From the NCBI RefSeq assembly GCF_003859805.1, contig NZ_RQZG01000001.1, positions 434,001-498,000 on the forward strand: a stretch of DNA of 64,000 bases. The letters are read 5' to 3'. Every line of letters begins with the position of its first letter. Position 1 is the stretch's first letter. Made by a program: the position numbers and the translations under genes. The stretch is from Arachnia propionica (GTDB lineage: Bacteria > Actinomycetota > Actinomycetes > Propionibacteriales > Propionibacteriaceae). Under the pieces are notes generated by a model. That model saw only the letters and a program-made list of their open reading frames with translations. It was not told the DNA's origin and did not search any database. This document shows, one piece after another, positions 1-64,000 of this stretch.

Positions 1-1138
1 GGTCCACCAGCCGCACCGTGAACCGTTCGTTGTGGATCGTGGCCAATGTCGAGGCCAGCATCTCCCTGGCCTTGAACAGATGGTGCAGGTAGGCACGGGT
101 GTAGTGCTGACAGGTGTAGCAGTCACACCCCTCCTCCAGCGGGATGAAGGAGCGACGGTGACGGCTGGTGTTGACGTTGTAGCGGCCGTCAGCGGTGTAG
201 ATCGCGGCGTTGCGGGCCACCCGCGACGGGTTGACGCAGTCGAAGGTGTCGGCCCCGGCCGCCACGGCCGCGAAGAGATCCTCGGGTTCGGAGATGCCGA
301 GCAGGTGACGGGGGCGGTCCTCGGGCAGCTCATCGACCATCCACCCGATGATCTCACCCAACCGCTGCTTCTCCAGGGCCCCACCGAGCCCGAACCCGTC
401 GAAGCGTTGCCCGTCGACCTCCAGCTCTGCGAGCCCCTTGGCCGCACGACGCCTCAGGTCCTCGTACTGGGCCCCCTGGATCACCCCGAACAGGGCCTGG
501 TAGGGCTTGTCAGCACGCTCCGTGGTCAGCCGGGCATGTTCCCTGAGGCAGCGGATCGCCCAGCGGTGCGTCCGCTCGACGCTGGCCTCCTGGTAGTCAC
601 GGGTGTTCATCAGGGTGGTCAGTTCGTCGAAGGCGAACATGACATCGGCCCCGAGCTCGTGCTGGATCCGCATCGAGACCTCCGGGGTGAAGCGCAGTCG
701 GTCACCGTTGAGGTGGGAGAAGAAGGTCACCCCGTCCTCGTCGACATGGGCGCGCCGGGTCTTGCCCTCGGCGATGACGTCGTCGTTCTGCAGTCCGGTG
801 GTGTCCATCGCGAGCACCTTCTTGAACCCGGCCCCGAGGCTCATCACCTGGAACCCGCCCGAATCGGTGAAGGTGGGCCCCGGCCAGTTCATGAACCGAC
901 TCAGCCCACCGGCCTCGTCGATCAGGTCCGAGCCCGGCTGGAGGTACAGGTGGTAGGCGTTGCAGAGCAGGGCCTGGGCGCCCAGCTCCGCCATCGTCTC
1001 GGGTAGCACCGCCTTGACGGTCGCCTTCGTGCCCACCGGGATGAACGCCGGGGTCTGGATCTGACCGTGGGGGGTGGAGATCGTTCCCACCCGTGCCCGA
1101 TCCCCTGCTGTCCTGACCACGTCGAAGTCGAATGTCAC
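1..1138 (-). CDS. tgt: Queuine/archaeosine-type tRNA-guanine transglycosylase (partial, 3' end outside window)
   Basis: The enzyme exchanges guanine 34 for queuine or preQ1 in GUN anticodon tRNAs in the cytoplasm. The 379 codons visible show the TDSGGFQ motif (catalytic-site Asp92), FDCVNPSR with the nucleophile Asp300, and the zinc ligands C338-x-C340-x2-C343 plus His369. These are all diagnostic of bacterial Tgt. The GTG start at 1138 is chosen because the protein aligns from MTFDFDVV and a TAGCCT hexamer lies exactly 6 nt upstream, which suggests a leaderless mRNA. It is divergent from the kinase-like gene at 1161 with only 22 nt between start codons. The stop codon lies beyond base 1. Confidence 0.95.
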   Translation of the reverse strand, partial: MTFDFDVVRTAGDRARVGTISTPHGQIQTPAFIPVGTKATVKAVLPETMAELGAQALLCNAYHLYLQPGSDLIDEAGGLSRFMNWPGPTFTDSGGFQVMSLGAGFKKVLAMDTTGLQNDDVIAEGKTRRAHVDEDGVTFFSHLNGDRLRFTPEVSMRIQHELGADVMFAFDELTTLMNTRDYQEASVERTHRWAIRCLREHARLTTERADKPYQALFGVIQGAQYEDLRRRAAKGLAELEVDGQRFDGFGLGGALEKQRLGEIIGWMVDELPEDRPRHLLGISEPEDLFAAVAAGADTFDCVNPSRVARNAAIYTADGRYNVNTSRHRRSFIPLEEGCDCYTCQHYTRAYLHHLFKAREMLASTLATIHNERFTVRLVD

Positions 1139-1160
1139 CGGGCAAGGCTACCGTGGTGCC
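1139..1160. promoter_or_regulatory. Bidirectional promoter with overlapping -10 hexamers
   Basis: Bases 1149-1154 read TACCGT toward the kinase-like gene, followed by 6 nt and its ATG at 1161. Bases 1150-1145 on the other strand read TAGCCT toward tgt, followed by 6 nt and its GTG at 1138. The two TANNNT hexamers share the TA step at 1149-1150. No strong -35 is obvious on either side. Seen in sequence; promoter activity is inferred. Confidence 0.55.
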
Positions 1161-2030
1161 ATGACCTTCACCGCGCTGATCCTCAACCCCACCCATGCCG
1201 ACGGCTCCGCGATCGCCGAGGAGTTGGCAGCTCTGCCCGATGTCCGGACGTGGGAGACCAGCGCGGAGTCCCCCGGTCGGGAACAGGCCAGGGAGGCCCT
1301 GGCCGAAGGGGCAGCGGCCGTCCTGGTCGCTGGTGGGGACGGTACCCAGCGGGTGGTGGCCGGAGTGCTGGGTGACACCGGGGTCCCGCTCGGCATCCTC
1401 GCCACCGGCACCGCCTGCGTCTACGCCCGCAACCTGGGGCTTCCCCTCGGTGTGGCTGGCAAGGAGGTCGCCCTCACCGGCACACCGCGACCCATGGATC
1501 TCGGGTGGGCCCGGATCGATGACGGGGAGGCGATGCCCTTCCTGGTGGCGGCGGGAATCGGCCGTGACGCCGAGACCCTGGCCGAGGTGCGTGACGACCT
1601 GAAGGAGAAGCTCGGCTGGGTGGCCTACGCGCAGGCCGGGATGACCACGGCCGGACGGGACGCACTTCCCATGAGGATCAACGACGAGCCCGTGGAGGCC
1701 TGGAGCGTGCTGGCAGGCAACGTCGGGAACATCCCGATGGCCGCCATGTTCCCCGATGCCGCCCCGGACGATGGCGTGCTGCACGTGATGCATCTAGGCG
1801 TCAACGGCTGGCTCGACTGGGTCCCGGTGGCATTGGCCGGACTGACCAGGACCAGGGCCGATCTCGGGAAACTGCGACGCTGGGAGGCCGATCGGGTCGT
1901 CATCACCACCGATGAGCCCATCGCAGTCCAGCTCGACGGCGATGAGTTGCCCCCGGCCAGGAAACTGGAGGTCTGGCTGCAGCCAGGGGCACTGCAGATC
2001 CGTTGTCAGGGCGACAGTGCACAGAGTTGA
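1161..2030 (+). CDS. Diacylglycerol kinase catalytic-domain protein
   Basis: This 289-residue protein belongs to the DAGK/sphingosine-kinase/YegS lipid kinase superfamily, which phosphorylates a lipid hydroxyl with ATP at the membrane. The glycine-rich nucleotide loop GGDGTQ lies near residue 58, and the second family motif appears as GILATGTACVYARNLG. In most relatives this segment reads GTxNxxAR, so the usual Asn is replaced by Cys-Val here. The C-terminal half is the beta-sandwich (LDGDELP near the end). The ATG at 1161 is preferred over an in-frame start at 1074 inside tgt because it keeps the promoter free. The 3' end overlaps convergent rsmE by 25 bp. The lipid substrate is not predictable. 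Confidence 0.85.
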   Translation: MTFTALILNPTHADGSAIAEELAALPDVRTWETSAESPGREQAREALAEGAAAVLVAGGDGTQRVVAGVLGDTGVPLGILATGTACVYARNLGLPLGVAGKEVALTGTPRPMDLGWARIDDGEAMPFLVAAGIGRDAETLAEVRDDLKEKLGWVAYAQAGMTTAGRDALPMRINDEPVEAWSVLAGNVGNIPMAAMFPDAAPDDGVLHVMHLGVNGWLDWVPVALAGLTRTRADLGKLRRWEADRVVITTDEPIAVQLDGDELPPARKLEVWLQPGALQIRCQGDSAQS

Positions 2031-2731
2031 GCCAGCGCGGCGGCACCGGCCGTCGAGGTCCTGAGCACCCCGTCGCTGAGCAGGACCGGCTGCCCTCCGG
2101 CCCCCGTGAAGAGGTCGAGCTCCTCCGGACTGATCCCACCCTCGGGACCGACGACGAGCAGGAGTTCTCCTCCGGCGGGAAGCCGGATCTCCCGCAGCCA
2201 GGTCGTCGCCTCCTCGTGCAGGATCAGGGCTGCATCCGCTGCGGCGATGCGGGCCGCCACCTGCCCGGTGGTGGCAGAACCCACCTCCGGGACCCGGAGC
2301 CGTCGGGACTGCTTGGTGGCCTCCCGCGCCGTCGCTGCCCACCGGGCCAGGGATTTCGTGGCACGCTCCCCCTGCCAACGCACGATGGACCTGGCGGCCT
2401 GCCACGCGATGATCTCGGCCACGCCGAGCTCCGTCATGGTCTCCACGGCCAGTTCGGCGCGATCCCCCTTCGCCAGGGCCTGGACGACGACGATGCGGTG
2501 GGCCCTGTGGGGATCGGTGACGATCTCGGTCACCTCGATCACGAGACGTTGTCTCTCCGCCAGCACGACATGCCCACGCGCGGCCCGACCCTGCCCGTCC
2601 GAGATCAGGATGCGCTCCCCCACCGTGGTGCGCTTGACCGCGACGGCATGTCGTGCCTCGTCACCAGTGATCTCGACCCGGTCCCCGACCTCGGCCCCAC
2701 CGAGGTCGCCGAGGAACAGGGAGTCGCTCAC
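2006..2731 (-). CDS. rsmE: 16S rRNA (uracil-1498-N3) methyltransferase
   Basis: RsmE is a SPOUT-class SAM methyltransferase modifying U1498 of 16S rRNA. The 241-residue protein has an N-terminal PUA-like part (MSDSLFLGDL, DEARHAVAVKR) and a C-terminal trefoil knot with VGPEGGIS and LRTSTAGAAAL, the SAM-binding knot motifs. The GTG at 2731 overlaps the dnaJ stop in a GTGA arrangement, the spacing used throughout this window. An upstream in-frame ATG at 2752 would lie inside dnaJ. It is third in the hrcA-dnaJ-rsmE operon, a common actinobacterial order. Confidence 0.94.
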   Translation of the reverse strand: MSDSLFLGDLGGAEVGDRVEITGDEARHAVAVKRTTVGERILISDGQGRAARGHVVLAERQRLVIEVTEIVTDPHRAHRIVVVQALAKGDRAELAVETMTELGVAEIIAWQAARSIVRWQGERATKSLARWAATAREATKQSRRLRVPEVGSATTGQVAARIAAADAALILHEEATTWLREIRLPAGGELLLVVGPEGGISPEELDLFTGAGGQPVLLSDGVLRTSTAGAAALAQLCALSP

Positions 2732-3891
2732 CCGAAGGTCTCCTTCAACCACCCCAGGAATCCGGTGTGTCCCTGCGAGGTGGCCTTGACATGGGTCTCA
2801 TCACGCAGGACGGCCAGCTGGTCCAGCAGCTCCCGCTGCTTCTCGTCCAGCCTGGTCGGGGTCTCGACGACGAAGGTGATCCCGAGGTCCCCGCGGCCAC
2901 CACCGCGCAGCCGGGGAACCCCTCGTCCCTTGATCGGGATGCGGGAGCCCGACTGGGTCCCTGCAGGCACCTCGACCTGGATCCTGCGGTCCGCCACCTC
3001 GGAGTCCTCCCACTCGTCCTCCAGGGTCACCACCTCCATGGTGGTGCCGAGGGCTGCCGCCGTCATCGGGATCTTCACGACCAGTTCGAGGTCATCGCCG
3101 TCACGTCGGAACCGGGGGTGTTCCTTGACCGTGATCTGGACGTAGAGATCGCCTGCCGGACCACCGCCACGCCCGGCCTCCCCCTGTCCCTCGAGGTGGA
3201 TGCGGATCCCGGTCGAGACACCGGCAGGGATCCGGACCGAGATGGTGCGGGAGCTGCGGACGCGCCCCTCACCCGAGCACTCCGTGCACGGCTGCAGGAC
3301 GATGTTGCCGAAGCCCTGGCAGGTGGGACAGCGCTGTGAGGTGCGGATGTCCCCCAGGAAGCTCCGCTGGATGCTCGTCACCTCACCGAGCCCACTGCAG
3401 CTGGTGCAGGTGATGGGCTGGCTGTCGTCCTCACCGCCGCTGCCCTGACACCTCGGGCAGACCACCGCGGTGTCGATCTTGATGGGTTTGGTGCACCCGA
3501 AGACGGCCTCGTGAAGGTCGAGCCGGGCCCGCACCAGGGCGTCCTGCCCCTGGGCGGTGCGCGAGCGGGGACCACGTCCGGCCTGGGCACCGAACATCGC
3601 GTCCATGATGGTGGAGAAGTCGAAGCCTCCGCCGAAACCGGCGCCACCGAAACCTCCTGCACCGCCGAACCCGCGTCCCATCGGGTCCCCACCCCGGTCG
3701 TAGACGGAGCGTTTGTTGGGATCGCTCAGTACCTCGTAGGCCTCGGAGAGCTCCTTGAACTGCTCTGCGGCGTCCTCACCCTGGGCCACGTCCGGGTGCA
3801 CCTTCATGGCCTGACGGCGGTACGCCTTCTTGATCTGCTCACCGGTCGCGTCCCGTTCGACCCCGAGAATCGCGTAGTAGTCCTTGCTCAT
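2728..3891 (-). CDS. dnaJ: Chaperone DnaJ (HrcA-linked copy)
   Basis: This Hsp40 co-chaperone stimulates DnaK ATPase. The 387 residues contain a J domain with HPD at 32-34, a glycine/phenylalanine-rich linker (about 70-95), a zinc centre with four CxxCxGxG repeats (CPRCQGSG, CTSCSGLG, CPTCQGFG, CTECSGEG) and two C-terminal beta domains. Actinobacteria usually carry two dnaJ genes. The one directly after hrcA, as here with a 1-nt gap, is the HrcA/CIRCE-controlled copy often called dnaJ2. Expression is therefore expected to follow the CIRCE at 4921-4945. Confidence 0.97.
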   Translation of the reverse strand: MSKDYYAILGVERDATGEQIKKAYRRQAMKVHPDVAQGEDAAEQFKELSEAYEVLSDPNKRSVYDRGGDPMGRGFGGAGGFGGAGFGGGFDFSTIMDAMFGAQAGRGPRSRTAQGQDALVRARLDLHEAVFGCTKPIKIDTAVVCPRCQGSGGEDDSQPITCTSCSGLGEVTSIQRSFLGDIRTSQRCPTCQGFGNIVLQPCTECSGEGRVRSSRTISVRIPAGVSTGIRIHLEGQGEAGRGGGPAGDLYVQITVKEHPRFRRDGDDLELVVKIPMTAAALGTTMEVVTLEDEWEDSEVADRRIQVEVPAGTQSGSRIPIKGRGVPRLRGGGRGDLGITFVVETPTRLDEKQRELLDQLAVLRDETHVKATSQGHTGFLGWLKETFG

Positions 3892-3892
3892 G

Positions 3893-4900
3893 TCAGCCTT
3901 CCGAAAGGATCCTGCTCACGTACCGGGCGACAGCACGCACGGAGGCAATGGTGGATGGATAGTCCATACGAGTGGGACCGACCACCCCGAGGGATGCGGC
4001 ACGGTCCTGGCCGACGGAGTACCCCGCGGCCACGAGTGAGGTGGACTGGAAGCCCTCGGCGGTGTTCTCGGCACCGATCCTGACCGTCACCTCGTCGGTG
4101 GCGGCCTCGTCCAGGAGCCGCAGCAGCACGACCTGCTCCTCCAGGGCCTCGAGCAGGGGCCGGAGCCCCGAGGCGAAGCTGTGACCGGCCAGGTTGGGCA
4201 CCCCGGCCACCAGGACCTGCGCCACGGGTTCCGCTCCCAGCAGTTCCAGGGCGACGGCGAACACCGGGGTGATCTCCTGCCGGAGACCGGGTTCGATCTC
4301 CTCCAGGGTGTGGGAGAGACGACTGGCCGCCTCGGCCGCGGTACGCCCCACGACGGCTTCGCGCAGTCTGGCCGTGGCGGCACAGAGCGCGTCCTGACTG
4401 AACCCGGGCAGCTCGATGACCTTCTGATCGACCCGGCCCGTGGAGCTCACCACGATCACCAGCAGCCGTCCCGGCACGAGCTGCACCAGCTCCGCATGGG
4501 CGATGACGGCACGCCCGGCCGTCGGGTACTGCACGACGGCGACCTGGTGGGTCAGCTGGGCCAGGAGTCGCACGGTGCGGGCCACGAGGTCATCGAGATC
4601 CAGCGCCCCCGCCATGAAGGCGTCGATGGCCTTGCGCTCCGCCGGCGACAACGGCTTGATGGTGGCCAACCGGTCCACGAACAACCGGTATCCCTTGTCG
4701 GTCGGGATGCGTCCGGCACTGGTGTGGGGTTGGGCGATGTAGCCCTCCTCCTCAAGCACCGCCATGTCGTTGCGCACCGTGGCGGGCGAGACCCCGAGCC
4801 GGTGGCGTTCCACCAGCGCCTTCGAACCAACCGGTTCCCGGCTGGCCACGTAGTCGGTGACGATGGCACGCAGCACCTCGAGCTTGCGGTCGTCGAGCAT
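3893..4900 (-). CDS. hrcA: Heat-inducible transcription repressor HrcA
   Basis: HrcA represses groE- and dnaK/dnaJ-class operons by binding CIRCE and is folded with help from GroEL. The 335-residue protein has the N-terminal winged helix (SPATVRNDMAVLEEEGYI, then TSAGRIPTDKGYR) and the C-terminal GAF-like dimerisation region. ATG 4900 is preferred because GGGAGG sits 5 nt upstream; the in-frame GTG at 4906 would overlap that ribosome site. The gene is autoregulated through the inverted repeat immediately upstream and heads hrcA-dnaJ-rsmE. Confidence 0.97.
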   Translation of the reverse strand: MLDDRKLEVLRAIVTDYVASREPVGSKALVERHRLGVSPATVRNDMAVLEEEGYIAQPHTSAGRIPTDKGYRLFVDRLATIKPLSPAERKAIDAFMAGALDLDDLVARTVRLLAQLTHQVAVVQYPTAGRAVIAHAELVQLVPGRLLVIVVSSTGRVDQKVIELPGFSQDALCAATARLREAVVGRTAAEAASRLSHTLEEIEPGLRQEITPVFAVALELLGAEPVAQVLVAGVPNLAGHSFASGLRPLLEALEEQVVLLRLLDEAATDEVTVRIGAENTAEGFQSTSLVAAGYSVGQDRAASLGVVGPTRMDYPSTIASVRAVARYVSRILSEG

Positions 4901-4920
4901 CTCCACCTCCCTCTGGCCTC

Positions 4921-4945
4921 TGGCACTCGACCTGTGCGAGTGCCA
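4921..4945. promoter_or_regulatory. CIRCE operator (HrcA-binding inverted repeat)
   Basis: The sequence is TGGCACTC, a 9-nt spacer, then GAGTGCCA. This is a perfect 8-bp inverted repeat with the classical 9-nt CIRCE spacing; the canonical arm is TTAGCACTC. A TACACT hexamer on the minus strand (4950-4945) just upstream is a plausible -10, so HrcA would cover the hrcA start site. Confidence 0.9.
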
Positions 4946-4968
4946 GTGTAGCGGTAGGCTGACGGACC

Positions 4969-5799
4969 ATGACTGACTTCACGATCGGGCCCTGGCGGCG
5001 CGTCACCCCACGGGTCCTGACGGCGCGGTGCGAACCCCACGGCGTCACCGTCGGACTCGTCATCGGCGATGACCGTGCCGCCCTCGTCGATGCCGGCTCG
5101 AGCCCCGCCCAGGGTGAGACCATCCTGGCCGCCGCCCGCGCCGAGGCGGGGGTGGAGGTGAGCCACGTGGTCGTGACCCATGCACACCACGACCACTGGT
5201 TCGGGATCGCCGGCATGCCCGGTGTCATCTCGGTGGCTCACGAGGACCTGCTCCTCGACCCTGAGCCCGAGGTCCTGTCGGCCGCCCGGCGGATCGGACT
5301 GGAGCAGCTGCCCGGACCCGATGTGACCTTGAGCCTGATGTGGGCACTGGACCTGGGCGGGGTGAGGCTGGAGGTGCTGCACTTCGGTCCGGCACACACC
5401 GGGACCGATCTGTTCGTGGTGGTACCGGAGGAGGACGTGATCTTCGTCGGTGATGCGCTCGAGTCGGACGGTGATCCCTGTTTCTCGACCGCCTCCAGTT
5501 TCGTCGGTTGGCCGAAGGCCCTGGACGGGGTCCTCGGCGCGTCCCGGGAGACCACGCGGTTCGTTCCCGGTCACGGTCCGGTGGTTGATCGTGACTTCTG
5601 TTTCCGGCAGCGCGCCGAACTGGCGATGGTCCAGGGCACCACCGAGACCCTGTTCGGTCAGGGAACCGGTCAGCAGGAGGCGCTGACCACCGTCGAGTGG
5701 CCGTTCACCGAGGCCACCATGACGGCGGTGCTGCCCCTGGCCTGGGCAGAGTTGACCGCGCGCGGGATCCCGGTGCGCAGGACGCTGCCACTGGTGTGA
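4969..5799 (+). CDS. Metallo-beta-lactamase-fold hydrolase
   Basis: This 276-residue cytoplasmic protein carries the metal-binding motif HAHHDH (His71, His73, Asp75, His76), followed by the further MBL ligands HFGPAHTGTD, GDALESDGD and PGHGPVV in the expected order. The family includes glyoxalase II-like thioesterases, quorum-quenching lactonases and phosphodiesterases, and the sequence does not identify the substrate. A TAGGCT hexamer lies 8 nt before ATG 4969, suggesting a leaderless transcript divergent from hrcA. The stop lies 3 nt from the stop of the convergent phosphatase gene. Confidence 0.85.
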   Translation: MTDFTIGPWRRVTPRVLTARCEPHGVTVGLVIGDDRAALVDAGSSPAQGETILAAARAEAGVEVSHVVVTHAHHDHWFGIAGMPGVISVAHEDLLLDPEPEVLSAARRIGLEQLPGPDVTLSLMWALDLGGVRLEVLHFGPAHTGTDLFVVVPEEDVIFVGDALESDGDPCFSTASSFVGWPKALDGVLGASRETTRFVPGHGPVVDRDFCFRQRAELAMVQGTTETLFGQGTGQQEALTTVEWPFTEATMTAVLPLAWAELTARGIPVRRTLPLV

Positions 5800-5802
5800 G
5801 GG

Positions 5803-6588
5803 TCACCCCTCGGGTTCGGCGGGCCAGCGCTGCTGGGCGGTCATCCAGGTCAGGGTGTCACTGGCGACGATCAGCCCCCGGGAACGCGACGAGACGGTGT
5901 AGGCCAACCCGTCCATGGTGCGTGCCACTCCACCGGACTCAGTGACCATGAGGCATCCGGCCAGGTGGTCCCAGGGGTGCAGCCGTGAGTAGAACACGAA
6001 GTCGAACTCACCGTGGAGGATGGAGGGGTAGTCGAAGGCACAGGAGAAGTTGGTCCTCGTCACCGGACTGAGCTCCCCGTCGGCGGTGAAACCGTGGTAC
6101 TGCCGCTTGGATGCAGCCCCGAGTGGCAGTCGTTCAGGACGCTGCGCCACGAGTGGCGCCCCGTTGAGCCGGACCCCGGCCCCGCGTTCGACGGTGTAGC
6201 CCCGCCCGGTCTGGGGCTGCCAGATCCATCCCCGGGTGGTGACCCCGCCCCGGGTCTCGGCCAGGATCATGCCGTGCTCCGCCCGGCCACGCACGAAGTT
6301 CCCCGTCCCGTCGATGGGGTCAATCACCAGGGCGTGATCGGCGTTCGGGATCCGCCACCTGAGCTCAGGGTCGACGAAGACCGTCTCCTCGCCGACGATC
6401 AACGCATCCGGATAGATCCGGCGCAACGCGTCGGTGAGGTGGGCCTCGGCCTCCTTGTCCGCGATGGTCACCAGATCATCCGGGCCAGACTTCGCCGAGA
6501 TGTCGGTCTCCTCCAGCGCCCGGAACCGGGGATTGATGACCGCCTCGGCGGTTTCCTTCATCAGATCGAGGATGGCTTCGGTCTCCAT
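5803..6588 (-). CDS. Inositol monophosphatase family protein
   Basis: This is a Mg2+-dependent sugar-phosphate phosphatase of 261 residues. Motifs are GEE (metal ligand Glu), DPIDGTGNF (metal-binding motif A) and WDHLAGCLMVTESGG (motif B). Relatives include SuhB and the HisN histidinol-phosphatase; the IDGTGNF and WDH pattern fits both and I cannot separate them. ATG 6588 is chosen over an in-frame GTG at 6597 because TAGGGT lies 7 nt upstream, which would make the GTG untranscribed. Confidence 0.85.
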   Translation of the reverse strand: METEAILDLMKETAEAVINPRFRALEETDISAKSGPDDLVTIADKEAEAHLTDALRRIYPDALIVGEETVFVDPELRWRIPNADHALVIDPIDGTGNFVRGRAEHGMILAETRGGVTTRGWIWQPQTGRGYTVERGAGVRLNGAPLVAQRPERLPLGAASKRQYHGFTADGELSPVTRTNFSCAFDYPSILHGEFDFVFYSRLHPWDHLAGCLMVTESGGVARTMDGLAYTVSSRSRGLIVASDTLTWMTAQQRWPAEPEG

Positions 6589-6620
6589 GCACCTCACCCT
6601 ATCGGGCCTCGACGCGATGG

Positions 6621-7466
6621 TCAGTCCCGCTCCATGTGGTCCTGGGTGACGAAGTCGATGAGGATCTCCATCCGCTGGTTGAGCTGTGGTTCCAGGTCCT
6701 GCCAGGTGCGCACCCTGGCGAGCATCGCCCGCCAGGCCCGCGCGATGTCCGCCTGATCGGCGTGGGGCAACCCCAGGGCCTTGAGGGTCCCCTTCTTGAA
6801 GTCCTGGTCCCTAGGGACCACTGGCCAGGACCTCCGACCGATGCGTTGCGGCCTGATGGCGTGCCAGATGTCGATGAACTCGTGCCCCGTCACGAGCACG
6901 ACGTCGCCGTACCCGGCCCGGGCCACCTGCCGCGCGATGCGTGACTCCTTGCTGCCCGGTACGAGATGGTCCACCAGGACCCCGAGCCTGCGGCCCGGCT
7001 CGGGGCCGAACTCGGCCACGACGTCGGGCAGGTCATCGATTCCCCCGAGGTGTTCGACGACGACACCCACGTGACGCAGGTCGTCGCCCCAGACCTTCTC
7101 CACCAGCTCGGCGTCGTGCCTGCCCTCGACGTAGATCCGGCTGGGCAGGGCCACCCTGGCCCGGCTCGGCTCGTCAGTGACCCGGGAGCCGGATGCGGTG
7201 TAGCGGGGTTTGTGGGTTCCACCCCGCAACGGGGGGCACAACGCCACGGGCTGCCCTTCCAGCAGGAAACCCGGGCCGAAGGGGAAGCTGCGGCGCTTCC
7301 CCTTCCGGTCCTCCAGGATCACCAGACCGTTCTCCCAGCCGACGACGGCTCCGCAGAACTCGCCCGACTCCACCACCATGTCCCGCTCGACGGGGACGTC
7401 GCGGGTCTTCCTGAGGTGGGCCCGCTGCCAGCCCGGGCGGAGCACGTCGTCGCGGTATCGGTCCAT
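6621..7466 (-). CDS. DUF3097 family protein
   Basis: This 281-residue protein of the actinobacterial DUF3097 family is usually found close to hrcA/dnaJ, as here; its function is unestablished. The N-terminal third looks like a small beta barrel (VGWENGLVILEDRKGKRRSF). The central part contains RIYVEGRHDAELVEKVWG and then GVLVDHLVPGSKES, which resemble the glutamate and acidic motifs of a TOPRIM fold. This is my inference, not a known assignment. A TAGAGT hexamer 7 nt before ATG 7466 supports this start and a leaderless mRNA. Confidence 0.8.
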   Translation of the reverse strand: MDRYRDDVLRPGWQRAHLRKTRDVPVERDMVVESGEFCGAVVGWENGLVILEDRKGKRRSFPFGPGFLLEGQPVALCPPLRGGTHKPRYTASGSRVTDEPSRARVALPSRIYVEGRHDAELVEKVWGDDLRHVGVVVEHLGGIDDLPDVVAEFGPEPGRRLGVLVDHLVPGSKESRIARQVARAGYGDVVLVTGHEFIDIWHAIRPQRIGRRSWPVVPRDQDFKKGTLKALGLPHADQADIARAWRAMLARVRTWQDLEPQLNQRMEILIDFVTQDHMERD

Positions 7467-7484
7467 TGCAGGGACTCTATCCCC

Positions 7485-8303
7485 TCATCGCAGGGAGATC
7501 CGGTGGTTCCAGATGTGTCGCATCCAGAACACGAGGACGACGGTGCCCATCATCACCAGGGGGAGCCACCCGAGCGGGATGACGATCTGGTTGCGTTCCG
7601 CCACCCCGAGCATCCTGATGACATCGGCGACCTGCACCCCGGCACCGGACCCGAGGTCGGTGTAGGCGAGCGGGATCAGCAACGAGGCGAAGCCGAGGAT
7701 CTGGGTGACCAGCCAGGTACCGATCCAGACCAGGACCGGTCCACCCATCCCGAGACCTACCAGGGGAGGTGTGCTGCCGAGTGAGGCCGCGAAGTAGAGA
7801 TTCACCTGGGCGGCCCAGACGAAGAACCACCCCAGCAGGAACAGCAGCACGAGCTGCCAGGGAGCCGTCGCCTCGTCCAGCACCCGGATTCCGGTGGCAA
7901 GTCTTTCCCATCCGTCGGCCCCGGGGTTCAGCATCGGGGTCACGAGGACCACCGAGACCATCCCCATCACGATCATCCAGACGGTGGCGAAGGCGGCGAC
8001 GATGCCCGCCCACACCAGCCGGGCCCGCAGGATGAGGGCTCCCTTGACGGGCAGGCTGTGCGTGAGGTATCCCCGCTGTCCGAAACCCGTGTTCCAGAAA
8101 TCGACGGCCAGCCAGATCTGGGCAGCGAACCAGGTGGCGCTCAGCAGCACCATGACCAGGACCACGGCCAGTTCGGACAGCACCGGGATCGTGAGGCTGG
8201 CCAGGAGACCTCCGGTGAGGATCGCGAGGGTCGCGATCCCGTGGATCACGGCCAGCGCGGGCAGGGTACGACGTGTTTCGTGCTTGATCAGTGTGCCGAC
8301 CAT
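7485..8303 (-). CDS. ABC-2 type transporter permease
   Basis: This 272-residue integral membrane protein has about six hydrophobic segments (for example residues 16-40, 44-66, 100-125, 148-172, 180-205 and 240-262). It overlaps the end of the upstream ABC ATPase gene by 16 bp, so the two are almost certainly translated together as one transporter. The GntR/YtrA-type regulator upstream is typical of antibiotic- or envelope-stress-responsive ABC-2 systems. No substrate can be assigned. Confidence 0.82.
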   Translation of the reverse strand: MVGTLIKHETRRTLPALAVIHGIATLAILTGGLLASLTIPVLSELAVVLVMVLLSATWFAAQIWLAVDFWNTGFGQRGYLTHSLPVKGALILRARLVWAGIVAAFATVWMIVMGMVSVVLVTPMLNPGADGWERLATGIRVLDEATAPWQLVLLFLLGWFFVWAAQVNLYFAASLGSTPPLVGLGMGGPVLVWIGTWLVTQILGFASLLIPLAYTDLGSGAGVQVADVIRMLGVAERNQIVIPLGWLPLVMMGTVVLVFWMRHIWNHRISLR

Positions 8304-8995
8304 GAGTATGCCTTTCGGAAGAGAGCGTCGATGCTGAGACCGTGGGTGGCGCGGAGATCGTCGACCTCCCCGCTGAGCAGGACCTTCCCGGCCCGCATCA
8401 TCACCACGGCATCGAGGATGGGTTCCAGGTCGTGGATGAGGTGGGTGGAGATGAGCACCATGGCGTCATCGGCCAGGCCACGGACGATGCCCTCGAGGAT
8501 GATCTCCCTGGCCGCGGGGTCCACCCCGGAGATGGGTTCGTCCAGCAGGAACACCTTTGCCTCGCGTGACATGGCGAGTGCGATCTGGGCCTTCTCCCGC
8601 ATTCCCTTGCTCATGTTCTTGAGCCGCATCCGCAGATCCAGCCCGAAGAACCCGGCGGACTCCCGCGCCTTGTCGGGGAGGAAGTCCGGGAAGAAGTCGG
8701 CGTAGAGACCGATGTGTTGTTCGAGACTGTGCTTCAGGGTGAGATAGCTGGCGTCGGGCAGGAAGCTGACCTTGGCCTTCGACTCCGGCCCGGGGACGGT
8801 CCCACAGACCCTCACCTCACCCTCATGGTCCTGCATGACGCCTGCCAACACCTTGAGCAGGGTGGTCTTGCCACAGCCGTTCTCCCCGAGCAGCCCGACG
8901 ATCCTGCCCCCGGTGAGTTCCAGGTCGAGGGAGTCGAGTGCGTTGACCGGGCCGAACCTCTTGGTGAGACCCCGCACCTGGATGAGCGTGTTCAT
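8288..8995 (-). CDS. ABC transporter ATP-binding protein
   Basis: This 235-residue nucleotide-binding domain has Walker A GENGCGKTT, a signature SKGMREKAQI (replacing the usual LSGGQ) and Walker B VFLLDEPISGVD, plus an H-loop histidine in STHL. The degenerate signature is common in YtrB/Bcr-type ABC-2 ATPases. ATG 8995 overlaps the stop of the GntR gene as ATGA. The gene sits between regulator and permease in a three-gene operon under the palindrome at 9371-9392. Confidence 0.92.
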   Translation of the reverse strand: MNTLIQVRGLTKRFGPVNALDSLDLELTGGRIVGLLGENGCGKTTLLKVLAGVMQDHEGEVRVCGTVPGPESKAKVSFLPDASYLTLKHSLEQHIGLYADFFPDFLPDKARESAGFFGLDLRMRLKNMSKGMREKAQIALAMSREAKVFLLDEPISGVDPAAREIILEGIVRGLADDAMVLISTHLIHDLEPILDAVVMMRAGKVLLSGEVDDLRATHGLSIDALFRKAYSWSAH

Positions 8996-9351
8996 GGCTG
9001 TGACCACCTTTCAGTGACGAGTTGGACGGCGTCGGAGCTGGTGAGTCCGACGCCCTGGCAGCGCACGACGTACTCGTCGGCGGCCGACGCGGCGAGATCA
9101 CGACGAAGCGCTGCGATGCGTGTCTGGTCATCGGTGATGAAACGCCCCACCGCACGCTCGGAGCGGCACAGTCCCTCACGTTCGAGCTCGGCCAGGGTGC
9201 GTTGCACCGTGTTGGGGTTGACGCCCAGGTCCGCCGCCAGTTCACGCACCCCCGGTATCTGCCGCCCCGGGGGCCAGGCGCCGACGGCGATGCGTCTGGT
9301 GAATTCCTGCTTCAGCTGGAGCCAGATGGGACGACTCGGATCGAACTCCAC
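8992..9351 (-). CDS. GntR family (YtrA subfamily) transcriptional regulator
   Basis: This short 119-residue GntR protein has a winged helix-turn-helix (PGVRELAADLGVNPNTVQRTLAELEREGLC) and only a brief C-terminal helical tail, which is the YtrA subfamily layout. Such proteins repress adjacent ABC-2 transporter operons. The start is GTG 9351, preceded by AAGGAGG at 5-nt spacing. It is first in the operon with the ATPase and permease and probably binds its own promoter palindrome. Confidence 0.92.
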   Translation of the reverse strand: MEFDPSRPIWLQLKQEFTRRIAVGAWPPGRQIPGVRELAADLGVNPNTVQRTLAELEREGLCRSERAVGRFITDDQTRIAALRRDLAASAADEYVVRCQGVGLTSSDAVQLVTERWSQP

Positions 9352-9370
9352 ATTCCCTCCTTCCGTATCG

Positions 9371-9392
9371 CTGTATTAAGTGATTAATACAG
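9371..9392. promoter_or_regulatory. Palindromic operator for the GntR/YtrA regulator
   Basis: CTGTATTAA, GTGA, TTAATACAG is a perfect 9-bp inverted repeat with a 4-nt centre, strikingly AT-rich for this genome. It lies about 20 nt before the GTG of the GntR gene, where it would cover the promoter. TAATAC/TATTAA elements inside it may also form the -10. Confidence 0.75.
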
Positions 9393-9437
9393 TAGCACGG
9401 CGGGGCGGCATCCGCAAGGAGGCAGTGGCGGCTGCGG

Positions 9438-10121
9438 TCAGATGGCCGCGGGGCGGATGCTCAGGGTCTCGACGGCGGCATTGGGCGGGGTGTCCACGGC
9501 GAGCCGGACAGCGGCGGCGACGGATTCCGGGGAGACGTAGCGTGAACCCTCGTAGGCGATGTTGCCCGCCTCGGTCTGGAGCTGCCGCTGCATGTCGGTG
9601 TCCGTGCGTCCCGGATGGATGGAACACACCCTGACCCGCCCCCTCAGCTCCTCACGGAGCGCATCGGTGAGGGCACGCAGGGCGAACTTGGACGCGGCAT
9701 AGACCGCACCACCCGGGGAGGAGGTGAACCCGGAGCCGGAGTTGATGGCGACGACCTGCCCTTCCGCCGCTTCCAGTGCCGGCAGCAGGAGACGGGTCAG
9801 ATCGGCCACCGCGATGACATTGATCTCGAGGACCTGCCGCCACAACGAACGCCCCACCTCGGCCACGCGCCCCGACCCGAGGATCCCCGCCGAGTGCACC
9901 AGCACGTCCAGCCGGTCGATCCCGGCGCAGGCGGTCACCGTTGCGGCCTCATCGGCGAGATCGGCGACGAACGGGGCCGCATCCGGCAGCTCGTCGACCA
10001 CCCGGGCCACGGCGCGGGCATCGCGACCACCGACCAGGACGTGGTGGGTGGCGGAGAGTTCTCGGGCGATGGCCAGACCGATGCCGCGGGAGGCCCCGGT
10101 GATGAGCGCAGATGGTTTCAT
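9438..10121 (-). CDS. Short-chain dehydrogenase/reductase
   Basis: This 227-residue NAD(P)-dependent oxidoreductase of the classical SDR family has the cofactor-binding motif TGASRGIG at residues 8-15, the active-site Ser region INSGSGF and the catalytic YAASK motif. The Arg at GGRDARAV after the second strand suggests NADP preference, though weakly. The substrate is unknown. ATG 10121 is chosen: a TAGGTT hexamer lies 7 nt upstream, and the longer frame to 10199 would be outside the transcript. Confidence 0.88.
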   Translation of the reverse strand: MKPSALITGASRGIGLAIARELSATHHVLVGGRDARAVARVVDELPDAAPFVADLADEAATVTACAGIDRLDVLVHSAGILGSGRVAEVGRSLWRQVLEINVIAVADLTRLLLPALEAAEGQVVAINSGSGFTSSPGGAVYAASKFALRALTDALREELRGRVRVCSIHPGRTDTDMQRQLQTEAGNIAYEGSRYVSPESVAAAVRLAVDTPPNAAVETLSIRPAAI

Positions 10122-10144
10122 GCCCCCCAACCTATCCGCTGGGA

Positions 10145-11008
10145 TCAGGCGAGCCGCAGCGCCACCTCGGCGCGGCGCACCACCAGGCGCTGCCCCCACT
10201 CGAGCCGCAGGAAATCGGACTCCAGACCGTCACCGAAGACCACGAGGCGTCCGCGCGCCACCAGTGCGATCTCCTCGCCGTCTCCCATCAGTCCGTGCAC
10301 CAGGTCAGTCCCCATGCCGCCCAGCGGCCAGGCCTCCCGCACGAAATAGGCCAGCTCCGTCGCCCCCGGCCCGGGGAGGGAGAATCCGGGACTGTGCTGT
10401 CGCCACAGTGAGACCAGCCAACCCGAGGCCCCGGTCCCCGTCCCGACGATCACCCCGGAGGAGGACTGCTCCTCCCGCTCCCCCGCCACCTCGAGGACAT
10501 AGCGCGACGACTGATGCCCCCGATCCCCGATGTAGACCTCGTTCAGCGCCCGGAGCCGCTGCCCGTCGTCCAGCACGACCTCCACCAGCCAACGCTCCTC
10601 GGCCGTCCCTGCGGCCCCCGCCAGGATGTGGCCCAGACTGCCCACCGTGTGCCGACACAAAGGACCCCGACCCTGCGGGTTGATCCCGACGACGAGCTGA
10701 CCCGTCAGGTACTTGGCAACGTTCGCGACGAGCCCGTCCTGCCCGACCACGACCACGAGGTCGTCGACCTCGAACAGGAACCGGGAGAGCATCGAGCGCT
10801 CCACCACTGCGCTGCGCCAGTCGTCCGGGGTCAGCGCCATCACCTCGGCCAGGGTGCTGCGCTGCGCCTGATCGGCAGCCACCACCGTCTCGATCCGCTG
10901 GCCCCGGCTCTCGAGGAAGAACTCCACTCCCCCCAGGGTGGAGTGCCGCTCCACCAGCTCCTCGAGCTCGGTTCGACGGTGCACGATGACCAGCCGGGGC
11001 GCACTCAT
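10145..11008 (-). CDS. NAD kinase-like protein with altered phosphate loop
   Basis: This 287-residue protein resembles the ATP-NAD kinase fold. VVVVGQDGLVANVAKYL stands where NAD kinases have GGDGT, followed by GINPQ, then NEVYIGDRG for the NE motif, then SSGVIVGTGTGASGW in place of the TPTGSTAY loop. The first glycine of GGDG is Gln here. It begins by ATGA overlap with the SPFH gene, so the two are translated together. Catalytic activity is uncertain; it may phosphorylate another nucleotide or sense NAD(P). The divergent NrtR regulator supports an NAD link. Confidence 0.7.
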   Translation of the reverse strand: MSAPRLVIVHRRTELEELVERHSTLGGVEFFLESRGQRIETVVAADQAQRSTLAEVMALTPDDWRSAVVERSMLSRFLFEVDDLVVVVGQDGLVANVAKYLTGQLVVGINPQGRGPLCRHTVGSLGHILAGAAGTAEERWLVEVVLDDGQRLRALNEVYIGDRGHQSSRYVLEVAGEREEQSSSGVIVGTGTGASGWLVSLWRQHSPGFSLPGPGATELAYFVREAWPLGGMGTDLVHGLMGDGEEIALVARGRLVVFGDGLESDFLRLEWGQRLVVRRAEVALRLA

Positions 11009-11943
11009 GCCCGCGCCCCCTCGAGCAGCCGTCGGAGGGCTCCATCCAGCATGTCGGGAGTCACCGTGAGGGAGTCCACCTTGGGCAGCACCGCCGCGAT
11101 CTCCGGGAGCATCGCGGCGAGGACGGCCATCCGGTCGGCCGCACCGAAGGTCTGCAGCCTCGCGGCCAAGGCCTGCTGTTCGGCCTCGGCGGCCAGGCGG
11201 CCGCGCTCCACGGACTGCTCGGTGCGCCGTCGCTCGTTGGCCCCTTCCAGCTGGACGAGTTCCGCCTGCCGCCTGGCGAGCTCGGTGCGGTTGGCCAGCT
11301 CGTTCTCCTTGATGGCCCGTTCCCGCTCCACCGCCTGGGCGCGACGCTCGTAGGTGGCCCGGTCCGCCTCGGCCTGGGCGGCCTCCCGCGTGACGACCTG
11401 GAAGGCCCGTTCCATCTCCTCGTCGGCACGCAGGGACAGCACACCCACCTCGAGCACCGTGATTCCCGAGGCCGCCAGGTCAGGGGCACCCACCAGGGCC
11501 TGCGTCAGGAACTCCCCGAGGTGGACGAACCCCGCTGCGAACACCTCGCTGAGTGACATCACGCCGATCCGCTCGGCGACGAGCTGCTGGGCACGCTCCA
11601 CGAGACGGGTCCGCACCGCCTGGAGCGGGTCTCCACTCCAGAGACCCGTCGTCGGGTCGACGGCGAAGTCGAAGCGCTGGGAGACCACCCGGGCATCGAG
11701 CAGCCGCACGATGAAGGCCATCTGGACACTGACCTCCTGACGGTCCGAGGTGACGACCCTGACGATGCTGCCGAAGCTCAGGTCCTCCCGGGGGACCTCG
11801 GCCAGGGAGGTGCCGAGCGGGTTGAACCAGAGCGCCGCCCCGGGTCCGAGGGAACGGACCTGCCCACCTCGGGCGATGAGCAGTTCCCGGCTGGCCTCGA
11901 CGGTGACGTGGGACAGGAACGGGTACCTGCGGATGGTGGCCAT
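11005..11943 (-). CDS. SPFH/Band 7 domain protein without membrane anchor
   Basis: This 312-residue protein has an SPFH (stomatin/prohibitin/flotillin/HflK) domain over residues 10-185 and then a charged, alanine/glutamate-rich coiled coil (about 190-270, VTREAAQAEADRATYERRA onward), ending in a short helical domain. No N-terminal transmembrane helix is present, unlike stomatin and HflK, so it would be soluble or peripheral and assemble through the coiled coil. It heads a two-gene operon with the NAD-kinase-like gene. The start ATG 11943 has a GAAGGAG ribosome site. Confidence 0.85.
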   Translation of the reverse strand: MATIRRYPFLSHVTVEASRELLIARGGQVRSLGPGAALWFNPLGTSLAEVPREDLSFGSIVRVVTSDRQEVSVQMAFIVRLLDARVVSQRFDFAVDPTTGLWSGDPLQAVRTRLVERAQQLVAERIGVMSLSEVFAAGFVHLGEFLTQALVGAPDLAASGITVLEVGVLSLRADEEMERAFQVVTREAAQAEADRATYERRAQAVERERAIKENELANRTELARRQAELVQLEGANERRRTEQSVERGRLAAEAEQQALAARLQTFGAADRMAVLAAMLPEIAAVLPKVDSLTVTPDMLDGALRRLLEGARA

Positions 11944-11977
11944 GAGCTCTCCTTCACTGTTTATTGTTGAAATGACA

Positions 11978-12029
11978 GTATTAGGCGCCCTCCAATCTTG
12001 TCAATTCGACATCAAAGACGGGGTATAGT
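11978..12029. promoter_or_regulatory. Divergent SPFH/nrtR promoter region with inverted repeat
   Basis: Toward nrtR, TATAGT (12024-12029) lies 6 nt before the GTG. Toward the SPFH gene, a perfect TTGACA -35 (12004-11999) stands 15 nt from TAATAC (11983-11978), or 17 nt from ATACTG. A 13-bp palindrome TGTC-AATTC-GACA (11999-12011) overlaps that -35 and is a candidate NrtR operator. Regulator binding is inferred. Confidence 0.5.
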
Positions 12030-12035
12030 GGGGCC

Positions 12036-12707
12036 GTGCATCTCCCCCTGCTCACCCTCGCCGTCGATCTCGTGATCCTCACCATCGACCAGGAGCGACT
12101 CAAGGTGGCCCTGGTCCGCCGTGGCATCCCGCCGTTCAAGGGCGACTTCGCCCTGCCGGGTGGGTTCGTGCTCGCTGACGAGTCGGTCCTGGACGCCGCA
12201 CGCCGTGAGCTGGTCGAGGAGGCAGGCCTGGTCGTCGGCCCAGCCCACCTGGAACAACTCGCCACCTTCGGGGAGCCCGGCCGCGACCCCCGCGGTCGGG
12301 TGGTCTCCGTGGCACATCTGGCACTCACCCCGACCCCCGGCCCACTCACCGCCGGCAGCGACGCCGCGGAGGCCGCATGGTTCGACGTCACGGAGCTGCC
12401 CTCACTGGCCTTCGACCACGCCGAGATCCTGGTCGTGGGCCTGGAACGTGCCCGGGCCAAACTGGAGTACACGACCATCGCCACCAAGTTCTGCAAACCG
12501 GAGTTCACGATGAGGGAGCTCCGGGCCGTCTACGAAACCGCCTGGGGGCAGCCGATCGACCCGAGGAACTTCTCCCGCAAGGTGCTGGGCTCCCCCGGTT
12601 TCATCGTCGAGACCGGCGTCCGATCCGGTGGACGTGGGCGTCCCGCCGCCCTCTACCGGGCCGGGGAGGCCGCCACGCTCCACCCGGCGATCCTCCGCGA
12701 GGCTTGA
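12036..12707 (+). CDS. nrtR: NrtR-type regulator (Nudix domain plus winged helix)
   Basis: This 223-residue protein has an N-terminal Nudix domain (residues 8-135) and a C-terminal winged helix (about 150-215, FTMRELRAVYETAWG and NFSRKVLGSPGF). These are features of NrtR, an NAD-metabolism repressor that senses ADP-ribose. The Nudix box (G then 5, E then 7, REL-x-EEAGL) is complete here (ELVEEAGL), so hydrolase activity may be retained, whereas many NrtRs have lost it. The GTG at 12036 lies 6 nt after TATAGT, so the mRNA is probably leaderless. It is divergent from the SPFH/NAD-kinase-like pair, its likely target. Confidence 0.85.
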   Translation: MHLPLLTLAVDLVILTIDQERLKVALVRRGIPPFKGDFALPGGFVLADESVLDAARRELVEEAGLVVGPAHLEQLATFGEPGRDPRGRVVSVAHLALTPTPGPLTAGSDAAEAAWFDVTELPSLAFDHAEILVVGLERARAKLEYTTIATKFCKPEFTMRELRAVYETAWGQPIDPRNFSRKVLGSPGFIVETGVRSGGRGRPAALYRAGEAATLHPAILREA

Positions 12708-12710
12708 TCC

Positions 12711-13916
12711 TCACCCGAGAAGCCTGAGCACCACCCCGTCGGCCAGCAACCGCCCCCGAAGGGTGAGGACCAACCGGTCCCCCTGCCGAACGGCCAGCCC
12801 CTCCGAGACCACCTGACGCGCACGCCCCCGCTCCTGTGGTGTCAGAACGGTGAGGGGCAACCCCTCGGCCAGCCTGAGTTCCAGCATGATCCGTTCGATG
12901 CGACGATCCTCCGGGCCCAGGACCTCACGCGCCTGGGCGGGGGAACGGCCCTCGGCGAGCTCAGCGGCATAGCTGCGGGGGTGTCGTCGGTTCCAGAACC
13001 GCACTCCGCCGAGGTGACTGTGTGCACCCGGCCCGAATCCCCACCAGTTGGCTCCCCGCCAGTAGGCGAGATTGTGGCGACACTCGCCGCCGGGACGCGC
13101 CCAGTTGCTGGTCTCGTAGTTGGCGAACCCCAGCCCGACGAGGAACTCCTCGGTCATGAGGTACTTGGTGGCCAGGGCGTCGTCATCCGGCATCGCGATC
13201 TCCCCCTTCCTGACCTTCAACGCCAACCGGGTCCCCTCCTCGACGATGAGCGAGTAGGCGGAGACGTGATCGACCGGGGCATCGGCGACGGCGTCAAGGC
13301 TGGCCTGCCAGTCGGCCTCGGACTCACCCGGGGCCCCGAAGATCAGGTCGAGTGAGACGTGTTCGAACCCCGCCTCGACCGCCCAGCGGGCCGCCTCGAG
13401 ACCCCTCCCGGGGGTGTGGGTGCGTTCCAGCGTCGCCAGGACGTGGGGCACCACCGACTGCATGCCCAGTGAGATCCGGGTGAAGCCACCGGCGCGCAGT
13501 TCCTCAAGGTAGGCCGGATCCACGCTCTCCGGGTTCGCCTCGGTGGTGACCTCCGCATCGGCCGCGAGCCCGAGCCGTTCCCGAAGTGCCGTGAGCAACC
13601 CGACCAGCTCCGCTGCGGGCAGCATGGTCGGGGTCCCACCCCCGATGAAGACGGTCCCGATCTCGGGGCGCCCCTCCCCCAGCACCCGTTCGGCCAGCTC
13701 CAGTTCTGAGAGCACCGCGGACCGGTGGTCGTGCGGCGACATCCCCGTGAGCTCCGAGGGAGTGTAGGTGTTGAAGTCGCAGTAGCCGCACCGGGTGCGG
13801 CAGAACGGGACGTGGACATAGGCCCCCAGCGGGGTTCCCGACAACTCGGCGATGGCCTGCTCGGGAAGGGCACCATCGACGGGGGCCGGTTCCCCCGGGG
13901 GTGGCTGACTGGGCAT
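12711..13916 (-). CDS. hemW: Radical SAM heme chaperone HemW (coproporphyrinogen oxidase-like)
   Basis: The 401-residue protein has the 4Fe-4S radical SAM motif CRTRCGYC (Cys39, Cys43, Cys46), the GGGTPT loop and the HemN-type C-terminal domain (YWRGANWWGFGPGAHSHLGG). HemW proteins bind heme and insert it into target enzymes; they lack true HemN activity. In actinobacteria the gene commonly follows lepA, but here it stands apart. A TATTCT hexamer 6 nt before ATG 13916 indicates a leaderless start. The stop lies 3 nt from the convergent nrtR stop. Confidence 0.9.
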   Translation of the reverse strand: MPSQPPPGEPAPVDGALPEQAIAELSGTPLGAYVHVPFCRTRCGYCDFNTYTPSELTGMSPHDHRSAVLSELELAERVLGEGRPEIGTVFIGGGTPTMLPAAELVGLLTALRERLGLAADAEVTTEANPESVDPAYLEELRAGGFTRISLGMQSVVPHVLATLERTHTPGRGLEAARWAVEAGFEHVSLDLIFGAPGESEADWQASLDAVADAPVDHVSAYSLIVEEGTRLALKVRKGEIAMPDDDALATKYLMTEEFLVGLGFANYETSNWARPGGECRHNLAYWRGANWWGFGPGAHSHLGGVRFWNRRHPRSYAAELAEGRSPAQAREVLGPEDRRIERIMLELRLAEGLPLTVLTPQERGRARQVVSEGLAVRQGDRLVLTLRGRLLADGVVLRLLG

Positions 13917-13985
13917 CCGGGAAGAATACCCCCGGAAAATGCGTTGTCCCTGTCAAACCTCTCCCGAACTGGAAGACTTGATCCC

Positions 13986-15266
13986 ATGAAACTGACTCGA
14001 CGTGGCGTCCTCGGAATCGGCGGCCTCGCCGCCGCGGCAACCCTCAGCGCATGTGGCGACAACAGTGGCCTCGGCGACCCCTCGGCCCCGGCCTCGAAGC
14101 AGGGGGAGGGCGCGGCGGTCACCCTCACCCAGTGGTACCACGAGTACGGGGAACCCGGGGTGCAGGAGGCCGTGAGGCGTTACGCATCGGAGTACCCGGG
14201 GGCCACGGTGGAGGTGAAGTGGACCCCGGGTGACTACGGGCAGATCCTCGCAGCCCAGTTGCTGACCGACCAAGTGCCTGACGTCTTCGAGGTGGAGCAG
14301 GGTGGTTCCCTCGACATGATCCGCTCCGGTCAGTTGGCGGACCTGACCGATCTGATCGCACCGGTGAGGGACGACTTCAACGACGCCGTGATGAAGCGGT
14401 TCACCTTCGACGGCAGGGTCCACGGCATCCCCCAGACCATCGACATGCAGCTGCTGTACTACCGTCCCTCGCTCCTCGAGGCGGCCGGGGTCGCCCCACC
14501 CAGCACCTTCGAGGAACTCGTCACGGCGGCCAATGCCGTCGCCACCCCGGATGTCGGCGGCTTCTTCGCGGGCAACGACGGTGGTGTGGGCGTGCTCGGC
14601 ACGCTTCTGCTGTGGGCCTCGGGACACGATCAACTCAACGAGGAACGCACCGAGGCCGCGTTCCTGACCGACGAGTTCTACGCGGCCCTGGCCGCCTACC
14701 GGGAGTTCTCCCAGTCGAAGGGGCTGCTCCAGTCCGCCTCCGCCGACTGGTTCTCCGGCGACGCCTTCGTGAACGGGGAGACGGCGATGCAGTGGGGCGG
14801 GCTGTGGTCCCTGCCGGACATCCTCGCAGCGCACGGCGAGGACGTCGGCGTGCTGCCCTTCCCGAGGATCGGTGCGACGGGGCGGCCCGCCGTGCCGTTC
14901 GGGGCCTTCGGGGCCTGCGTGGCCGCCAAGGGGGCGAACGTGGCTGCCGCCAAGGAATTCGTCACATGGTTGTGGATCGACCAGACGGACAAGCAGGTGG
15001 ACTTCTCGAACTCCTACGGCACCCACATCCCGGCCCGCAAGTCACTCGTCGCCCGGGCCGATCAGCTGGCGGCCGGGCCCGGAGCCGACGCCGCGAGCCT
15101 CGTCGAGCTTCACGGCTTCGCCAATGACATCATGTGGTCCGGATCGATCGGTGACACCTACTCCGCCAACATCAGCATGGTCGTGAAGCAGGACGCGGAT
15201 CCGAACGAGACCTTCGCTGACTTCGGTGCCCTGGTCGCCGCCGAGCTGGAGAAAATGAAGAAGTGA
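13986..15266 (+). CDS. Extracellular sugar-binding lipoprotein of an ABC importer
   Basis: The 426-residue product has a lipoprotein signal with twin arginines at 5-6 and lipobox LSAC (Cys23). It is followed by a family 1 solute-binding fold (TQWYHEYGEPGVQEAV; DVFEVEQGGSLDMI; QWGGLWSLPDI). Related proteins bind mono-, di- or oligosaccharides. The twin arginine raises the possibility of Tat export. The stop overlaps the GTG of the first permease. An in-frame extension to 13725 would lie within hemW and lacks a signal peptide. Confidence 0.92.
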   Translation: MKLTRRGVLGIGGLAAAATLSACGDNSGLGDPSAPASKQGEGAAVTLTQWYHEYGEPGVQEAVRRYASEYPGATVEVKWTPGDYGQILAAQLLTDQVPDVFEVEQGGSLDMIRSGQLADLTDLIAPVRDDFNDAVMKRFTFDGRVHGIPQTIDMQLLYYRPSLLEAAGVAPPSTFEELVTAANAVATPDVGGFFAGNDGGVGVLGTLLLWASGHDQLNEERTEAAFLTDEFYAALAAYREFSQSKGLLQSASADWFSGDAFVNGETAMQWGGLWSLPDILAAHGEDVGVLPFPRIGATGRPAVPFGAFGACVAAKGANVAAAKEFVTWLWIDQTDKQVDFSNSYGTHIPARKSLVARADQLAAGPGADAASLVELHGFANDIMWSGSIGDTYSANISMVVKQDADPNETFADFGALVAAELEKMKK

Positions 15267-16153
15267 ATCGCCACCGCGGGGGGCTGTGGTTCCTCCTCTT
15301 CACAGCCCCCTTCGCGGTGGGTCTGCTCGTCTTCGTCTACATCCCCATCCTCTGGAGCGCCGGGCTGTCCCTGTTCGAGGCCAGGAACACCCTCACCCCG
15401 ACCCGCTTCGTCGGTCTCCAGAACTATGCGACGCTGCTCGCCGATCCCCTGTTCCGCAACTCCTTGGTGGTCTTCGCGGCCTTCGCCCTGCTGATCGTCC
15501 CCCTCACCTACGTCTGTTCGCTCGGACTGGCGCTGCTGTTGAACGGACTACGGCACGGACAGGCGTTCTTCCGTTCCGTGTTCTTCCTGCCCACCGCGGT
15601 CTCCTACGTCGTGGCCGCCCTGGTGTGGCGGTTCGGTTTCTTCTCCGGCACCCGCTTCGGCCTGGTCAACTCGGTGATCCGTGGCCTGGGGGGTGAGTCC
15701 GTCAACTGGTTGGGCGGGGAGAACGGACTGTACTGGATCGCCCTGGTCTCGGTTCGGCTGTGGCTCCAGTCCGGCTTCTACATGATCCTGTTCATCGCAG
15801 GCCTGCAACGCATCCCGCCCGAGACCTACGAGGCAGCCGCGTTGGACGGAGCCCATGGCTGGAGGGTGCTGCGCCACATCACCCTCCCCCAGCTGCGTGC
15901 CACCTCCGTCGCCGTCATCATGCTGCTGCTGATCAACGCCTTCCAGGCCTTCGACGAGTTCTACAACATGCTGGGCTCCATCGGCACCTACCCGCCCTAC
16001 GCTCGGCCCCCACTGGTGCACCTCTATCTCATCGCGCTCGGCGGTGGCCAGCAGAACCTCGGCCTGGGCGGGGCCGGAACCATGATCCTCACCTCGATCA
16101 TCGTGCTCTTCGGTCTGGCCCAGACCTGGCTGCTGCGGAAGGGGAACCGATGA
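15263..16153 (+). CDS. Sugar ABC transporter permease (MalF/UgpA type)
   Basis: This 296-residue inner-membrane subunit has six predicted helices and the cytoplasmic EAA loop ETYEAAALDGAHGWRVLRHI that docks the ATPase. It starts at GTG 15263 by GTGA overlap with the binding-protein stop and ends by ATGA overlap with the second permease. The group is COG1175-like. No ATPase gene follows, so it presumably uses a shared MsiK/MalK-type ATPase encoded elsewhere, as is usual for actinobacterial sugar importers. Confidence 0.93.
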   Translation: MNRHRGGLWFLLFTAPFAVGLLVFVYIPILWSAGLSLFEARNTLTPTRFVGLQNYATLLADPLFRNSLVVFAAFALLIVPLTYVCSLGLALLLNGLRHGQAFFRSVFFLPTAVSYVVAALVWRFGFFSGTRFGLVNSVIRGLGGESVNWLGGENGLYWIALVSVRLWLQSGFYMILFIAGLQRIPPETYEAAALDGAHGWRVLRHITLPQLRATSVAVIMLLLINAFQAFDEFYNMLGSIGTYPPYARPPLVHLYLIALGGGQQNLGLGGAGTMILTSIIVLFGLAQTWLLRKGNR

Positions 16154-16974
16154 GGACCTCACGTCTGACCACGGCACTGCGTTACGGCGTGGCGACAGCA
16201 CTGGCGCTCGTCTTCCTGCTGCCGTTCCACGTGATCCTGCGCAACGCCTTCTCCACCACCCAGAACATCACCGCCCCGCGCTGGAACTGGCTGCCCGACC
16301 AGCTCAACCTCACCAACCTCGACTCCCTGCTGGCGAACGACTCGATCGGGATCGGCAGGGCGATGCTCAACTCGGCCATCATGGCCACCCTCCAGACCTG
16401 CGGCACCGTCGTCGTCTCCCTCATGGCGGGATACGCGCTCGCCCGTTCCACGGGATGGGCGGCACGGGTGCTGCTGGGGATGACCATCTTCACGCTCATG
16501 GTCCCGGCCGCTGCGACCTTCGTGCCGATGTTCATCATCACCGCCCAGTTCGGCTGGATCGACTCGTTCCGGGGGCTGGTGATCCCGGGCATGTTCTCCG
16601 CCTTCGCCACCTATCTGTTCCGGCAGGCCTTCCTGGACTTCCCCGTCGAGCTGGAGGACGCCGCGCTGGTCGACGGCTGCAACCCCTTCACCGCCTTCTG
16701 GCGGATCGTCGTCCCCAACGCCAAGGAGACCATCACTGCTGTCGGGACCATCGTGCTCATCGGCTCCTGGAACGCGTTCCTGTGGCCGTCCCTGGTGGGC
16801 CGGGACGCCACCCGGACCGTCCAGGTCGCCCTCAGCCAGTTCATGACCAGCCAGGGGGTCCGCTACCCGGAGCTCTTCATGGGCTCCCTCATCGCGATCG
16901 CCCCGATGCTGGTGGTCTTCCTCTTCCTGCAACGCTTCCTGGTGCAGGGACTGACCACCTCCGGGCTGCGATGA
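16150..16974 (+). CDS. Sugar ABC transporter permease (MalG/UgpE type)
   Basis: The second permease has 274 residues with six predicted helices and the EAA loop ELEDAALVDGCNPFTAFWRI. It is COG0395-like and pairs with the preceding subunit to form the channel. The ATG at 16150 overlaps the upstream stop (ATGA) and the gene ends in another ATGA overlap with the cation-efflux-like gene. This makes a four-gene translationally coupled string from 13986 to 17660. Confidence 0.93.
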   Translation: MRTSRLTTALRYGVATALALVFLLPFHVILRNAFSTTQNITAPRWNWLPDQLNLTNLDSLLANDSIGIGRAMLNSAIMATLQTCGTVVVSLMAGYALARSTGWAARVLLGMTIFTLMVPAAATFVPMFIITAQFGWIDSFRGLVIPGMFSAFATYLFRQAFLDFPVELEDAALVDGCNPFTAFWRIVVPNAKETITAVGTIVLIGSWNAFLWPSLVGRDATRTVQVALSQFMTSQGVRYPELFMGSLIAIAPMLVVFLFLQRFLVQGLTTSGLR

Positions 16975-17660
16975 CATCGATCGCCGGGCCAGCACCCGAT
17001 GCCCCCACGCTCCGCCGCACCGTCGGCTGGGTCGCCCTGTTGAACCTTGCCTACTTCCTCATCGAGATCGGTGTGGCCCTGGCCATCGGTTCGGTCTCCC
17101 TGGTGGCAGATTCGGTGGACTTCCTCGAGGACCTCGCGGTCAACACCCTCATCTTCATCGCCATGGGCTGGCCACTGGCCAGGCGTGCCACGGCCGGGAA
17201 GGCGATGGCCCTGATCATCCTCAGCCCGGCCGTCGCGGCACTCTGGCAGGCCGTGATGAAGTTCCGCCACCCCGATGCACCGGACCCGTTGTCCCTGCTC
17301 GTGACCGCGGGGGGTGCCGTGATGGTCAACTCCACATGCGCCCTCCTGCTGTCCCGGCAGCGTCGCCAGGGCGGTTCCCTGACCCGTGCCGCCTGGCTCG
17401 CCGCCCGCAACGACGTCATCGTGAACCTGACCATCATCGTCATGGCCGTGGTGACCTGGCGGGTGGTCCCCAACGGCTGGCCCGACCTCATCCTGGGTCT
17501 GCTCATCCTGCTCCTCAACCTCACTGCTGCCAAGGAGGTCTGGGAGGTCGCCGAGGAGGAGCGGCTGGCGGCCCGTGCCCTGGCCGGTGAGGCCGGGTGC
17601 AGCTGCCGGCGTGGAACAACACCCCCCGACCCGCTCAGTGCAGACGGGCGACGAGGGTGA
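16971..17660 (+). CDS. Cation diffusion facilitator-like membrane protein
   Basis: This 229-residue protein with about six helices resembles CDF transporters (LIEIGVALAIGSVSLVADSVDFLEDLAVN). The helix-2 metal site retains Asp residues (ADSVDFLED), but the helix-5 HxxxD motif reads LAARNDVIVN with no His. There is no cytoplasmic His-rich loop or full C-terminal domain. Zinc export is therefore not assured. It is translationally coupled to the sugar permease (ATGA), an odd partnership. It overlaps the convergent methyltransferase remnant by 26 bp. Confidence 0.72.
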   Translation: MTSIAGPAPDAPTLRRTVGWVALLNLAYFLIEIGVALAIGSVSLVADSVDFLEDLAVNTLIFIAMGWPLARRATAGKAMALIILSPAVAALWQAVMKFRHPDAPDPLSLLVTAGGAVMVNSTCALLLSRQRRQGGSLTRAAWLAARNDVIVNLTIIVMAVVTWRVVPNGWPDLILGLLILLLNLTAAKEVWEVAEEERLAARALAGEAGCSCRRGTTPPDPLSADGRRG

Positions 17661-18190
17661 ACGAGACCGGCAGTCGCTCCGGGCGATCCTCCAGCCGGTA
17701 CTCGCCCTGTGCATCGGCCACCATGAGCCCCGGCAACGCCTCCGACGGCACGCTGTCGTGCTCGACCCGCAGCACCAGCACCAGGCCTGCGTCGATGACG
17801 GCCATGACGATCTCGGACAGGGCATGGTTCCACTCGAGGGATTCGGGGGAGGCCACGGCCTCGAGGACGTCCGCCACGACGAAGTCCACCTCCGCCGAGG
17901 CCTGATCCGCGATCCATCGGGTGTGCTCGATGGATCCGGACGACAGGTCGAGGCCCGTCATGCGGGCCCCGAGCCGGGCCAGGCTGAGGGTGTCCGTCCC
18001 GAGGTGACACTGCAGGTGCACCCCGTCGCACCCGGAGAGATCGCCGAGACGGGACCGGTCGAAGGTCACCACCTTCGAGATCCAGCCGGGATCCGCCACC
18101 TTGTCCAGCTCATGTCCTGCAGAGTTCACGTGCACCTCGGCACGCGCGTCCCAGTTGGCCCGGTTGATCGTCAGATGATCCTCGAGACGA
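17635..18190 (-). pseudogene. Eroded class I SAM-dependent methyltransferase
   Basis: The open part (GTG 18135 to 17635, 166 codons) begins with a normal methyltransferase N-terminus and motif I (HLQCHLGTDTLSLARLGARM) and acidic strand end TGLDLSSG. It then jumps from FVVADVLEAV straight to LEWNHALSEIVMAVIDAGL, which in intact relatives lies roughly 100 residues later; motif III and the intervening domain are missing. Upstream of 18135 the frame still encodes the family start (HLTINRANWDARAEVH) but has no ATG, GTG or TTG before running into lepA. Internal deletion plus start loss indicates a relic. A shortened functional protein is possible but unlikely. It overlaps the convergent CDF gene. 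Confidence 0.65.
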
Positions 18191-20014
<1,824 letters not shown>

Positions 20015-20071
20015 TCAGGGTCCTTGGCCTCGGGGATCGGGACGAGCCATCATCTCATGAAACCCTCCAAT

Positions 20072-20101
20072 TTGGCCCGAACCCCGCCACTCGGCTACTC
20101 T
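20072..20101 (+). promoter_or_regulatory. Probable rpsT promoter
   Basis: TTGGCC (20072-20077), an 18-nt spacer and TACTCT (20096-20101) form a plausible -35/-10 pair. It would give a leader of roughly 50 nt before the GTG of rpsT. The match is moderate and untested. Confidence 0.4.
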
Positions 20102-20162
20102 GGACCGTCGCGTTCACGTGACGCCTGTACCGAGTACCCAGAACTGAGTGAGGCAAGCCCAA

Positions 20163-20426
20163 GTGGCAAACATCAAGTCCCAGAAGAAGCGGATCAAGAC
20201 CAACGAGATCGCGCGCCAGCGCAACAAGGCGATCAAGTCCGAGCTGCGCACCCACGTGCGCAACTTCCGCACCGCCGTCGCCGAGGGCGACAACGAGAAG
20301 GCCGTCGAGCTCGCCAAGGTCGCCAACCGCGCCCTGGACAAGGCCGTCACCAAGGGCGTCATCCACGCCAATCAGGCGGCCAACCGGAAGTCGGCCATCA
20401 GCCTGACCGTCAACACGCTCGGCTGA
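20163..20426 (+). CDS. rpsT: 30S ribosomal protein S20
   Basis: The 87-residue basic protein opens with [15 protein letters not shown], the S20 signature, and is almost wholly helical. It binds 16S rRNA early in 30S assembly. The start is GTG 20163; an in-frame GTG at 20148 would add five residues not seen in the family, and GAGG lies about 9 nt before 20163. It is monocistronic, followed by a strong hairpin terminator. Confidence 0.98.
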
Positions 20427-20443
20427 GCCCACACAGTGCCCTG

Positions 20444-20482
20444 CAGCGCCCTGACCCACTCGGTGGTCGGGGCGCTGTTCCA
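20444..20482 (+). terminator. Rho-independent-like terminator of rpsT
   Basis: A 13-bp stem (20444-20456 with 20465-20477, one G-U pair) encloses an 8-nt loop and is followed by TTCC rather than a long U-run. The stem sequence starts CAGCGCCC. It separates rpsT from the DUF1846 gene. Confidence 0.75.
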
Positions 20483-20526
20483 CATGTGTTCCTGAAGAAC
20501 TGATCTTGAGACCAAGGGGGATTGAC

Positions 20527-22017
20527 ATGCATGACGTCGGATTCGATCGGGAGAAGTACCTGGCCCTCCAGGGAGAGCACATCGAGGCCAGGCGTGCACA
20601 GTTCGGCGGCAAGCTCTACCTCGAGTTCGGCGGCAAGCTGGTCGACGACATGCACGCCTCCCGCGTCCTCCCCGGTTTCACCCCCGACAACAAGATCGTG
20701 ATGCTCGCCGGACTCGCCGACGAGGTGGAGATCGTCGTGGTGGTCAACGCCGAGGACTTCTCCCGCCACAAGGTCCGGGCCGACCTCGGGATCTCCTACG
20801 AGGACGACGTGCTGCGTCACATCGACGAGTTCCGTGACTACGGCCTGCACGTCGGCAGCGTCGTGATCTCCCACTGGAGCAACGACAACCGGCAGGCCGC
20901 CGCCTTCAGACGGAAGCTGGAACGGCTCGGCATCAAGGTGTACCGCCACTACGTGATCCCCGGCTATCCCCACGACGTCGCACGCATCGTCTCCCCGGAG
21001 GGTTACGGCCGCAACGAGTACGTCGAGACCGAGCGCGACCTCGTCGTCGTCACCGCACCGGGGCCCGGCTCCGGCAAGATGGCCACCTGTCTGTCGCAGC
21101 TCTACCACGACCACCAACGGGGCATCCGCTCCGGCTACGCCAAGTTCGAGACCTTCCCCATCTGGAACCTGCCCCTGGACCACCCCGTCAACATCGCCTA
21201 CGAGGCCGCCACCGCCGACCTGGACGACGTGAACATGATCGACCACTACCACCTGGCGGCCCACGGTGTGCAGACGGTCAACTACAACCGTGACATCGAG
21301 ATCTTCCCGGTCCTGCGACGCCTGTTCGAGCAGCTGCTCGGCTCCTCCCCCTACCAGTCCCCCACCGACATGGGGGTCAACATGGCCGGGATGTGCATCA
21401 GCGACGACGAGGTCTGTCGGGAGGCATCCCGACAGGAGGTGATCCGGCGCTACTTCAAGGCACGGGTCCACGAACAGCGCGACCAGTTGGAGCCGGACCA
21501 GTCGGATCGGATCGCCCTGCTCATGGGTCAGCTCGGGGTCAGTGGTGAGGATCGTCCCGTCGTGCTGCCCGCCCTGGAGAAGGAGAGGGCGACGAAGGCC
21601 CCCGCCGCTGCGATCCAGCTGCCGGATGGTCAGATCATCGTCGGCAAGACCTCTCCGCTGCTCGGTGCCTGCTCCGCGATGCTGCTGGACGCCCTGAAGG
21701 CGTTGGCGGGGATCGACCCGGAGGTGAAACTCCTGGCCTCCGAGACCATCACCCCCATCCAGAACCTGAAGACCCAGCATCTCGGCAGCCACAACCCGAG
21801 GCTGCACACCGACGAGGTGCTCATCGCCCTGGCCGTGAGCGCCAACCACAGCGACTTCGCCCGTCGGGCGCTGGAGCAGCTGGAGAACCTCCGCGGTTGT
21901 GAGATCCACTCGACGGTGATCCTCGGTCCGGTCGACGAGGCGATCCTGCGCAACCTCGGCACCAATGTCACCAGTGAGCCGGTGTTCCAGACCAAGAAGC
22001 TGTACCGGAAACGCTGA
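20527..22017 (+). CDS. DUF1846 domain-containing protein
   Basis: This 496-residue protein of the conserved DUF1846 family has no experimentally settled function that I know of. It begins [15 protein letters not shown] and has [24 protein letters not shown], typical of the family. A central loop reads [10 protein letters not shown] and resembles a phosphate-binding loop, and a later segment [21 protein letters not shown] precedes the C-terminal domain. It is probably cytoplasmic. AAGGGGG lies 6 nt before ATG 20527. It stands as a single transcription unit after the rpsT terminator; its stop is 3 nt from that of holA. Confidence 0.9.
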
Positions 22018-22020
22018 GCC

Positions 22021-22995
22021 TCACCGTCGGCGCTGCGCCAGCACCCCCAGGACCAGCTTCTCCAGGGCGTACTCCGCGCTGACGGCGGCGCCCTTGACCT
22101 CGGCATCGGCGCGGGCGATCAACTCGATCGCGGCCGCGACCCCCGCGGGCTGCCAGTGTCGGGACTGGCGCTGGTAGTCCTTCACCTTGAACGGTGGCAC
22201 TCCCATGCGGGCCGCCAGATCCGGTGGATTTCCCCGCGCATCCAGCAACTGACCCATCGCCCGGAAGGCCCCGGCGAAGGCCGAGGTGAACAGCACCGGG
22301 GCCGTTCCGGTGCCGAGCGACCAGCGAAGCTTCTCCAGCGCTTGGGAGGCGTCCCCGGCGAGCACCGCATCCACGACGGCGAAGGAGGTCACCTCGGCCC
22401 GACCCGCGAAGTAGCGTTTGATCAGGTCCACATCGATCTGGTTGCCCTCGGCGTCAGCGGCCAGCTGGGAGACCGCGGCGACGAGGGATCGCAGATCTGT
22501 CCCGACCGCGGCCACCAACTCACCCGCGGCGTCGAGGGACATCCTTCTGCCCACCCGCCGGGCCTCCTCGACGCAGACCTTCGGCAACTCCCACGGCTTC
22601 GGGGCCGACACCGTGCGCACCTCCACCCGGGCCTTCTTGAGCTTGTCGATGAGGCCCCTGCCCTTGTTCCCCCCTTCATGGACGAGGATGAGGCACAGTT
22701 CCTCCCCCGGTGCGCGGGCCAACTCGATCAGCGCGTCGAAGACCTCGCCGGGGGTTGAACCCACGTCCTCGATGATGGCGATGATGTGGCTGGCGAACAG
22801 GGATCCTCCAGCCACCTCGGACAGCATCGCATCCGCCAGCTCCGTGCCCTGGATGCGGTTGACCTCCGCCTCTGGTCGCTCGGCGAGAGCCGCCTGCCTG
22901 CGTTCCTCGACGACCCGGGACGACAGCAGCGACTCCGACCCGGAGACCAGCAGGGTGGTACCGAAAACACTCACCGTCACAGCATGCCACCTCAC
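22021..22995 (-). CDS. holA: DNA polymerase III subunit delta
   Basis: This clamp-loader wrench subunit (324 residues) opens the beta clamp. Its three-domain AAA-like architecture lacks Walker motifs, as expected (FGTTLLVSGSESLL; ELCLILVHEGGNKGRGLIDKLKK; LKRYFAG-like IKRYFAGRAEVTSFAVVDAVLAGD). GTG 22995 overlaps the comEC stop in GTGA form; the internal GTG at 22980 is an alternative start. The comEA-comEC-holA order is typical of Gram-positives. Confidence 0.92.
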   Translation of the reverse strand: MRWHAVTVSVFGTTLLVSGSESLLSSRVVEERRQAALAERPEAEVNRIQGTELADAMLSEVAGGSLFASHIIAIIEDVGSTPGEVFDALIELARAPGEELCLILVHEGGNKGRGLIDKLKKARVEVRTVSAPKPWELPKVCVEEARRVGRRMSLDAAGELVAAVGTDLRSLVAAVSQLAADAEGNQIDVDLIKRYFAGRAEVTSFAVVDAVLAGDASQALEKLRWSLGTGTAPVLFTSAFAGAFRAMGQLLDARGNPPDLAARMGVPPFKVKDYQRQSRHWQPAGVAAAIELIARADAEVKGAAVSAEYALEKLVLGVLAQRRR

Positions 22996-25298
22996 CGCCC
23001 GGTGGTGGTCACCCGCACTCCATCGGCCGCGGGAGCCACCAGGATCAGTCCCTGCTCATCGGTCCTGGCCACGGCCATCCCGGCCTCCCGGACCGTCCGG
23101 AGCGTCCGCTCAGCGGGATGCCCGTACTCATTGCCCTTGCCGGCACTGACCACTGCCAGGCTCGCCCCGGTGGCACGGAGCAGGGCCTGGTCCTGCTTCG
23201 CCGCCCCGTGGTGGGGAAGTTTGTAGACCTCCACCCGAGGATCGATGCCAAGCCTCTCGAAGGCCCTCAGTGCCTGAGCCTGGCCATCCAGCTCGATGTC
23301 CCCCGGGAGCAGCACCCGAAGGCCACCGACGTCGATCAGCGAGACCACCGAGGAGTCGTTCTCCGCCACGCTCTCCGTCGCGTCGGTGGCCTGGACCCCG
23401 ATGGGATGCCATGCGGAGACCACCGTCCAGGACAGTTCCCCGATTCGGTGGCTGAGGCCCGGTTCCGCCACCACCACCTCGGCCCCGACGGCACGTGCCG
23501 CCGCAGCGACCCCTGACGCCGCATCCGGCGGTGACGGGAGGGGACTGACCACCACGACCTCCGGTCTGAACCGGTTCAACACCTCTTTCGCACCACCGAC
23601 GTGGTCCTGGTGGTAGTGGGTGAGCACCACCAGGGGTATCCGTCGGACCCCGAGCTCGGCCAGACAGGCCAGGACCGGACGGGCATCGGGACCGGTGTCG
23701 ACCAGCACGGCCCCCTCGGCACCGGCACTCAGCACCGTCGCATCACCCTGCCCGACATCGCAGAAGGCGATCACCCAGGGGCCCGGTGGCAGGCGGGGCA
23801 ACAGGTTCACCACCACGAGGGCACCGGCCAGGATCATCGCCATGCCCGCATGACCGGCAAGTCTCGGCACCACCCAGGCGATGAGGACCACCAGCAGCAG
23901 GGAGGACAGGATCCCGCCCAGTCCCTGCGGCCACGGCAGTGAGCCGTTCGGCAGTCCTGCCATCGCACGTGCCACCACCAGGATCGGTTGGGTGGTGATC
24001 CCCGCCAGCATCGCAGCCCCGGAAGCAGCATCCGGCCACCAGCACAGCACCGCTGCGATCAACCCCAGCACCGTCGCCGGACCGACGAACGGTCCCGCCA
24101 ACACATTCGCGAGCACACCACTGAGGGAGACCCGCCCGGAGAGTTCAGCCGTCAACGGCAGGGTGGCCACCTGTGCGGCCAGTGGGATCGCCACCGCATC
24201 CGCCAGCCACGAGGGCACCCAGCGGGACAGCGGATCACTGACCTTCCGTCCCAGCAGGACGATCCCGGCACAGGCCGAGACCGACAGCGCAAAACCCCAG
24301 GAGCGCGAGAGCCAGGGATCGATGGTGGTCAGGACCAGGACCGCGAGCCCCAGATTCCTGAGGCTGCGGTTGCCGCTCCCGATCCCGATCGCAGGCAGGA
24401 CCGCGAGCCCCATCACCGCGGCCCGGAGCACTGACGGCTCGGCCCGGCACACGAACACGAAGGCGACCACCCCGACTGCGGCGATCCCGCGGATTCCCCA
24501 GCCGCGTACCCCGGCCCAACGGGCCGCGGCGACGAGCACCCCGAGCAACAGGGTGAGGTTCGCCCCGGAGACCGCCATCAGATGGGTCAACGAGGTGGCC
24601 TGGAACTGCTCCTGCAGCTCAGTGGGGACGGCGCTCCGGTCGCCGAGCACCAGGGACGGCACGAGCCCTGCCTGGTCGGCCGGCAGCCCTGAACTCGCAG
24701 CACGCAGACCGGAACGCACCCCGGTGATCATCTGGTCCATGGGACCCGGCGGGTCGAGCGTCCTTTCCACCCGCTGGACGAAGATGGCCACTGCCGTCGA
24801 GGATCCCGGTTCCTCCACCCGGAGCCTGCCCTGCAGCTCAACCGTGCTTCCCGGCTCGAGGTCGGCCATCGCCTCACCGAGGTCCCTGACCCCGATCACG
24901 GTCACGGGCAACCGGGAGGTGAACTGTCGTCGATCATCCGCCACGGCCCGCAACAGGAGGGCACGGTGCACGGTGAGACCATCCCCTCGTCCCGGGGGAC
25001 GGTACGGATCTCCCTGCAGCCGGAGCTGAGCGGTGACCAGGGCCTCCTCGTCGGCCAGCCCGATCAGCGCCCCTGAGCGCATCCCCCAGTCACGGACCCC
25101 CGCGGCAGTCGTGGTGACGACCAGGACCACCACCATCACACGCCACCAGCGGCTCCGCCCGATCACCCCGACCAGCAGCACTCCGGCCAGGAGCACCACG
25201 AGCACACCACCGCCCGGCCGCCATCCGCTGGTCCCGATCCACGCCCCGGCCCATGCCGCGAGTGCAGGAGGTACCAGCCTCCAGTCCTGCTCACTCAC
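22992..25298 (-). CDS. comEC: ComEC/Rec2 DNA uptake channel
   Basis: This 768-residue polytopic membrane protein takes up single-stranded DNA. It has an N-terminal DUF4131-like region, a central competence domain with many helices (LMAVSGANLTLLLG; RAAVMGLAVLP) and a C-terminal metallo-beta-lactamase-like domain with THYHQDHVGG and GDIELDGQA; this domain is a candidate nuclease for the non-transforming strand. GTG 25298 overlaps the comEA stop as GTGA, so an upstream ATG-like extension to 25400 inside comEA is rejected. Whether the organism is naturally competent is not shown here. Confidence 0.93.
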   Translation of the reverse strand: MSEQDWRLVPPALAAWAGAWIGTSGWRPGGGVLVVLLAGVLLVGVIGRSRWWRVMVVVLVVTTTAAGVRDWGMRSGALIGLADEEALVTAQLRLQGDPYRPPGRGDGLTVHRALLLRAVADDRRQFTSRLPVTVIGVRDLGEAMADLEPGSTVELQGRLRVEEPGSSTAVAIFVQRVERTLDPPGPMDQMITGVRSGLRAASSGLPADQAGLVPSLVLGDRSAVPTELQEQFQATSLTHLMAVSGANLTLLLGVLVAAARWAGVRGWGIRGIAAVGVVAFVFVCRAEPSVLRAAVMGLAVLPAIGIGSGNRSLRNLGLAVLVLTTIDPWLSRSWGFALSVSACAGIVLLGRKVSDPLSRWVPSWLADAVAIPLAAQVATLPLTAELSGRVSLSGVLANVLAGPFVGPATVLGLIAAVLCWWPDAASGAAMLAGITTQPILVVARAMAGLPNGSLPWPQGLGGILSSLLLVVLIAWVVPRLAGHAGMAMILAGALVVVNLLPRLPPGPWVIAFCDVGQGDATVLSAGAEGAVLVDTGPDARPVLACLAELGVRRIPLVVLTHYHQDHVGGAKEVLNRFRPEVVVVSPLPSPPDAASGVAAAARAVGAEVVVAEPGLSHRIGELSWTVVSAWHPIGVQATDATESVAENDSSVVSLIDVGGLRVLLPGDIELDGQAQALRAFERLGIDPRVEVYKLPHHGAAKQDQALLRATGASLAVVSAGKGNEYGHPAERTLRTVREAGMAVARTDEQGLILVAPAADGVRVTTTGR

Positions 25299-26035
25299 AC
25301 CGTCACCAACGGTGACAGTCGTTCGTAGGTCCTCGGACCGATCCCCGTCACCTCCTGCAACTGGGACACCTCGGTGAACGGCCCGTTCTCCTGACGCCAC
25401 TCGATGATGTCCGCCGCCAGCACCGGCCCCACGCCGGGAAGCTCCTCCAGTTGTTCGTTCGTCGCGGTGTTGAGGTCGAGGAGCCCGGCGCCACCGGCGG
25501 ACGAGGTGGCGGTGACCACCTCGCTGCGCGGTTCCTCTGCGGTACCGATGATGATCTGCTGCCCGTCGACGAGCGGTGCTGCCAGGTTGAGCTCTCCCGG
25601 GACCGCCTCCGGCAGCATCCCTCCCGCTGCCCGGATCGCGTCCTCCACGATGCCGCCGTCCGGGACCCGGACCACCCCGGGGGTGGCCACCGCACCCAGG
25701 ACGTGGACCCGGACCTCCTTCCGCTGCTCTGGACCGGGACTCACCTCGGACGGGGAGGGCGACGGTGTCCGCTGTGCAGCGGGCAGTGCCGGGATCTCCG
25801 TCGTCGAGGTGCTGCCCAGTGCATGGAACGCGATGAGCACCACCCCGAGCACGAGCGCCAGCACCACGGGCAGGTGGTGACGCCCCAGCTCGAGGAGGCG
25901 GTGAAGGCCACCGGTCGATGACGCCGTCGGTCCCGGCGACTCGTCATCGCCGTGGCGGGCTCCCACGCTGAGTTCCCGCTCGGCGGTGAGGAATGCGAGG
26001 CGTTGCGTCGGCAGGGTGGATCTGTTGAGGCTCAC
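25295..26035 (-). CDS. comEA: ComEA-type helix-hairpin-helix DNA receptor
   Basis: This membrane-anchored DNA-binding protein is about 246 residues from GTG 26035 (start uncertain). It has a single helix (HHLPVVLALVLGVVLIAFHAL) and a Pro/Ser linker. An SLBB domain (VRVHVLGAVATPGVVRVPDGG) follows, and then C-terminal helix-hairpin-helix motifs (LNTATNEQLEELPGVGPVLA; LQEVTGIGPRTYERL). It hands DNA to ComEC. It is first in comEA-comEC-holA. Confidence 0.88.
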   Translation of the reverse strand: MSLNRSTLPTQRLAFLTAERELSVGARHGDDESPGPTASSTGGLHRLLELGRHHLPVVLALVLGVVLIAFHALGSTSTTEIPALPAAQRTPSPSPSEVSPGPEQRKEVRVHVLGAVATPGVVRVPDGGIVEDAIRAAGGMLPEAVPGELNLAAPLVDGQQIIIGTAEEPRSEVVTATSSAGGAGLLDLNTATNEQLEELPGVGPVLAADIIEWRQENGPFTEVSQLQEVTGIGPRTYERLSPLVTV

Positions 26036-26198
26036 ACCAACACTGTGGGCACGAGACCCCCCGGTTTGTTCATCCCGGCGGACAGCTGTGGACAAACGTC
26101 TGCACCGTGCTCCTGCCACTTGACGTGAGGCCGGGCATTGGCAAGGCTGAGGGATGAGGCCGACCGCCCCGTCGGCTCATACCCGAGTGGAGTTTCAG

Positions 26199-28283
26199 AT
26201 GTCCAAGTTCAGCACACGGCTCGCCTGTGGTGTGGCCGTCACGTCCCTTGGACTCGCCGGTGTCGTCGCTGCTCCAATGCCGCTGGCCCTCGCCGACGAG
26301 GTCTCCTGTGCCCCGGGCACAACCAAGGTGTCGATCCTCTCCTACAACGATTTTCACGGCCGCATCACACTGGCACCCGCCATGTTCACCGCCGTCGAGA
26401 AGATCCGGGCCGCACGCGGCGAGGCCAATGTCGGCCTGGTCAGCGTCGGTGACGACATCGGCGGTTCGACCTTCGAGTCGATGGCCGACGACGACAATCC
26501 CACCCTGAAGATCCTGGCCGCTGCCGGACTCGATGCGATGGCCGTCGGGAACCACGAGTTCGACAAGGGGTGGGCCGATCTCTCCGGCCGGGTCCACGAC
26601 GCCCTGCCTCTCCAAGAGCTGGGTGCCAACGTGTACTCCCGGGGAACCTCCACCGTGGCCCCACCGCTCAAGGCCCATGAGATCTTCGAGGTGGGAGGTC
26701 TGAAGGTGGCCGTGATCGGTGCCGTGACGAAGGACCTGCCGTCGCTGGTCAGTCCCGCCGGACTCAGCGACCTGACCATCGGCGATCCTGTGGCGGCGGT
26801 CAACAGGGAGGTCGCGGCCCTGCCGACCGACGTCGACCTGGTCATTGCGGCCATCCACGAGGGCGCCGCCAACGGAGGCAGCACCGGGGATGCCCAGGCT
26901 GCGGCATCCCCGAACTTCGCCTCCATGTGGCACGACCTCGATCCCCGCGTCAAGGTGGTGCTGAACGGGCACACCCATCAGTCCTACGCCTGGACCAACA
27001 GCAAGGGCCAGCTGTTCACCCAGGCTGCCTCCTACGCCTCCCAGCTCAACGAGCTGACGGCGTGCGTGACGGCGGATGGGCAGCTCTCCGGTGATCTCGG
27101 CAACGTCAACCACGTCATCGACCCGAAGGCGATCGATGCCTCCTCGCCGAGGATCGCCGAGATCCAGGGCATCGTCGATGAGGCCGTCAGGAAGGCCGAC
27201 CAGATCGGTGCGAAGGTGATCGGCAACGCCACCCAGGCCATCTCCACCACCATGGGCAACGCCGATGTCCGCAACGTCGAGTCCCCCATGAGCAACGCCA
27301 TCGCTGAGATGTTCTTCGACACCTTGAACAACGGCAACCCGGAGTTCATCGGCATCCAGAACCCGGGTGGCACCCGCGACTCCTTCAACCAGGGTGACAT
27401 CACCTACAAGGAGGCCGCACTGGCCCTGCCGTTCGCGAACTCGCTGATGACCACACAGATCACCGGCGCCCAGTTCAAGACCGTCCTGGAACAGCAGTGG
27501 CAGCGCAAGTCGGATGGCAGCGTGCCATCGCGTCCGTTCCTGCGCCTCGGACTGTCGAGGAACGTCACCTACACCTACGACGAGTCGCGACCAGAGGGTG
27601 ACCGGATCACCGGCATCTTCATCAATGGTTCCCCCATCGATCCGGCAAAGCACTACACCGTGGGCTCGGGTTCCTTCCTGATCGCCGGTGGGGACAACTT
27701 CCACGAACTCGCGAAAGGCACCGGTACGCGCGACTCAGGGCGTGTCGACCTGGAGGCCTGGACCTCCTGGGTCGCCGCGAAGAAGTCCTTGTCCCCCGAC
27801 CACTCGAAGCGTGGGGTCTCGTTGACCACGGCACCGGATGAGCTGACGGAAGGTGGCACGGCAGCCCGTTTCGTCCTCGATGTCACCGCCGCCGACCCGA
27901 CCGCCCCCGAAGGGCTGGACATGTTGCTCGGCGCAGCCACGGGACGCGAACCGAAGGATCCCACCAAGGTCAGCCCGGCCCTGGCCAACACGTCCGTGAC
28001 GGCGCTGCTCGACGGTGCCACGGTCGGCAGTGGCACCGTCACCGACGGCAGGGCGAGCATCGATGTCACCATCCCCTCCTCCTGCACCCTCGACTCCCGT
28101 GACGCGGTGCTCACCTTCCAGGTGGCCCCGTCCGGCACCGAGATCCACAAGAGCGTCAGGATCACGGGGGACGGTGCGTCCTGTGCCTCGCCCACGCCGT
28201 CCCCATCGACGCCGCCCCCATCGACGCCGACCCGGCCGAGGCCGGGCCAGCCGAGGCCGGGGCTGCCGAGCACCGGGGCCTGA
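26199..28283 (+). CDS. Secreted 5'-nucleotidase/cyclic phosphodiesterase with terminal LPSTG
   Basis: This 694-residue exported calcineurin-fold nucleotidase of the UshA/YfkN type has a signal peptide over about 1-33. Metal motifs are NDFHGR, GDDIGG, GNHEFD and NGHTHQS (residues about 50-270), then the 5'-nucleotidase C domain with NPGGTRDSF and SFLIAGGDNF (about 350-530). An Ig-like domain and a Pro/Thr/Ser linker follow. The protein ends GLPSTGA with the stop right after, so the hydrophobic and charged parts of a sortase signal are absent. A hairpin terminator follows at once. It probably scavenges extracellular nucleotides. Confidence 0.93.
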   Translation: MSKFSTRLACGVAVTSLGLAGVVAAPMPLALADEVSCAPGTTKVSILSYNDFHGRITLAPAMFTAVEKIRAARGEANVGLVSVGDDIGGSTFESMADDDNPTLKILAAAGLDAMAVGNHEFDKGWADLSGRVHDALPLQELGANVYSRGTSTVAPPLKAHEIFEVGGLKVAVIGAVTKDLPSLVSPAGLSDLTIGDPVAAVNREVAALPTDVDLVIAAIHEGAANGGSTGDAQAAASPNFASMWHDLDPRVKVVLNGHTHQSYAWTNSKGQLFTQAASYASQLNELTACVTADGQLSGDLGNVNHVIDPKAIDASSPRIAEIQGIVDEAVRKADQIGAKVIGNATQAISTTMGNADVRNVESPMSNAIAEMFFDTLNNGNPEFIGIQNPGGTRDSFNQGDITYKEAALALPFANSLMTTQITGAQFKTVLEQQWQRKSDGSVPSRPFLRLGLSRNVTYTYDESRPEGDRITGIFINGSPIDPAKHYTVGSGSFLIAGGDNFHELAKGTGTRDSGRVDLEAWTSWVAAKKSLSPDHSKRGVSLTTAPDELTEGGTAARFVLDVTAADPTAPEGLDMLLGAATGREPKDPTKVSPALANTSVTALLDGATVGSGTVTDGRASIDVTIPSSCTLDSRDAVLTFQVAPSGTEIHKSVRITGDGASCASPTPSPSTPPPSTPTRPRPGQPRPGLPSTGA

Positions 28284-28289
28284 GCACGG

Positions 28290-28328
28290 CACGGGGTGGG
28301 TCGAGGACGTCCCCCGACCCACCCCGTG
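28290..28328. terminator. Bidirectional hairpin terminator
   Basis: A perfect 14-bp GC-rich stem (28290-28303 with 28315-28328) has an 11-nt loop and lies between the convergent 5'-nucleotidase and PfkB kinase genes. There is no long U-run on either strand. Confidence 0.75.
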
Positions 28329-28336
28329 GTCGCTGT

Positions 28337-29254
28337 TCAGCCCAGGAAGGCGAGCAGTTCCTCCCTGCTCGGCGGGTTGGCCCCCTGTCGGGTGCACACC
28401 AACGCCGAGGCACCGGCCCCCCACCGCAGCGCCTCCTCCACGTCGTCAGGACGTTCCGCGAACCGTGCCAGGAAACCGGCCATGAAGGTGTCCCCCGCAC
28501 CGACGGTGTCGACCAGGTCGATCACGTGTCCCGGGACCCGGTACTCCCGGCCGTCCGGTTTCACCGCGATGGCACCGTCCGGGCCGAGGGTCACGATGAA
28601 CATCGACAATCCGTACTCCGCGCACCAGGCGTGTGCATAGGGCACGGGATCCTCGTCGTCGACGAGCCAGCTGACGTCCTCGTCGCTGGCCTTGACGATC
28701 CCGGCCGCCGCCCCCACGGCCTGCATCAGCGGCTCGACACGACCGAAGTACTCGGCCCGGTCCGGGATGACGCTCGGTCGGATGTTGATGTCGAAACTCA
28801 GCGAGGCCGGGGTGGTGCGGATGAACTCGAGCAGCGCGGAGGCCCCGGGCCCCACCACTGCACCGACGGAACCGAAGTGGAGCCAGTCGCTGTCCGTCAG
28901 TCGGGGGAACTCGTGGGAACGCCACCCGAAGTTCGAGGTGTCGTGGAAGTGGAAGGTGTAACTGGCCCGGCCACGCTCATCGAGCGAGACCACTGCGACG
29001 GAGGTGGGATCCGAGCTGTGCACCGCCAGATCGGTGGCGACCCCGTTGGCCTCGATGTAGGAACTCAGCTGCGTGCCGAAGGCATCATTGCCCAACCGCC
29101 CGAGAAAATGGCTGTCCTCCCCCAGCCTGGCCAGGCCGATGGCCGTGTTCATGGGGCTGCCACCGCACAGTGCCGCCCAGTGGGTCTCGGCCCTCGAGAT
29201 GGTCCTCACCGGCATCAGATCGATCAGTGCCTCACCGCACACAACGAAACGCAT
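28337..29254 (-). CDS. PfkB-family carbohydrate kinase (fructokinase-like)
   Basis: The 305-residue ribokinase-fold enzyme has the N-terminal GGSPMNTAIGLARLG motif and the catalytic anion-hole motif DTVGAGDTFMAGF, whose Asp is the base. The closest subgroup by pattern is bacterial fructokinase, but ribokinase- or 2-keto-3-deoxygluconate kinase-like specificity is not excluded. ATG 29254 lies 6 nt after a TAGAGT hexamer, suggesting a leaderless mRNA. It is a single-gene unit. Confidence 0.88.
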   Translation of the reverse strand: MRFVVCGEALIDLMPVRTISRAETHWAALCGGSPMNTAIGLARLGEDSHFLGRLGNDAFGTQLSSYIEANGVATDLAVHSSDPTSVAVVSLDERGRASYTFHFHDTSNFGWRSHEFPRLTDSDWLHFGSVGAVVGPGASALLEFIRTTPASLSFDINIRPSVIPDRAEYFGRVEPLMQAVGAAAGIVKASDEDVSWLVDDEDPVPYAHAWCAEYGLSMFIVTLGPDGAIAVKPDGREYRVPGHVIDLVDTVGAGDTFMAGFLARFAERPDDVEEALRWGAGASALVCTRQGANPPSREELLAFLG

Positions 29255-29272
29255 GCCCCAACTCTAGTGTCC

Positions 29273-30205
29273 TCATCCCCATGGTGTGGACCGGTTTGAT
29301 CGAGGTGGGGGCGTTGCCTGCCGGTGGAGTTCCTCGAGCACGGGGAACAGTGGGTGCCGCGGCGCGATGTGCTCGAGTTGGAACAGGCACTCGGCCAACT
29401 GCGCTCCCCGGGCCCCGAGCCAGCAGGCGAAGGCCAGCAGGGCCAGGACATCGGCGGCATCCGGGTCCGCGACACTGCGTCTGGCCTCGGCCAGCCGGTC
29501 CGCCAGCCTGCTCGCCGAGGTGACGTCGAGCACCCCGAGCACCTGAACGGCCAGGTCCTCGTCCTGCACCAGCAGGGCCAGCCTCACCGCCTCGGTGTCC
29601 TCCAGAGCCTCCGTGCGTGACAGCAGCTCGTGCAGCAGGAGTTCCTTCTCGGGTCGCTGCAACCCGGAAAGATCTTTCCGGGCGGCCTCGGTGGCCGGGA
29701 CCACCGTGGCAGGATCCGACGGTCCCCTGACCGGAGCCACCGCCTCGTCGCGATCAGCTGCGACGGGGAAACCCTGGAAGATCGCCGAGGCCATCACCTG
29801 TGAGGACAACGGATCCCACGTGGCGGGCTCCTGGTCGGCCAGTGGTGGACCACTCAGATCCCAGAACCGGCTGTCATCGGCCACCAGCCCGATCACCACC
29901 CACCCGGCGAGCTCGTCCATGAGGAAACGCAGGAACCGCTCATGGCTGAACGGGTCGGCGCAGTAGGCGAGCAGCACCAGGGAGTCGACCTCGGACTGTT
30001 CGATGGCCGAGGCGAGCTGTGTCAACAGGGTCGGCACCCCTGACGGGAGCCGGTCGATGTCGGCACGGGCACAGAACTCCACCGTGCCCTCCGTCATGCC
30101 CAGCACGACGCACGACTCGTGGGGATGGAAGCCGAGGAGCACCCCGGGCACACTGAGCAGGTCACGCTGGGAGCTGCTGCGAATCCTTGCTTGTTCTGGT
30201 CTCAT
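29273..30205 (-). CDS. DUF4192 domain-containing protein
   Basis: This 310-residue protein of the actinobacterial DUF4192 family has unknown function. The N-terminal half carries the family's core (LLSVPGVLLGFHPHESCVVLG; LVLLAYCADPFSHERFL) and the C-terminal half is helical, with repeated leucine/alanine segments (ADVLALLAFACWLGARGAQLA). No signal peptide or membrane helix is present. ATG 30205 is chosen; a CATGTT element 6 nt upstream could serve as a weak -10. It is divergent from the small membrane protein at 30303. Confidence 0.82.
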   Translation of the reverse strand: MRPEQARIRSSSQRDLLSVPGVLLGFHPHESCVVLGMTEGTVEFCARADIDRLPSGVPTLLTQLASAIEQSEVDSLVLLAYCADPFSHERFLRFLMDELAGWVVIGLVADDSRFWDLSGPPLADQEPATWDPLSSQVMASAIFQGFPVAADRDEAVAPVRGPSDPATVVPATEAARKDLSGLQRPEKELLLHELLSRTEALEDTEAVRLALLVQDEDLAVQVLGVLDVTSASRLADRLAEARRSVADPDAADVLALLAFACWLGARGAQLAECLFQLEHIAPRHPLFPVLEELHRQATPPPRSNRSTPWG

Positions 30206-30302
30206 GCTCACAACATGGACACGCAGGACCCCCGGGTGACCACGGGCCGGGCCAGATCGACCCCTCTGTTGACAACCTGCCGGGGGTATCGTGGTTGACA
30301 CC

Positions 30303-30890
30303 ATGAACACACACTGGCAGCCACCCCCGCCACAGGGCCGAGATCCCCGCACCCCCTTCGGGTCCCCCCAACAGCCGATGCAGCAACCGCCGCCACGGAT
30401 CCAGGACTTCCAGGAGCCGAGAAGCGGTCTGGGACGGACACTGCTCATCGTGATCACCGTGGTCGCGCTGATCGGTGGGGCCCTCTTCGCCCTGCAGGTC
30501 ATGGGCGGCCCCGAGGCGACCTCCTCCCCCTCCGCCAGCCGTGGTGTCCCCACCGCCGCGACCTCCTCCCTCGGCGCCTCGGCCACCTCGATCGACTTCG
30601 ACGGCTACGGCAAGGGGACCTTCGAGATCCTCAGTTCCTCCTGGGGGGACAAGGGCCTCGAGGTGGAGGTGCAGGTCACCCTGACCGAGGGACAGGGCAC
30701 CTACACCACCTACGCCTTCCACAACGAGTCGATGACCAGCGCCGACCCGCGCAAGGAGGAGAACATCACCATCCGTGCCGGGGAGTCGAAGACGGCCCGT
30801 TACGTGTTCGACCTGCCCCGGGGGGACGGCACCATCGTGCTCGCCACCTCCACCGGGACCCCGGTGACGGCTCTCACCATCAAGGGGTGA
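30303..30890 (+). CDS. Hypothetical single-pass membrane protein
   Basis: The 195-residue product has a proline/glutamine-rich cytoplasmic N-terminus (residues 1-40), one helix (TLLIVITVVALIGGALFAL, about 45-64), a Ser/Ala-rich linker and a beta-rich extracellular domain ending ALTIKG. I do not recognise a family; the outer domain could be an Ig-like fold of the DUF4352 kind. There is no ribosome site before ATG 30303. The 3' end overlaps the convergent DMT transporter gene by 11 bp. Confidence 0.72.
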   Translation: MNTHWQPPPPQGRDPRTPFGSPQQPMQQPPPRIQDFQEPRSGLGRTLLIVITVVALIGGALFALQVMGGPEATSSPSASRGVPTAATSSLGASATSIDFDGYGKGTFEILSSSWGDKGLEVEVQVTLTEGQGTYTTYAFHNESMTSADPRKEENITIRAGESKTARYVFDLPRGDGTIVLATSTGTPVTALTIKG

Positions 30891-31800
30891 GGGCCGCCTC
30901 GGCCTTCTCCCGCTCGGACACGGCATCGGGATGATCCTTCGACAGCAGCACCACGCCGTAGACGGCGACAGCGCCGGAGAGGATCATCCCGATGGAGGGC
31001 AGAAGCCCCATGCCGCTGCCCTCCCCGAGGATGAACAACCCGAACAGCACCGCGACGAACGGGTCCACCGTCGTCATGGTTCCCACCGTGATCTCCGCCG
31101 GTCCGGAGGCGTATCCCTGCTGGATCATCCAGACCCCCAGGACGTAGCAGGCCACCATGTATCCGATCACCAGCAGCGTCGTGGGGTGGAACAGGTGGAA
31201 CTCTCCTGACTGCACCATGTTCATCGCGGCCTTCATCATGCCGGAGGCCAGACCGTAGAAGATGGCCCCGACCGAGGACCACAGCATCGCCTTGGCCCAG
31301 GGAGCGGCCTTCTTCGCGGCGAAGAAGGACAGGATGGCGCAGATCACGGAGACCGCGATGAAGGACCAGGTGACCGGCAGGAAGCCGAACTGCTTCTCCC
31401 CCCGAGCGAAGATGGAGGAGAAGACCGTGAATCCCACCACACCGATCACCGTCACCACGACGGCACGCCACACCCGCGTCGAGATCTCGTGTCCGTGGAT
31501 GCGGGAGGCGAGCAGCACCGACCACGGCACGGCGAGGATGCCGACGGGCTGGACCACCGCGACGGGGGCCATCGTCAACGCCCACAGGTGGAGGCCAGCC
31601 CCCGCCAGCACGCATCCCAGGCCGAGCAACCACTTCGGGATCACGAACAGCTTCAGCAGTCCCTTGAGGGTCAACGTGTTCGACGAGGCGGCGGCACCCG
31701 GATCGAAGGTCGACTTCACCCCCAGGTGTTGCAGCGCCGCCCCGCTGGCGAAGAGGAAGGAGGAGAGGACCTGCAGGCCGATTGCCAACGGGATGTTCAC
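30880..31800 (-). CDS. DMT-superfamily transporter (EamA-like)
   Basis: This 306-residue protein has about nine to ten hydrophobic helices. Its internal two-fold similarity and Gly/Pro pattern are typical of drug/metabolite transporters (VVQPVGILAVPWSVLLASRI; GTMTTVDPFVAVLFGLFILGE). The substrate is unknown. The start is GTG 31800 with GAAAGG about 10 nt upstream. The 121-bp gap to the next gene (31801-31921) holds only its leader; I see no other element there. Confidence 0.82.
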   Translation of the reverse strand: MNIPLAIGLQVLSSFLFASGAALQHLGVKSTFDPGAAASSNTLTLKGLLKLFVIPKWLLGLGCVLAGAGLHLWALTMAPVAVVQPVGILAVPWSVLLASRIHGHEISTRVWRAVVVTVIGVVGFTVFSSIFARGEKQFGFLPVTWSFIAVSVICAILSFFAAKKAAPWAKAMLWSSVGAIFYGLASGMMKAAMNMVQSGEFHLFHPTTLLVIGYMVACYVLGVWMIQQGYASGPAEITVGTMTTVDPFVAVLFGLFILGEGSGMGLLPSIGMILSGAVAVYGVVLLSKDHPDAVSEREKAEAALTP

Positions 31801-31921
31801 TCAGGACACCTTTCGAATCATGTCAGTGGCGGAACCGCCGGAATCATCCTAGGGCCTGCAGGCACCACGACACCTCCGACCAGGGTCCCGTTCTTCCCTG
31901 ATCCTCGGGCCCCTCGTCTGA

Positions 31922-33058
31922 TCACCCGGCGTAGACGACCACCTTGTCACCCACGCTCACCTGGTCGAAGAGCGAGGCGATGGCCCCCTTGTCGCGGACG
32001 TTGACACAGCCGTGGGAGGCCCCCCGGTACCCCCGGGCGGCGAAGTCCGAGGAGTAGTGGACGGCCTGGCCACCGGAGAAGAACATCGCGTACGGCATCG
32101 GGGAACCGTACTCCTTGGAGACGTGGTTGCGGGACTTCCAGCCCACGGAGAAGGAGCCGTTGCGCGTGGGGGTCTGCTCGGAGCCGAACCTCACGTCGAG
32201 CACCACCTGGACCTGACCGTCCACGACCCACGCCAGCTTTCGCTGCTTCTTCGAGATGCACAGCACCCGACCACTCAGACAGCGGTCGTCCAGTGCCATC
32301 CCGGAGGCCTGCCTCTTCTCCTTCTGCTCCGGCACCACGTTGTTCTTCTCGTCCTCGGTGGGCTTGCGGGTCATGGCGTGCAGCCGGTCGAGGGTGCGCT
32401 GATCGACCTCACCGGTGACCGGGATCTGTCGTTTCTGCTGGAACCCACGCACCGACTCGGTCGTCTCCGGACCGTACCGGCCGTCGATGGGTCTGCCGTA
32501 CCAGGCGATCTGCTTCAACCTGGCCTGGAGGTCACGGACCTGGTCCCCCTCGGCCCCGGACTTCAGCAGGGCCGGTCCCGGCACCAGGATGTTGTGCTTC
32601 TCCTCGTGGGTGGGCTCACGGGTCATGGCGTGCAGCGCATCCCGGGTGCTCTGATCGACGTAGCCGAGCACCGGCAGACCACGCTTGCCCTGGAACCCCT
32701 CCACCGCCAGTCGGGTGGTCTCGTCGAACTCCCCGGTGATGCCCCCCTCGTACCAGTCGATCTGCAGCAACCGGTGCTGCAGGTCTCGGATCTCCTCACC
32801 GCTGTCCCCCGGTGAGTGGAGCGCGGCGACGGCCTCGGGGGTGGGGACGATCTCGGTCCGGGGTTCGTCGGCCACCTCCGTCGCCTCGAAGGTCGGGTCC
32901 ACCGAGGGTGTGACCTCGTCGTTGCCCGGTTCTGGCACGAGGCTCTCCTGCGGTGCCGGCAACGCGATCTCCGGCTGTGCGGAGGTCGCTGGAAGTTCAC
33001 GGGCACACCCGGCCACGGCGAGCATGGCCAGCAGAGGTAGGACGACGAGTCGACGCAT
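31922..33058 (-). CDS. L,D-transpeptidase lipoprotein with two peptidoglycan-binding domains
   Basis: The 378-residue product has lipobox AVAGC (Cys18) and two PG-binding-1 repeats (about residues 80-150 and 165-235, each ending DALHAMT or DRLHAMT). A YkuD domain with the catalytic HGCVN motif (Cys351) and its upstream His (AVHYSSDF) follows. It forms 3-3 or Lpp-type cross-links in the wall or anchors proteins. ATG 33058 is chosen over an in-frame TTG at 33067 because GAAGG is correctly spaced for the ATG. Confidence 0.92.
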   Translation of the reverse strand: MRRLVVLPLLAMLAVAGCARELPATSAQPEIALPAPQESLVPEPGNDEVTPSVDPTFEATEVADEPRTEIVPTPEAVAALHSPGDSGEEIRDLQHRLLQIDWYEGGITGEFDETTRLAVEGFQGKRGLPVLGYVDQSTRDALHAMTREPTHEEKHNILVPGPALLKSGAEGDQVRDLQARLKQIAWYGRPIDGRYGPETTESVRGFQQKRQIPVTGEVDQRTLDRLHAMTRKPTEDEKNNVVPEQKEKRQASGMALDDRCLSGRVLCISKKQRKLAWVVDGQVQVVLDVRFGSEQTPTRNGSFSVGWKSRNHVSKEYGSPMPYAMFFSGGQAVHYSSDFAARGYRGASHGCVNVRDKGAIASLFDQVSVGDKVVVYAG

Positions 33059-33121
33059 GAGGAGCAACCTTCCTTCTACAGGGGGAGGCCAGAAGAATGC
33101 TGCGGTGAATCCTAGCCCTTC

Positions 33122-33826
33122 TCAGGGGGTGGTCGGAGACGACCCGCCGTCGGTCCTCAGGAGTCGACGGCGACTCTCGAGGTCCGGCAGGACCGACCCG
33201 ACCAGCGCCCAGAAGTCGGAACTGTGGTCGGGGTGGGTGAGGTGCGCGAGTTCGTGGACGACCACGTACTCCAACGCCTCGACCGGGAACCGCGCCAGCC
33301 CCACGTTGAGGGTGATGGCCCGGCTTCGGTGATTGCAGGATCCCCAGCGGCTCTTCATCTGGCGGTATTTGATTGTCGATGGTTCAGGCACCGCCATGAG
33401 CGGTACGTATGTGGAGACGATCCTCGGCACCAGAAGGTTCACCTCATCGGCCCGAAATCTTGCCAGGGCCTTCTCCGCCGCCGCATCGTCCGGGCACCGC
33501 AGGTGCAGTCGATCCTCGTGCAGCCAGGCACGTGACGGGGTGCCGGTGTGTCGGGTCACCTCCAGCCATCTCCCCCAGTGCCGTACCGCCCCACCATCAG
33601 TCAGCTGGTCGGCCCGGACCAACCGGTGGAGGTGCAGGTAGCGCTGTTTGGCGATCCAGGCGTGACGCTGGTGCACGAATCGCTGGATCACCTCGACGGG
33701 GGTGCCATGCGGTGCCGAGACCGCGACGACGGCATCCGGACCGGGTACCCGCATCCGGAGGTTCTTCATACGCTTCTCGGTGACCTCGACCCGCAGCTCC
33801 CCCACGGTCAGGACACGACTTCGCAT
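33122..33826 (-). CDS. YgjP-like metallopeptidase (DUF45/M48 group)
   Basis: This 234-residue cytoplasmic protein has the zinc motif HELAHL followed by the third ligand in HPDHSSDFW, and the family hallmark KSRWGSCNHRSRAITLN upstream. The group is annotated as YgjP/SprT-like metal-dependent hydrolase; the physiological substrate is unsettled. The start ATG 33826 is preceded at 6 nt by GACAAT, a possible -10. Confidence 0.87.
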   Translation of the reverse strand: MRSRVLTVGELRVEVTEKRMKNLRMRVPGPDAVVAVSAPHGTPVEVIQRFVHQRHAWIAKQRYLHLHRLVRADQLTDGGAVRHWGRWLEVTRHTGTPSRAWLHEDRLHLRCPDDAAAEKALARFRADEVNLLVPRIVSTYVPLMAVPEPSTIKYRQMKSRWGSCNHRSRAITLNVGLARFPVEALEYVVVHELAHLTHPDHSSDFWALVGSVLPDLESRRRLLRTDGGSSPTTP

Positions 33827-33853
33827 CTGAGGATTGTCGCACGTCCCACAGCG

Positions 33854-34603
33854 TCAGGTCTTCTCCGCGCGGGGCAACCGAGTGGCCCGACCCGCGAGGG
33901 TGCTGAAGACCGTCGCGGATGCGGCGCCCCCCAGGAGCAGTGCGGCGAGGACGGTGAGCTGGAACGAGGCCGCCTCCACCGGACTCGCCCCGCCGAAGAG
34001 TGAACCGATGAAGGCACCGGGCAGGGTGACCAGTCCGGTGTTGCGGGTCTGGTCCAGGTTCGGGATGAGCGCCTCCCTGACCCCGGTACGCCGCAGTCTC
34101 GCCGTCGCCCGGGAGAACGGGGCACCCAGGGCGAGCCAGCCCTCCACCTCCGCCTGATGTGCGAGGAGGTCACTCGCGAGTCGCCGGGCCAGCAACGTCA
34201 CGGTGCTCATGGCATTGCCGGTCACGATGCCCACAACAGCGATCACCTGTTGTGCCCGCCACGGCACCAGCCCCAGCAACAGGACCGCCCCGGAGGCCAC
34301 CACCGAACCGACGGTCACCGCGAACACTGCATCCCGTCGTCCACCCGACAGCGCAGCGGCACGCCGAGCCGCGGTCCACGACGCCGTGGAGAGCATCAGC
34401 GTGACGAAGGCCAGTGCCAGCAACGGCCATTGGGTGACCCCACTGAGCAGCACGGCGATGGCGGCCAGCTGGATGGTGGCGCGCAGCACGGCGATGACGG
34501 GGGCCCGCCCGAGTGGCACCCGGTGCAGCCGCAACAGCACCATTGCCGCACCGACGAGGACGGCGATCCCGAGGGTGAGGCGCAGAACGTCGTACCAGGG
34601 CAT
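33854..34603 (-). CDS. FetB/UPF0014-family permease
   Basis: This 249-residue membrane protein has about seven helices and matches the UPF0014 family, whose Escherichia coli member FetB works with the ATPase FetA in iron export. Conserved stretches include RATIQLAAIAVLL, VGIVTGNAMSTVTL and GLVTLPGAFIGSLFGGASP. No ATPase gene adjoins it here, so a partner must lie elsewhere or the protein works differently. Its start is 3 nt after the stop of the SMC-like gene, so it may be cotranscribed with the DNA-repair pair. Confidence 0.85.
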   Translation of the reverse strand: MPWYDVLRLTLGIAVLVGAAMVLLRLHRVPLGRAPVIAVLRATIQLAAIAVLLSGVTQWPLLALAFVTLMLSTASWTAARRAAALSGGRRDAVFAVTVGSVVASGAVLLLGLVPWRAQQVIAVVGIVTGNAMSTVTLLARRLASDLLAHQAEVEGWLALGAPFSRATARLRRTGVREALIPNLDQTRNTGLVTLPGAFIGSLFGGASPVEAASFQLTVLAALLLGGAASATVFSTLAGRATRLPRAEKT

Positions 34604-34606
34604 CGT

Positions 34607-37183
34607 TCAGATCCTCACGACCCTGGCCGATCCGATGTGTCCGAAGCGTTCGGGCTGACAGGTGAGGATGATGACCTGGGCCCGGGAGCCGACATCGTTC
34701 AGCACGGCCGCGAGCGAACGAACGCGTTCCGGATCGGCGAAACCGAGCGCATCGTCGATCAACACCGGAGCCCCGTCCTCAGGGTCGACGAGTTCCGCAC
34801 ACGCGAGTCTGCCGATGAGCGCGAGTTGTTCCCTGGTTCCTGCGGACAGTTCGGCGAACGGCACCGTCACACCCGCCAGGGTGCGGGACACCAACTGCAG
34901 CTCAGGACTGACCCCCACCTGCAGGTCGGGCCCGAAGACGGGGCGTGCCAGTGCCTCGATCCGCTCCTTGAACGGGGCGACGTAGCGGTGCTGGGCCTCG
35001 TCGCGATGACGGTGCAGCGTCTCCCTCAGTCGCCTGGCCGCCTGAGCAGCCCGGTGCCGGGCCTCCTGCCGGGTGGAGAGGGTCTCGAGCTCCCCGGTGG
35101 CCCGGTTGAGCGCGTCGTACGGGCCGGAGGCCATCCGGTCGGCGAGCAGGGTCTCGATCCGCAACCGTTCGGCCTCCAGCTCCGTTTCCTCCCTCGCCAA
35201 CCGTTCGATGAGCGCCTCAGCATTGATGACGCGGATCCTGGCCCCATCGGCATCGGATGCCGCGAGCTCCTGCTCCGCATCCTCGAGCCTCGCCTCCAGC
35301 CCCGCGACACGATCCCCTTCGGCGAGGACCTCGGCCTCCAGCTGCTCATCGCTGCGACGACCTCGCACTGCCTCCAGCCGGAGCTCCTCGTCGCGTGCCC
35401 TGCGCGTGAGCGCCTCCAGGTTCGCCTCGGCCCTGATGACCGTCTCCCGTAGCCCGAGCAGACGCGCCTGACCCTCCTGGTGTGCCGTCTCCGCAGCCCT
35501 CAGCCGCACCTCGACCGCCTCCGTCTCCTCGCGCAACCCGGGAAGCGCGGCGGCCTCGTCCTCATCACTGGCCGCGGCCAGGTCGGCGTGCCGTCGCAGC
35601 GTCTCTGCCCGGGCCTCGAGTCCGGCCCGGCTGTCCTCGCCGAGCAGTGCCCTCATCTCGGCCACCGCCGCTTCCTTGTCGCCGCTGGCCCGTACGAACT
35701 CCGTCGCCCTGGCCCTGGCCTCCTCGATGGAGGAGACCCCCAGTGTGGTGAGCAGTCCGGCGCGTTCCTCCCGCGCGGCACGAAACTCCCGGTCGAGATC
35801 GGCCGCATCGGTGTCAGGAGCGATCTCCAGGCGCAGCTGACCGGGAACCTCGATGGTCACGCGACGGCTGATCGGGGTGGGTTCCCCCTCGCCCATCGGC
35901 GCCGGATCACCGTCCACCACCACGTTCCCGGTCACCTCGAGGCGGTAGGACGCGGCGGTGCTCGCCAGGCGCCCCCGGGCCACCCGGCAGGCCACCTCGA
36001 CCTCCTCGAGGCGCTCCAGCGCGGTGACGTCGAGACGTTTCTCCTCGCACGCCCGGGTCGCCTCGACCATCCTCTCCTCGGCCCGTTGCAACCGTTCCAG
36101 CCGCGATGTGAGCACGGACAGCTCCGTCACGGCCCGACGGCGTCGCTCCGCGTCCTCCGCGCGTGCGATCCGGGCACGCAGGTCCTCGGCCTCCCGCTCC
36201 GCCTCCTCGAGTTCCGCCTGCTGTTCCTGCACCCGGGCAGCGGTCCCATCGCGTGTGATCCGGCTCGCCTCGACCTCCTGACCTGCCACCTCGACGGCCT
36301 CGTGCGCCGCGAGCACCGCCCTGACGACCTCCTGGCGGTCCGAGCGTTCCCGTTCGGTTCGTCGCAGCGACTCCTGTGCCGATGCGACGTGCTCCCGCGC
36401 CACCGTGACCCGGTCACGGACCTCGGCCACACGCTGGTCCGCCTCACGCTGGACGGCCAGGTCCGTCTCGGCCTCCCGGAGTCGTCGCTGGATCTCCTGA
36501 TGCTCCGCAACCACCCGCTCATGTCGTGCGGTCAGGTCGTCAATCTCGGCGCTGAGGGCAGCGGCCTGCTCGACCCCTGCCCTGAGTTCCTCCAGTTCCT
36601 GCTCGGCCTTCAGGTAGTCGCCGGTCGGCCTTCCCGTGGCGGTGAAGTACCGCTGGTACTCCTGCTGGACGGCCTCCAGCAGGGCGTCGTTCTCGGTCAC
36701 CGGCAGGCTGGTCTCGTCGAGGGCCCGTCGCAGTGCTGGAAGGTTGACCAGCTGCGCCTGCGTCAGCGCCCCTCCCTGCGACACCTCCAGTGCCTCCAAC
36801 AGCTGGTCGTCGGCATGTTCCGCCAGCAGCTCGAGGAATCTGCTGTGCGCCGCCTCCCCGGTCAACGACTCCGCCCGGGGTCCACTGACCTCGAGGGTGG
36901 TGTGATGGCTGCGCAACCACTGCTTGGCATAGACGAGACGGTACGGGCCGACGCTGAGCTCGGCCTCGACCCGGGGACCCTCGTCCCGGTCGACGGGTTT
37001 GACGGAGCGGATGGCGGAATGGCTGGAGGAGGACTTGTACTGACGCAGCAGCCTCAGTCCTTCCATGAGCGAGGACTTCCCCGCCTCGTTCGCTCCCTGG
37101 ATGATGGTGACCCCCTCGTCGAAGGTCACCGTCTGCTCCAGGACGCCCCTGAAGTTGCGCAGTGTGATCCGGTGCAGTCTCAT
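34607..37183 (-). CDS. SbcC/YhaN-like SMC ATPase
   Basis: This 858-residue AAA ATPase has Walker A GANEAGKSS at residues about 31-39, a long charged coiled coil from about 170 to 700, the ABC signature ELSAGTREQL and Walker B PVLIDDALGFAD near the C-terminus. It resembles YhaN/SbcC nucleases' ATPase subunits, shorter than SbcC and without a visible CxxC zinc hook. It overlaps the phosphoesterase gene upstream (ATGA), so the two form an Mre11-Rad50-type complex acting on DNA ends. Confidence 0.86.
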   Translation of the reverse strand: MRLHRITLRNFRGVLEQTVTFDEGVTIIQGANEAGKSSLMEGLRLLRQYKSSSSHSAIRSVKPVDRDEGPRVEAELSVGPYRLVYAKQWLRSHHTTLEVSGPRAESLTGEAAHSRFLELLAEHADDQLLEALEVSQGGALTQAQLVNLPALRRALDETSLPVTENDALLEAVQQEYQRYFTATGRPTGDYLKAEQELEELRAGVEQAAALSAEIDDLTARHERVVAEHQEIQRRLREAETDLAVQREADQRVAEVRDRVTVAREHVASAQESLRRTERERSDRQEVVRAVLAAHEAVEVAGQEVEASRITRDGTAARVQEQQAELEEAEREAEDLRARIARAEDAERRRRAVTELSVLTSRLERLQRAEERMVEATRACEEKRLDVTALERLEEVEVACRVARGRLASTAASYRLEVTGNVVVDGDPAPMGEGEPTPISRRVTIEVPGQLRLEIAPDTDAADLDREFRAAREERAGLLTTLGVSSIEEARARATEFVRASGDKEAAVAEMRALLGEDSRAGLEARAETLRRHADLAAASDEDEAAALPGLREETEAVEVRLRAAETAHQEGQARLLGLRETVIRAEANLEALTRRARDEELRLEAVRGRRSDEQLEAEVLAEGDRVAGLEARLEDAEQELAASDADGARIRVINAEALIERLAREETELEAERLRIETLLADRMASGPYDALNRATGELETLSTRQEARHRAAQAARRLRETLHRHRDEAQHRYVAPFKERIEALARPVFGPDLQVGVSPELQLVSRTLAGVTVPFAELSAGTREQLALIGRLACAELVDPEDGAPVLIDDALGFADPERVRSLAAVLNDVGSRAQVIILTCQPERFGHIGSARVVRI

Positions 37184-38289
37184 CGCACACTCCTGGTCAG
37201 GCGGTGGAGCAGCCCCAGGGCATCACGTGCCACCTCGTCGGAACCGGACTGCTGCACCAGTTCCGCCACCGCGGCCGCGGCGAATCCGGACAGGTCAAGA
37301 TCGGCGAAGTCATGGTCGTCGGGCAGGACGGCCAACGCCTGGTGCCGTTCCCACGCCCCGAGCCGGGCGAACAAGGCCCCCAGGTCGTCAAGTCCGTCGT
37401 GCAGACGCGCGGCATCGGCAACCGACAGGGTCCCCCGCAACACCAGCCAGACCGCGGTGCGGTCCTTCCCGGGCAGTGCCCGCAACCGGTCCAGCAGCGT
37501 CTCGACGTCACCGCCCGAGGTGAGCTCCTGCTCCAGCACGCGGAAGCTCCAGGTCCCCACGTGACAGGGTTCGACGTCCCCCTTCACCGGATCGACGAGC
37601 AGGACGTTCCCCGGGTCGGTCTCGAGACGGTCGGTCACCTCCGGGGTCCCCGGGTACCACATCCGGGGCATCACCTGCGTCGTGGAGTGACGATCCCCGA
37701 CCACGGCGAAGTGGATCCTGCCATCCGCCAGCGCCGCCGAGACCGCGCCCTCGTCGATGACACTGGCCGACGTGCGATCCGGGTTGAGGCTGCTCACGGC
37801 ACCGTGGCAGACCAGCACCCGGTGCACACCCTGCGGCGCAACGGGAAGACCGGTCAATGTCTCGGCCACCCGGTCACTGGTCGGCCGTTTGGTGACCCAG
37901 GGAACCGGAACGACCTCCACCCCCGGCACGATCTCCAGGCAGGCCGTCGACCTGGCCACGACGACGTGGTCTGGGCACCCCTTGATGAAGGTCGGGTCGG
38001 TGTAGATGGAGGAGGCATCCAGGGGATCGTGGTTGCCGGGGACCAGCAACACGGGAACAGGGATCGCGCGGAGGGCCTCGAAGGCGCGGAGCAGCACCGA
38101 GCGGTGCAACTGGTTGGACTCGAAGACGTCGCCACCCACGACGACGAAGGCCGCCTGTTCGTCGCGCGTCACCTCGCCGATCCGGGCGACGGCATCGAGT
38201 CGTGCCTGTTGGTAACGAGTCCGGGCGGCGTCGTCGAGAAATCGGGCCGCCATGCCCAGCTGCCAGTCCGCCGTGGCGATGAACCTCAT
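37180..38289 (-). CDS. SbcD/YhaO-like metallophosphoesterase (DNA exonuclease)
   Basis: The 369-residue product has calcineurin-like nuclease motifs in order: TADWQLG, GGDVFESN, GNHDPLD, VCHGAVS and VGDRHS. The usual first motif is DxH; here it reads ADWQLG, with Asp kept and Trp-Gln in place of x-His, as in YhaO-type proteins. It is the nuclease partner of the SMC-like ATPase. ATG 38289 has GGAAAGG upstream; the frame continues open to 38709 but that part lies over the divergent ArsR gene. Confidence 0.85.
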   Translation of the reverse strand: MRFIATADWQLGMAARFLDDAARTRYQQARLDAVARIGEVTRDEQAAFVVVGGDVFESNQLHRSVLLRAFEALRAIPVPVLLVPGNHDPLDASSIYTDPTFIKGCPDHVVVARSTACLEIVPGVEVVPVPWVTKRPTSDRVAETLTGLPVAPQGVHRVLVCHGAVSSLNPDRTSASVIDEGAVSAALADGRIHFAVVGDRHSTTQVMPRMWYPGTPEVTDRLETDPGNVLLVDPVKGDVEPCHVGTWSFRVLEQELTSGGDVETLLDRLRALPGKDRTAVWLVLRGTLSVADAARLHDGLDDLGALFARLGAWERHQALAVLPDDHDFADLDLSGFAAAAVAELVQQSGSDEVARDALGLLHRLTRSVR

Positions 38290-38373
38290 GGGCCGCCCTT
38301 TCCTTCGCGTCACCACAGGTATATCAGGCATCACCCCCTTGCCCTCGGGAACCACACATGTCATCATTTGCGC

Positions 38374-38721
38374 ATGAATGCAGATAAGGTGAGCCTCGGT
38401 GGTGTCGACGCGGAGTACATCGACCTGGCGGTGGAGGTCTTCTCCATGCTGGCCGAGCCGACCCGGATCCGCATCGTGCTGGCGCTCCAGGACGCCGAGC
38501 TGTCGGTGGGCCAGCTCGCCGAGATCGTCGGCAAGGCCCCGGCCGCGGTGTCCCAGCATCTGGCGAAGCTGCGTCTGGCCCGCATCGTCACGAGCCGCCA
38601 GGACGGCCAGCGGGTCTTCTACGGCCTCGCCAACGAGCACGCCATCCAGCTGGTGACCAACTCGCTCCAGCAGGCTGAACACGCCCTCGACGAGGTGCCC
38701 GCCCATCATCGGACCCGGTGA
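38374..38721 (+). CDS. ArsR-family metal-sensing regulator (NmtR/KmtR-like)
   Basis: This 115-residue winged helix-turn-helix repressor (EPTRIRIVLALQDAELSVGQLAEIVG; SPAAVSQHLAKLRLAR-type recognition helix). The C-terminal helix has NEHAIQLV followed 14 residues later by AEH. This mirrors the Asp/His nickel-cobalt ligand spacing of NmtR, though one His position is Gln here. No cysteines are present, which excludes a cadmium/arsenic Cys site. It is followed at once by an MFS gene (TGATG), the likely regulated efflux partner. Confidence 0.85.
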   Translation: MNADKVSLGGVDAEYIDLAVEVFSMLAEPTRIRIVLALQDAELSVGQLAEIVGKAPAAVSQHLAKLRLARIVTSRQDGQRVFYGLANEHAIQLVTNSLQQAEHALDEVPAHHRTR

Positions 38722-39968
38722 TGCGGCACGCGCTGGCCAACCGCACCTACGCCCGACTGTTCGCGGCCCAGGTGGTGGCGCTGCTCGGCACCGGACTCCT
38801 CACCGTCGCCCTCGGCCTGCTGGCCTTCGAGTTGGCAGGTCAGGATGCCGGAGAGGTTCTCGCGACGGCACTGAGCATCCGCATCCTGGCCTATGTCACG
38901 ATCTCCCCCGTGATGACCGCCGTGGCCTCACGGCTGCCACGGACGACCGTGCTGGTGACCGCCGACGTGGTACGGGCCCTGATGGCCCTGGCCCTGCCGT
39001 TGGTCAACTCAACCTGGCAGATCTACGTGCTGGTGTTCCTGCTGCAGGCCGCCTCCGCCACCTTCACCCCCGCCTTCCAGGCCACCATCCCGCAGGTGCT
39101 GCCGGACGAGGAGGACTACACCGTCGCCCTGAGCCTGTCCCGGCTGGCCTACGACCTCGAGTCCCTGCTCTCACCCGTCGTGGCAGCCCTGCTGCTCGCG
39201 GTGATGAGTTTCCACCAGTTGTTCATCGGCACGGCGGCAGGATTCCTCGGCTCGATCGTGCTGGTCCTCCTGGCCCGACCACCAGCACCTGAGTCGCAGC
39301 CGGCCACCCCTTTCCTGGAACGTCTGACCCGAGGGGTCAGGATCTTCATCCGCTCGAGCGAGCTGCGAGGGCTGCTCGCCTTCAACCTGGTGGTGGCCTG
39401 CGGCATCGCGATGGTGCTGGTCAACACCGTCGTGCTGGTGGCGGGTGTCCTGCGGGCCGACGAGAGTCGGGTGGCATGGCTGTTGGCGGCCAACGGTGCA
39501 GGATCGATGCTCACGGCACTGGCACTGCCCCGGGTGCTGACCCGACTGAGCGATCTGGAGGTGATGATCTTCGGTGCGGTGCTGTCGGCAGGTGGCCTGG
39601 GACTCGTCGCACTGGCCATCGACACCCCGGCGGGTCGGGCACAGTGGATCTGGCTCACCGTCACCTGGGCACTGCTCGGGATGGCCACCTCGATGGTGAG
39701 CACTCCCTCGGCGCGGGTGATCCGACGTGCCGCCGCCCCCTCTGATCATCCCGCTCTCTTCGCCGCCCAGTTCTCCCTCAGCCACGCGTGCTACCTCCTC
39801 ACCTATCCCGCTGCGGGATGGCTGGGGACCGCCATCGGGCTTCCCCTGACGGCGGTGCTGCTGAGTGCGCTGGCCACCGTCGCCCTGGTGGTCAGCGCCC
39901 CGCTCATGGGACGCATCCATCGAGCCGACCGGGTGGTGGACCGGGAAGAGGACAGCAGGAAGCCCTAG
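38721..39968 (+). CDS. MFS transporter
   Basis: This 415-residue protein has twelve predicted helices and resembles the MFS-3/enterobactin-exporter-like group (LFAAQVVALLGTGLLTVALG; ATFTPAFQATIPQVLPDE). ATG 38721 shares a base with the ArsR stop; GTG 38718 is an alternative. Linkage to a nickel/cobalt-type ArsR suggests metal or metallophore efflux. This is inference only, because no metal-binding motif is visible. Confidence 0.85.
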   Translation: MRHALANRTYARLFAAQVVALLGTGLLTVALGLLAFELAGQDAGEVLATALSIRILAYVTISPVMTAVASRLPRTTVLVTADVVRALMALALPLVNSTWQIYVLVFLLQAASATFTPAFQATIPQVLPDEEDYTVALSLSRLAYDLESLLSPVVAALLLAVMSFHQLFIGTAAGFLGSIVLVLLARPPAPESQPATPFLERLTRGVRIFIRSSELRGLLAFNLVVACGIAMVLVNTVVLVAGVLRADESRVAWLLAANGAGSMLTALALPRVLTRLSDLEVMIFGAVLSAGGLGLVALAIDTPAGRAQWIWLTVTWALLGMATSMVSTPSARVIRRAAAPSDHPALFAAQFSLSHACYLLTYPAAGWLGTAIGLPLTAVLLSALATVALVVSAPLMGRIHRADRVVDREEDSRKP

Positions 39969-39999
39969 GCTTGTCCTTGGACCCACGAAGGAGGCGGGC

Positions 40000-41532
40000 A
40001 TGAAGGCCGTGGCAGAGCCGCTGTCGGTGACGGAGCTGTTCCGGGTCGGGATCGGCCCCTCGTCCTCACACACCGTCGGCCCGATGCGCGCGGCGAGACA
40101 CTTCGCCCATCGCCTGGCGGAGTTGGCCCCTGTCGCGGAGCGGACGCGGATCAAGATCTCACTGCTCGGTTCCCTCGGGGCGACCGGGCGGGGACACGCC
40201 ACGGACAGGGCGGTGCTGCTCGGGCTGAGTGGCCATGAACCACACAGCGTGGAGATCGACGTGGTGGAGTCGATCATGGCCGAGATCACGGCCACGGGGC
40301 GCATCGCCGTGCCCGCGGTGGGGGATGTGCCGTTCCATCTGGACTCCGATCTGGTGTTCGAGCCCTGGACCCGGATGGATCACCACACCAATGCCCTGGT
40401 CCTCACGGCCACCGGCGATGTCACGCTCCGGGCCACCTACTACTCGATCGGAGGTGGCTTCGTCGAGGTCCAGCACGACGACACACAGGACATCGTGCCC
40501 CTGGATGCGGGATGGAGCCCCCACGCATCCCCCCCACACCCGTACGGTACGGCCGATGACCTGGTCCGGCTCTGCGAGGCCATCGGCTGTGGAGTGGCGG
40601 ACCTGGTGCGCACCAATGAGGTCAGCCGCCACGGAACGGACGGTCTGGAGGAGCATCTGGACCTGGTGGCCAACACGATGCTGGACTGTGTCGATGCCGG
40701 TCTCCTCGCCGAGGGAATCCTTCCGGGCGGGTTGCGGGTGCGTCGCCGCGCCAAGGCCTTGGCCGAGCGACTGGGACAGCGCGCCCACCTCGCCCCCTCG
40801 GACGACGGCGAGGCCAAGCACTGGGCTGCCACCGCGGTGGACCCGATGCGCGCGATGGACTGGGTCAACCTCTACTCACTGGCGGTCAACGAGGAGAACG
40901 CCGCTGGACACCGGGTCGTGACCGCCCCCACCAACGGTGCAGCCGGGGTGATCCCGGGGGTGCTCGGATTCCTCATCGCCTACTGTCCCGAGGCCGGGGC
41001 CTCCTTCGGCTCCTTCACCCCGGTGAACGAGCAGGGACTCACCCCCTTCCGTCTCGATCCCGCCGACCGGGACCCGGTGGCGGTGCAGCGGCGACGGGCG
41101 GTGCACGACTTCCTGCTGGCGGCCGCCGCCGTCGGTTCACTCATCAAGACCAATGCCTCCATCGCCGGGGCGGAGGTCGGGTGCCAGGGTGAGGTGGGTT
41201 CGGCCGCGGCGATGGCGGCTGCCGGCCTGGCCGAGGCCTTCGGCGGCACTGCCCGTCAGGTGGAGAACGCTGCCGAGATCGCGATGGAGCACTCCCTCGG
41301 TCTGACCTGTGACCCGGTGGGAGGTCTGGTCCAGGTGCCGTGCATCGAGCGCAACGCCATGGCCGCCGTCAAGGCGATCAACGCCGCACGCATGGCGATG
41401 TGGGGCGACGGCGACCACCGGGTCAGCCTCGATGTCGCCATCGAGACGATGCGCCAGACCGGCATGGACATGCTCTCCAAGTACAAGGAGACCTCATCGG
41501 GCGGTCTGGCGGTCAACGTCGTCGAGTGCTGA
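40000..41532 (+). CDS. sdaA: L-serine ammonia-lyase (single-chain, iron-sulfur)
   Basis: The enzyme deaminates L-serine to pyruvate with a 4Fe-4S cluster. The 510-residue chain fuses beta and alpha domains ([20 protein letters not shown] at the N-terminus). Cluster cysteines sit in [11 protein letters not shown] and [17 protein letters not shown]. The last residue is Cys (NVVEC), matching the tail cysteine that caps the cluster in the Legionella enzyme. It is longer than the usual 455-460 residues, partly through about 30 extra residues after [17 protein letters not shown] lies 7 nt before ATG 40000; TAGGCT (39965-39970) may be its -10. Confidence 0.95.
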
Positions 41533-41545
41533 GCCTGACCCGAGG

Positions 41546-42196
41546 TCAGCCCTGCCAGGGCTGCTGGCCCGGGTGCTGCGGGGGGTGCTGCCCGTGCTGC
41601 GGGGAACCGTACTGCTGGGGCGGCTGCCCGACGTAGGGCTGCTGGGCGGGCATGTGGCCCTGCGGACCTGCGGGGAACGGCTGTCCCGGCAGGGCCGGGC
41701 CTCGCTTCGCCTTCAGGATCAGGACCAGCTGCACGACCGCACCCGCCAGGAAGACCAGGGTCCCGATGAGCAGGAGGATGACTCCCCATCCGGGACTGAT
41801 GCTGGCCCCGTACTTGTTGGCATCCCCGATGACCTTGGCACCGTTGATGAGATTGATGAGCAGGATCAGCAGGATCAGGACACCGGCGACCAGGACGACG
41901 ATCGGCGGCCAGATCTGGTTCTTGAGTGCCGGCAGGAAGGCACCGAGAGCCAGGAGGGCGACAGCGACGATGGCGAGGACGAGGGTGAGCCTCCCATCAC
42001 CATCTTGATCCAGTCCACTGACCTCCAGGGTCTGGCCCAGGAAACTGGCCGACACCCAGGTGCCGCAGGATCCGATGATGGCCAACAGTGCACCCCCAAG
42101 CCCGATGAACGCCCCGACCGGGGCTGCTGGGGTGGGGCCGCCAGGGGGCTGGGGTGGGCCGCCATAGGGCATCTGGTACTGGGGCTGGGTGGACAT
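41546..42196 (-). CDS. Hypothetical four-helix membrane protein with Pro/Gln-rich tails
   Basis: The 216-residue protein has a proline/glycine-rich N-terminus, four hydrophobic helices (about residues 27-48, 67-90, 95-118, 135-160) and a long C-terminal tail of PQ/QP repeats ([20 protein letters not shown]). No family is recognised; low-complexity tails of this type are common in actinobacterial membrane proteins. ATG 42196 is preferred over an upstream start. It lies 72 bp downstream of the thioredoxin-fold gene. Confidence 0.75.
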
Positions 42197-42268
42197 GGTG
42201 TCCCTTCCGCTCGGGGATGTGTCAGCGCCCATCTTGGTCCAGATCCGCGCCGACCGCCAGCCCTCGCT

Positions 42269-43354
42269 TCATCCCCCGAAGGTCAGGGCATGGGCGGTGA
42301 CCCCTGCGCTGAACCGCAGTTCGACGAGGGTACCGGTGGTGAAACGGGGCAGTTCCACCAAGCGGTGCAGCCTGCTCACCTCGACCTGTGCCACGCCGTC
42401 GGTCACATCCTGCCCGGGGAAATCGGCTCCCCCGTTCACCCGGACCTCGACGGTGCTGCCGGGTGGCCCGCCCGCGACGAGGAACAGTTTCGCGCCGTCG
42501 AATCGGATGCCGAGGCCCGCCCCGTCACTCAGTGCCGTGATGGAGTCCTCACCGATCTGCCACTCACCGTCGAGGTGCCACTGGTTGCTGGCCAACTCAC
42601 CCGCCGGGGTGTAGTCGAACAACTGCGGATCCAGATCAGGGGTGCCGTTGTAGCCGAAGGTGCGTGCGAGCCCCAGGTGGATCTCCGGGGTCTGTCCTGC
42701 CGTGGCCTGCCCGTCGGGAACAGCGGAGGTCGTCGGTCCCTCGGCCTGCAGCAGTTCCCGGATCCGTTGCTCGGTCTCCTCGTATGCCCCCTCCCCGTGG
42801 TGGTTGAACACGATCCTGCCCTCCCTGTCGATGAGGTACCTCGAGGGCCAGTACGAGTTCTCGTAGGCCCGCCAGGTCACGAAGTCGTTGTCAAGGGCCA
42901 CCGGATACCTGATCCCGGCCTCCTCGACGGCCCGTTCCACGTTGGCCGGGAGTCGCTCGAAGGCGAACTCCGGGGCGTGCACCCCGATGATCTCCAGCCC
43001 CTGGTCGTGGTAGCTCTCGTACCAGGCGTTGAGGTGGGGCTGGGTGCGCACGCAGTTGATGCAGGAGTAGGTCCAGAAGTCGACGAGCACCACCTTCCCC
43101 CTCAGTTCTGCCAGGCTCAACGGATCGGTGTTGATCCAGGCCTCGATCCCGGAGAGTTCCGGTGCCTCACGTGTGGCCGCCGTCCCGCCTGCGGTGGGGG
43201 TCACCGCCTGAGGGGACGAGAGGGTCTCCGGCGCTCGGGTGACGGGTGGCCTCGCCAGGTCGAGGATCGCCAGGGTCGCGATGAGGGCGACCACCACGGT
43301 GAGCGCCCCGATGAGGCGGGGGTGTCGCCACCTCTTCGGGGGTGAGGACGTCAT
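42269..43354 (-). CDS. Membrane-anchored thioredoxin-fold protein (DipZ C-terminal type)
   Basis: The 361-residue product has one N-terminal helix (about 14-34), a Ser/Thr/Pro linker, a redoxin domain with CINC (Cys98, Cys101) and a C-terminal beta-sandwich (about 225-361). This matches the extracytoplasmic half of mycobacterial DipZ but lacks the CcdA-like membrane reductase. The CxxC active site suggests disulfide exchange outside the membrane. It follows the RclA-like gene by 12 bp, so the two are one operon. Confidence 0.88.
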
Positions 43355-43366
43355 GGTGTGTCCTCC

Positions 43367-44740
43367 TCAGGCGAGGTGGGCGAACAGGTCGTTGAACGCC
43401 TCGGTCATCGACGGGTGGGTCCAGATCCCGTCGCGGAGCTCGCTCGCCCTGACCCCGGCACGCATCGCCAGGGCGATCGTGTTGATCAGTTCATGGGAGT
43501 CGTGGGCCAGGAGGGTGGCGCCAAGGATCTCCCCCGTCCCGGCATCGACGACGGCCTTCATCACCCCGTGGGGTTGACCGACGATCTTCGCCCTGGGCAC
43601 GATCGCCATGTCGGCCACCCGCCGCACCGCGGTCAGCAGGGGCCGCCCCGTCGCCTCGGCCTCGGTGAAGGTCATGCCGACGCTGGCCAGCGGCGGTTCG
43701 GTGAACACGACACTCGGCACCGCCACGCGGTCCTTCGTGGAGCGTCGCCCCTCCCCCTCCAGCTGGTCGAGCACGACCCGGAAGTCGTCGAGGGAGATGT
43801 AGGTGAACTGCGGTCCCCCGTTGACATCCCCGACCGCGAAGACCCCGGGGACGGTGGTGCGACAGTACTCGTCGACGACGACCTCGCCCCGCTGCCCCAG
43901 CGCGATGCCGACCTCCTCGAGCCCCAGTCCCGCCGTCAGGGGGCGCCGACCGAGGGCGGCGAGCACCAGGTCACCCTCGACGTCGTGAGCGTCACCGGAG
44001 GCATCGGTCCAGGTGACGCGGACCCGCTCCGCCTCGTCGACGACCCGGGTCGCGGTGGCCGAGGTCAGCACGGTGACCCCGCTGGCCTCCAGCAGCTTCC
44101 GGATCTCCTCCGAGATGTCGGGATCGGCGGCCTCCATCAGACGTGACCCACGTTGCAGGACGGTGACCTTCACCCCGAAGGCGGCCTGCATCGCGGCGAA
44201 CTCGACACCGATGTAGCCACCTCCCAGGATCACCAGGCTCTCCGGACGCTTCGCCAGGGCCAGGACTCCGGTGCTGGTGAGCACCTTCCGGCTCTCCTGA
44301 AGGCCCGGGATCGGGGGCAGCACCGCAGTCGCCCCGGTGTTGATGACGATGGTCTCGGCACGCACCGTGATCTCGTCGCCACCGCCTCGGACCAGGAGTG
44401 TGTGGGGATCGACGAACCGGGCGTGCCCGGTGATGACCGTCGCGGTCTCGGGGGAGTCGAAGATCTCGAAGTTCTTGGCCCGCATCGCGGCGGTGAGGGT
44501 GGTCTTGCGTTCTGCCGCCCGGGCGAACCAGTCACTCGGGTCCTGGTCCCGGTCCGGGTGGTTCGCGGACCAGATGAGTGCCTTGGTCGGCACACACCCG
44601 ATGTTGATGCAGGTTCCCCCGTACATCTCCTCGGACTGCTCGATGATGGCCACCCGTCGGCCACGGGCCGCCAGTGTCCCGGCCAGGGTCTTGCCCCCCT
44701 TGCCGAAACCGATCACCGCCACGTCGAAGGTCTGTTCCAT
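43367..44740 (-). CDS. rclA: RclA-like FAD/NAD(P)-dependent disulfide oxidoreductase
   Basis: This 457-residue class I flavoprotein reductase has IGFGKGGKTLAG for FAD, the redox pair GGTCINIGC (Cys44, Cys49), an NAD(P)-binding GGGYIGVEFA loop and the dimerisation domain. The IGFGKGGKTLA and EMYGGTCINIGCVPTK stretches are those of RclA, a copper/HOCl-responsive reductase whose relatives reduce hypothiocyanous acid, rather than of lipoamide dehydrogenase or MerA. The catalytic C-terminal His-Glu pair of lipoamide dehydrogenase is replaced, since the end reads LRDGIWTHPSMTEAFND. The function, oxidant defence, is an inference. Confidence 0.85.
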   Translation of the reverse strand: MEQTFDVAVIGFGKGGKTLAGTLAARGRRVAIIEQSEEMYGGTCINIGCVPTKALIWSANHPDRDQDPSDWFARAAERKTTLTAAMRAKNFEIFDSPETATVITGHARFVDPHTLLVRGGGDEITVRAETIVINTGATAVLPPIPGLQESRKVLTSTGVLALAKRPESLVILGGGYIGVEFAAMQAAFGVKVTVLQRGSRLMEAADPDISEEIRKLLEASGVTVLTSATATRVVDEAERVRVTWTDASGDAHDVEGDLVLAALGRRPLTAGLGLEEVGIALGQRGEVVVDEYCRTTVPGVFAVGDVNGGPQFTYISLDDFRVVLDQLEGEGRRSTKDRVAVPSVVFTEPPLASVGMTFTEAEATGRPLLTAVRRVADMAIVPRAKIVGQPHGVMKAVVDAGTGEILGATLLAHDSHELINTIALAMRAGVRASELRDGIWTHPSMTEAFNDLFAHLA

Positions 44741-44832
44741 GTCGTCCCCATCCGTTCAAGATCTCTGCCCGATGAGGCTACCCGCTCCTGACATGGCGGG
44801 CGTGTGGGTGACAGCCTCGATATGCTCGCGGC

Positions 44833-45825
44833 GTGAGTCCAGTGATCCGGGTGCGGCACCTGCGCAAGGAGTTCGTCCGGCCCGCCGAGTTCGAGGGCCG
44901 GTTCGCCTCGCTGCGGCGTCTGTTCTCCCGGCAACGGGTGACGAAGGTGGCCGTCGACGACGTCTCGTTCGACATCGATGCGGGCGAGTTGGTCGGGTAC
45001 CTCGGCAGCAACGGTGCGGGGAAGTCCACCACGATCAAGATGTTGACCGGGATCCTGGTACCGACCTCGGGTCAGGTGGAGGTGGCCGGACACACCCCGT
45101 GGCGGGAGCGTCGGACCCAGGCCTCCCGCATGGGAGCGGTGTTCGGCCAGCGCAGCCAGCTGTGGTACGACCTGCCGCTGCGGGACTCCCTCGAGGTGAT
45201 CCGCGATCTCTACGGCATCGCCGAGCACGACTACAGACAGCGGTTGGGGATGTTCACCGAGCTGCTGAACATGACCGACTTCCTGGAGACCCCGGTGCGG
45301 TTCCTGTCGTTGGGCCAGCGGATGCGCGGGGACCTGACCGCGGCGTTGCTGCACCAACCGACGGTGGTCTATCTCGATGAGCCGACGGTGGGCCTGGACG
45401 TGGTGGCCAAGCAGCGCATCCGCCAGTTCATCGCCGAGATCAACCAGGAGCTGGGCACGACGGTGATCCTCACCACCCATGACATGGATGATGTCGAGGC
45501 CCTGTGTCAGCGGGTGGTGATGATCGACCAGGGCCGGGTGCTCTTCGACGGTTCCCTCGCCCAGCTGCGCAGCCGCTACGTCCGGGAGCGCACCGTGACC
45601 ATCACCCCGGCTCCTGGTGTCGACCCCGCCGTCATCGATGTGCCCGGGACGACGGTGAGCGTGGTCGACGGCAAGGCGGTGCTGACCCACGATCCCGAGG
45701 CCATCAGCACACCGCAGGTGATCGCCGCGGTGACCGGTGCCTGGGAGGTCGCGGACCTGACGGTCGGTGAGGCGAGTCTCAGCGATGTCGTCGCACGGAT
45801 CTACGCGGAGCACCCGGGGCGATGA
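44833..45825 (+). CDS. ABC-2 exporter ATP-binding protein
   Basis: This 330-residue ATPase has Walker A GSNGAGKSTT, signature SLGQRMRGDL and Walker B VYLDEPTVGLD. An N-terminal extension (RPAEFEGRFASLRRLFSR) and a C-terminal domain of about 90 residues mark the COG4586 type. It pairs with two distinct permeases downstream, the usual three-gene layout of this uncharacterised family. The GTG at 44833 lies 6 nt after TATGCT, so the mRNA is probably leaderless. The end overlaps the next gene by ATGA. Confidence 0.93.
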   Translation: MSPVIRVRHLRKEFVRPAEFEGRFASLRRLFSRQRVTKVAVDDVSFDIDAGELVGYLGSNGAGKSTTIKMLTGILVPTSGQVEVAGHTPWRERRTQASRMGAVFGQRSQLWYDLPLRDSLEVIRDLYGIAEHDYRQRLGMFTELLNMTDFLETPVRFLSLGQRMRGDLTAALLHQPTVVYLDEPTVGLDVVAKQRIRQFIAEINQELGTTVILTTHDMDDVEALCQRVVMIDQGRVLFDGSLAQLRSRYVRERTVTITPAPGVDPAVIDVPGTTVSVVDGKAVLTHDPEAISTPQVIAAVTGAWEVADLTVGEASLSDVVARIYAEHPGR

Positions 45826-46622
45826 GCAGCTGGTGGACTGCACTGCGCGGCCCGGTGCGGGCGGCGTTCCGCACCGGCTGGGTGTACCGCTTGAACGTCG
45901 TGACGGCGACACTCGGGCTGTTGCTGCAGGTGTGGCTGCTCAGCGTGGTATGGCGCAGTGTCTACGGTGGCGCCACGAAGGTGCGCGGCATCGAGGTGAC
46001 GCAGGCGGTGAGCTACGCGGTGCTGGCGGTGTGCATCCAGACCGCGCTGATGCCGTGGGAGTTCTCCTCGTTGAACCAGCGGGTGCGCAGCGGTCAGGTG
46101 GGGATCGACATGATCCGTCCCGTCGGGCTGCTCCCCCAGGTGCTGGCCCACAATCTCGGCACCTTCCTGGCCCAGACCCCCATCGCCGTGATCGGCCTGG
46201 TGTGGGCCGTCGCCATCGGTGCACTGAGTCTGCCTCCCGACGCCGCCGTCGTCGTCTCGTGGCTGCTCGCCACGCTGCTCGGGGTGGCCCTGACGTTGTT
46301 GATGAACCTGTTGATGTCGATGGCCTGTTTCTGGTCGTTGGAGATCGGTGGGTACCTGATGCTCTACCGGCTGGGTTCCGCGCTGCTGTCCGGGGCCCTG
46401 ATCCCACTGTGGTTCATGCCCGGATGGTTGGCCGGGCTGCTGGACTGGTTGCCGTTCCGGGCCCAGATGTTCACCCCCTTGTCCATCTACTTCGGCCAGG
46501 TCTCGGGCACCGAGGCGTGGTTCGCGATCCTGGGGCAGCTCGGGTGGATCGGCGTGGTCGTGGCCCTGCTTCACGTGGTGTGGCGACGGGCCGAGCACAA
46601 GGTGGTGGTGCTGGGTGGCTGA
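45822..46622 (+). CDS. ABC-2 permease 1
   Basis: This 266-residue integral membrane subunit has six hydrophobic segments. It belongs with the COG4587/DUF990-like partner of the preceding ATPase (QAVSYAVLAVCIQTALMPWEF; GQVGIDMIRPVGLLPQ). The start ATG 45822 overlaps the ATPase stop and the end overlaps the second permease by 8 bp. The substrate is unknown; systems of this shape are often tentatively assigned to lipid or antimicrobial export. Confidence 0.85.
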   Translation: MSSWWTALRGPVRAAFRTGWVYRLNVVTATLGLLLQVWLLSVVWRSVYGGATKVRGIEVTQAVSYAVLAVCIQTALMPWEFSSLNQRVRSGQVGIDMIRPVGLLPQVLAHNLGTFLAQTPIAVIGLVWAVAIGALSLPPDAAVVVSWLLATLLGVALTLLMNLLMSMACFWSLEIGGYLMLYRLGSALLSGALIPLWFMPGWLAGLLDWLPFRAQMFTPLSIYFGQVSGTEAWFAILGQLGWIGVVVALLHVVWRRAEHKVVVLGG

Positions 46623-47433
46623 ACAACGTCTGCCCGGGACCGTGCGGGCCTGGTGGATCCTGGAACGGACAGCGCTGAGGGCCCAGTCCCAGTACCGGGC
46701 GAACCTGTTCATGGGTTTCATCGGCGGCCTCACCTACCAGGGCATCCAGGTGGCGTTCCTGGCGCTGCTGCTCCAGGGCTTCGGCATGATCGGCGGATGG
46801 GGTTTCGCTGAACTGGGGTTGGTGGTCGGCATCCGGCTGGCCGCCCACGCCTGCTACGTGATGCCCTTCGGGGCGTTGATCGACACCTCACGGCTGATCC
46901 ACAGCGGGGACTTCGACCAGCTGTTGATCCGTCCCACGAATCCGTTCCTGCAGGTCGTGACCCGCCGGTTCAACATCCTCACCATCGGTGACGGCCTGCT
47001 GGGTCTCGGCGCGCTGATCGCCTTCGCCGTGGCGGCTCCGGTGGAGTGGAACTGGTGGCGGATCTGCTATCTGCTCGCCGCCGTCGTCGGGGGTGGGCTG
47101 GTGGAGACCGCGATCCAGGTGGCCATCGCCTCCGTGGCCTTCCGGGCGGGGAACGTGTTCGCGCTGCAGGCACTGGCGGATCGCACCATCACCGTGTTCG
47201 GGATCTACCCGTTGACCATCTTCGGGCCGGTCGGCCTGCTCGCCCTGTGTCTGCTGTTCCCCCTGGGATTCATCGCCTACCTTCCGGCGACCGCCCTGCT
47301 GGGACGGGTGGCCGAGGTGCCGCTGCCGTCGTGGGCGGTGTGGTTGTCCCCGCTGGCCGGCTGGGTGCTGTTCCCCCTGGCCGTGGCGTTGTTCCAGCGC
47401 ATGTCACGCCACTACACCAGCCCTGGCGCCTGA
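46615..47433 (+). CDS. ABC-2 permease 2
   Basis: This second, different permease of 272 residues has six hydrophobic segments and is COG3694-like (GGLTYQGIQVAFLALLL; SGDFDQLLIRPTNPFLQVV). Both permeases share the motif GxxDxxxIRP in an equivalent place, which indicates a heterodimeric channel. The GTG at 46615 overlaps permease 1. The 3' end overlaps the convergent MFS gene by 22 bp. Confidence 0.85.
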   Translation: MAEQRLPGTVRAWWILERTALRAQSQYRANLFMGFIGGLTYQGIQVAFLALLLQGFGMIGGWGFAELGLVVGIRLAAHACYVMPFGALIDTSRLIHSGDFDQLLIRPTNPFLQVVTRRFNILTIGDGLLGLGALIAFAVAAPVEWNWWRICYLLAAVVGGGLVETAIQVAIASVAFRAGNVFALQALADRTITVFGIYPLTIFGPVGLLALCLLFPLGFIAYLPATALLGRVAEVPLPSWAVWLSPLAGWVLFPLAVALFQRMSRHYTSPGA

Positions 47434-48692
47434 TCCACCTGCCACTGCTCAGGCAGGTCGCGGTGGCGCCCGATGGATGAGCACCAGAAGCACAGGGCGG
47501 CCGTGCTGGTGGCCAGGACGGCGGAGAGCAGCGCGACGCCGTGGGGCAGGATGCCCCCGAGCAGCCCACCGATGAGGGCGCCGACGGGCACGGCCCCGAT
47601 GGTGACGAACCGACTGACCGATGCGGCCCGTCCCATGAGCTCCAGGGGTGTGGTCCGGGCACGGACCCCGGTGCCGCTGATGGCGGAGACCACCACCAGA
47701 CAGCTGAAGCAGAAGTCGCTGACGGCGACCAGCGCCACCGCCGGCACGGGGATGACGTGTCCCAGGGGCAGGATGAGTCCGGCCACGGGCAGCAGGCAGT
47801 AGCACACCAGGATGGTGCGGATCTCCCCCAGACGATTCCTGCATCGAAGCCCGATGAGGGAACCGACGATCCCGCCACCGGCACCGAGTGCTCCGGCCAG
47901 GGCGTACTGTTCCGGTGGGATAGCGAAGTCGCGGAGTGCGACGACGGTGACCAGCGTGGCGAAGACCCCTGCGCCGAGGTTGACCAGCCCGTTCGTGACG
48001 AGGAAGACCCGCAGCACGGCATGCTGGAGGGTGAAACCCAGCCCCGCACGCAGTGCTGCTCCGAAGGGCTCGGCCCGCTGACCTGCGGCGGCGACGCCCT
48101 CGTCCTTGATGCTGCTGATCGACCATGCTGACAACAGCGAGGTCAGGGCACCGACGACGTGGAGCCAGGGTGCGGCGATCCGCAGCAGCACCACCGAGAC
48201 CAGGCCTGGGCCGATCACCCGCATGGTGGAATCGGTGGACTGTAGCCTGGCAGTGGCCTCGGAGACCTTGTCGGGGCCGACGAGTTGGGGCACGAAGGCG
48301 GTCTGCGCGGTGTCGGCGAGGACGGAACTGAAGCTCAGCACGGCCGCGACGACCATCAGCTGGATGATGGTGAGGTGGCTCAGGGCGTGGGCGACGGGGA
48401 TGCTCAGCATGGCTGCGGCGCGCACGACGTCGCTCCACAGCAGCACGCGTCGTTTGCGCCATCGGTCCACCCACACCCCGACCGGCAGTCCGATCAGGAG
48501 GTAGGCGATGTTGCCGAGCGCGGTGATGAGCCCGACCTGCCACGCCGTGGCCTCGAGCAGCACCACGGCCGTGACCGCGATCGCCAGGGTGGCGAACTGG
48601 CGCCCCAGCTCCTGGCAGAGGTTCGACGCCCAGAGCCTGCGGAAGTCACGATGGTGGTGAACTGCCCTGCTCGTCGTGGTCCTCTGGCTCAC
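47412..48692 (-). CDS. MFS transporter (MefA/MFS-3 group)
   Basis: This 426-residue protein has twelve predicted helices and the MFS-3 signatures (FRRLWASNLCQELGRQFATLAIAVTAVVLL; GVWVDRWRKRRVLLWSDVVRAAAML), similar to macrolide-efflux-like and enterobactin-exporter-like proteins. The substrate is not predictable. The start is GTG 48692, divergent from the MarR gene. It lies about 90 nt beyond the MarR operator, so joint control is possible but unproven. Confidence 0.85.
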   Translation of the reverse strand: MSQRTTTSRAVHHHRDFRRLWASNLCQELGRQFATLAIAVTAVVLLEATAWQVGLITALGNIAYLLIGLPVGVWVDRWRKRRVLLWSDVVRAAAMLSIPVAHALSHLTIIQLMVVAAVLSFSSVLADTAQTAFVPQLVGPDKVSEATARLQSTDSTMRVIGPGLVSVVLLRIAAPWLHVVGALTSLLSAWSISSIKDEGVAAAGQRAEPFGAALRAGLGFTLQHAVLRVFLVTNGLVNLGAGVFATLVTVVALRDFAIPPEQYALAGALGAGGGIVGSLIGLRCRNRLGEIRTILVCYCLLPVAGLILPLGHVIPVPAVALVAVSDFCFSCLVVVSAISGTGVRARTTPLELMGRAASVSRFVTIGAVPVGALIGGLLGGILPHGVALLSAVLATSTAALCFWCSSIGRHRDLPEQWQVDQAPGLV

Positions 48693-48775
48693 CCGATCTC
48701 CTCCTTCTGGGCGTTGCCCGGTGGTTCACCATCCCCTGACGGACGAATCCTGCGGCGGGTCTTCCGGCACCGTGC

Positions 48776-48819
48776 TTGAAACCGGACGACAGGAAGACCT
48801 AAAGTAGATGCATGTGCAT
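48776..48819 (+). promoter_or_regulatory. marR promoter and MarR operator site 1
   Basis: TTGAAA (48776-48781), an 18-nt spacer and TAAAGT (48800-48805) form a good promoter. ATGCA-TG-TGCAT (48808-48819), a perfect inverted repeat, covers the expected start site. The 12-mer fits ATGYATGTRCAT, shared with site 2 at 49330-49341, which supports autoregulation by the MarR protein. Confidence 0.7.
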
Positions 48820-48845
48820 GGATCGCGGTTCGAGGAAAGTGACGC

Positions 48846-49286
48846 ATGAGCGCCCTTGAGGACTCCTGGGCACTGGTCACCGCCACCGTGGGAGCCGTCG
48901 AGCTCGGCCTCGGGCGTTGGCTCGCGAGCAACCACTCCCTCGTTCTCAGCGACTACCGTGCGCTGACCGTGTTGACCCGCTCCCCTGATCGCGAGCTCCG
49001 GATCAGCGAGCTCGCCAACCGCCTCGGCCTGAAACAGAGTTCCGCGACCCGGCTCGTGGAGCGGCTCGAGGACAAGGGTCTCGTCTTCCGCGACGCCTGC
49101 CCTGAGGATGGCCGCGGCGTCTATGCCGTCGTGACCCCACAGGGCATCGCCCTCACCGAGGAACTGCGCACCGGCTACGACGAGAAACTCACGGAGCTGC
49201 TGACAGAACACGCCAGCAGCGCGCCAGGCGCAACCCGCGAGGCGATCCGTGGCGCCTTCCACACCGCCGGGGACCAGTTCTCCTGA
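48846..49286 (+). CDS. MarR-family transcriptional regulator
   Basis: The 146-residue protein has the MarR winged helix (ISELANRLGLKQSSATRLVERLEDKGLVFRDACPEDGRGVYAVVT) and flanking dimerisation helices. The single Cys in RDACPEDGR, at the wing, could be a redox or electrophile sensor. It is followed by dsbA-like, deaminase and SMR genes, likely its regulon, with matching operators in front of itself and of that operon. Confidence 0.9.
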   Translation: MSALEDSWALVTATVGAVELGLGRWLASNHSLVLSDYRALTVLTRSPDRELRISELANRLGLKQSSATRLVERLEDKGLVFRDACPEDGRGVYAVVTPQGIALTEELRTGYDEKLTELLTEHASSAPGATREAIRGAFHTAGDQFS

Positions 49287-49325
49287 CCACAGCACCCAGC
49301 CACACAGAACCATGACCACACCCAT

Positions 49326-49341
49326 ATACATGTATGTACAT
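49326..49341 (+). promoter_or_regulatory. MarR operator site 2
   Basis: ATGTA-TG-TACAT (49330-49341), with outer bases extending it to CATGTA/TACATG, repeats the architecture of site 1 and sits 21 nt before the dsbA-like ATG. It overlaps ATACATGTAT (49326-49335), which contains a possible -10. Seen directly; binding is inferred. Confidence 0.65.
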
Positions 49342-49362
49342 GCAGATGGAAAGGAAATCACG

Positions 49363-49974
49363 ATGCCCATACCAGTGGAGGTCTTCATCGACGTCGTCTG
49401 CCCGTTCTGTCTCCTCATCGAGCCGACTCTTGACGAACTCCAGCACACGCGCGACGTCGAGCTAGAGATCCGTCCGTTCGAGCTGCGCCCAGCACCGGTC
49501 CCGACCCTCCGCCCCGAGGACGACTACCTGCCGCGGGTGTGGCGCGAGGCCGTGCTTCCCCTGGCATCCCGGCTCAAGATACCCATCACCCTTCCAACCA
49601 TCTCACCTCAGCCCCGTTCCGAGCGGGCCTTCCTCATTCTTCAGCTGGCCCGGGAGCAGGGCATCGGGAAGGCCTGGACCGACGCGGTGCTCAAGGCCTT
49701 CTTCCAGGAGGACAAGGACATCGGTTCCCCGCAGATCCTCATCGACATCGCGACGTCGGTCGGGCTCGACCACGACGAGGTCACGGCTGCGCTCGGCAGC
49801 GAGGTACGGCGACGGCAGCATCAGGCGGACCTGAGACATGCCAGGGATGAGGTCGGGATCACGGCCGTCCCCGGAATCGTGGTCGCAGGTCACCTGCTCC
49901 CGGGAGTTCCGGACATCACCCGCCTCCAGGAAGCGGTCGATGCCGCTGCGTCTCGACCGGAGGTGAACCGATGA
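49363..49974 (+). CDS. DsbA/FrnE-family thiol oxidoreductase
   Basis: The 203-residue thioredoxin-like protein has active-site CPFC (Cys13, Cys16) near the N-terminus and the inserted helical domain of the DsbA/HCCA-isomerase group. The cis-Pro loop reads GITAVPGIVV. No signal peptide is present, so it acts in the cytoplasm like FrnE. The start ATG 49363 has AAGGAA upstream; an open extension to 49249 overlaps marR and the operator. It is coupled to the deaminase gene by ATGA. Confidence 0.9.
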   Translation: MPIPVEVFIDVVCPFCLLIEPTLDELQHTRDVELEIRPFELRPAPVPTLRPEDDYLPRVWREAVLPLASRLKIPITLPTISPQPRSERAFLILQLAREQGIGKAWTDAVLKAFFQEDKDIGSPQILIDIATSVGLDHDEVTAALGSEVRRRQHQADLRHARDEVGITAVPGIVVAGHLLPGVPDITRLQEAVDAAASRPEVNR

Positions 49975-50444
49975 GCTCCTTCCTCGAGACCATGATGAGC
50001 CGGGCCGTGGCCCACGCCGTGCAACACGTCAGCCGGGGCGGCCTTCCCTTCGTCGGGCTCGTCGTGCGGGACGGACAGGTCCTGTCAGGGTTCGGGGTCA
50101 ACCGGGTCCTGGAAACTTCTGACCCGATGGCCCACGCCGAGATCGTCGCACTCCGGGAGGCCGTCGCCTCCCATGGGCAGGGAGGTCTCATCGGCGCAAC
50201 CCTGCTGGCCACCGGGGAACCCTGTGGCATGTGTTGCCACCACGCGATCGCACAGGGGATCAGGGACGTGCGGGTGGCGATCGATCGCGATGTGGCGGCC
50301 GAGCACGGTTTCGACTACCGCCCCAGCTACCCGGCGTTCAACATCGGCGACGATCTTCGCGCCGCGATCATGCATCCCCTCCGAGTTCCGGGAGATCTGC
50401 TCCCCTTCACCTTGTTCCTCAACCGTCGCGCCCAGAAGGTGTGA
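49971..50444 (+). CDS. Nucleoside/cytidine deaminase-like protein
   Basis: This 157-residue zinc hydrolase of the CDA superfamily has HAE (His55, Glu57) and PCGMC (Cys85, Cys88), the full zinc and proton-shuttle set. The overall shape is that of the guanine deaminase/TadA-like CMP-dCMP group, not TadA itself. An additional Cys89 follows directly. The substrate is unknown. It is translationally coupled to the DsbA-like gene, an unusual pairing that suggests detoxification of a small nitrogenous compound. Confidence 0.88.
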   Translation: MSSFLETMMSRAVAHAVQHVSRGGLPFVGLVVRDGQVLSGFGVNRVLETSDPMAHAEIVALREAVASHGQGGLIGATLLATGEPCGMCCHHAIAQGIRDVRVAIDRDVAAEHGFDYRPSYPAFNIGDDLRAAIMHPLRVPGDLLPFTLFLNRRAQKV

Positions 50445-50467
50445 CCTGACCAGATCGGAGTTCATCC

Positions 50468-50788
50468 ATGCAATGGATTCATCTCACCATCGCAGTCATC
50501 TTCGAGGTGACCGTCGGCATCGCCGCTGGCAAGGCCCAAGGATTTCGTCACCCGGGCTGGACCATTACCACCCTTCTCAGTGGTGGCATCGCCACCTTCT
50601 TCCTCAGCCTGGCACTGCTCACCTTCGACGTCGGCGTCGGATACGCCCTGTGGACCTCCCTGGCCGGAGTTGGGATCGTCATCGTCGGGGCACTGTTCCT
50701 GGACCAGCGCCTGACATGGCGAAAACTCCTCGGAATCCTCATCGTCATCATCGGCGTCGTCGGGCTCAATCTCGCCGGCAGCCTCTGA
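50468..50788 (+). CDS. Small multidrug resistance (SMR) family subunit A
   Basis: The 106-residue protein has four helices and the essential membrane glutamate (Glu13 in IAVIFEVTVGIAAG). SMR proteins work as antiparallel dimers that exchange protons for cations; the guanidinium-exporter (Gdx/SugE) branch carries a Glu13 in the same place. It is followed closely by a second SMR gene, so a heterodimer is likely. The start ATG 50468 is 23 nt after the deaminase stop. Confidence 0.9.
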   Translation: MQWIHLTIAVIFEVTVGIAAGKAQGFRHPGWTITTLLSGGIATFFLSLALLTFDVGVGYALWTSLAGVGIVIVGALFLDQRLTWRKLLGILIVIIGVVGLNLAGSL

Positions 50789-50808
50789 CCGCAACAGAAA
50801 GGACACCC

Positions 50809-51195
50809 ATGACCACCGGACTTCCTCGGACAGATCCCAGGACCACGTCCTGGGCAGCACTCCTGCTCGCCGGCGTCTTCGAGATCGGGTACGCCCTGAG
50901 CGTCAACGGCAGCCGCGGCTTCACCGACATCATCTGGTCCCTGGTCGCCCTGGTCTTCTTCCTCGGCACCTTGTTCTTCCTCAGCGTCGCCCTGAGAAGG
51001 ATCGACGTGGGTATCGGATACGCCGTCTGGGCAGGTGTCGGCGCGGTGGGTTCCGCTGTCCTCGGCCCACTCTTCTTCGACGAGACCTTCACCCTCACCA
51101 AGGCCTTCTGGCTGGCGGTCATCATCACCGGTGTGGTCTGGCTCAAGCTCGCCGACGGCACGAGGCGGGATGGCCGTGAGGCTCCTGAGGTGTGA
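50809..51195 (+). CDS. SMR family subunit B
   Basis: The 128-residue SMR protein has a longer cytoplasmic N-terminus (about 14 residues) and the functional glutamate Glu25 (LLLAGVFEIGYALS). Four helices follow and then a charged tail. It pairs with the upstream subunit, as in EbrAB/YkkCD systems where the two halves adopt fixed opposite topologies. AAAGGA precedes ATG 50809. It is the last gene of the marR-linked operon. Confidence 0.9.
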   Translation: MTTGLPRTDPRTTSWAALLLAGVFEIGYALSVNGSRGFTDIIWSLVALVFFLGTLFFLSVALRRIDVGIGYAVWAGVGAVGSAVLGPLFFDETFTLTKAFWLAVIITGVVWLKLADGTRRDGREAPEV

Positions 51196-51252
51196 CGCCT
51201 TCAGTCACACCGATCTCGCCCTGGAGCTCGGCCCAACACCGAGCGGCAGTCG

Positions 51253-51364
51253 CCGGTTCGCCTGTCCTGACCGCGGTTTGCCTGCCCAAAATCGAATTGC
51301 CTGCCCAATAAGACAGGCAATTCGAAACAGGACAGGCAATTCCACCCTTGGACAGGCGAACCGG
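51253..51364. repeat. 112-bp nested palindrome built from a GCCTGYCC element
   Basis: Three inverted repeats are nested around one centre. An outer perfect 15-bp pair lies at 51253-51267 with 51350-51364. A looser middle pair lies at about 51275-51287 with 51330-51343. An inner perfect 12-bp pair lies at 51292-51303 with 51314-51325 around a 10-nt loop. Each arm contains the same core, GCCTGTCC or GCCTGCCC, six copies in all. It occupies the gap between convergent SMR and FMN-reductase genes. It could be a complex terminator, a REP-like element or a protein-binding array. Confidence 0.8.
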
Positions 51365-51437
51365 AGCGGCTCACCCGTTGCCGCCGCAGAGCCCAGACCG
51401 GTTGGCACCCTTCAACGGCGCACGTCACGGCCGGCGG

Positions 51438-51995
51438 TCAGGTGCCTTGGCGAGTCCTCCTCGCCAGCGCGGTCACGACGGACACGACGCCGTCCTTGAT
51501 CTCGGGGTTGCTCAGCTCCCCCGCCTCGTCGAGCTGCTGGTAGGCCCGGGCCACGGAGAAGGTCTCCTCGATCACGGTGGCCCCGGCGCGGGTCAGGATG
51601 CGCTGGGCGTCGGCGATGGAGGAGCGGGCCCCACCACCGCCGGGGCTGGCCCCGACGACGGCGACGTTCTTGCCGCGCAGCGGGTTGGTGGCGAAGGGGC
51701 GCGAGGCCCAGTCTATGACGTTCTTCAACTGCCCGGGCACGGAGCTGTTGTACTCCGGCGTGACGACGAGCACGGCGTCGGCAGCCTCAATCCGGGCCCA
51801 CAGGGCCTTGACGGCCTCCGGGGCCTGGGCCTCGTCGTCCTCGTCGAAGGGCGGGATGCCCTTGAGGTCCTCGAAGATCTCGATCTCGGCCTGTTCGGCG
51901 GCTCCCTGCTGGGCGAGCAGCGCCAGCTTCCGGTTGACGGAGTCCCGCCGCAGGCTCCCCACCAGCGCCAGGATGCGTACACGATTGTCACTCAT
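51438..51995 (-). CDS. NADPH-dependent FMN reductase family protein
   Basis: The 185-residue flavodoxin-like reductase of the SsuE/azoreductase-like group has VGSLRRDSVNRKL for phosphate binding, TPEYNSSVPGQLKNVIDWASRP (the family signature around the flavin) and VGASPGGGGARSS. It reduces FMN, quinones or azo compounds with NADPH. ATG 51995 is chosen over an in-frame GTG at 52001. A TTG-N6-CAA repeat and a TATATT hexamer lie just upstream. Confidence 0.9.
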   Translation of the reverse strand: MSDNRVRILALVGSLRRDSVNRKLALLAQQGAAEQAEIEIFEDLKGIPPFDEDDEAQAPEAVKALWARIEAADAVLVVTPEYNSSVPGQLKNVIDWASRPFATNPLRGKNVAVVGASPGGGGARSSIADAQRILTRAGATVIEETFSVARAYQQLDEAGELSNPEIKDGVVSVVTALARRTRQGT

Positions 51996-52009
51996 GACCA
52001 CTCCTCAAG

Positions 52010-52032
52010 TAGTTGAAAACACAACCAATATA
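52010..52032 (-). promoter_or_regulatory. Promoter and possible MarR/HxlR-type operator of the FMN reductase
   Basis: On the minus strand TATATT (52032-52027) is a good -10. Just downstream, TAGTTG-N6-CAACCA (read on the plus strand from 52010) is a near-perfect inverted repeat of the type bound by small winged-helix redox regulators. No such regulator gene adjoins it. Confidence 0.45.
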
Positions 52033-52177
52033 GCCGGTCGATCAATCCATCAGTCACCACCACACGGCACGAACCGCCATGTTGCCTGCGGCCTGCTGAT
52101 TGGGCCCGACGCCACCACCCACCGCACCAGCTGCCCATCCCGATGACCACGCCAGCGCCCTCACCTGAGCCCAGGGC

Positions 52178-52228
52178 AACAAAAGGCCCGAACCGAAACC
52201 ATCGATGATGGCACTGGGTTCGAGCCTT
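52178..52228 (-). terminator. Rho-independent terminator of tRNA-Ala
   Basis: A 12-bp stem (52228-52217 with 52194-52183, one G-U pair) has a 22-nt loop that itself holds a short hairpin, and is followed on the minus strand by TTTTGTT. It lies directly downstream of the tRNA gene. The rest of the gap up to 52182 holds nothing I can name beyond the reductase promoter. Confidence 0.75.
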
Positions 52229-52237
52229 GACGTGAGG

Positions 52238-52310
52238 TGGAGCTAAGGGGATTCGAACCCCTGGCCTCTTCCATGCCATGGAAGCGCGCTACCAACTGCG
52301 CCATAGCCCC
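52238..52310 (-). tRNA. tRNA-Ala (anticodon GGC)
   Basis: The 73-nt cloverleaf has a 7-bp acceptor stem including the G3-U70 pair that defines alanine tRNAs, D arm GCGC/GCGC, anticodon stem CTTCC/GGAAG with loop ATGGCAT (anticodon GGC, reading GCC), and T loop TTCGAAT. The discriminator is A73, and CCA is not encoded. Confidence 0.97.
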
Positions 52311-52346
52311 TTGCGAGCGCCTCCCATCGTAGCGGAGGCGCTCCCC

Positions 52347-53648
52347 TCAGCGCAAAGCCGCCTGCGCCGCCTTCGGCAGGGCCCTGGCGATGACCTCCAT
52401 GGCCTCGTCGTCGTGGGCCGCGCTGAGGAACCAGGCCTCGAAGGCCGACGGTGGCAGGGCCACCCCCTCCTCCAGCATCGCGTGGAAGAAGCGCGTGAAG
52501 GCGTCGGTGTCCTGGGCCTGCGCGTCTGCGTAGTTGCGGACCGGTTCCTCGCGGAAGAACACCGAGAAGAGGTTCCCCGCGTGCTGCACCACGTGCGGCA
52601 CCCCTGCCTTCGTCAGGGCCTCGTGGACCATCGCCTGCAGCTCCTTGGACCGGGCATCGACGTGGGCGTAGGTTCCCTCGTCGGCCAGGTCCAGCGTCGC
52701 GATCCCTGCCGCCGTCGCGAGCGGGTTCCCCGACAGGGTGCCCGCCTGGTACACCGGGCCGAGCGGGGCCAGCAGGTCCATCACCTCGGCCCGTCCGGCC
52801 ACCGCCGCCAACGGCATCCCGCCACCGACGACCTTCCCGAAGGTGAACAGATCCGGTACCCAGGCCGGGTTCTCCACCCCGGTCTCGAAACCCCACCAGC
52901 CAGCTCGTGACACCCGGAACCCGGTCAGCACCTCGTCCAGGACCATGAGGGCTCCGTGCTCGGCCGTCAGCCGACGGATCTCCTGGTTGAAGCCCTCCAT
53001 CGGGGGCACCACCCCCATGTTGGCCGGGGCAGCCTCCGTGATGACGCAGGCGATCCGGTCACCGAAGCTGGCGAACGCCTCCCGCAGCGCCGGCACGTCG
53101 TTGTACGGCAGCACGACGGTGTCCGCCGCAGCCGCCGCCGTCACCCCCGCGCTGCCCGGCAGCCCCTGCGTCGCCACCCCAGAACCGGCCGCCGCGAGCA
53201 GCGCATCGGAATGGCCGTGGTAGAGCCCCGCGAACTTGATGATCCGGTCCCGTCCGGTCGCTCCGCGCGCGATGCGCAGCGCCGTCATCGTCGCCTCCGT
53301 GCCGGTGCTGACCAGCCGCACGTGCTCGGCGGCGGGCACCCGCTGCCGGATGCGCTCGACCAGTTCCACCTCGGCCCCCGTCGGAGCCCCGAAGCTCAGC
53401 CCCCTCGCCGCGGCCCGCTGCACCGCCGCCACCACATCGGGATGCGCGTGCCCCAGCAGTGCAGGCCCCCAGGAACACACCAGGTCGACGTAGCTGTTGC
53501 CCTCCACATCCGTGACCCGACACCCGGAGGCCTCCGTGATGAACCGGGGACTCCCGCCCACCGACGAGAACGCCCGCACCGGCGAGTTCACCCCGCCCGG
53601 GATCGACTCCACCGCCCGCTTCATCCACGCCTGGTTCAGTCCAGCCAT
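52347..53648 (-). CDS. hemL: Glutamate-1-semialdehyde 2,1-aminomutase
   Basis: This PLP enzyme (433 residues) converts glutamate-1-semialdehyde to 5-aminolevulinate. The N-terminal motif [13 protein letters not shown], the PLP-phosphate region [23 protein letters not shown] and the Schiff-base lysine in [13 protein letters not shown] are all present. It is the last gene of the minus-strand heme operon and overlaps hemB by 13 bp. With hemA across the divergent promoter it supplies the C5 route to ALA. Confidence 0.97.
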
Positions 53649-54598
53649 TGCGCCACCTCCAACGCCCAGTAGGTCAGCACCACATCGGCACCGGCCCGAA
53701 CGATACCCGTCACCGACTCCTCGATGGCGGCTCGGCGGTTGATCCAGCCCTTCTCGGCCGCCGCCTCGATCATCGAGTACTCCCCCGACACCTGGTAGGC
53801 CGCCACCGGCACCTGGGCCACCGCCGCGACATCGGCCAGCACGTCCAGGTAGTGGCTGGCGGGCTTGACCATCACCATGTCCGCCCCCTCGGCCAGGTCG
53901 AGCAGCGCCTCACGCAGCCCCTCCCGACGATTCGCAGGATCCTGCTGATAGGTCCGCCGATCCCCCTCCAGCGACGACCCCACCGCCTCCCGGAACGGGC
54001 CGTAGAAGGCGGAGGCGTACTTGGCGGAATAGGCCAGGATGCCGACCTCGGCGAACCCTGCCGCATCCAGCCCCTCCCGGATGATGCGCACCTGGCCGTC
54101 CATCATCCCCGACGGGGCGACGACGTGTGCCCCGGCCCTGGCCTGGGAGATCGCCTGCTGGGCGTACAGCTCACAGGTCTCGTCCCCCAGCACCCGGCCG
54201 TCCTCGGCCAGCACCCCGCAGTGCCCATGCGTGGTGAACTCGTCGAGACACACATCCGACATGATCACCAGCTCATCGCCCACGGCCTGACGGCAGGCCG
54301 CGATGCCACGTTGCAGGATCCCGTCGGCCGCCCAGGCCTGCGAGCCTCGCGGGTCCTTGTCCGCCTCGTCGGGAACGCCGAACAGCATGAGCCCACCCAC
54401 CCCGGCGTCGCGGGCCGCTCGGGCCACATCCCCGATCTGTTCGACGGTGTGCCGCCTGACCCCGGGCATCGCCGAGATCTCCGCGGCACTCTCCCCGACG
54501 AAGGCGGGCAGCACCAACTGGTCGGGACGGGGTCGGGTCTCGCGGACCAACCGCCTCATGGCGGCCGTGGTGCGCAGACGACGTGGACGCTCGATCAT
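53636..54598 (-). CDS. hemB: Delta-aminolevulinic acid dehydratase (porphobilinogen synthase)
   Basis: The 320-residue TIM-barrel enzyme condenses two ALA molecules. Active lysines lie in YSAKYAS and [10 protein letters not shown]. The metal site reads [12 protein letters not shown], so the middle cysteine of the zinc-type C-x-C-x7-C motif is Asp; to my recollection this hybrid site is common in actinobacterial HemB. The start overlaps the hemCD stop as ATGA. Confidence 0.97.
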
Positions 54599-56202
54599 GC
54601 ATTTCCCTTCCGGATCAGCTCAGCGGTCGCCCGGGCGACCACCTCGGCATCGGGAGAAGTCGCCGCGCTGGCCGCGACCCCCAACTCATTCAACACCTGC
54701 AGCGTCGGTTGCCCGATCGCCAGCACCCGAGTGGCGGACGGCCAGCCCAGTCGCTCGTGGATCGCCCGGGCCATGGACCCGGAGGTCACCACCACCGCCC
54801 CGAACTCCCCCGCCTGCCACGACGCCACCAGCTCCTCGGGCAGGTGGCCCGTGGGCACCATCGTGTAGACGGGCACCACCGTCACCTCGTGCCCGAGCCC
54901 GCGCAGTCCCTCCGGCAGGTTCGGCCTCGACAGCTTCGAGCCTGGGATGAGCACCCGGGCGGGAGCGACCCGGAACTCGGCGACGATCCCGTCGCCACTG
55001 GCCTGTTCGGGAACGAAGTCCACCTGGTATCCCGCCTGTTCAAGGGCCCTGGCGGTGGCCCTCCCCACCGCCGCGATCCGACCCGGGAGTCTCAGCCCCA
55101 GCTCCTCCAGGGTCTCGACGGTGCGGGCGGAGGTCACGATGCTCCAGTCGGCATCCGGCAGGTGATTCACCTCGAGCACCACCCTGACCTGCACGGGCCA
55201 GGCCGTCACCTCGAGCCCTTGATCCTCCAGTGCCTTCGACAGGGTCCCGGCCTCGCGGGGCAGGAACACGGTGCGCCTGGCCTCGGCGGGCCACAGATCG
55301 GCGACGTCGTGGAACTCCGCCAGCCGTGACTCCCGGCTGGCCCCGAGCTGCGTCACCTCGGCCGCACCACCGTCGATCAGCCGGGACGCCGCCCATCTCC
55401 CCCCACCCGGAGTGAGCGGCTCCTGGACGGTGACGGCACGTGTCCCGTCCTGGGAGAACACGCCTGCGAAGAGCTTCCCCCCGTCACCGACCGCTGCGAT
55501 GGGAGCCGCGCACCCGCCCCCGAGGGCTTCCAGCACGGCACGCTCCTCGGTGACGGCAAGTCGGGTCCGCATGTCCTCCAGAGCCATGAGTGCGGTTCGC
55601 GTGTCGTGGTCGTCCTCCCGGCACTCCACCGCCAGTGCGCCCTGCCCGGGGGCAGGGAGGATCGACAACTCCTCGGTGATCCTGCCCGCCAGTCCCAGTC
55701 GTCTCAGTCCGGCCGCGGCCAGCACGACGGCGTCGAGGTCACCTTCCCTCACCCGGGCCAGCCTGGTGTCGATGTTGCCCCGGATGTCGACATAGGTCAG
55801 GTCCGGCCTGACCCTGCGCAGCTGGGCGACGCGCCGAGGTGACCCGGTGCCGACCAGGGCACCCGGCGGCAGCTCGGCCAGGGTGAGTCCGTCCCGGGCA
55901 CACAGCGCATCGTGTGGGGCCTCCCGGGGCGGCACGGCCGCGATCACCAGGCCCGGGACCGGCTCGACCGGCAGGTCCTTGAGCGAGTGGACGGCGAGAT
56001 CCACCTCACCCCGCAACAGCGCGGAACGCAACTCAGCTGCGAACACCCCGAGCCCCGACAGGGCCGTGAGCGATCCCCGCTCCCGATCCCCACGGGTACG
56101 GATCGGCACCACCTCCACCTCGTGCCCGAGGGCACGCAGCTGCTCGGCCACCCAGGTGGACTGGGTCACCGCCAGGGTCGACGCACGGGTCCCCAACCTC
56201 AT
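54595..56202 (-). CDS. hemCD: Fused hydroxymethylbilane synthase / uroporphyrinogen-III synthase
   Basis: The 535-residue bifunctional chain has residues 1 to about 310 as HemC, with GTRASTLAV, the catalytic Asp76 in HSLKD, the Arg-rich substrate site TGSPRRVAQL and the dipyrromethane-cofactor Cys231 in GGGCAAP. Residues about 325-535 form the two-lobed HemD domain (VTSARTVETLEELG; GFGAVVVTSGSMARA-type loop). Fusion keeps the unstable preuroporphyrinogen close to the cyclase. The start ATG 56202 overlaps the hemY stop (ATGA); an extension to 56346 would lie in hemY. Compare the degenerate paralogue at 61492-63114. Confidence 0.96.
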   Translation of the reverse strand: MRLGTRASTLAVTQSTWVAEQLRALGHEVEVVPIRTRGDRERGSLTALSGLGVFAAELRSALLRGEVDLAVHSLKDLPVEPVPGLVIAAVPPREAPHDALCARDGLTLAELPPGALVGTGSPRRVAQLRRVRPDLTYVDIRGNIDTRLARVREGDLDAVVLAAAGLRRLGLAGRITEELSILPAPGQGALAVECREDDHDTRTALMALEDMRTRLAVTEERAVLEALGGGCAAPIAAVGDGGKLFAGVFSQDGTRAVTVQEPLTPGGGRWAASRLIDGGAAEVTQLGASRESRLAEFHDVADLWPAEARRTVFLPREAGTLSKALEDQGLEVTAWPVQVRVVLEVNHLPDADWSIVTSARTVETLEELGLRLPGRIAAVGRATARALEQAGYQVDFVPEQASGDGIVAEFRVAPARVLIPGSKLSRPNLPEGLRGLGHEVTVVPVYTMVPTGHLPEELVASWQAGEFGAVVVTSGSMARAIHERLGWPSATRVLAIGQPTLQVLNELGVAASAATSPDAEVVARATAELIRKGNA

Positions 56203-57419
56203 GCCGCCGCCTCCAGCCCCGAGGCGATCGCCGCCTCGATGCCGTTGCCGAAGGCCCAGGCACCCGCCACCCTCACATTCGCCGGCAGCTGCGCCAGCAA
56301 GGAGCCGCGGGCGGCCACGGTGAGACTGCGCGGCACGGCGGGCCACCGGACGACCCGGAAGTCCAGCACCTCGGTGACAGGACGCCCCAGCAACAAGGAT
56401 GCGTCGACCAGGGCACGCCCCCTGCTGGGGGTCGCCTCAGGGGCGTAACTCAGCCGGAGCACCTGCACGGCTCCCCCACTCCACGGCCACTTCGCCGAGT
56501 AGTGGGTCAGGGCTCGCGCCCCGAGCCCTGGGATCGGCTGCCCGAGCAGCACCCCCGACCCGACAGGAGCACCCTCCAGGGCCTTCGGTTCCAACGCCAG
56601 CAGCACGCTCTGGGACACGGTGGTGGCCGGTTGTTCAACCTGCACCCCGAAGTCCTCCAGCAGCTCTGCGGCAGGTCGCGCCGGACAGGCGATGACGGCG
56701 CGCTCCACCCCGCGGAGATCCGAGGCCCTCGCCCGATGCCCCAGACGGATCTCTCCTCCGTGCTGACGGATGTCGGCCTCCAGGGCCTCCACCAGTCGGA
56801 ACAGCCCCCCGACGGGTTGGGCGACACTGGAGCGCGACCCCCGGGCGGCCGCCACCTTCGCGTAGAGCGAGCCCGGCCCCGCCAGGCGTGGCGCGAACTG
56901 GGCCAGGGGCATCTGATCCGGGGGCATCCCGTAGACCCCTGTGGTGACCGGGGCGACCAGTTTGTCCGTGACGCCCTGGCCCAGCCGTGCCGTCACCAGT
57001 TCACCGACGGTGACGGCCTCGGCTCCGATCGCCTCCAGCAACGTGGGTTCGGCCAGCGCCGCCTCAAGCTCCTCGGCGTCCAGGGCAGCCCGGAGCGCCG
57101 GGTCCTGCGGGCTGGCCGGGATGCCCAGCACCCCGTCGGCACCGGGCCAGACCCGGTCCACCGACCACCGGATGTGGGGCCCACCCTCAGGCCCTGCCAC
57201 CTCGAGGCCGAGGGTGGCGCACAGCTCATCGGCGATCCCGAGCCGACGGGCGAACGCCTCGGCCCCGCCGTCGACCCGGACCCCGGCCAGTTCCACGGGC
57301 ATCACCATGCCGCCCAGCCGATCCGTCGCCTCGAGCACCACCACCTGCCGACCGCTGCGTGCCAGCCGGTGGGCAGCGGCGAGGCCAGCCACACCACCAC
57401 CGACGACGACGGCGCTCAC
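56199..57419 (-). CDS. hemY: Coproporphyrinogen/protoporphyrinogen oxidase (HemY/CgoX)
   Basis: The FAD enzyme has 406 residues and dinucleotide-binding VVVGGGVAGLAAAHRLA followed by EATDRLGGMV. The substrate and membrane-binding domains and the C-terminal GAWAFGNGIEAAIASG FAD-binding loop complete it. In organisms with hemQ, as here, it oxidises coproporphyrinogen III to coproporphyrin III. GTG 57419 overlaps the hemE stop in GTGA form; ATG 57434 is an alternative five codons upstream. It is slightly short for the family (about 450). Confidence 0.93.
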   Translation of the reverse strand: MSAVVVGGGVAGLAAAHRLARSGRQVVVLEATDRLGGMVMPVELAGVRVDGGAEAFARRLGIADELCATLGLEVAGPEGGPHIRWSVDRVWPGADGVLGIPASPQDPALRAALDAEELEAALAEPTLLEAIGAEAVTVGELVTARLGQGVTDKLVAPVTTGVYGMPPDQMPLAQFAPRLAGPGSLYAKVAAARGSRSSVAQPVGGLFRLVEALEADIRQHGGEIRLGHRARASDLRGVERAVIACPARPAAELLEDFGVQVEQPATTVSQSVLLALEPKALEGAPVGSGVLLGQPIPGLGARALTHYSAKWPWSGGAVQVLRLSYAPEATPSRGRALVDASLLLGRPVTEVLDFRVVRWPAVPRSLTVAARGSLLAQLPANVRVAGAWAFGNGIEAAIASGLEAAA

Positions 57420-58429
57420 TGCTCGTGCACCCATGCGACGAGGTCGGTGAGGACCTGTGGATCCGTGGTGGGTGGCACCCCGTGCCCGAGGTTGACGATG
57501 TGCGCCGGGGCCGCCCTGCCCCGCTCCACCACGTCACGCGCATGGGCCTCCAACGCCTCCCACCCGGCAGCGAGCCGGGCCGGGTCGATGTTGCCCTGCA
57601 GGACCTTGCCGGGCAGCCGACGAGCCGCCTCGTCGAGTGGGGTGCGGTAGTCGATGCCGACGGCCTCCACCCCCTTGCCCATCTCCTCGAGCAGGTGCCC
57701 GGTTCCGGTACCGAAGTGGATCCTCGGCACGGCCACCCCTTCGAGTGCCAACCGCGAGTAGGGCGCGACGTGCGCGGTGTGGTCCGCCAGGGTGAGCGAC
57801 CCCGCCCAGGAGTCGAACAGCTGGACCGCGCGGGCACCGCCCTCGATCTGCAGTTCCAGGAACGTCCGGGACAGTTCCGCACACCACGTCATGAGCCGTC
57901 GCCACGACCGGGGGTCGGCGTGCATCATGGCTCGGGCCGCCAGATGGTCACGCGACCCCCGCCCCTCGACGAGGTAGGCGGCCAGGGTGAACGGGGCACC
58001 GGCGAATCCGAGCACGGGGGTGGTCTCCCCCAGTTCGAGCACCGCCAGGCGCACCGCCTCGACGATGGCCGAGCCGTCGTCGAGCCGACGGCTCACCAAC
58101 TGGTCGACGTCATCGGCCGTGCGGACCGGATCCGCGAAGACCGGCCCGACCCCGGAGGTGATGGTGACATCGACCCCCGCCATGGCGAGCGGAACCATGA
58201 TGTCGGAGAAGAAGACGGCGGCGTCCACGCCGTGGCGACGCACCGGTTGACAGGTGATCTCCGCCGCCAGCTCGGGCCTCAGGCAGGCCTCCAGCATTGC
58301 GACGCCCTGTCTCACATGTCGGTACTCCGGCAGGGAACGACCGGCCTGACGCATGAACCACACGGGCAGCCGTGACGGTCGGGTCCCCGCCAGGGCTTGC
58401 AGGATGATGGGACGATCACTGGCAGTCAT
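57416..58429 (-). CDS. hemE: Uroporphyrinogen decarboxylase
   Basis: The cytosolic enzyme removes four carboxyls to give coproporphyrinogen III. The 337 residues carry the N-terminal signature PVWFMRQAGRSLPEYR and the second signature around GFAGAPFTLAAYLVEG; the catalytic Asp lies in FFSDIMVPLAMAG. It is first in hemE-hemY-hemCD-hemB-hemL and divergent from hemA with 48 nt between start codons. Confidence 0.97.
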   Translation of the reverse strand: MTASDRPIILQALAGTRPSRLPVWFMRQAGRSLPEYRHVRQGVAMLEACLRPELAAEITCQPVRRHGVDAAVFFSDIMVPLAMAGVDVTITSGVGPVFADPVRTADDVDQLVSRRLDDGSAIVEAVRLAVLELGETTPVLGFAGAPFTLAAYLVEGRGSRDHLAARAMMHADPRSWRRLMTWCAELSRTFLELQIEGGARAVQLFDSWAGSLTLADHTAHVAPYSRLALEGVAVPRIHFGTGTGHLLEEMGKGVEAVGIDYRTPLDEAARRLPGKVLQGNIDPARLAAGWEALEAHARDVVERGRAAPAHIVNLGHGVPPTTDPQVLTDLVAWVHEQ

Positions 58430-58463
58430 GGCGTCGATTCTGCCGTATGGGCTGATTTCTGGT

Positions 58464-58477
58464 TAGCTTGACCCATC
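58464..58477 (+). promoter_or_regulatory. Putative hemA -10 element (leaderless)
   Basis: TAGCTT (58464-58469) stands 8 nt before the GTG of hemA, leaving no room for a ribosome site. No clear -35 is visible. The 48-nt gap must also hold the hemE promoter, which I cannot place. Confidence 0.4.
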
Positions 58478-59749
58478 GTGAACTTCCGCATTCTGTCCGT
58501 CGAGCATGACCGCCAGGGCCTGGCCGAGGTGCAGCGCGTTTCTCAACATGCGGACGCTCTGTCCGCTAGCCTCAGCGCGATCCCCGGTGTGGCAGGCGTC
58601 GTCACGCTCAACACCTGCAACCGCGTCGAGTTCCTGCTCGACGCCCCTGACGTGTCCGAGTCCCATCTCCGACTCCGCCTGGCCCGTGAGCTCGCCCCGA
58701 ACGTGCGTTGGAACGTGTACGAGCAGGATCACGCCCTGGATCACCTCTTCCGGGTGGCCAGTGGCCTGTCCTCCATGGTGGTGGGAGAACGGGAGATCGC
58801 CGGCCAGTTGCGCCGCGCCCTGCGTTCCGCGGCCGAGGTCGGTCGCGCCACGGGGAACCTCACCCAGGTGGTCAACGCCGCGCTGCACACCTCACGTCGC
58901 GTCGGTGCCGAGACCAGGCTGCAGGGTTCCGGACGTTCCCTGGTCTCCGTCGGCCTGGAGATGACGGGCATCGAGGACTGGGCTGCGCAACGCGCTCTCA
59001 TCGTCGGGACCGGCTCCTTCGCCGGGGCGGTCGTCGCCGCGCTCCGACACCGTGGGGTCTCGACGATCACCGTGCACTCCGCCTCCGGCAGGGCCCAGGA
59101 ATTCGCCGCGACCCGAGGGCTCGAGGCCGCGGAGGACCTCGTCGCAGGTCTGGCCGCCAGCACCCTGGTGGTCACCTGCCGCGGCACCGGTGTGCCCGTG
59201 ATCCATCCGGAGCACGTGGCGGGTACCCCGGTCCGGGTCCTCCTCGACCTGGCCCTTCACCCTGATGTCGCACCCGAGGTCGCGGATCTCCCCGGGGTGA
59301 GCGTGGTGAACCTGCTCACCATCCAGGACGCGATCTCTCCCGAGTGGGCTGCCGACACCGCCCACGCCGATCAGCTGGTGCAACTCGCCGTGACGGAGAC
59401 CACCGCGCGTCTCGCCTCACGGGCGGCCGACCCCGCCGTCGCGTCCCTGCGCGAGTCCGTGCTGGCCATCGTCGACGAGGAGGTGGCACGGCTCCCCCAG
59501 GGCCGCGCCCTGACGGTCGAGGACTGCGCACAGGCCCTGCGACGACTGGCCACGCGATTCCTGCACACCCCGTCGGCACGTGCCCGTGACGCCGCGATGG
59601 CGGGCCGGATCGACGACTACCTGGCCGCCATCGAGGAACTCTACGGCATCGACATGAGCCTGGAGTCCCCTGCCCCCGAGGAGCGGCGCTGCCCCATGAC
59701 CGGGCTGAGTTTCGCCGACCTGGAACATCCCCACGTGGAGTCCCGATGA
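58478..59749 (+). CDS. hemA: Glutamyl-tRNA reductase
   Basis: This NADPH-dependent enzyme (423 residues) makes glutamate-1-semialdehyde from Glu-tRNA. The nucleophile Cys sits in TLNTCNRVEF, followed by SGLSSMVVGEREIAGQ and the NADPH-binding GTGSFAGAVVAAL. A C-terminal dimerisation helix region follows. Its tail carries C-P-M near residue 405 (RRCPM). The start is GTG 58478. It is first in hemA-hemH-hemQ, with ATGA overlap to hemH. Confidence 0.96.
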   Translation: MNFRILSVEHDRQGLAEVQRVSQHADALSASLSAIPGVAGVVTLNTCNRVEFLLDAPDVSESHLRLRLARELAPNVRWNVYEQDHALDHLFRVASGLSSMVVGEREIAGQLRRALRSAAEVGRATGNLTQVVNAALHTSRRVGAETRLQGSGRSLVSVGLEMTGIEDWAAQRALIVGTGSFAGAVVAALRHRGVSTITVHSASGRAQEFAATRGLEAAEDLVAGLAASTLVVTCRGTGVPVIHPEHVAGTPVRVLLDLALHPDVAPEVADLPGVSVVNLLTIQDAISPEWAADTAHADQLVQLAVTETTARLASRAADPAVASLRESVLAIVDEEVARLPQGRALTVEDCAQALRRLATRFLHTPSARARDAAMAGRIDDYLAAIEELYGIDMSLESPAPEERRCPMTGLSFADLEHPHVESR

Positions 59750-60822
59750 CTGATGCCCTGAGCCCCTACACCGCGGTCCTCATCGCCTCCTACGGGGGCC
59801 CTCGCCAGCCGGAGGACGTGCTGCCGTTCATGCGCAACGCCACCGCTGGTCGTGGGGTACCCGATGAGCGCCTCGTCGAGGTCTCGCAGCACTACGCCCT
59901 GTTCGGAGGACGGTCTCCCATCAACGAACAGAACGAGGCACTTCGCGACGCGCTGGCCGACGAACTGGAACGACGCGGCTGCCCCCGCGAGGTGGTCATC
60001 GGCAACCGCAACTGGACACCGTACTTCGCGGAAACGGTCGGTGCCCTCCGCGACGACGGACACCAGCAGGTCGTGGCCCTGGCCACCGCCGCCTACTCCT
60101 GCTACTCGGCGTGCCGTCAGTACCGCGAGGACCTGGACCGGGCCATGACCGAGATCCCCGGGATCCAGCTGGAGAAGGTGGGTTCCTACTGGGCGAGCGA
60201 AGGGTTCCTCACCGCCAACACCGACTCCCTCGTGGCGGCCGTGAGAGCGCTGCGTAGCCGGATCGGTCAGGGTGCCCTGCGGGTGCTCTTCGTCACCCAC
60301 TCCATCCCCACCGTGATGAACGAGCTGTCCTTCGACGGCTCCCCGGAGAAACGCTACGAGGCCCAGCACCTGAGTGTCGCCGCTGACGTGGCGCGCCGTG
60401 CAGGTGTGGAGCTCGGCGAGGACCTGGAGTGGGAGTTGACCTTCTGCTCCCGCTCCGGTTCCCCCCACATCCCCTGGTTGGAGCCGGACATCTCCGATCG
60501 TCTGGGGGAGATCTCCGACGTCGACGGTGTGGTGGCCGCCCCGATCGGTTTCATCTCGGACCACATGGAGGTGGCCTTCGACCTCGACACCGAGGCCAGG
60601 GCTGCCGCCGAGGAGGCCGGGATCGCCTACGAGCGGGCCGCCACCGTCGGCACGCACCCGTCATTCGTCACCGCCCTGGCCGATCTCCTGCTGGAACAGG
60701 CCGCCGTCGCCCGCGGCGACCTCCCCCGGCCGGCACACCCGTGTCTCGCACCTGAGACCTCCTGCTGTCAGATCCGAACCCGGAAGGACCCCCATGTCAC
60801 ACCCTCACCACATGCCCGTTGA
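59746..60822 (+). CDS. hemH: Coproporphyrin ferrochelatase (HemH/CpfC)
   Basis: This enzyme inserts Fe2+ into coproporphyrin III. The 358-residue chelatase has the catalytic His in FVTHSIPT and the acidic residue in the SDHMEVAFDLD segment. The C-terminus carries CLAPETSCC, matching the spacing (C-x6-C plus a neighbour) of the 2Fe-2S ligands in actinobacterial ferrochelatases, so an iron-sulfur cluster is likely. The last 29 bp overlap hemQ, adding a tail (TRKDPHVTPSPHAR) beyond the cluster. Confidence 0.95.
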   Translation: MTDALSPYTAVLIASYGGPRQPEDVLPFMRNATAGRGVPDERLVEVSQHYALFGGRSPINEQNEALRDALADELERRGCPREVVIGNRNWTPYFAETVGALRDDGHQQVVALATAAYSCYSACRQYREDLDRAMTEIPGIQLEKVGSYWASEGFLTANTDSLVAAVRALRSRIGQGALRVLFVTHSIPTVMNELSFDGSPEKRYEAQHLSVAADVARRAGVELGEDLEWELTFCSRSGSPHIPWLEPDISDRLGEISDVDGVVAAPIGFISDHMEVAFDLDTEARAAAEEAGIAYERAATVGTHPSFVTALADLLLEQAAVARGDLPRPAHPCLAPETSCCQIRTRKDPHVTPSPHAR

Positions 60823-61507
60823 TCCCCGCGACACCCCCATCCCCGCGGAGGAGGTCAACGCCTCCACCCACTACGTCATGTACTCGGTGTTCCAGACCAT
60901 CGCCCCGGTCGACCCCGCCGACGTCGAGGCCGCCGAGCAGGCCTTGGCCGACACCGGGGCGACGGTGCGCGGGTTCTACGACATCGGTGGGTTCCGGGCC
61001 GATGCCGACCTGATGGTGTGGACCATCGACGACGACCCGGCGGTCCTCCAGGCCGCCTACCACGCCCTGCGGAACTCGGCCCTCGGTGGCTGTCTGGAGC
61101 CGGTGTGGTCCTGCATCGGGGTGCATCGCCCGGCCGAGTTCAACCGCGGGCACACCCCGGCCTGCTTCTCAGGTGTCGCGCCACGCCCGTGGCTGTGCGT
61201 GTACCCGTTCGTGCGCAGCTACGACTGGTACTACCTCGATGACGACCACCGCTCCAAGATGCTCTCGGAGCACGGGAAGATGGGCCGCGAGTACCCCGAT
61301 GTGCTGGGCTCGACCACCTCGGCCTTCGCCCTGAACGACTACGAGTGGCTGCTGGCCTTCGAGGCCGACGAGCTGCACCGCCTCACCGATGCGATGCGCT
61401 ACCAGCGCGGAGCGGAGGCCAGGCTGCACGTCCGCGAGGAGATCCCCTTCTTCACGGGGCCCAGGGTCAGCCTGGCCGAGTGGGCAGCCCGTCAGCCGGC
61501 TGCCTGA
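60794..61507 (+). CDS. hemQ: Coproheme decarboxylase (HemQ/ChdC)
   Basis: This 237-residue chlorite-dismutase-fold enzyme turns coproheme into heme b using peroxide. The catalytic tyrosine region YPFVRSYDWYYLDD and the proximal His in MLSEHGKMGREYPDV are present. Together with hemY and hemH it marks the coproporphyrin-dependent heme pathway of actinobacteria and firmicutes. ATG 60794 with GGAAGGA upstream lies inside the end of hemH. The 3' end overlaps the convergent HemCD-like gene by 16 bp. Confidence 0.96.
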   Translation: MSHPHHMPVDPRDTPIPAEEVNASTHYVMYSVFQTIAPVDPADVEAAEQALADTGATVRGFYDIGGFRADADLMVWTIDDDPAVLQAAYHALRNSALGGCLEPVWSCIGVHRPAEFNRGHTPACFSGVAPRPWLCVYPFVRSYDWYYLDDDHRSKMLSEHGKMGREYPDVLGSTTSAFALNDYEWLLAFEADELHRLTDAMRYQRGAEARLHVREEIPFFTGPRVSLAEWAARQPAA

Positions 61508-63114
61508 TCCCCCTCGATGACCTGCTTGAGCAGGGTGTGCACCCTCTCGGGCGAGTAGTCGTCCGAGTATCCGGCGATCGGGACTCCCGCACGCTCCAAC
61601 ACCAGGCGTGCGGAGTCACCGACGGCGAAGACCAGCACGTCCGGGTTCCACCCGAGCAGGCGTCCCGTCGCGATGGCGTTGGACCCGGAGGTGATGATCA
61701 CCGCGTCGAATCCACCCTGGTTCCACTGGTCGAGGATGTCCTGGGGTGCCTCGTCGTTGATCTGCATCGTGTAGATGGGGATCAGCTGGGTGTTCCAGCC
61801 CTTGGCCTGCAGCGCTGAGATGAAGCTGGGGGCGAGCAGCGCCGACCCGGGGACCAGCACCGTGCCCTCGCCGTCGGGCCAGATCTCGACGAGCGCCCTC
61901 ACCCCGGAGCTGCCCTCCGGCACCAGGTCCACCTCGTACCCCATGGCACGCAGCGCATCGGCGGTGCCCCTGCCCACGGCTGCGATCCTGACCCCCTTCG
62001 GCAGGGTCCAGCCGAGGTCCCGGATGCTCTCGACGGCGCGCACGGAGGTGAAGGCCAACCAGTCGGCCCCGTCCAGCGTCGAGGAGACCGCCAGCACCTG
62101 GCGGTGTTGCAGCGCGACGGCGGTGACGTGCAGCCCGAACTCCCGAAGCCCCCGCGCCATGCGGCCCTCCTCACGGGGGACCAGGATCCCGGCCCGCGAC
62201 AGGTCGGTGAGACGCTGGCCGGGTTGGTCGTCGTTCTCCTCCTGGACGGGGCGCGGAGGCCGCCCCAACTCCTCCGCACCCTTGAAGCGCAGGTAGGCGG
62301 CGGCCTTGCGGGCCGTGCGGATGGCGTGCAGCTCGGAGGTGGGCATGCCCATCTGCACGGTGAGTCCCTTCGACCCGTCGCCGGGGATCACCTCCACCAG
62401 CAGTGAGAGCACGCCTGCCCGATGGGCACGGGCGGCGACGGAGACCGAGTCAGCCACATTGAGAGCGGCGACGGCGGCGCGCTCCGCCATGACACACACC
62501 CGGGTGTCGGCGTGGTCGAGCACGGACAGGGCCTCCACCAGCTGGTGGTCCTCGCTGCGGCACTCCAGGCCGATGGCCCCGAGACCGGCCGCGGGCAGGA
62601 TGGGCAGGTACTCGGTCACCTCGTCGAGACGACCGACGGCCTCGAAGTCGGCGGCCCCCGCCACGACCGCGTCGATCTCGCCGTCCCTCACCTTGTCGAG
62701 GAACTCGAGGAGCTGGCCGGTGGTGCGCTCCACGAAACGCAGCCCCGGGTTGAGGGCCAGCAGTTGTGTCCGGCGCAGGTTGGAACGAGTCGCCACCACG
62801 GCCCCCTCGGGCAGGTTCGCCAGCGTGGTGCCGTCGCGGGTCACCAGGGCATCCCGGCGGTCACTGCGCCTGAGGACGGCGGCGAAGGTCAGTCCGGGCA
62901 TCGGTTGCTGCGGGATGCGGTGCATCCGGTGCACGACCAGATCGAAGTCGCCACGCATCAGACCGAGCCGCAGCGCACCGATGGTCTCGGCGTCGCCCGC
63001 AGCGGGGATCCGGATGATGTCCACATCGTGTCCGAGTCCCCGCAGCTGTTCGGCGACGACCTCGCTGCGAGCCACGTCGACAATCGAGTTCTTGGTTCCA
63101 AGTCTGATCTTCAC
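61492..63114 (-). CDS. HemC-HemD fusion paralogue with degenerate HemC domain
   Basis: The 540-residue chain aligns end to end with the HemCD at 54595-56202. In its HemC half (1 to about 285) the catalytic HSLKD becomes HRMHR (residues 62-66, the Asp replaced by Arg66). The GTRAS start becomes GTKNS and the SPRRVAQL substrate site becomes RSNLRRTQL. The cofactor-cysteine loop GGGCAAP becomes NVADSVS with Asp222 in the Cys position. It cannot bind the dipyrromethane cofactor, so it is not a bilane synthase. The HemD half (about 305-535) keeps the two-lobed pattern (FTSVRAVESIRDLG; VGRGTADAL; ITSGSNA). It may be an active cyclase with a scaffold domain, or a regulator. Confidence 0.85.
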   Translation of the reverse strand: MKIRLGTKNSIVDVARSEVVAEQLRGLGHDVDIIRIPAAGDAETIGALRLGLMRGDFDLVVHRMHRIPQQPMPGLTFAAVLRRSDRRDALVTRDGTTLANLPEGAVVATRSNLRRTQLLALNPGLRFVERTTGQLLEFLDKVRDGEIDAVVAGAADFEAVGRLDEVTEYLPILPAAGLGAIGLECRSEDHQLVEALSVLDHADTRVCVMAERAAVAALNVADSVSVAARAHRAGVLSLLVEVIPGDGSKGLTVQMGMPTSELHAIRTARKAAAYLRFKGAEELGRPPRPVQEENDDQPGQRLTDLSRAGILVPREEGRMARGLREFGLHVTAVALQHRQVLAVSSTLDGADWLAFTSVRAVESIRDLGWTLPKGVRIAAVGRGTADALRAMGYEVDLVPEGSSGVRALVEIWPDGEGTVLVPGSALLAPSFISALQAKGWNTQLIPIYTMQINDEAPQDILDQWNQGGFDAVIITSGSNAIATGRLLGWNPDVLVFAVGDSARLVLERAGVPIAGYSDDYSPERVHTLLKQVIEGDQAAG

Positions 63115-63175
63115 TCGTCCTCCATGGTCCTGGCCTGATCATCTGGCTACACCCTAGCGCCAGGCCCGGGACCGG

Positions 63176-64000
63176 TCAGTCGAGCACCCAGCTCGGCAGG
63201 CCGATCATGTAGGAGCTGGCATCACCACCGTCGTGGTTGGCGGCGACCATGATGCGACTGAGGTCCTTCGAGGCCGTGGCCTGGGGTTCCAGGAAGTAGT
63301 GCTTGTTCTCGCCCGGGGTTGTCGGCCAGGTGCTGTGGATGTGGGCCACGTTGAGGGCGCGTCCCCCCGGCTTCAGCTCCAGCAGCCACACCTTGCGGTA
63401 CTCGGGTTGCACGGTCGTGGCACGCACCAGTGTGCCGTTCTCCACACGGTGCTCACCGTAGGTGGAGACCACGGCCCATCCAGGGCGATCGAAGCACTGG
63501 GCGCTGATGTGGCAGGCGTACGACTCACTGTCGGGGAGGTACAGCCTGTGCAGCTCGCTGCGTTCTCCCGTCTCGAGATCGACGGCGATGATGGCAGCGC
63601 CGTCGTCGTTGCGGTAGGCGGCAGCGACGTAGAGGTCGTGCCCGTTGGCCCCGATGGCCAGGTCCGAGTGCTCCGAGGTGCCGATCAGTTTCCGGGAGGA
63701 GGAGAAGTCAACCGGATAGGCGAAGGTCCCGCCGTCCTCGATCTGTTCCATCCACACCCAGGACACGACGGCGAAGCGTCCGCTGGGGCTCGTGCTGACA
63801 TGGTCGGGAACCGCTCCGGGGAAGGGGAACCTCGAGGCGTCGAGGGTACCGAGGATGGTTCCTGTGCTGAGGTCCACGGTGACGATGCCGTGGCACACCT
63901 TCTGCTTGGTGGTCTCGTCGTAGGCGTTGGCCATGAGGGTCAGGATGCGGCCGTCAGCGCTGCGGGTGCCCTCCCCTCCTGTCCAGAAGGAAGTGGCCTG
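63176..64000 (-). CDS. Beta-propeller-like protein (partial, 5' end outside window)
   Basis: At least 274 codons are open to the edge of the window. The sequence shows repeated strand-turn blocks (GIVTVDLSTGTILGTLDASRF; AIIAVDLETGERSELHRL; GRFAVVSWVWME) typical of WD/YVTN-like propellers, and ends MIGLPSWVLD. ATG 63934 is internal, because in-frame coding (SFWTGGEGTRSADGRIL) continues upstream. No function is assignable; extracellular location is possible but the N-terminus is not visible. Confidence 0.7.
   Translation of the reverse strand, partial: QATSFWTGGEGTRSADGRILTLMANAYDETTKQKVCHGIVTVDLSTGTILGTLDASRFPFPGAVPDHVSTSPSGRFAVVSWVWMEQIEDGGTFAYPVDFSSSRKLIGTSEHSDLAIGANGHDLYVAAAYRNDDGAAIIAVDLETGERSELHRLYLPDSESYACHISAQCFDRPGWAVVSTYGEHRVENGTLVRATTVQPEYRKVWLLELKPGGRALNVAHIHSTWPTTPGENKHYFLEPQATASKDLSRIMVAANHDGGDASSYMIGLPSWVLD

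Follow-up and report, generated by a model that had tools for sequence, protein, structure and literature searches.

A second HemC-HemD fusion in Arachnia propionica whose HemC half is a putative pseudoenzyme under purifying selection

HemC and HemD make the macrocycle ancestral to haem, sirohaem, cobalamin and chlorophyll. For hydroxymethylbilane synthase (HMBS; HemC, PF01379/TIGR00212), the roles of Asp84 and Cys242 are described in an excerpt of PMC8561815, the binding residues, Gln19 included, are given in a section of PMC3945110, and human counterparts of HMBS residues appear in an extract of PMC7907807. For uroporphyrinogen-III synthase (HemD, PF02602), our literature search on residues returned nothing; a passage of PMC7242693 mentions a tyrosine that may belong to the active site. 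The open-access PMC literature, to which the search was confined, yielded no description of a HemC pseudoenzyme or of a Cys-less HemC. One paper holds both terms, and the pseudoenzyme named in its excerpt is TrpC-TrpF (PMC11528492). Pseudoenzymes as a group are the subject of a review (PMC10211241).

We analyzed a stretch of 64,000 nucleotides from Arachnia propionica (the window), in which a first-pass annotation had picked out a second HemC-HemD fusion (HemCD2) with a dead HemC half. The genes concerned are listed here.

61492..63114, minus strand: HemCD2, A form, the second HemC-HemD fusion; open reading frame of 540 aa
54595..56202, minus strand: canonical HemCD, HSLKD and GGGC kept; 5.3 kb from HemCD2
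53636..54598, minus strand: hemB; open reading frame
52347..53648, minus strand: hemL
60794..61507, plus strand: hemQ, convergent with HemCD2; start set at an ATG within the open reading frame

HemCD2 starts with GTG, preceded by GGAGG 4 bases upstream, and its 3' end overlaps that of hemQ by 16 bases.

HemCD2 resembles the canonical HemCD of the genus in domain order, length, gene neighbourhood and common ancestry. A pseudo-HemC domain (residues 1 to ~288) is followed by a low-confidence linker (~289-305) and a HemD domain (~307-536), and the predicted fold is intact. The two proteins can be aligned from end to end, as the first-pass annotation had held when it described HemCD2 as parallel, over its whole length, to a HemCD 5 kb away. 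Each half has the fold of its family and exceeds the Pfam cut-off, with 107.9 bits for Porphobil_deam (PF01379; residues 3-193) and 105.2 bits for HEM4 (PF02602; 319-523); the canonical protein scores 245.2 and 134.3 bits, respectively. By the NCBIfam hemC equivalog TIGR00212 (cut-off 164 bits), canonical HemCD passes with 286.4 bits and HemCD2 fails with 125.8. None of the NCBIfam HemD cut-offs listed was reached by the HemD half of either protein. The whole genome contains two matches to the HemC profile.

HemCD2 differs from HMBS in lacking the cofactor Cys and the catalytic Asp, in its short lid, and in the replacement of most substrate arginines. Two elements of the former active site stand out.

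62917..62931, minus strand: HRMHR replacing HSLKD (residues 62-66); Ser81 is Arg63, Lys83 is His65 and Asp84 is Arg66
62449..62451, minus strand: Asp222 codon, where the dipyrromethane-binding Cys242 is expected

E. coli residue numbers were set by sequence order, with Asp84 and Cys242 checked against PDB chain 4mlq (B. megaterium HMBS), whose alignment with HemCD2 places Arg66 on the catalytic Asp and Asp222 on the Cys. Both changes, reported earlier from the window, are thus confirmed. So is the claim that substrate arginine motifs have changed: Arg131, Arg149, Arg155 and Arg176 are replaced, and Gln198 is also missing. In contrast, all 35 full-length canonical rows keep every E. coli residue compared, most of which the window HemCD2 does not.

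To place this copy, we examined 39 genomes, drawn from two genome searches, of what we take to be its genus (GTDB Arachnia with Tessaracoccus). The genus label was not listed for three no-match genomes of one search, and sequence was fetched for part of the non-genus matches. A readable second HemCD was present in 36/39 genomes, a canonical copy in 36/39, and both in 35; all 34 genomes that are at least 90% complete have both. No second copy could be read in three genomes: G014 (60% complete, no match), G006 (canonical copy only, 3.3-kb contig) and G008. In G008 both copies are split over several frames, as expected of its poor assembly; HSVKD (Y-form-like) and HSLKD motifs are still readable there (L116, L117). 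G035 has the second HemCD alone, with no canonical copy found. The second copies fall into two forms, 14 of the window's A form, in which Arg replaces Asp84 and Asp or Glu the Cys, and 22 of a Y form, in which Tyr replaces the Cys; no genome of the genus among those examined was seen to carry both. An intact second copy in nearly all of the related genomes examined suggests that it has another job in haem precursor synthesis.

Active-site residues were compared across 14 A, 22 Y, 35 canonical and 33 outgroup rows. The canonical rows omit G019 (cut at a contig edge, Cys present), and the outgroup rows omit G121, itself Cys-less. The cofactor Cys is kept in 0/36 second copies, 36/36 canonical copies and 33/34 fetched outgroup rows, G121 being the exception; its place is taken by Asp (6) or Glu (8) in A and by Tyr in 22/22 Y. 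Gln19 is likewise replaced in both forms, by Arg (13) or His (1) in A and by Arg in 22/22 Y, and is Gln in 35/35 canonical and 32/33 outgroup rows. Asp84 is Arg in 14/14 A, Lys83 is His (8) or Asn (6), Arg11 is Lys in 14/14 and Arg131 is Leu (13) or Val (1); the original residue at these four positions is found in 22/22 Y and 35/35 canonical rows, and in 33/33, 32/33, 33/33 and 32/33 outgroup rows, respectively. Arg155 and Gln198 remain in 0/14 and 3/14 A rows and in 22/22 Y rows, Arg149 in 1/14 A and 1/22 Y, and Arg176 in 0/14 A and 6/22 Y; all four are kept in every canonical (35/35) and outgroup (33/33) row. Arg132 and Arg232 (E. coli numbering) are present in all rows. The lid segment is shortened by 12 residues in 14/14 A rows. 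Judged by these counts, Y retains much of the cleft minus the cofactor anchor, whereas the cleft of A has been rebuilt.

These counts bear on the earlier proposal that the old cleft binds a tetrapyrrole intermediate. Hydroxymethylbilane might be held there and passed to the fused HemD, avoiding spontaneous formation of uroporphyrinogen I. Two titles cited in PMC7907807 indicate that apo-HMBS and preuroporphyrinogen give the holoenzyme by cofactor assembly. A Cys-less HemC cannot use hydroxymethylbilane covalently in this way, so binding would be reversible. The Y form keeps R11, K83, D84, R131, R132, R155 and Q198 in 22/22 rows, all of which contact the pyrrole chain in a simulation described in the excerpt of PMC3945110, and could hold the bilane in its vacant cleft. 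Yet Y also lacks R149 (21/22) and R176 (16/22), and A lacks K83, D84, R131, R155 and R176 (14/14), R149 (13) and Q198 (11). The proposal is therefore plausible for Y and less likely for A, in which most pyrrole-binding residues are replaced; as an account of HemCD2 in general we consider it improbable.

The loss of catalytic residues could also mark a functionless duplicate in decay. We estimated dN/dS by the Nei-Gojobori method, with some dS values above 1 and saturated. Ratios were 0.069-0.182 for the A form (9 pairs) and 0.064-0.168 for the Y form (5 pairs); canonical HemCD gave 0.142-0.209 in the same 9 A genome pairs, exceeding A in 8/9, and 0.129-0.285 in Y genomes (4 pairs). The HemC half of the A form alone gave 0.050-0.247. 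The ratios are far from 1, the value near which the first-pass annotation would have seen a decaying duplicate. A search for frameshifts, proposed in the first-pass annotation as a means of refutation, found none in the 36 second copies read, all with intact frames; the only broken genes were both copies of the poorly assembled G008. HemCD2 is under purifying selection, as had been claimed. In view of intact frames in 36 copies and low dN/dS we reject a pseudogene or an assembly artefact. With ratios of 0.06-0.18 in the 14 pairs of A or Y copies, and with new residues that are invariant (see below), functionless decay is scarcely credible. Catalytic residues are lost while frame and predicted fold are kept under selection, and on these grounds the HemC half can be called a pseudoenzyme; pseudoenzymes in general likewise combine a lost catalytic motif, an intact fold and purifying selection.

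Conservation is distributed differently in the two forms. We scored columns conserved in at least 93% of canonical and outgroup rows, counting a column as kept when retained in at least 13/14 A or 20/22 Y rows. The A form keeps 27/75 conserved HemC columns and 19/22 HemD columns, and the Y form keeps 41/75 and 12/22; Gly499 of the HemD half is Asp in 22/22 Y rows. Together with the residue losses and dN/dS, these column counts support the view that a dead HemC half has been retained under selection. Because A and Y have departed more in opposite halves, a simple 'spare HemD' is hard to sustain for both, and, given 12/22 columns in Y, what they have in common may be something other than HemD activity.

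One residue of the HemD half is of particular note.

61771..61773, minus strand: codon of Tyr448, a tyrosine of the HemD half found in all 61 aligned rows

We take Tyr448 to be the conserved HemD tyrosine, Tyr168 of the human enzyme. The A-form HemD half is probably competent; unlike uroporphyrinogen-III synthase, it is fused to a dead HemC. The first-pass annotation had raised the possibility of a synthase reserved for the cobalamin or siroheme branch, and the genome does contain eight tetrapyrrole-methylase matches alongside three HemD matches. The third HemD (at C46) forms the C-terminal half of a 532-aa open reading frame whose N-terminal TP_methylase domain scores 56.5 bits (cut-off 27.8), a CobA-HemD-like fusion. 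Its methylase half gives a weak match that falls short of the NCBIfam CobA cut-offs; this and the apparent competence of the A-form HemD half speak for a dedicated enzyme. But a methylase-HemD fusion is thus already present, and haem genes accompany HemCD2 in 27/36 genomes. For these two reasons a cobalamin or siroheme role is less likely, and we regard it as very improbable.

Trees, shared residues and gene order all point to one duplication behind A and Y. A tree of the HemC part, rooted on the outgroup, grouped A and Y in one clade with 99/96 support, a value that long branches could inflate and for which the bootstrap was not fully settled. AU tests on 63 full-length or HemC rows, hand-thinned and with groups named after the first tree showed them, rejected trees in which A (p-AU 0.0006) or Y (p-AU 0.00007) was held with the canonical copies. 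Canonical rows needed two changes in the 63-row analysis, so either the duplication or the earliest speciation may have come first. Further support, which does not rest on the tree, comes from eight residues common to A and Y, six of them in one segment.

62317..62349, minus strand: GMPTSELHAIR (residues 256-266); G256, P258, T259, S260, H263 and R266 in 36/36 second copies

R232 (HemCD2 numbering) is also present in 36/36 second copies, A and Y, and R16 in 35/36. Neither among canonical nor among outgroup rows is any of the eight (R16, R232, G256, P258, T259, S260, H263 and R266) the most frequent state; 6 outgroup rows do have P258, and the S260 and H263 positions are gapped in most canonical rows.

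Gene order is consistent with this picture. In 19/36 genomes (16/22 Y, 3/14 A) the second HemCD comes immediately 3' of hemL, across gaps of 73-127 bp (counted up to where the tblastn match ends), and in 8/14 A genomes, the window's among them, it is on the 3' side of hemQ. HemCD2 is in or beside the hem cluster in 27/36 genomes and away from the fetched hem cluster in 9/36, including one genome where it sits at the edge of a contig. Two independent duplications for A and Y are rejected in view of the rooted trees, the AU tests and the common place 3' of hemL. Separately, a gene on the same strand lies directly upstream of HemCD2, from window position 63176 to 64000 and beyond. Its relatives are at most one gene from HemCD2 in 7/8 hemQ-side A genomes, and the L103 relative matched no Pfam or NCBIfam model. 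In G016 (L049:5865-7028), a second HemY-like open reading frame of the protoporphyrinogen oxidase family (126.5 bits, below the cut-off of 517) precedes a displaced Y-form gene.

The R16/R232/PTSxxHAxR patch is the best candidate for a function common to A and Y. It may be that HemCD2 is a non-enzymatic regulator, in which the remodelled HemC fold senses an intermediate or a partner and adjusts canonical HemCD or an enzyme further up the pathway, for example HemA or HemL, with the HemD half structural. The new residues (R16 in 35/36, R232 and PTSxxHAxR in 36/36) and the position in the hem cluster would fit such a role, as would the departure of the Y form from canonical residues in both halves. 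Against it, the A HemD half is nearer to canonical (19/22) than one would expect if its role were purely structural, and we hold this to be a serious but on balance unlikely account. The broader suggestion of the first-pass annotation, that the domain scaffolds HemD or regulates HemD or the haem island, is compatible with the hem-cluster position and the invariant new residues, and is favoured on those grounds.

The explanation that we prefer, at just short of an even chance, combines a HemC pseudoenzyme with an A-form HemD half that still closes the ring, working beside canonical HemCD at the step from hydroxymethylbilane to uroporphyrinogen-III. hemCD would have been duplicated once in the ancestry of the genus, the copy being placed 3' of hemL. 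Early loss of the cofactor Cys and Gln19 would have followed, and the third HemC domain would have gained its new set of invariant residues. Lacking the Cys (and, in A, Asp84 as well), HemCD2 presumably cannot hold the dipyrromethane primer, in which case, by established HMBS chemistry, hydroxymethylbilane would not be made. In A, ring closure would fall to the HemD half, and the dead HemC half may dock HemCD or keep the enzyme in a complex. Several observations count against this explanation. The Y HemD half keeps only 12/22 conserved columns, 9/36 genes lie outside the fetched hem cluster, and HemD is already supplied by canonical HemCD and the methylase-HemD fusion, making another redundant.

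Other Actinobacteria seem to have lost the Cys of HemC independently. In genus g13 (Propionibacteriaceae), six HemCD-like open reading frames have HMLKD, Arg131 to Leu and Cys to Thr (G065, G089, G106, G121, G134 and G154; loci L099, L144, L145, L146, L148 and L149). These keep Gln19 and lack PTSxxHAxR, and so look separate from HemCD2; the only one included in a tree, that of G121, was on a long branch. A second HemD-like open reading frame occurs on the same fetched stretch in L099, L146 and L148, and G089, G134 and G154 were seen to have a HemC of canonical type as well. We also inspected 25 HemC loci in a further 11 genomes of Actinobacteria, hand-picked among those with at least two HemC matches. 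Twenty keep the Cys, two have Tyr together with Asp84 to Glu (G363, G372), two are pieces of one frame-broken gene (Cys readable) and one is unrelated. A search with the G372 protein found one more Cys-less sequence, in G398 (Gly, Asp84 kept), and 16 loci of a second-HemC type with a GHCNSP motif. The Cys-less sequences of G372, G363 and G398 (L172, L173 and L183) are stand-alone HemC paralogues of family f18, related to a second HemC with the GHCNSP loop that is seen in many genomes. An outgroup HemCD in genus g18 (G163, L079:6106-7869), the single match in its genome, keeps the Cys but has Thr for Lys83 (HSFTD) and Leu for Arg131 (SPLR).

Cys-less HemC may represent a recurring, unrecognised actinobacterial class of bilane-handling or regulatory pseudoenzymes that control both flux and isomer fidelity where the tetrapyrrole ring is first closed, a speculative reading that we think rather unlikely to hold in full. 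Its members would be the Arachnia/Tessaracoccus HemCD2, the Cys-to-Thr HemCD of another Propionibacteriaceae genus, and the stand-alone Cys-to-Tyr or Cys-to-Gly HemC of a third lineage, each holding hydroxymethylbilane or a partner enzyme. Automatic annotation would probably label HemCD2 an ordinary HemC or HemD, which could mislead metabolic reconstructions. It is still fair to ask how ring closure of hydroxymethylbilane to the wrong isomer is avoided, and a natural, selected Cys-less HemC fused to HemD, mostly at the haem cluster, would give experiments a direct handle on hand-over or control at this step.
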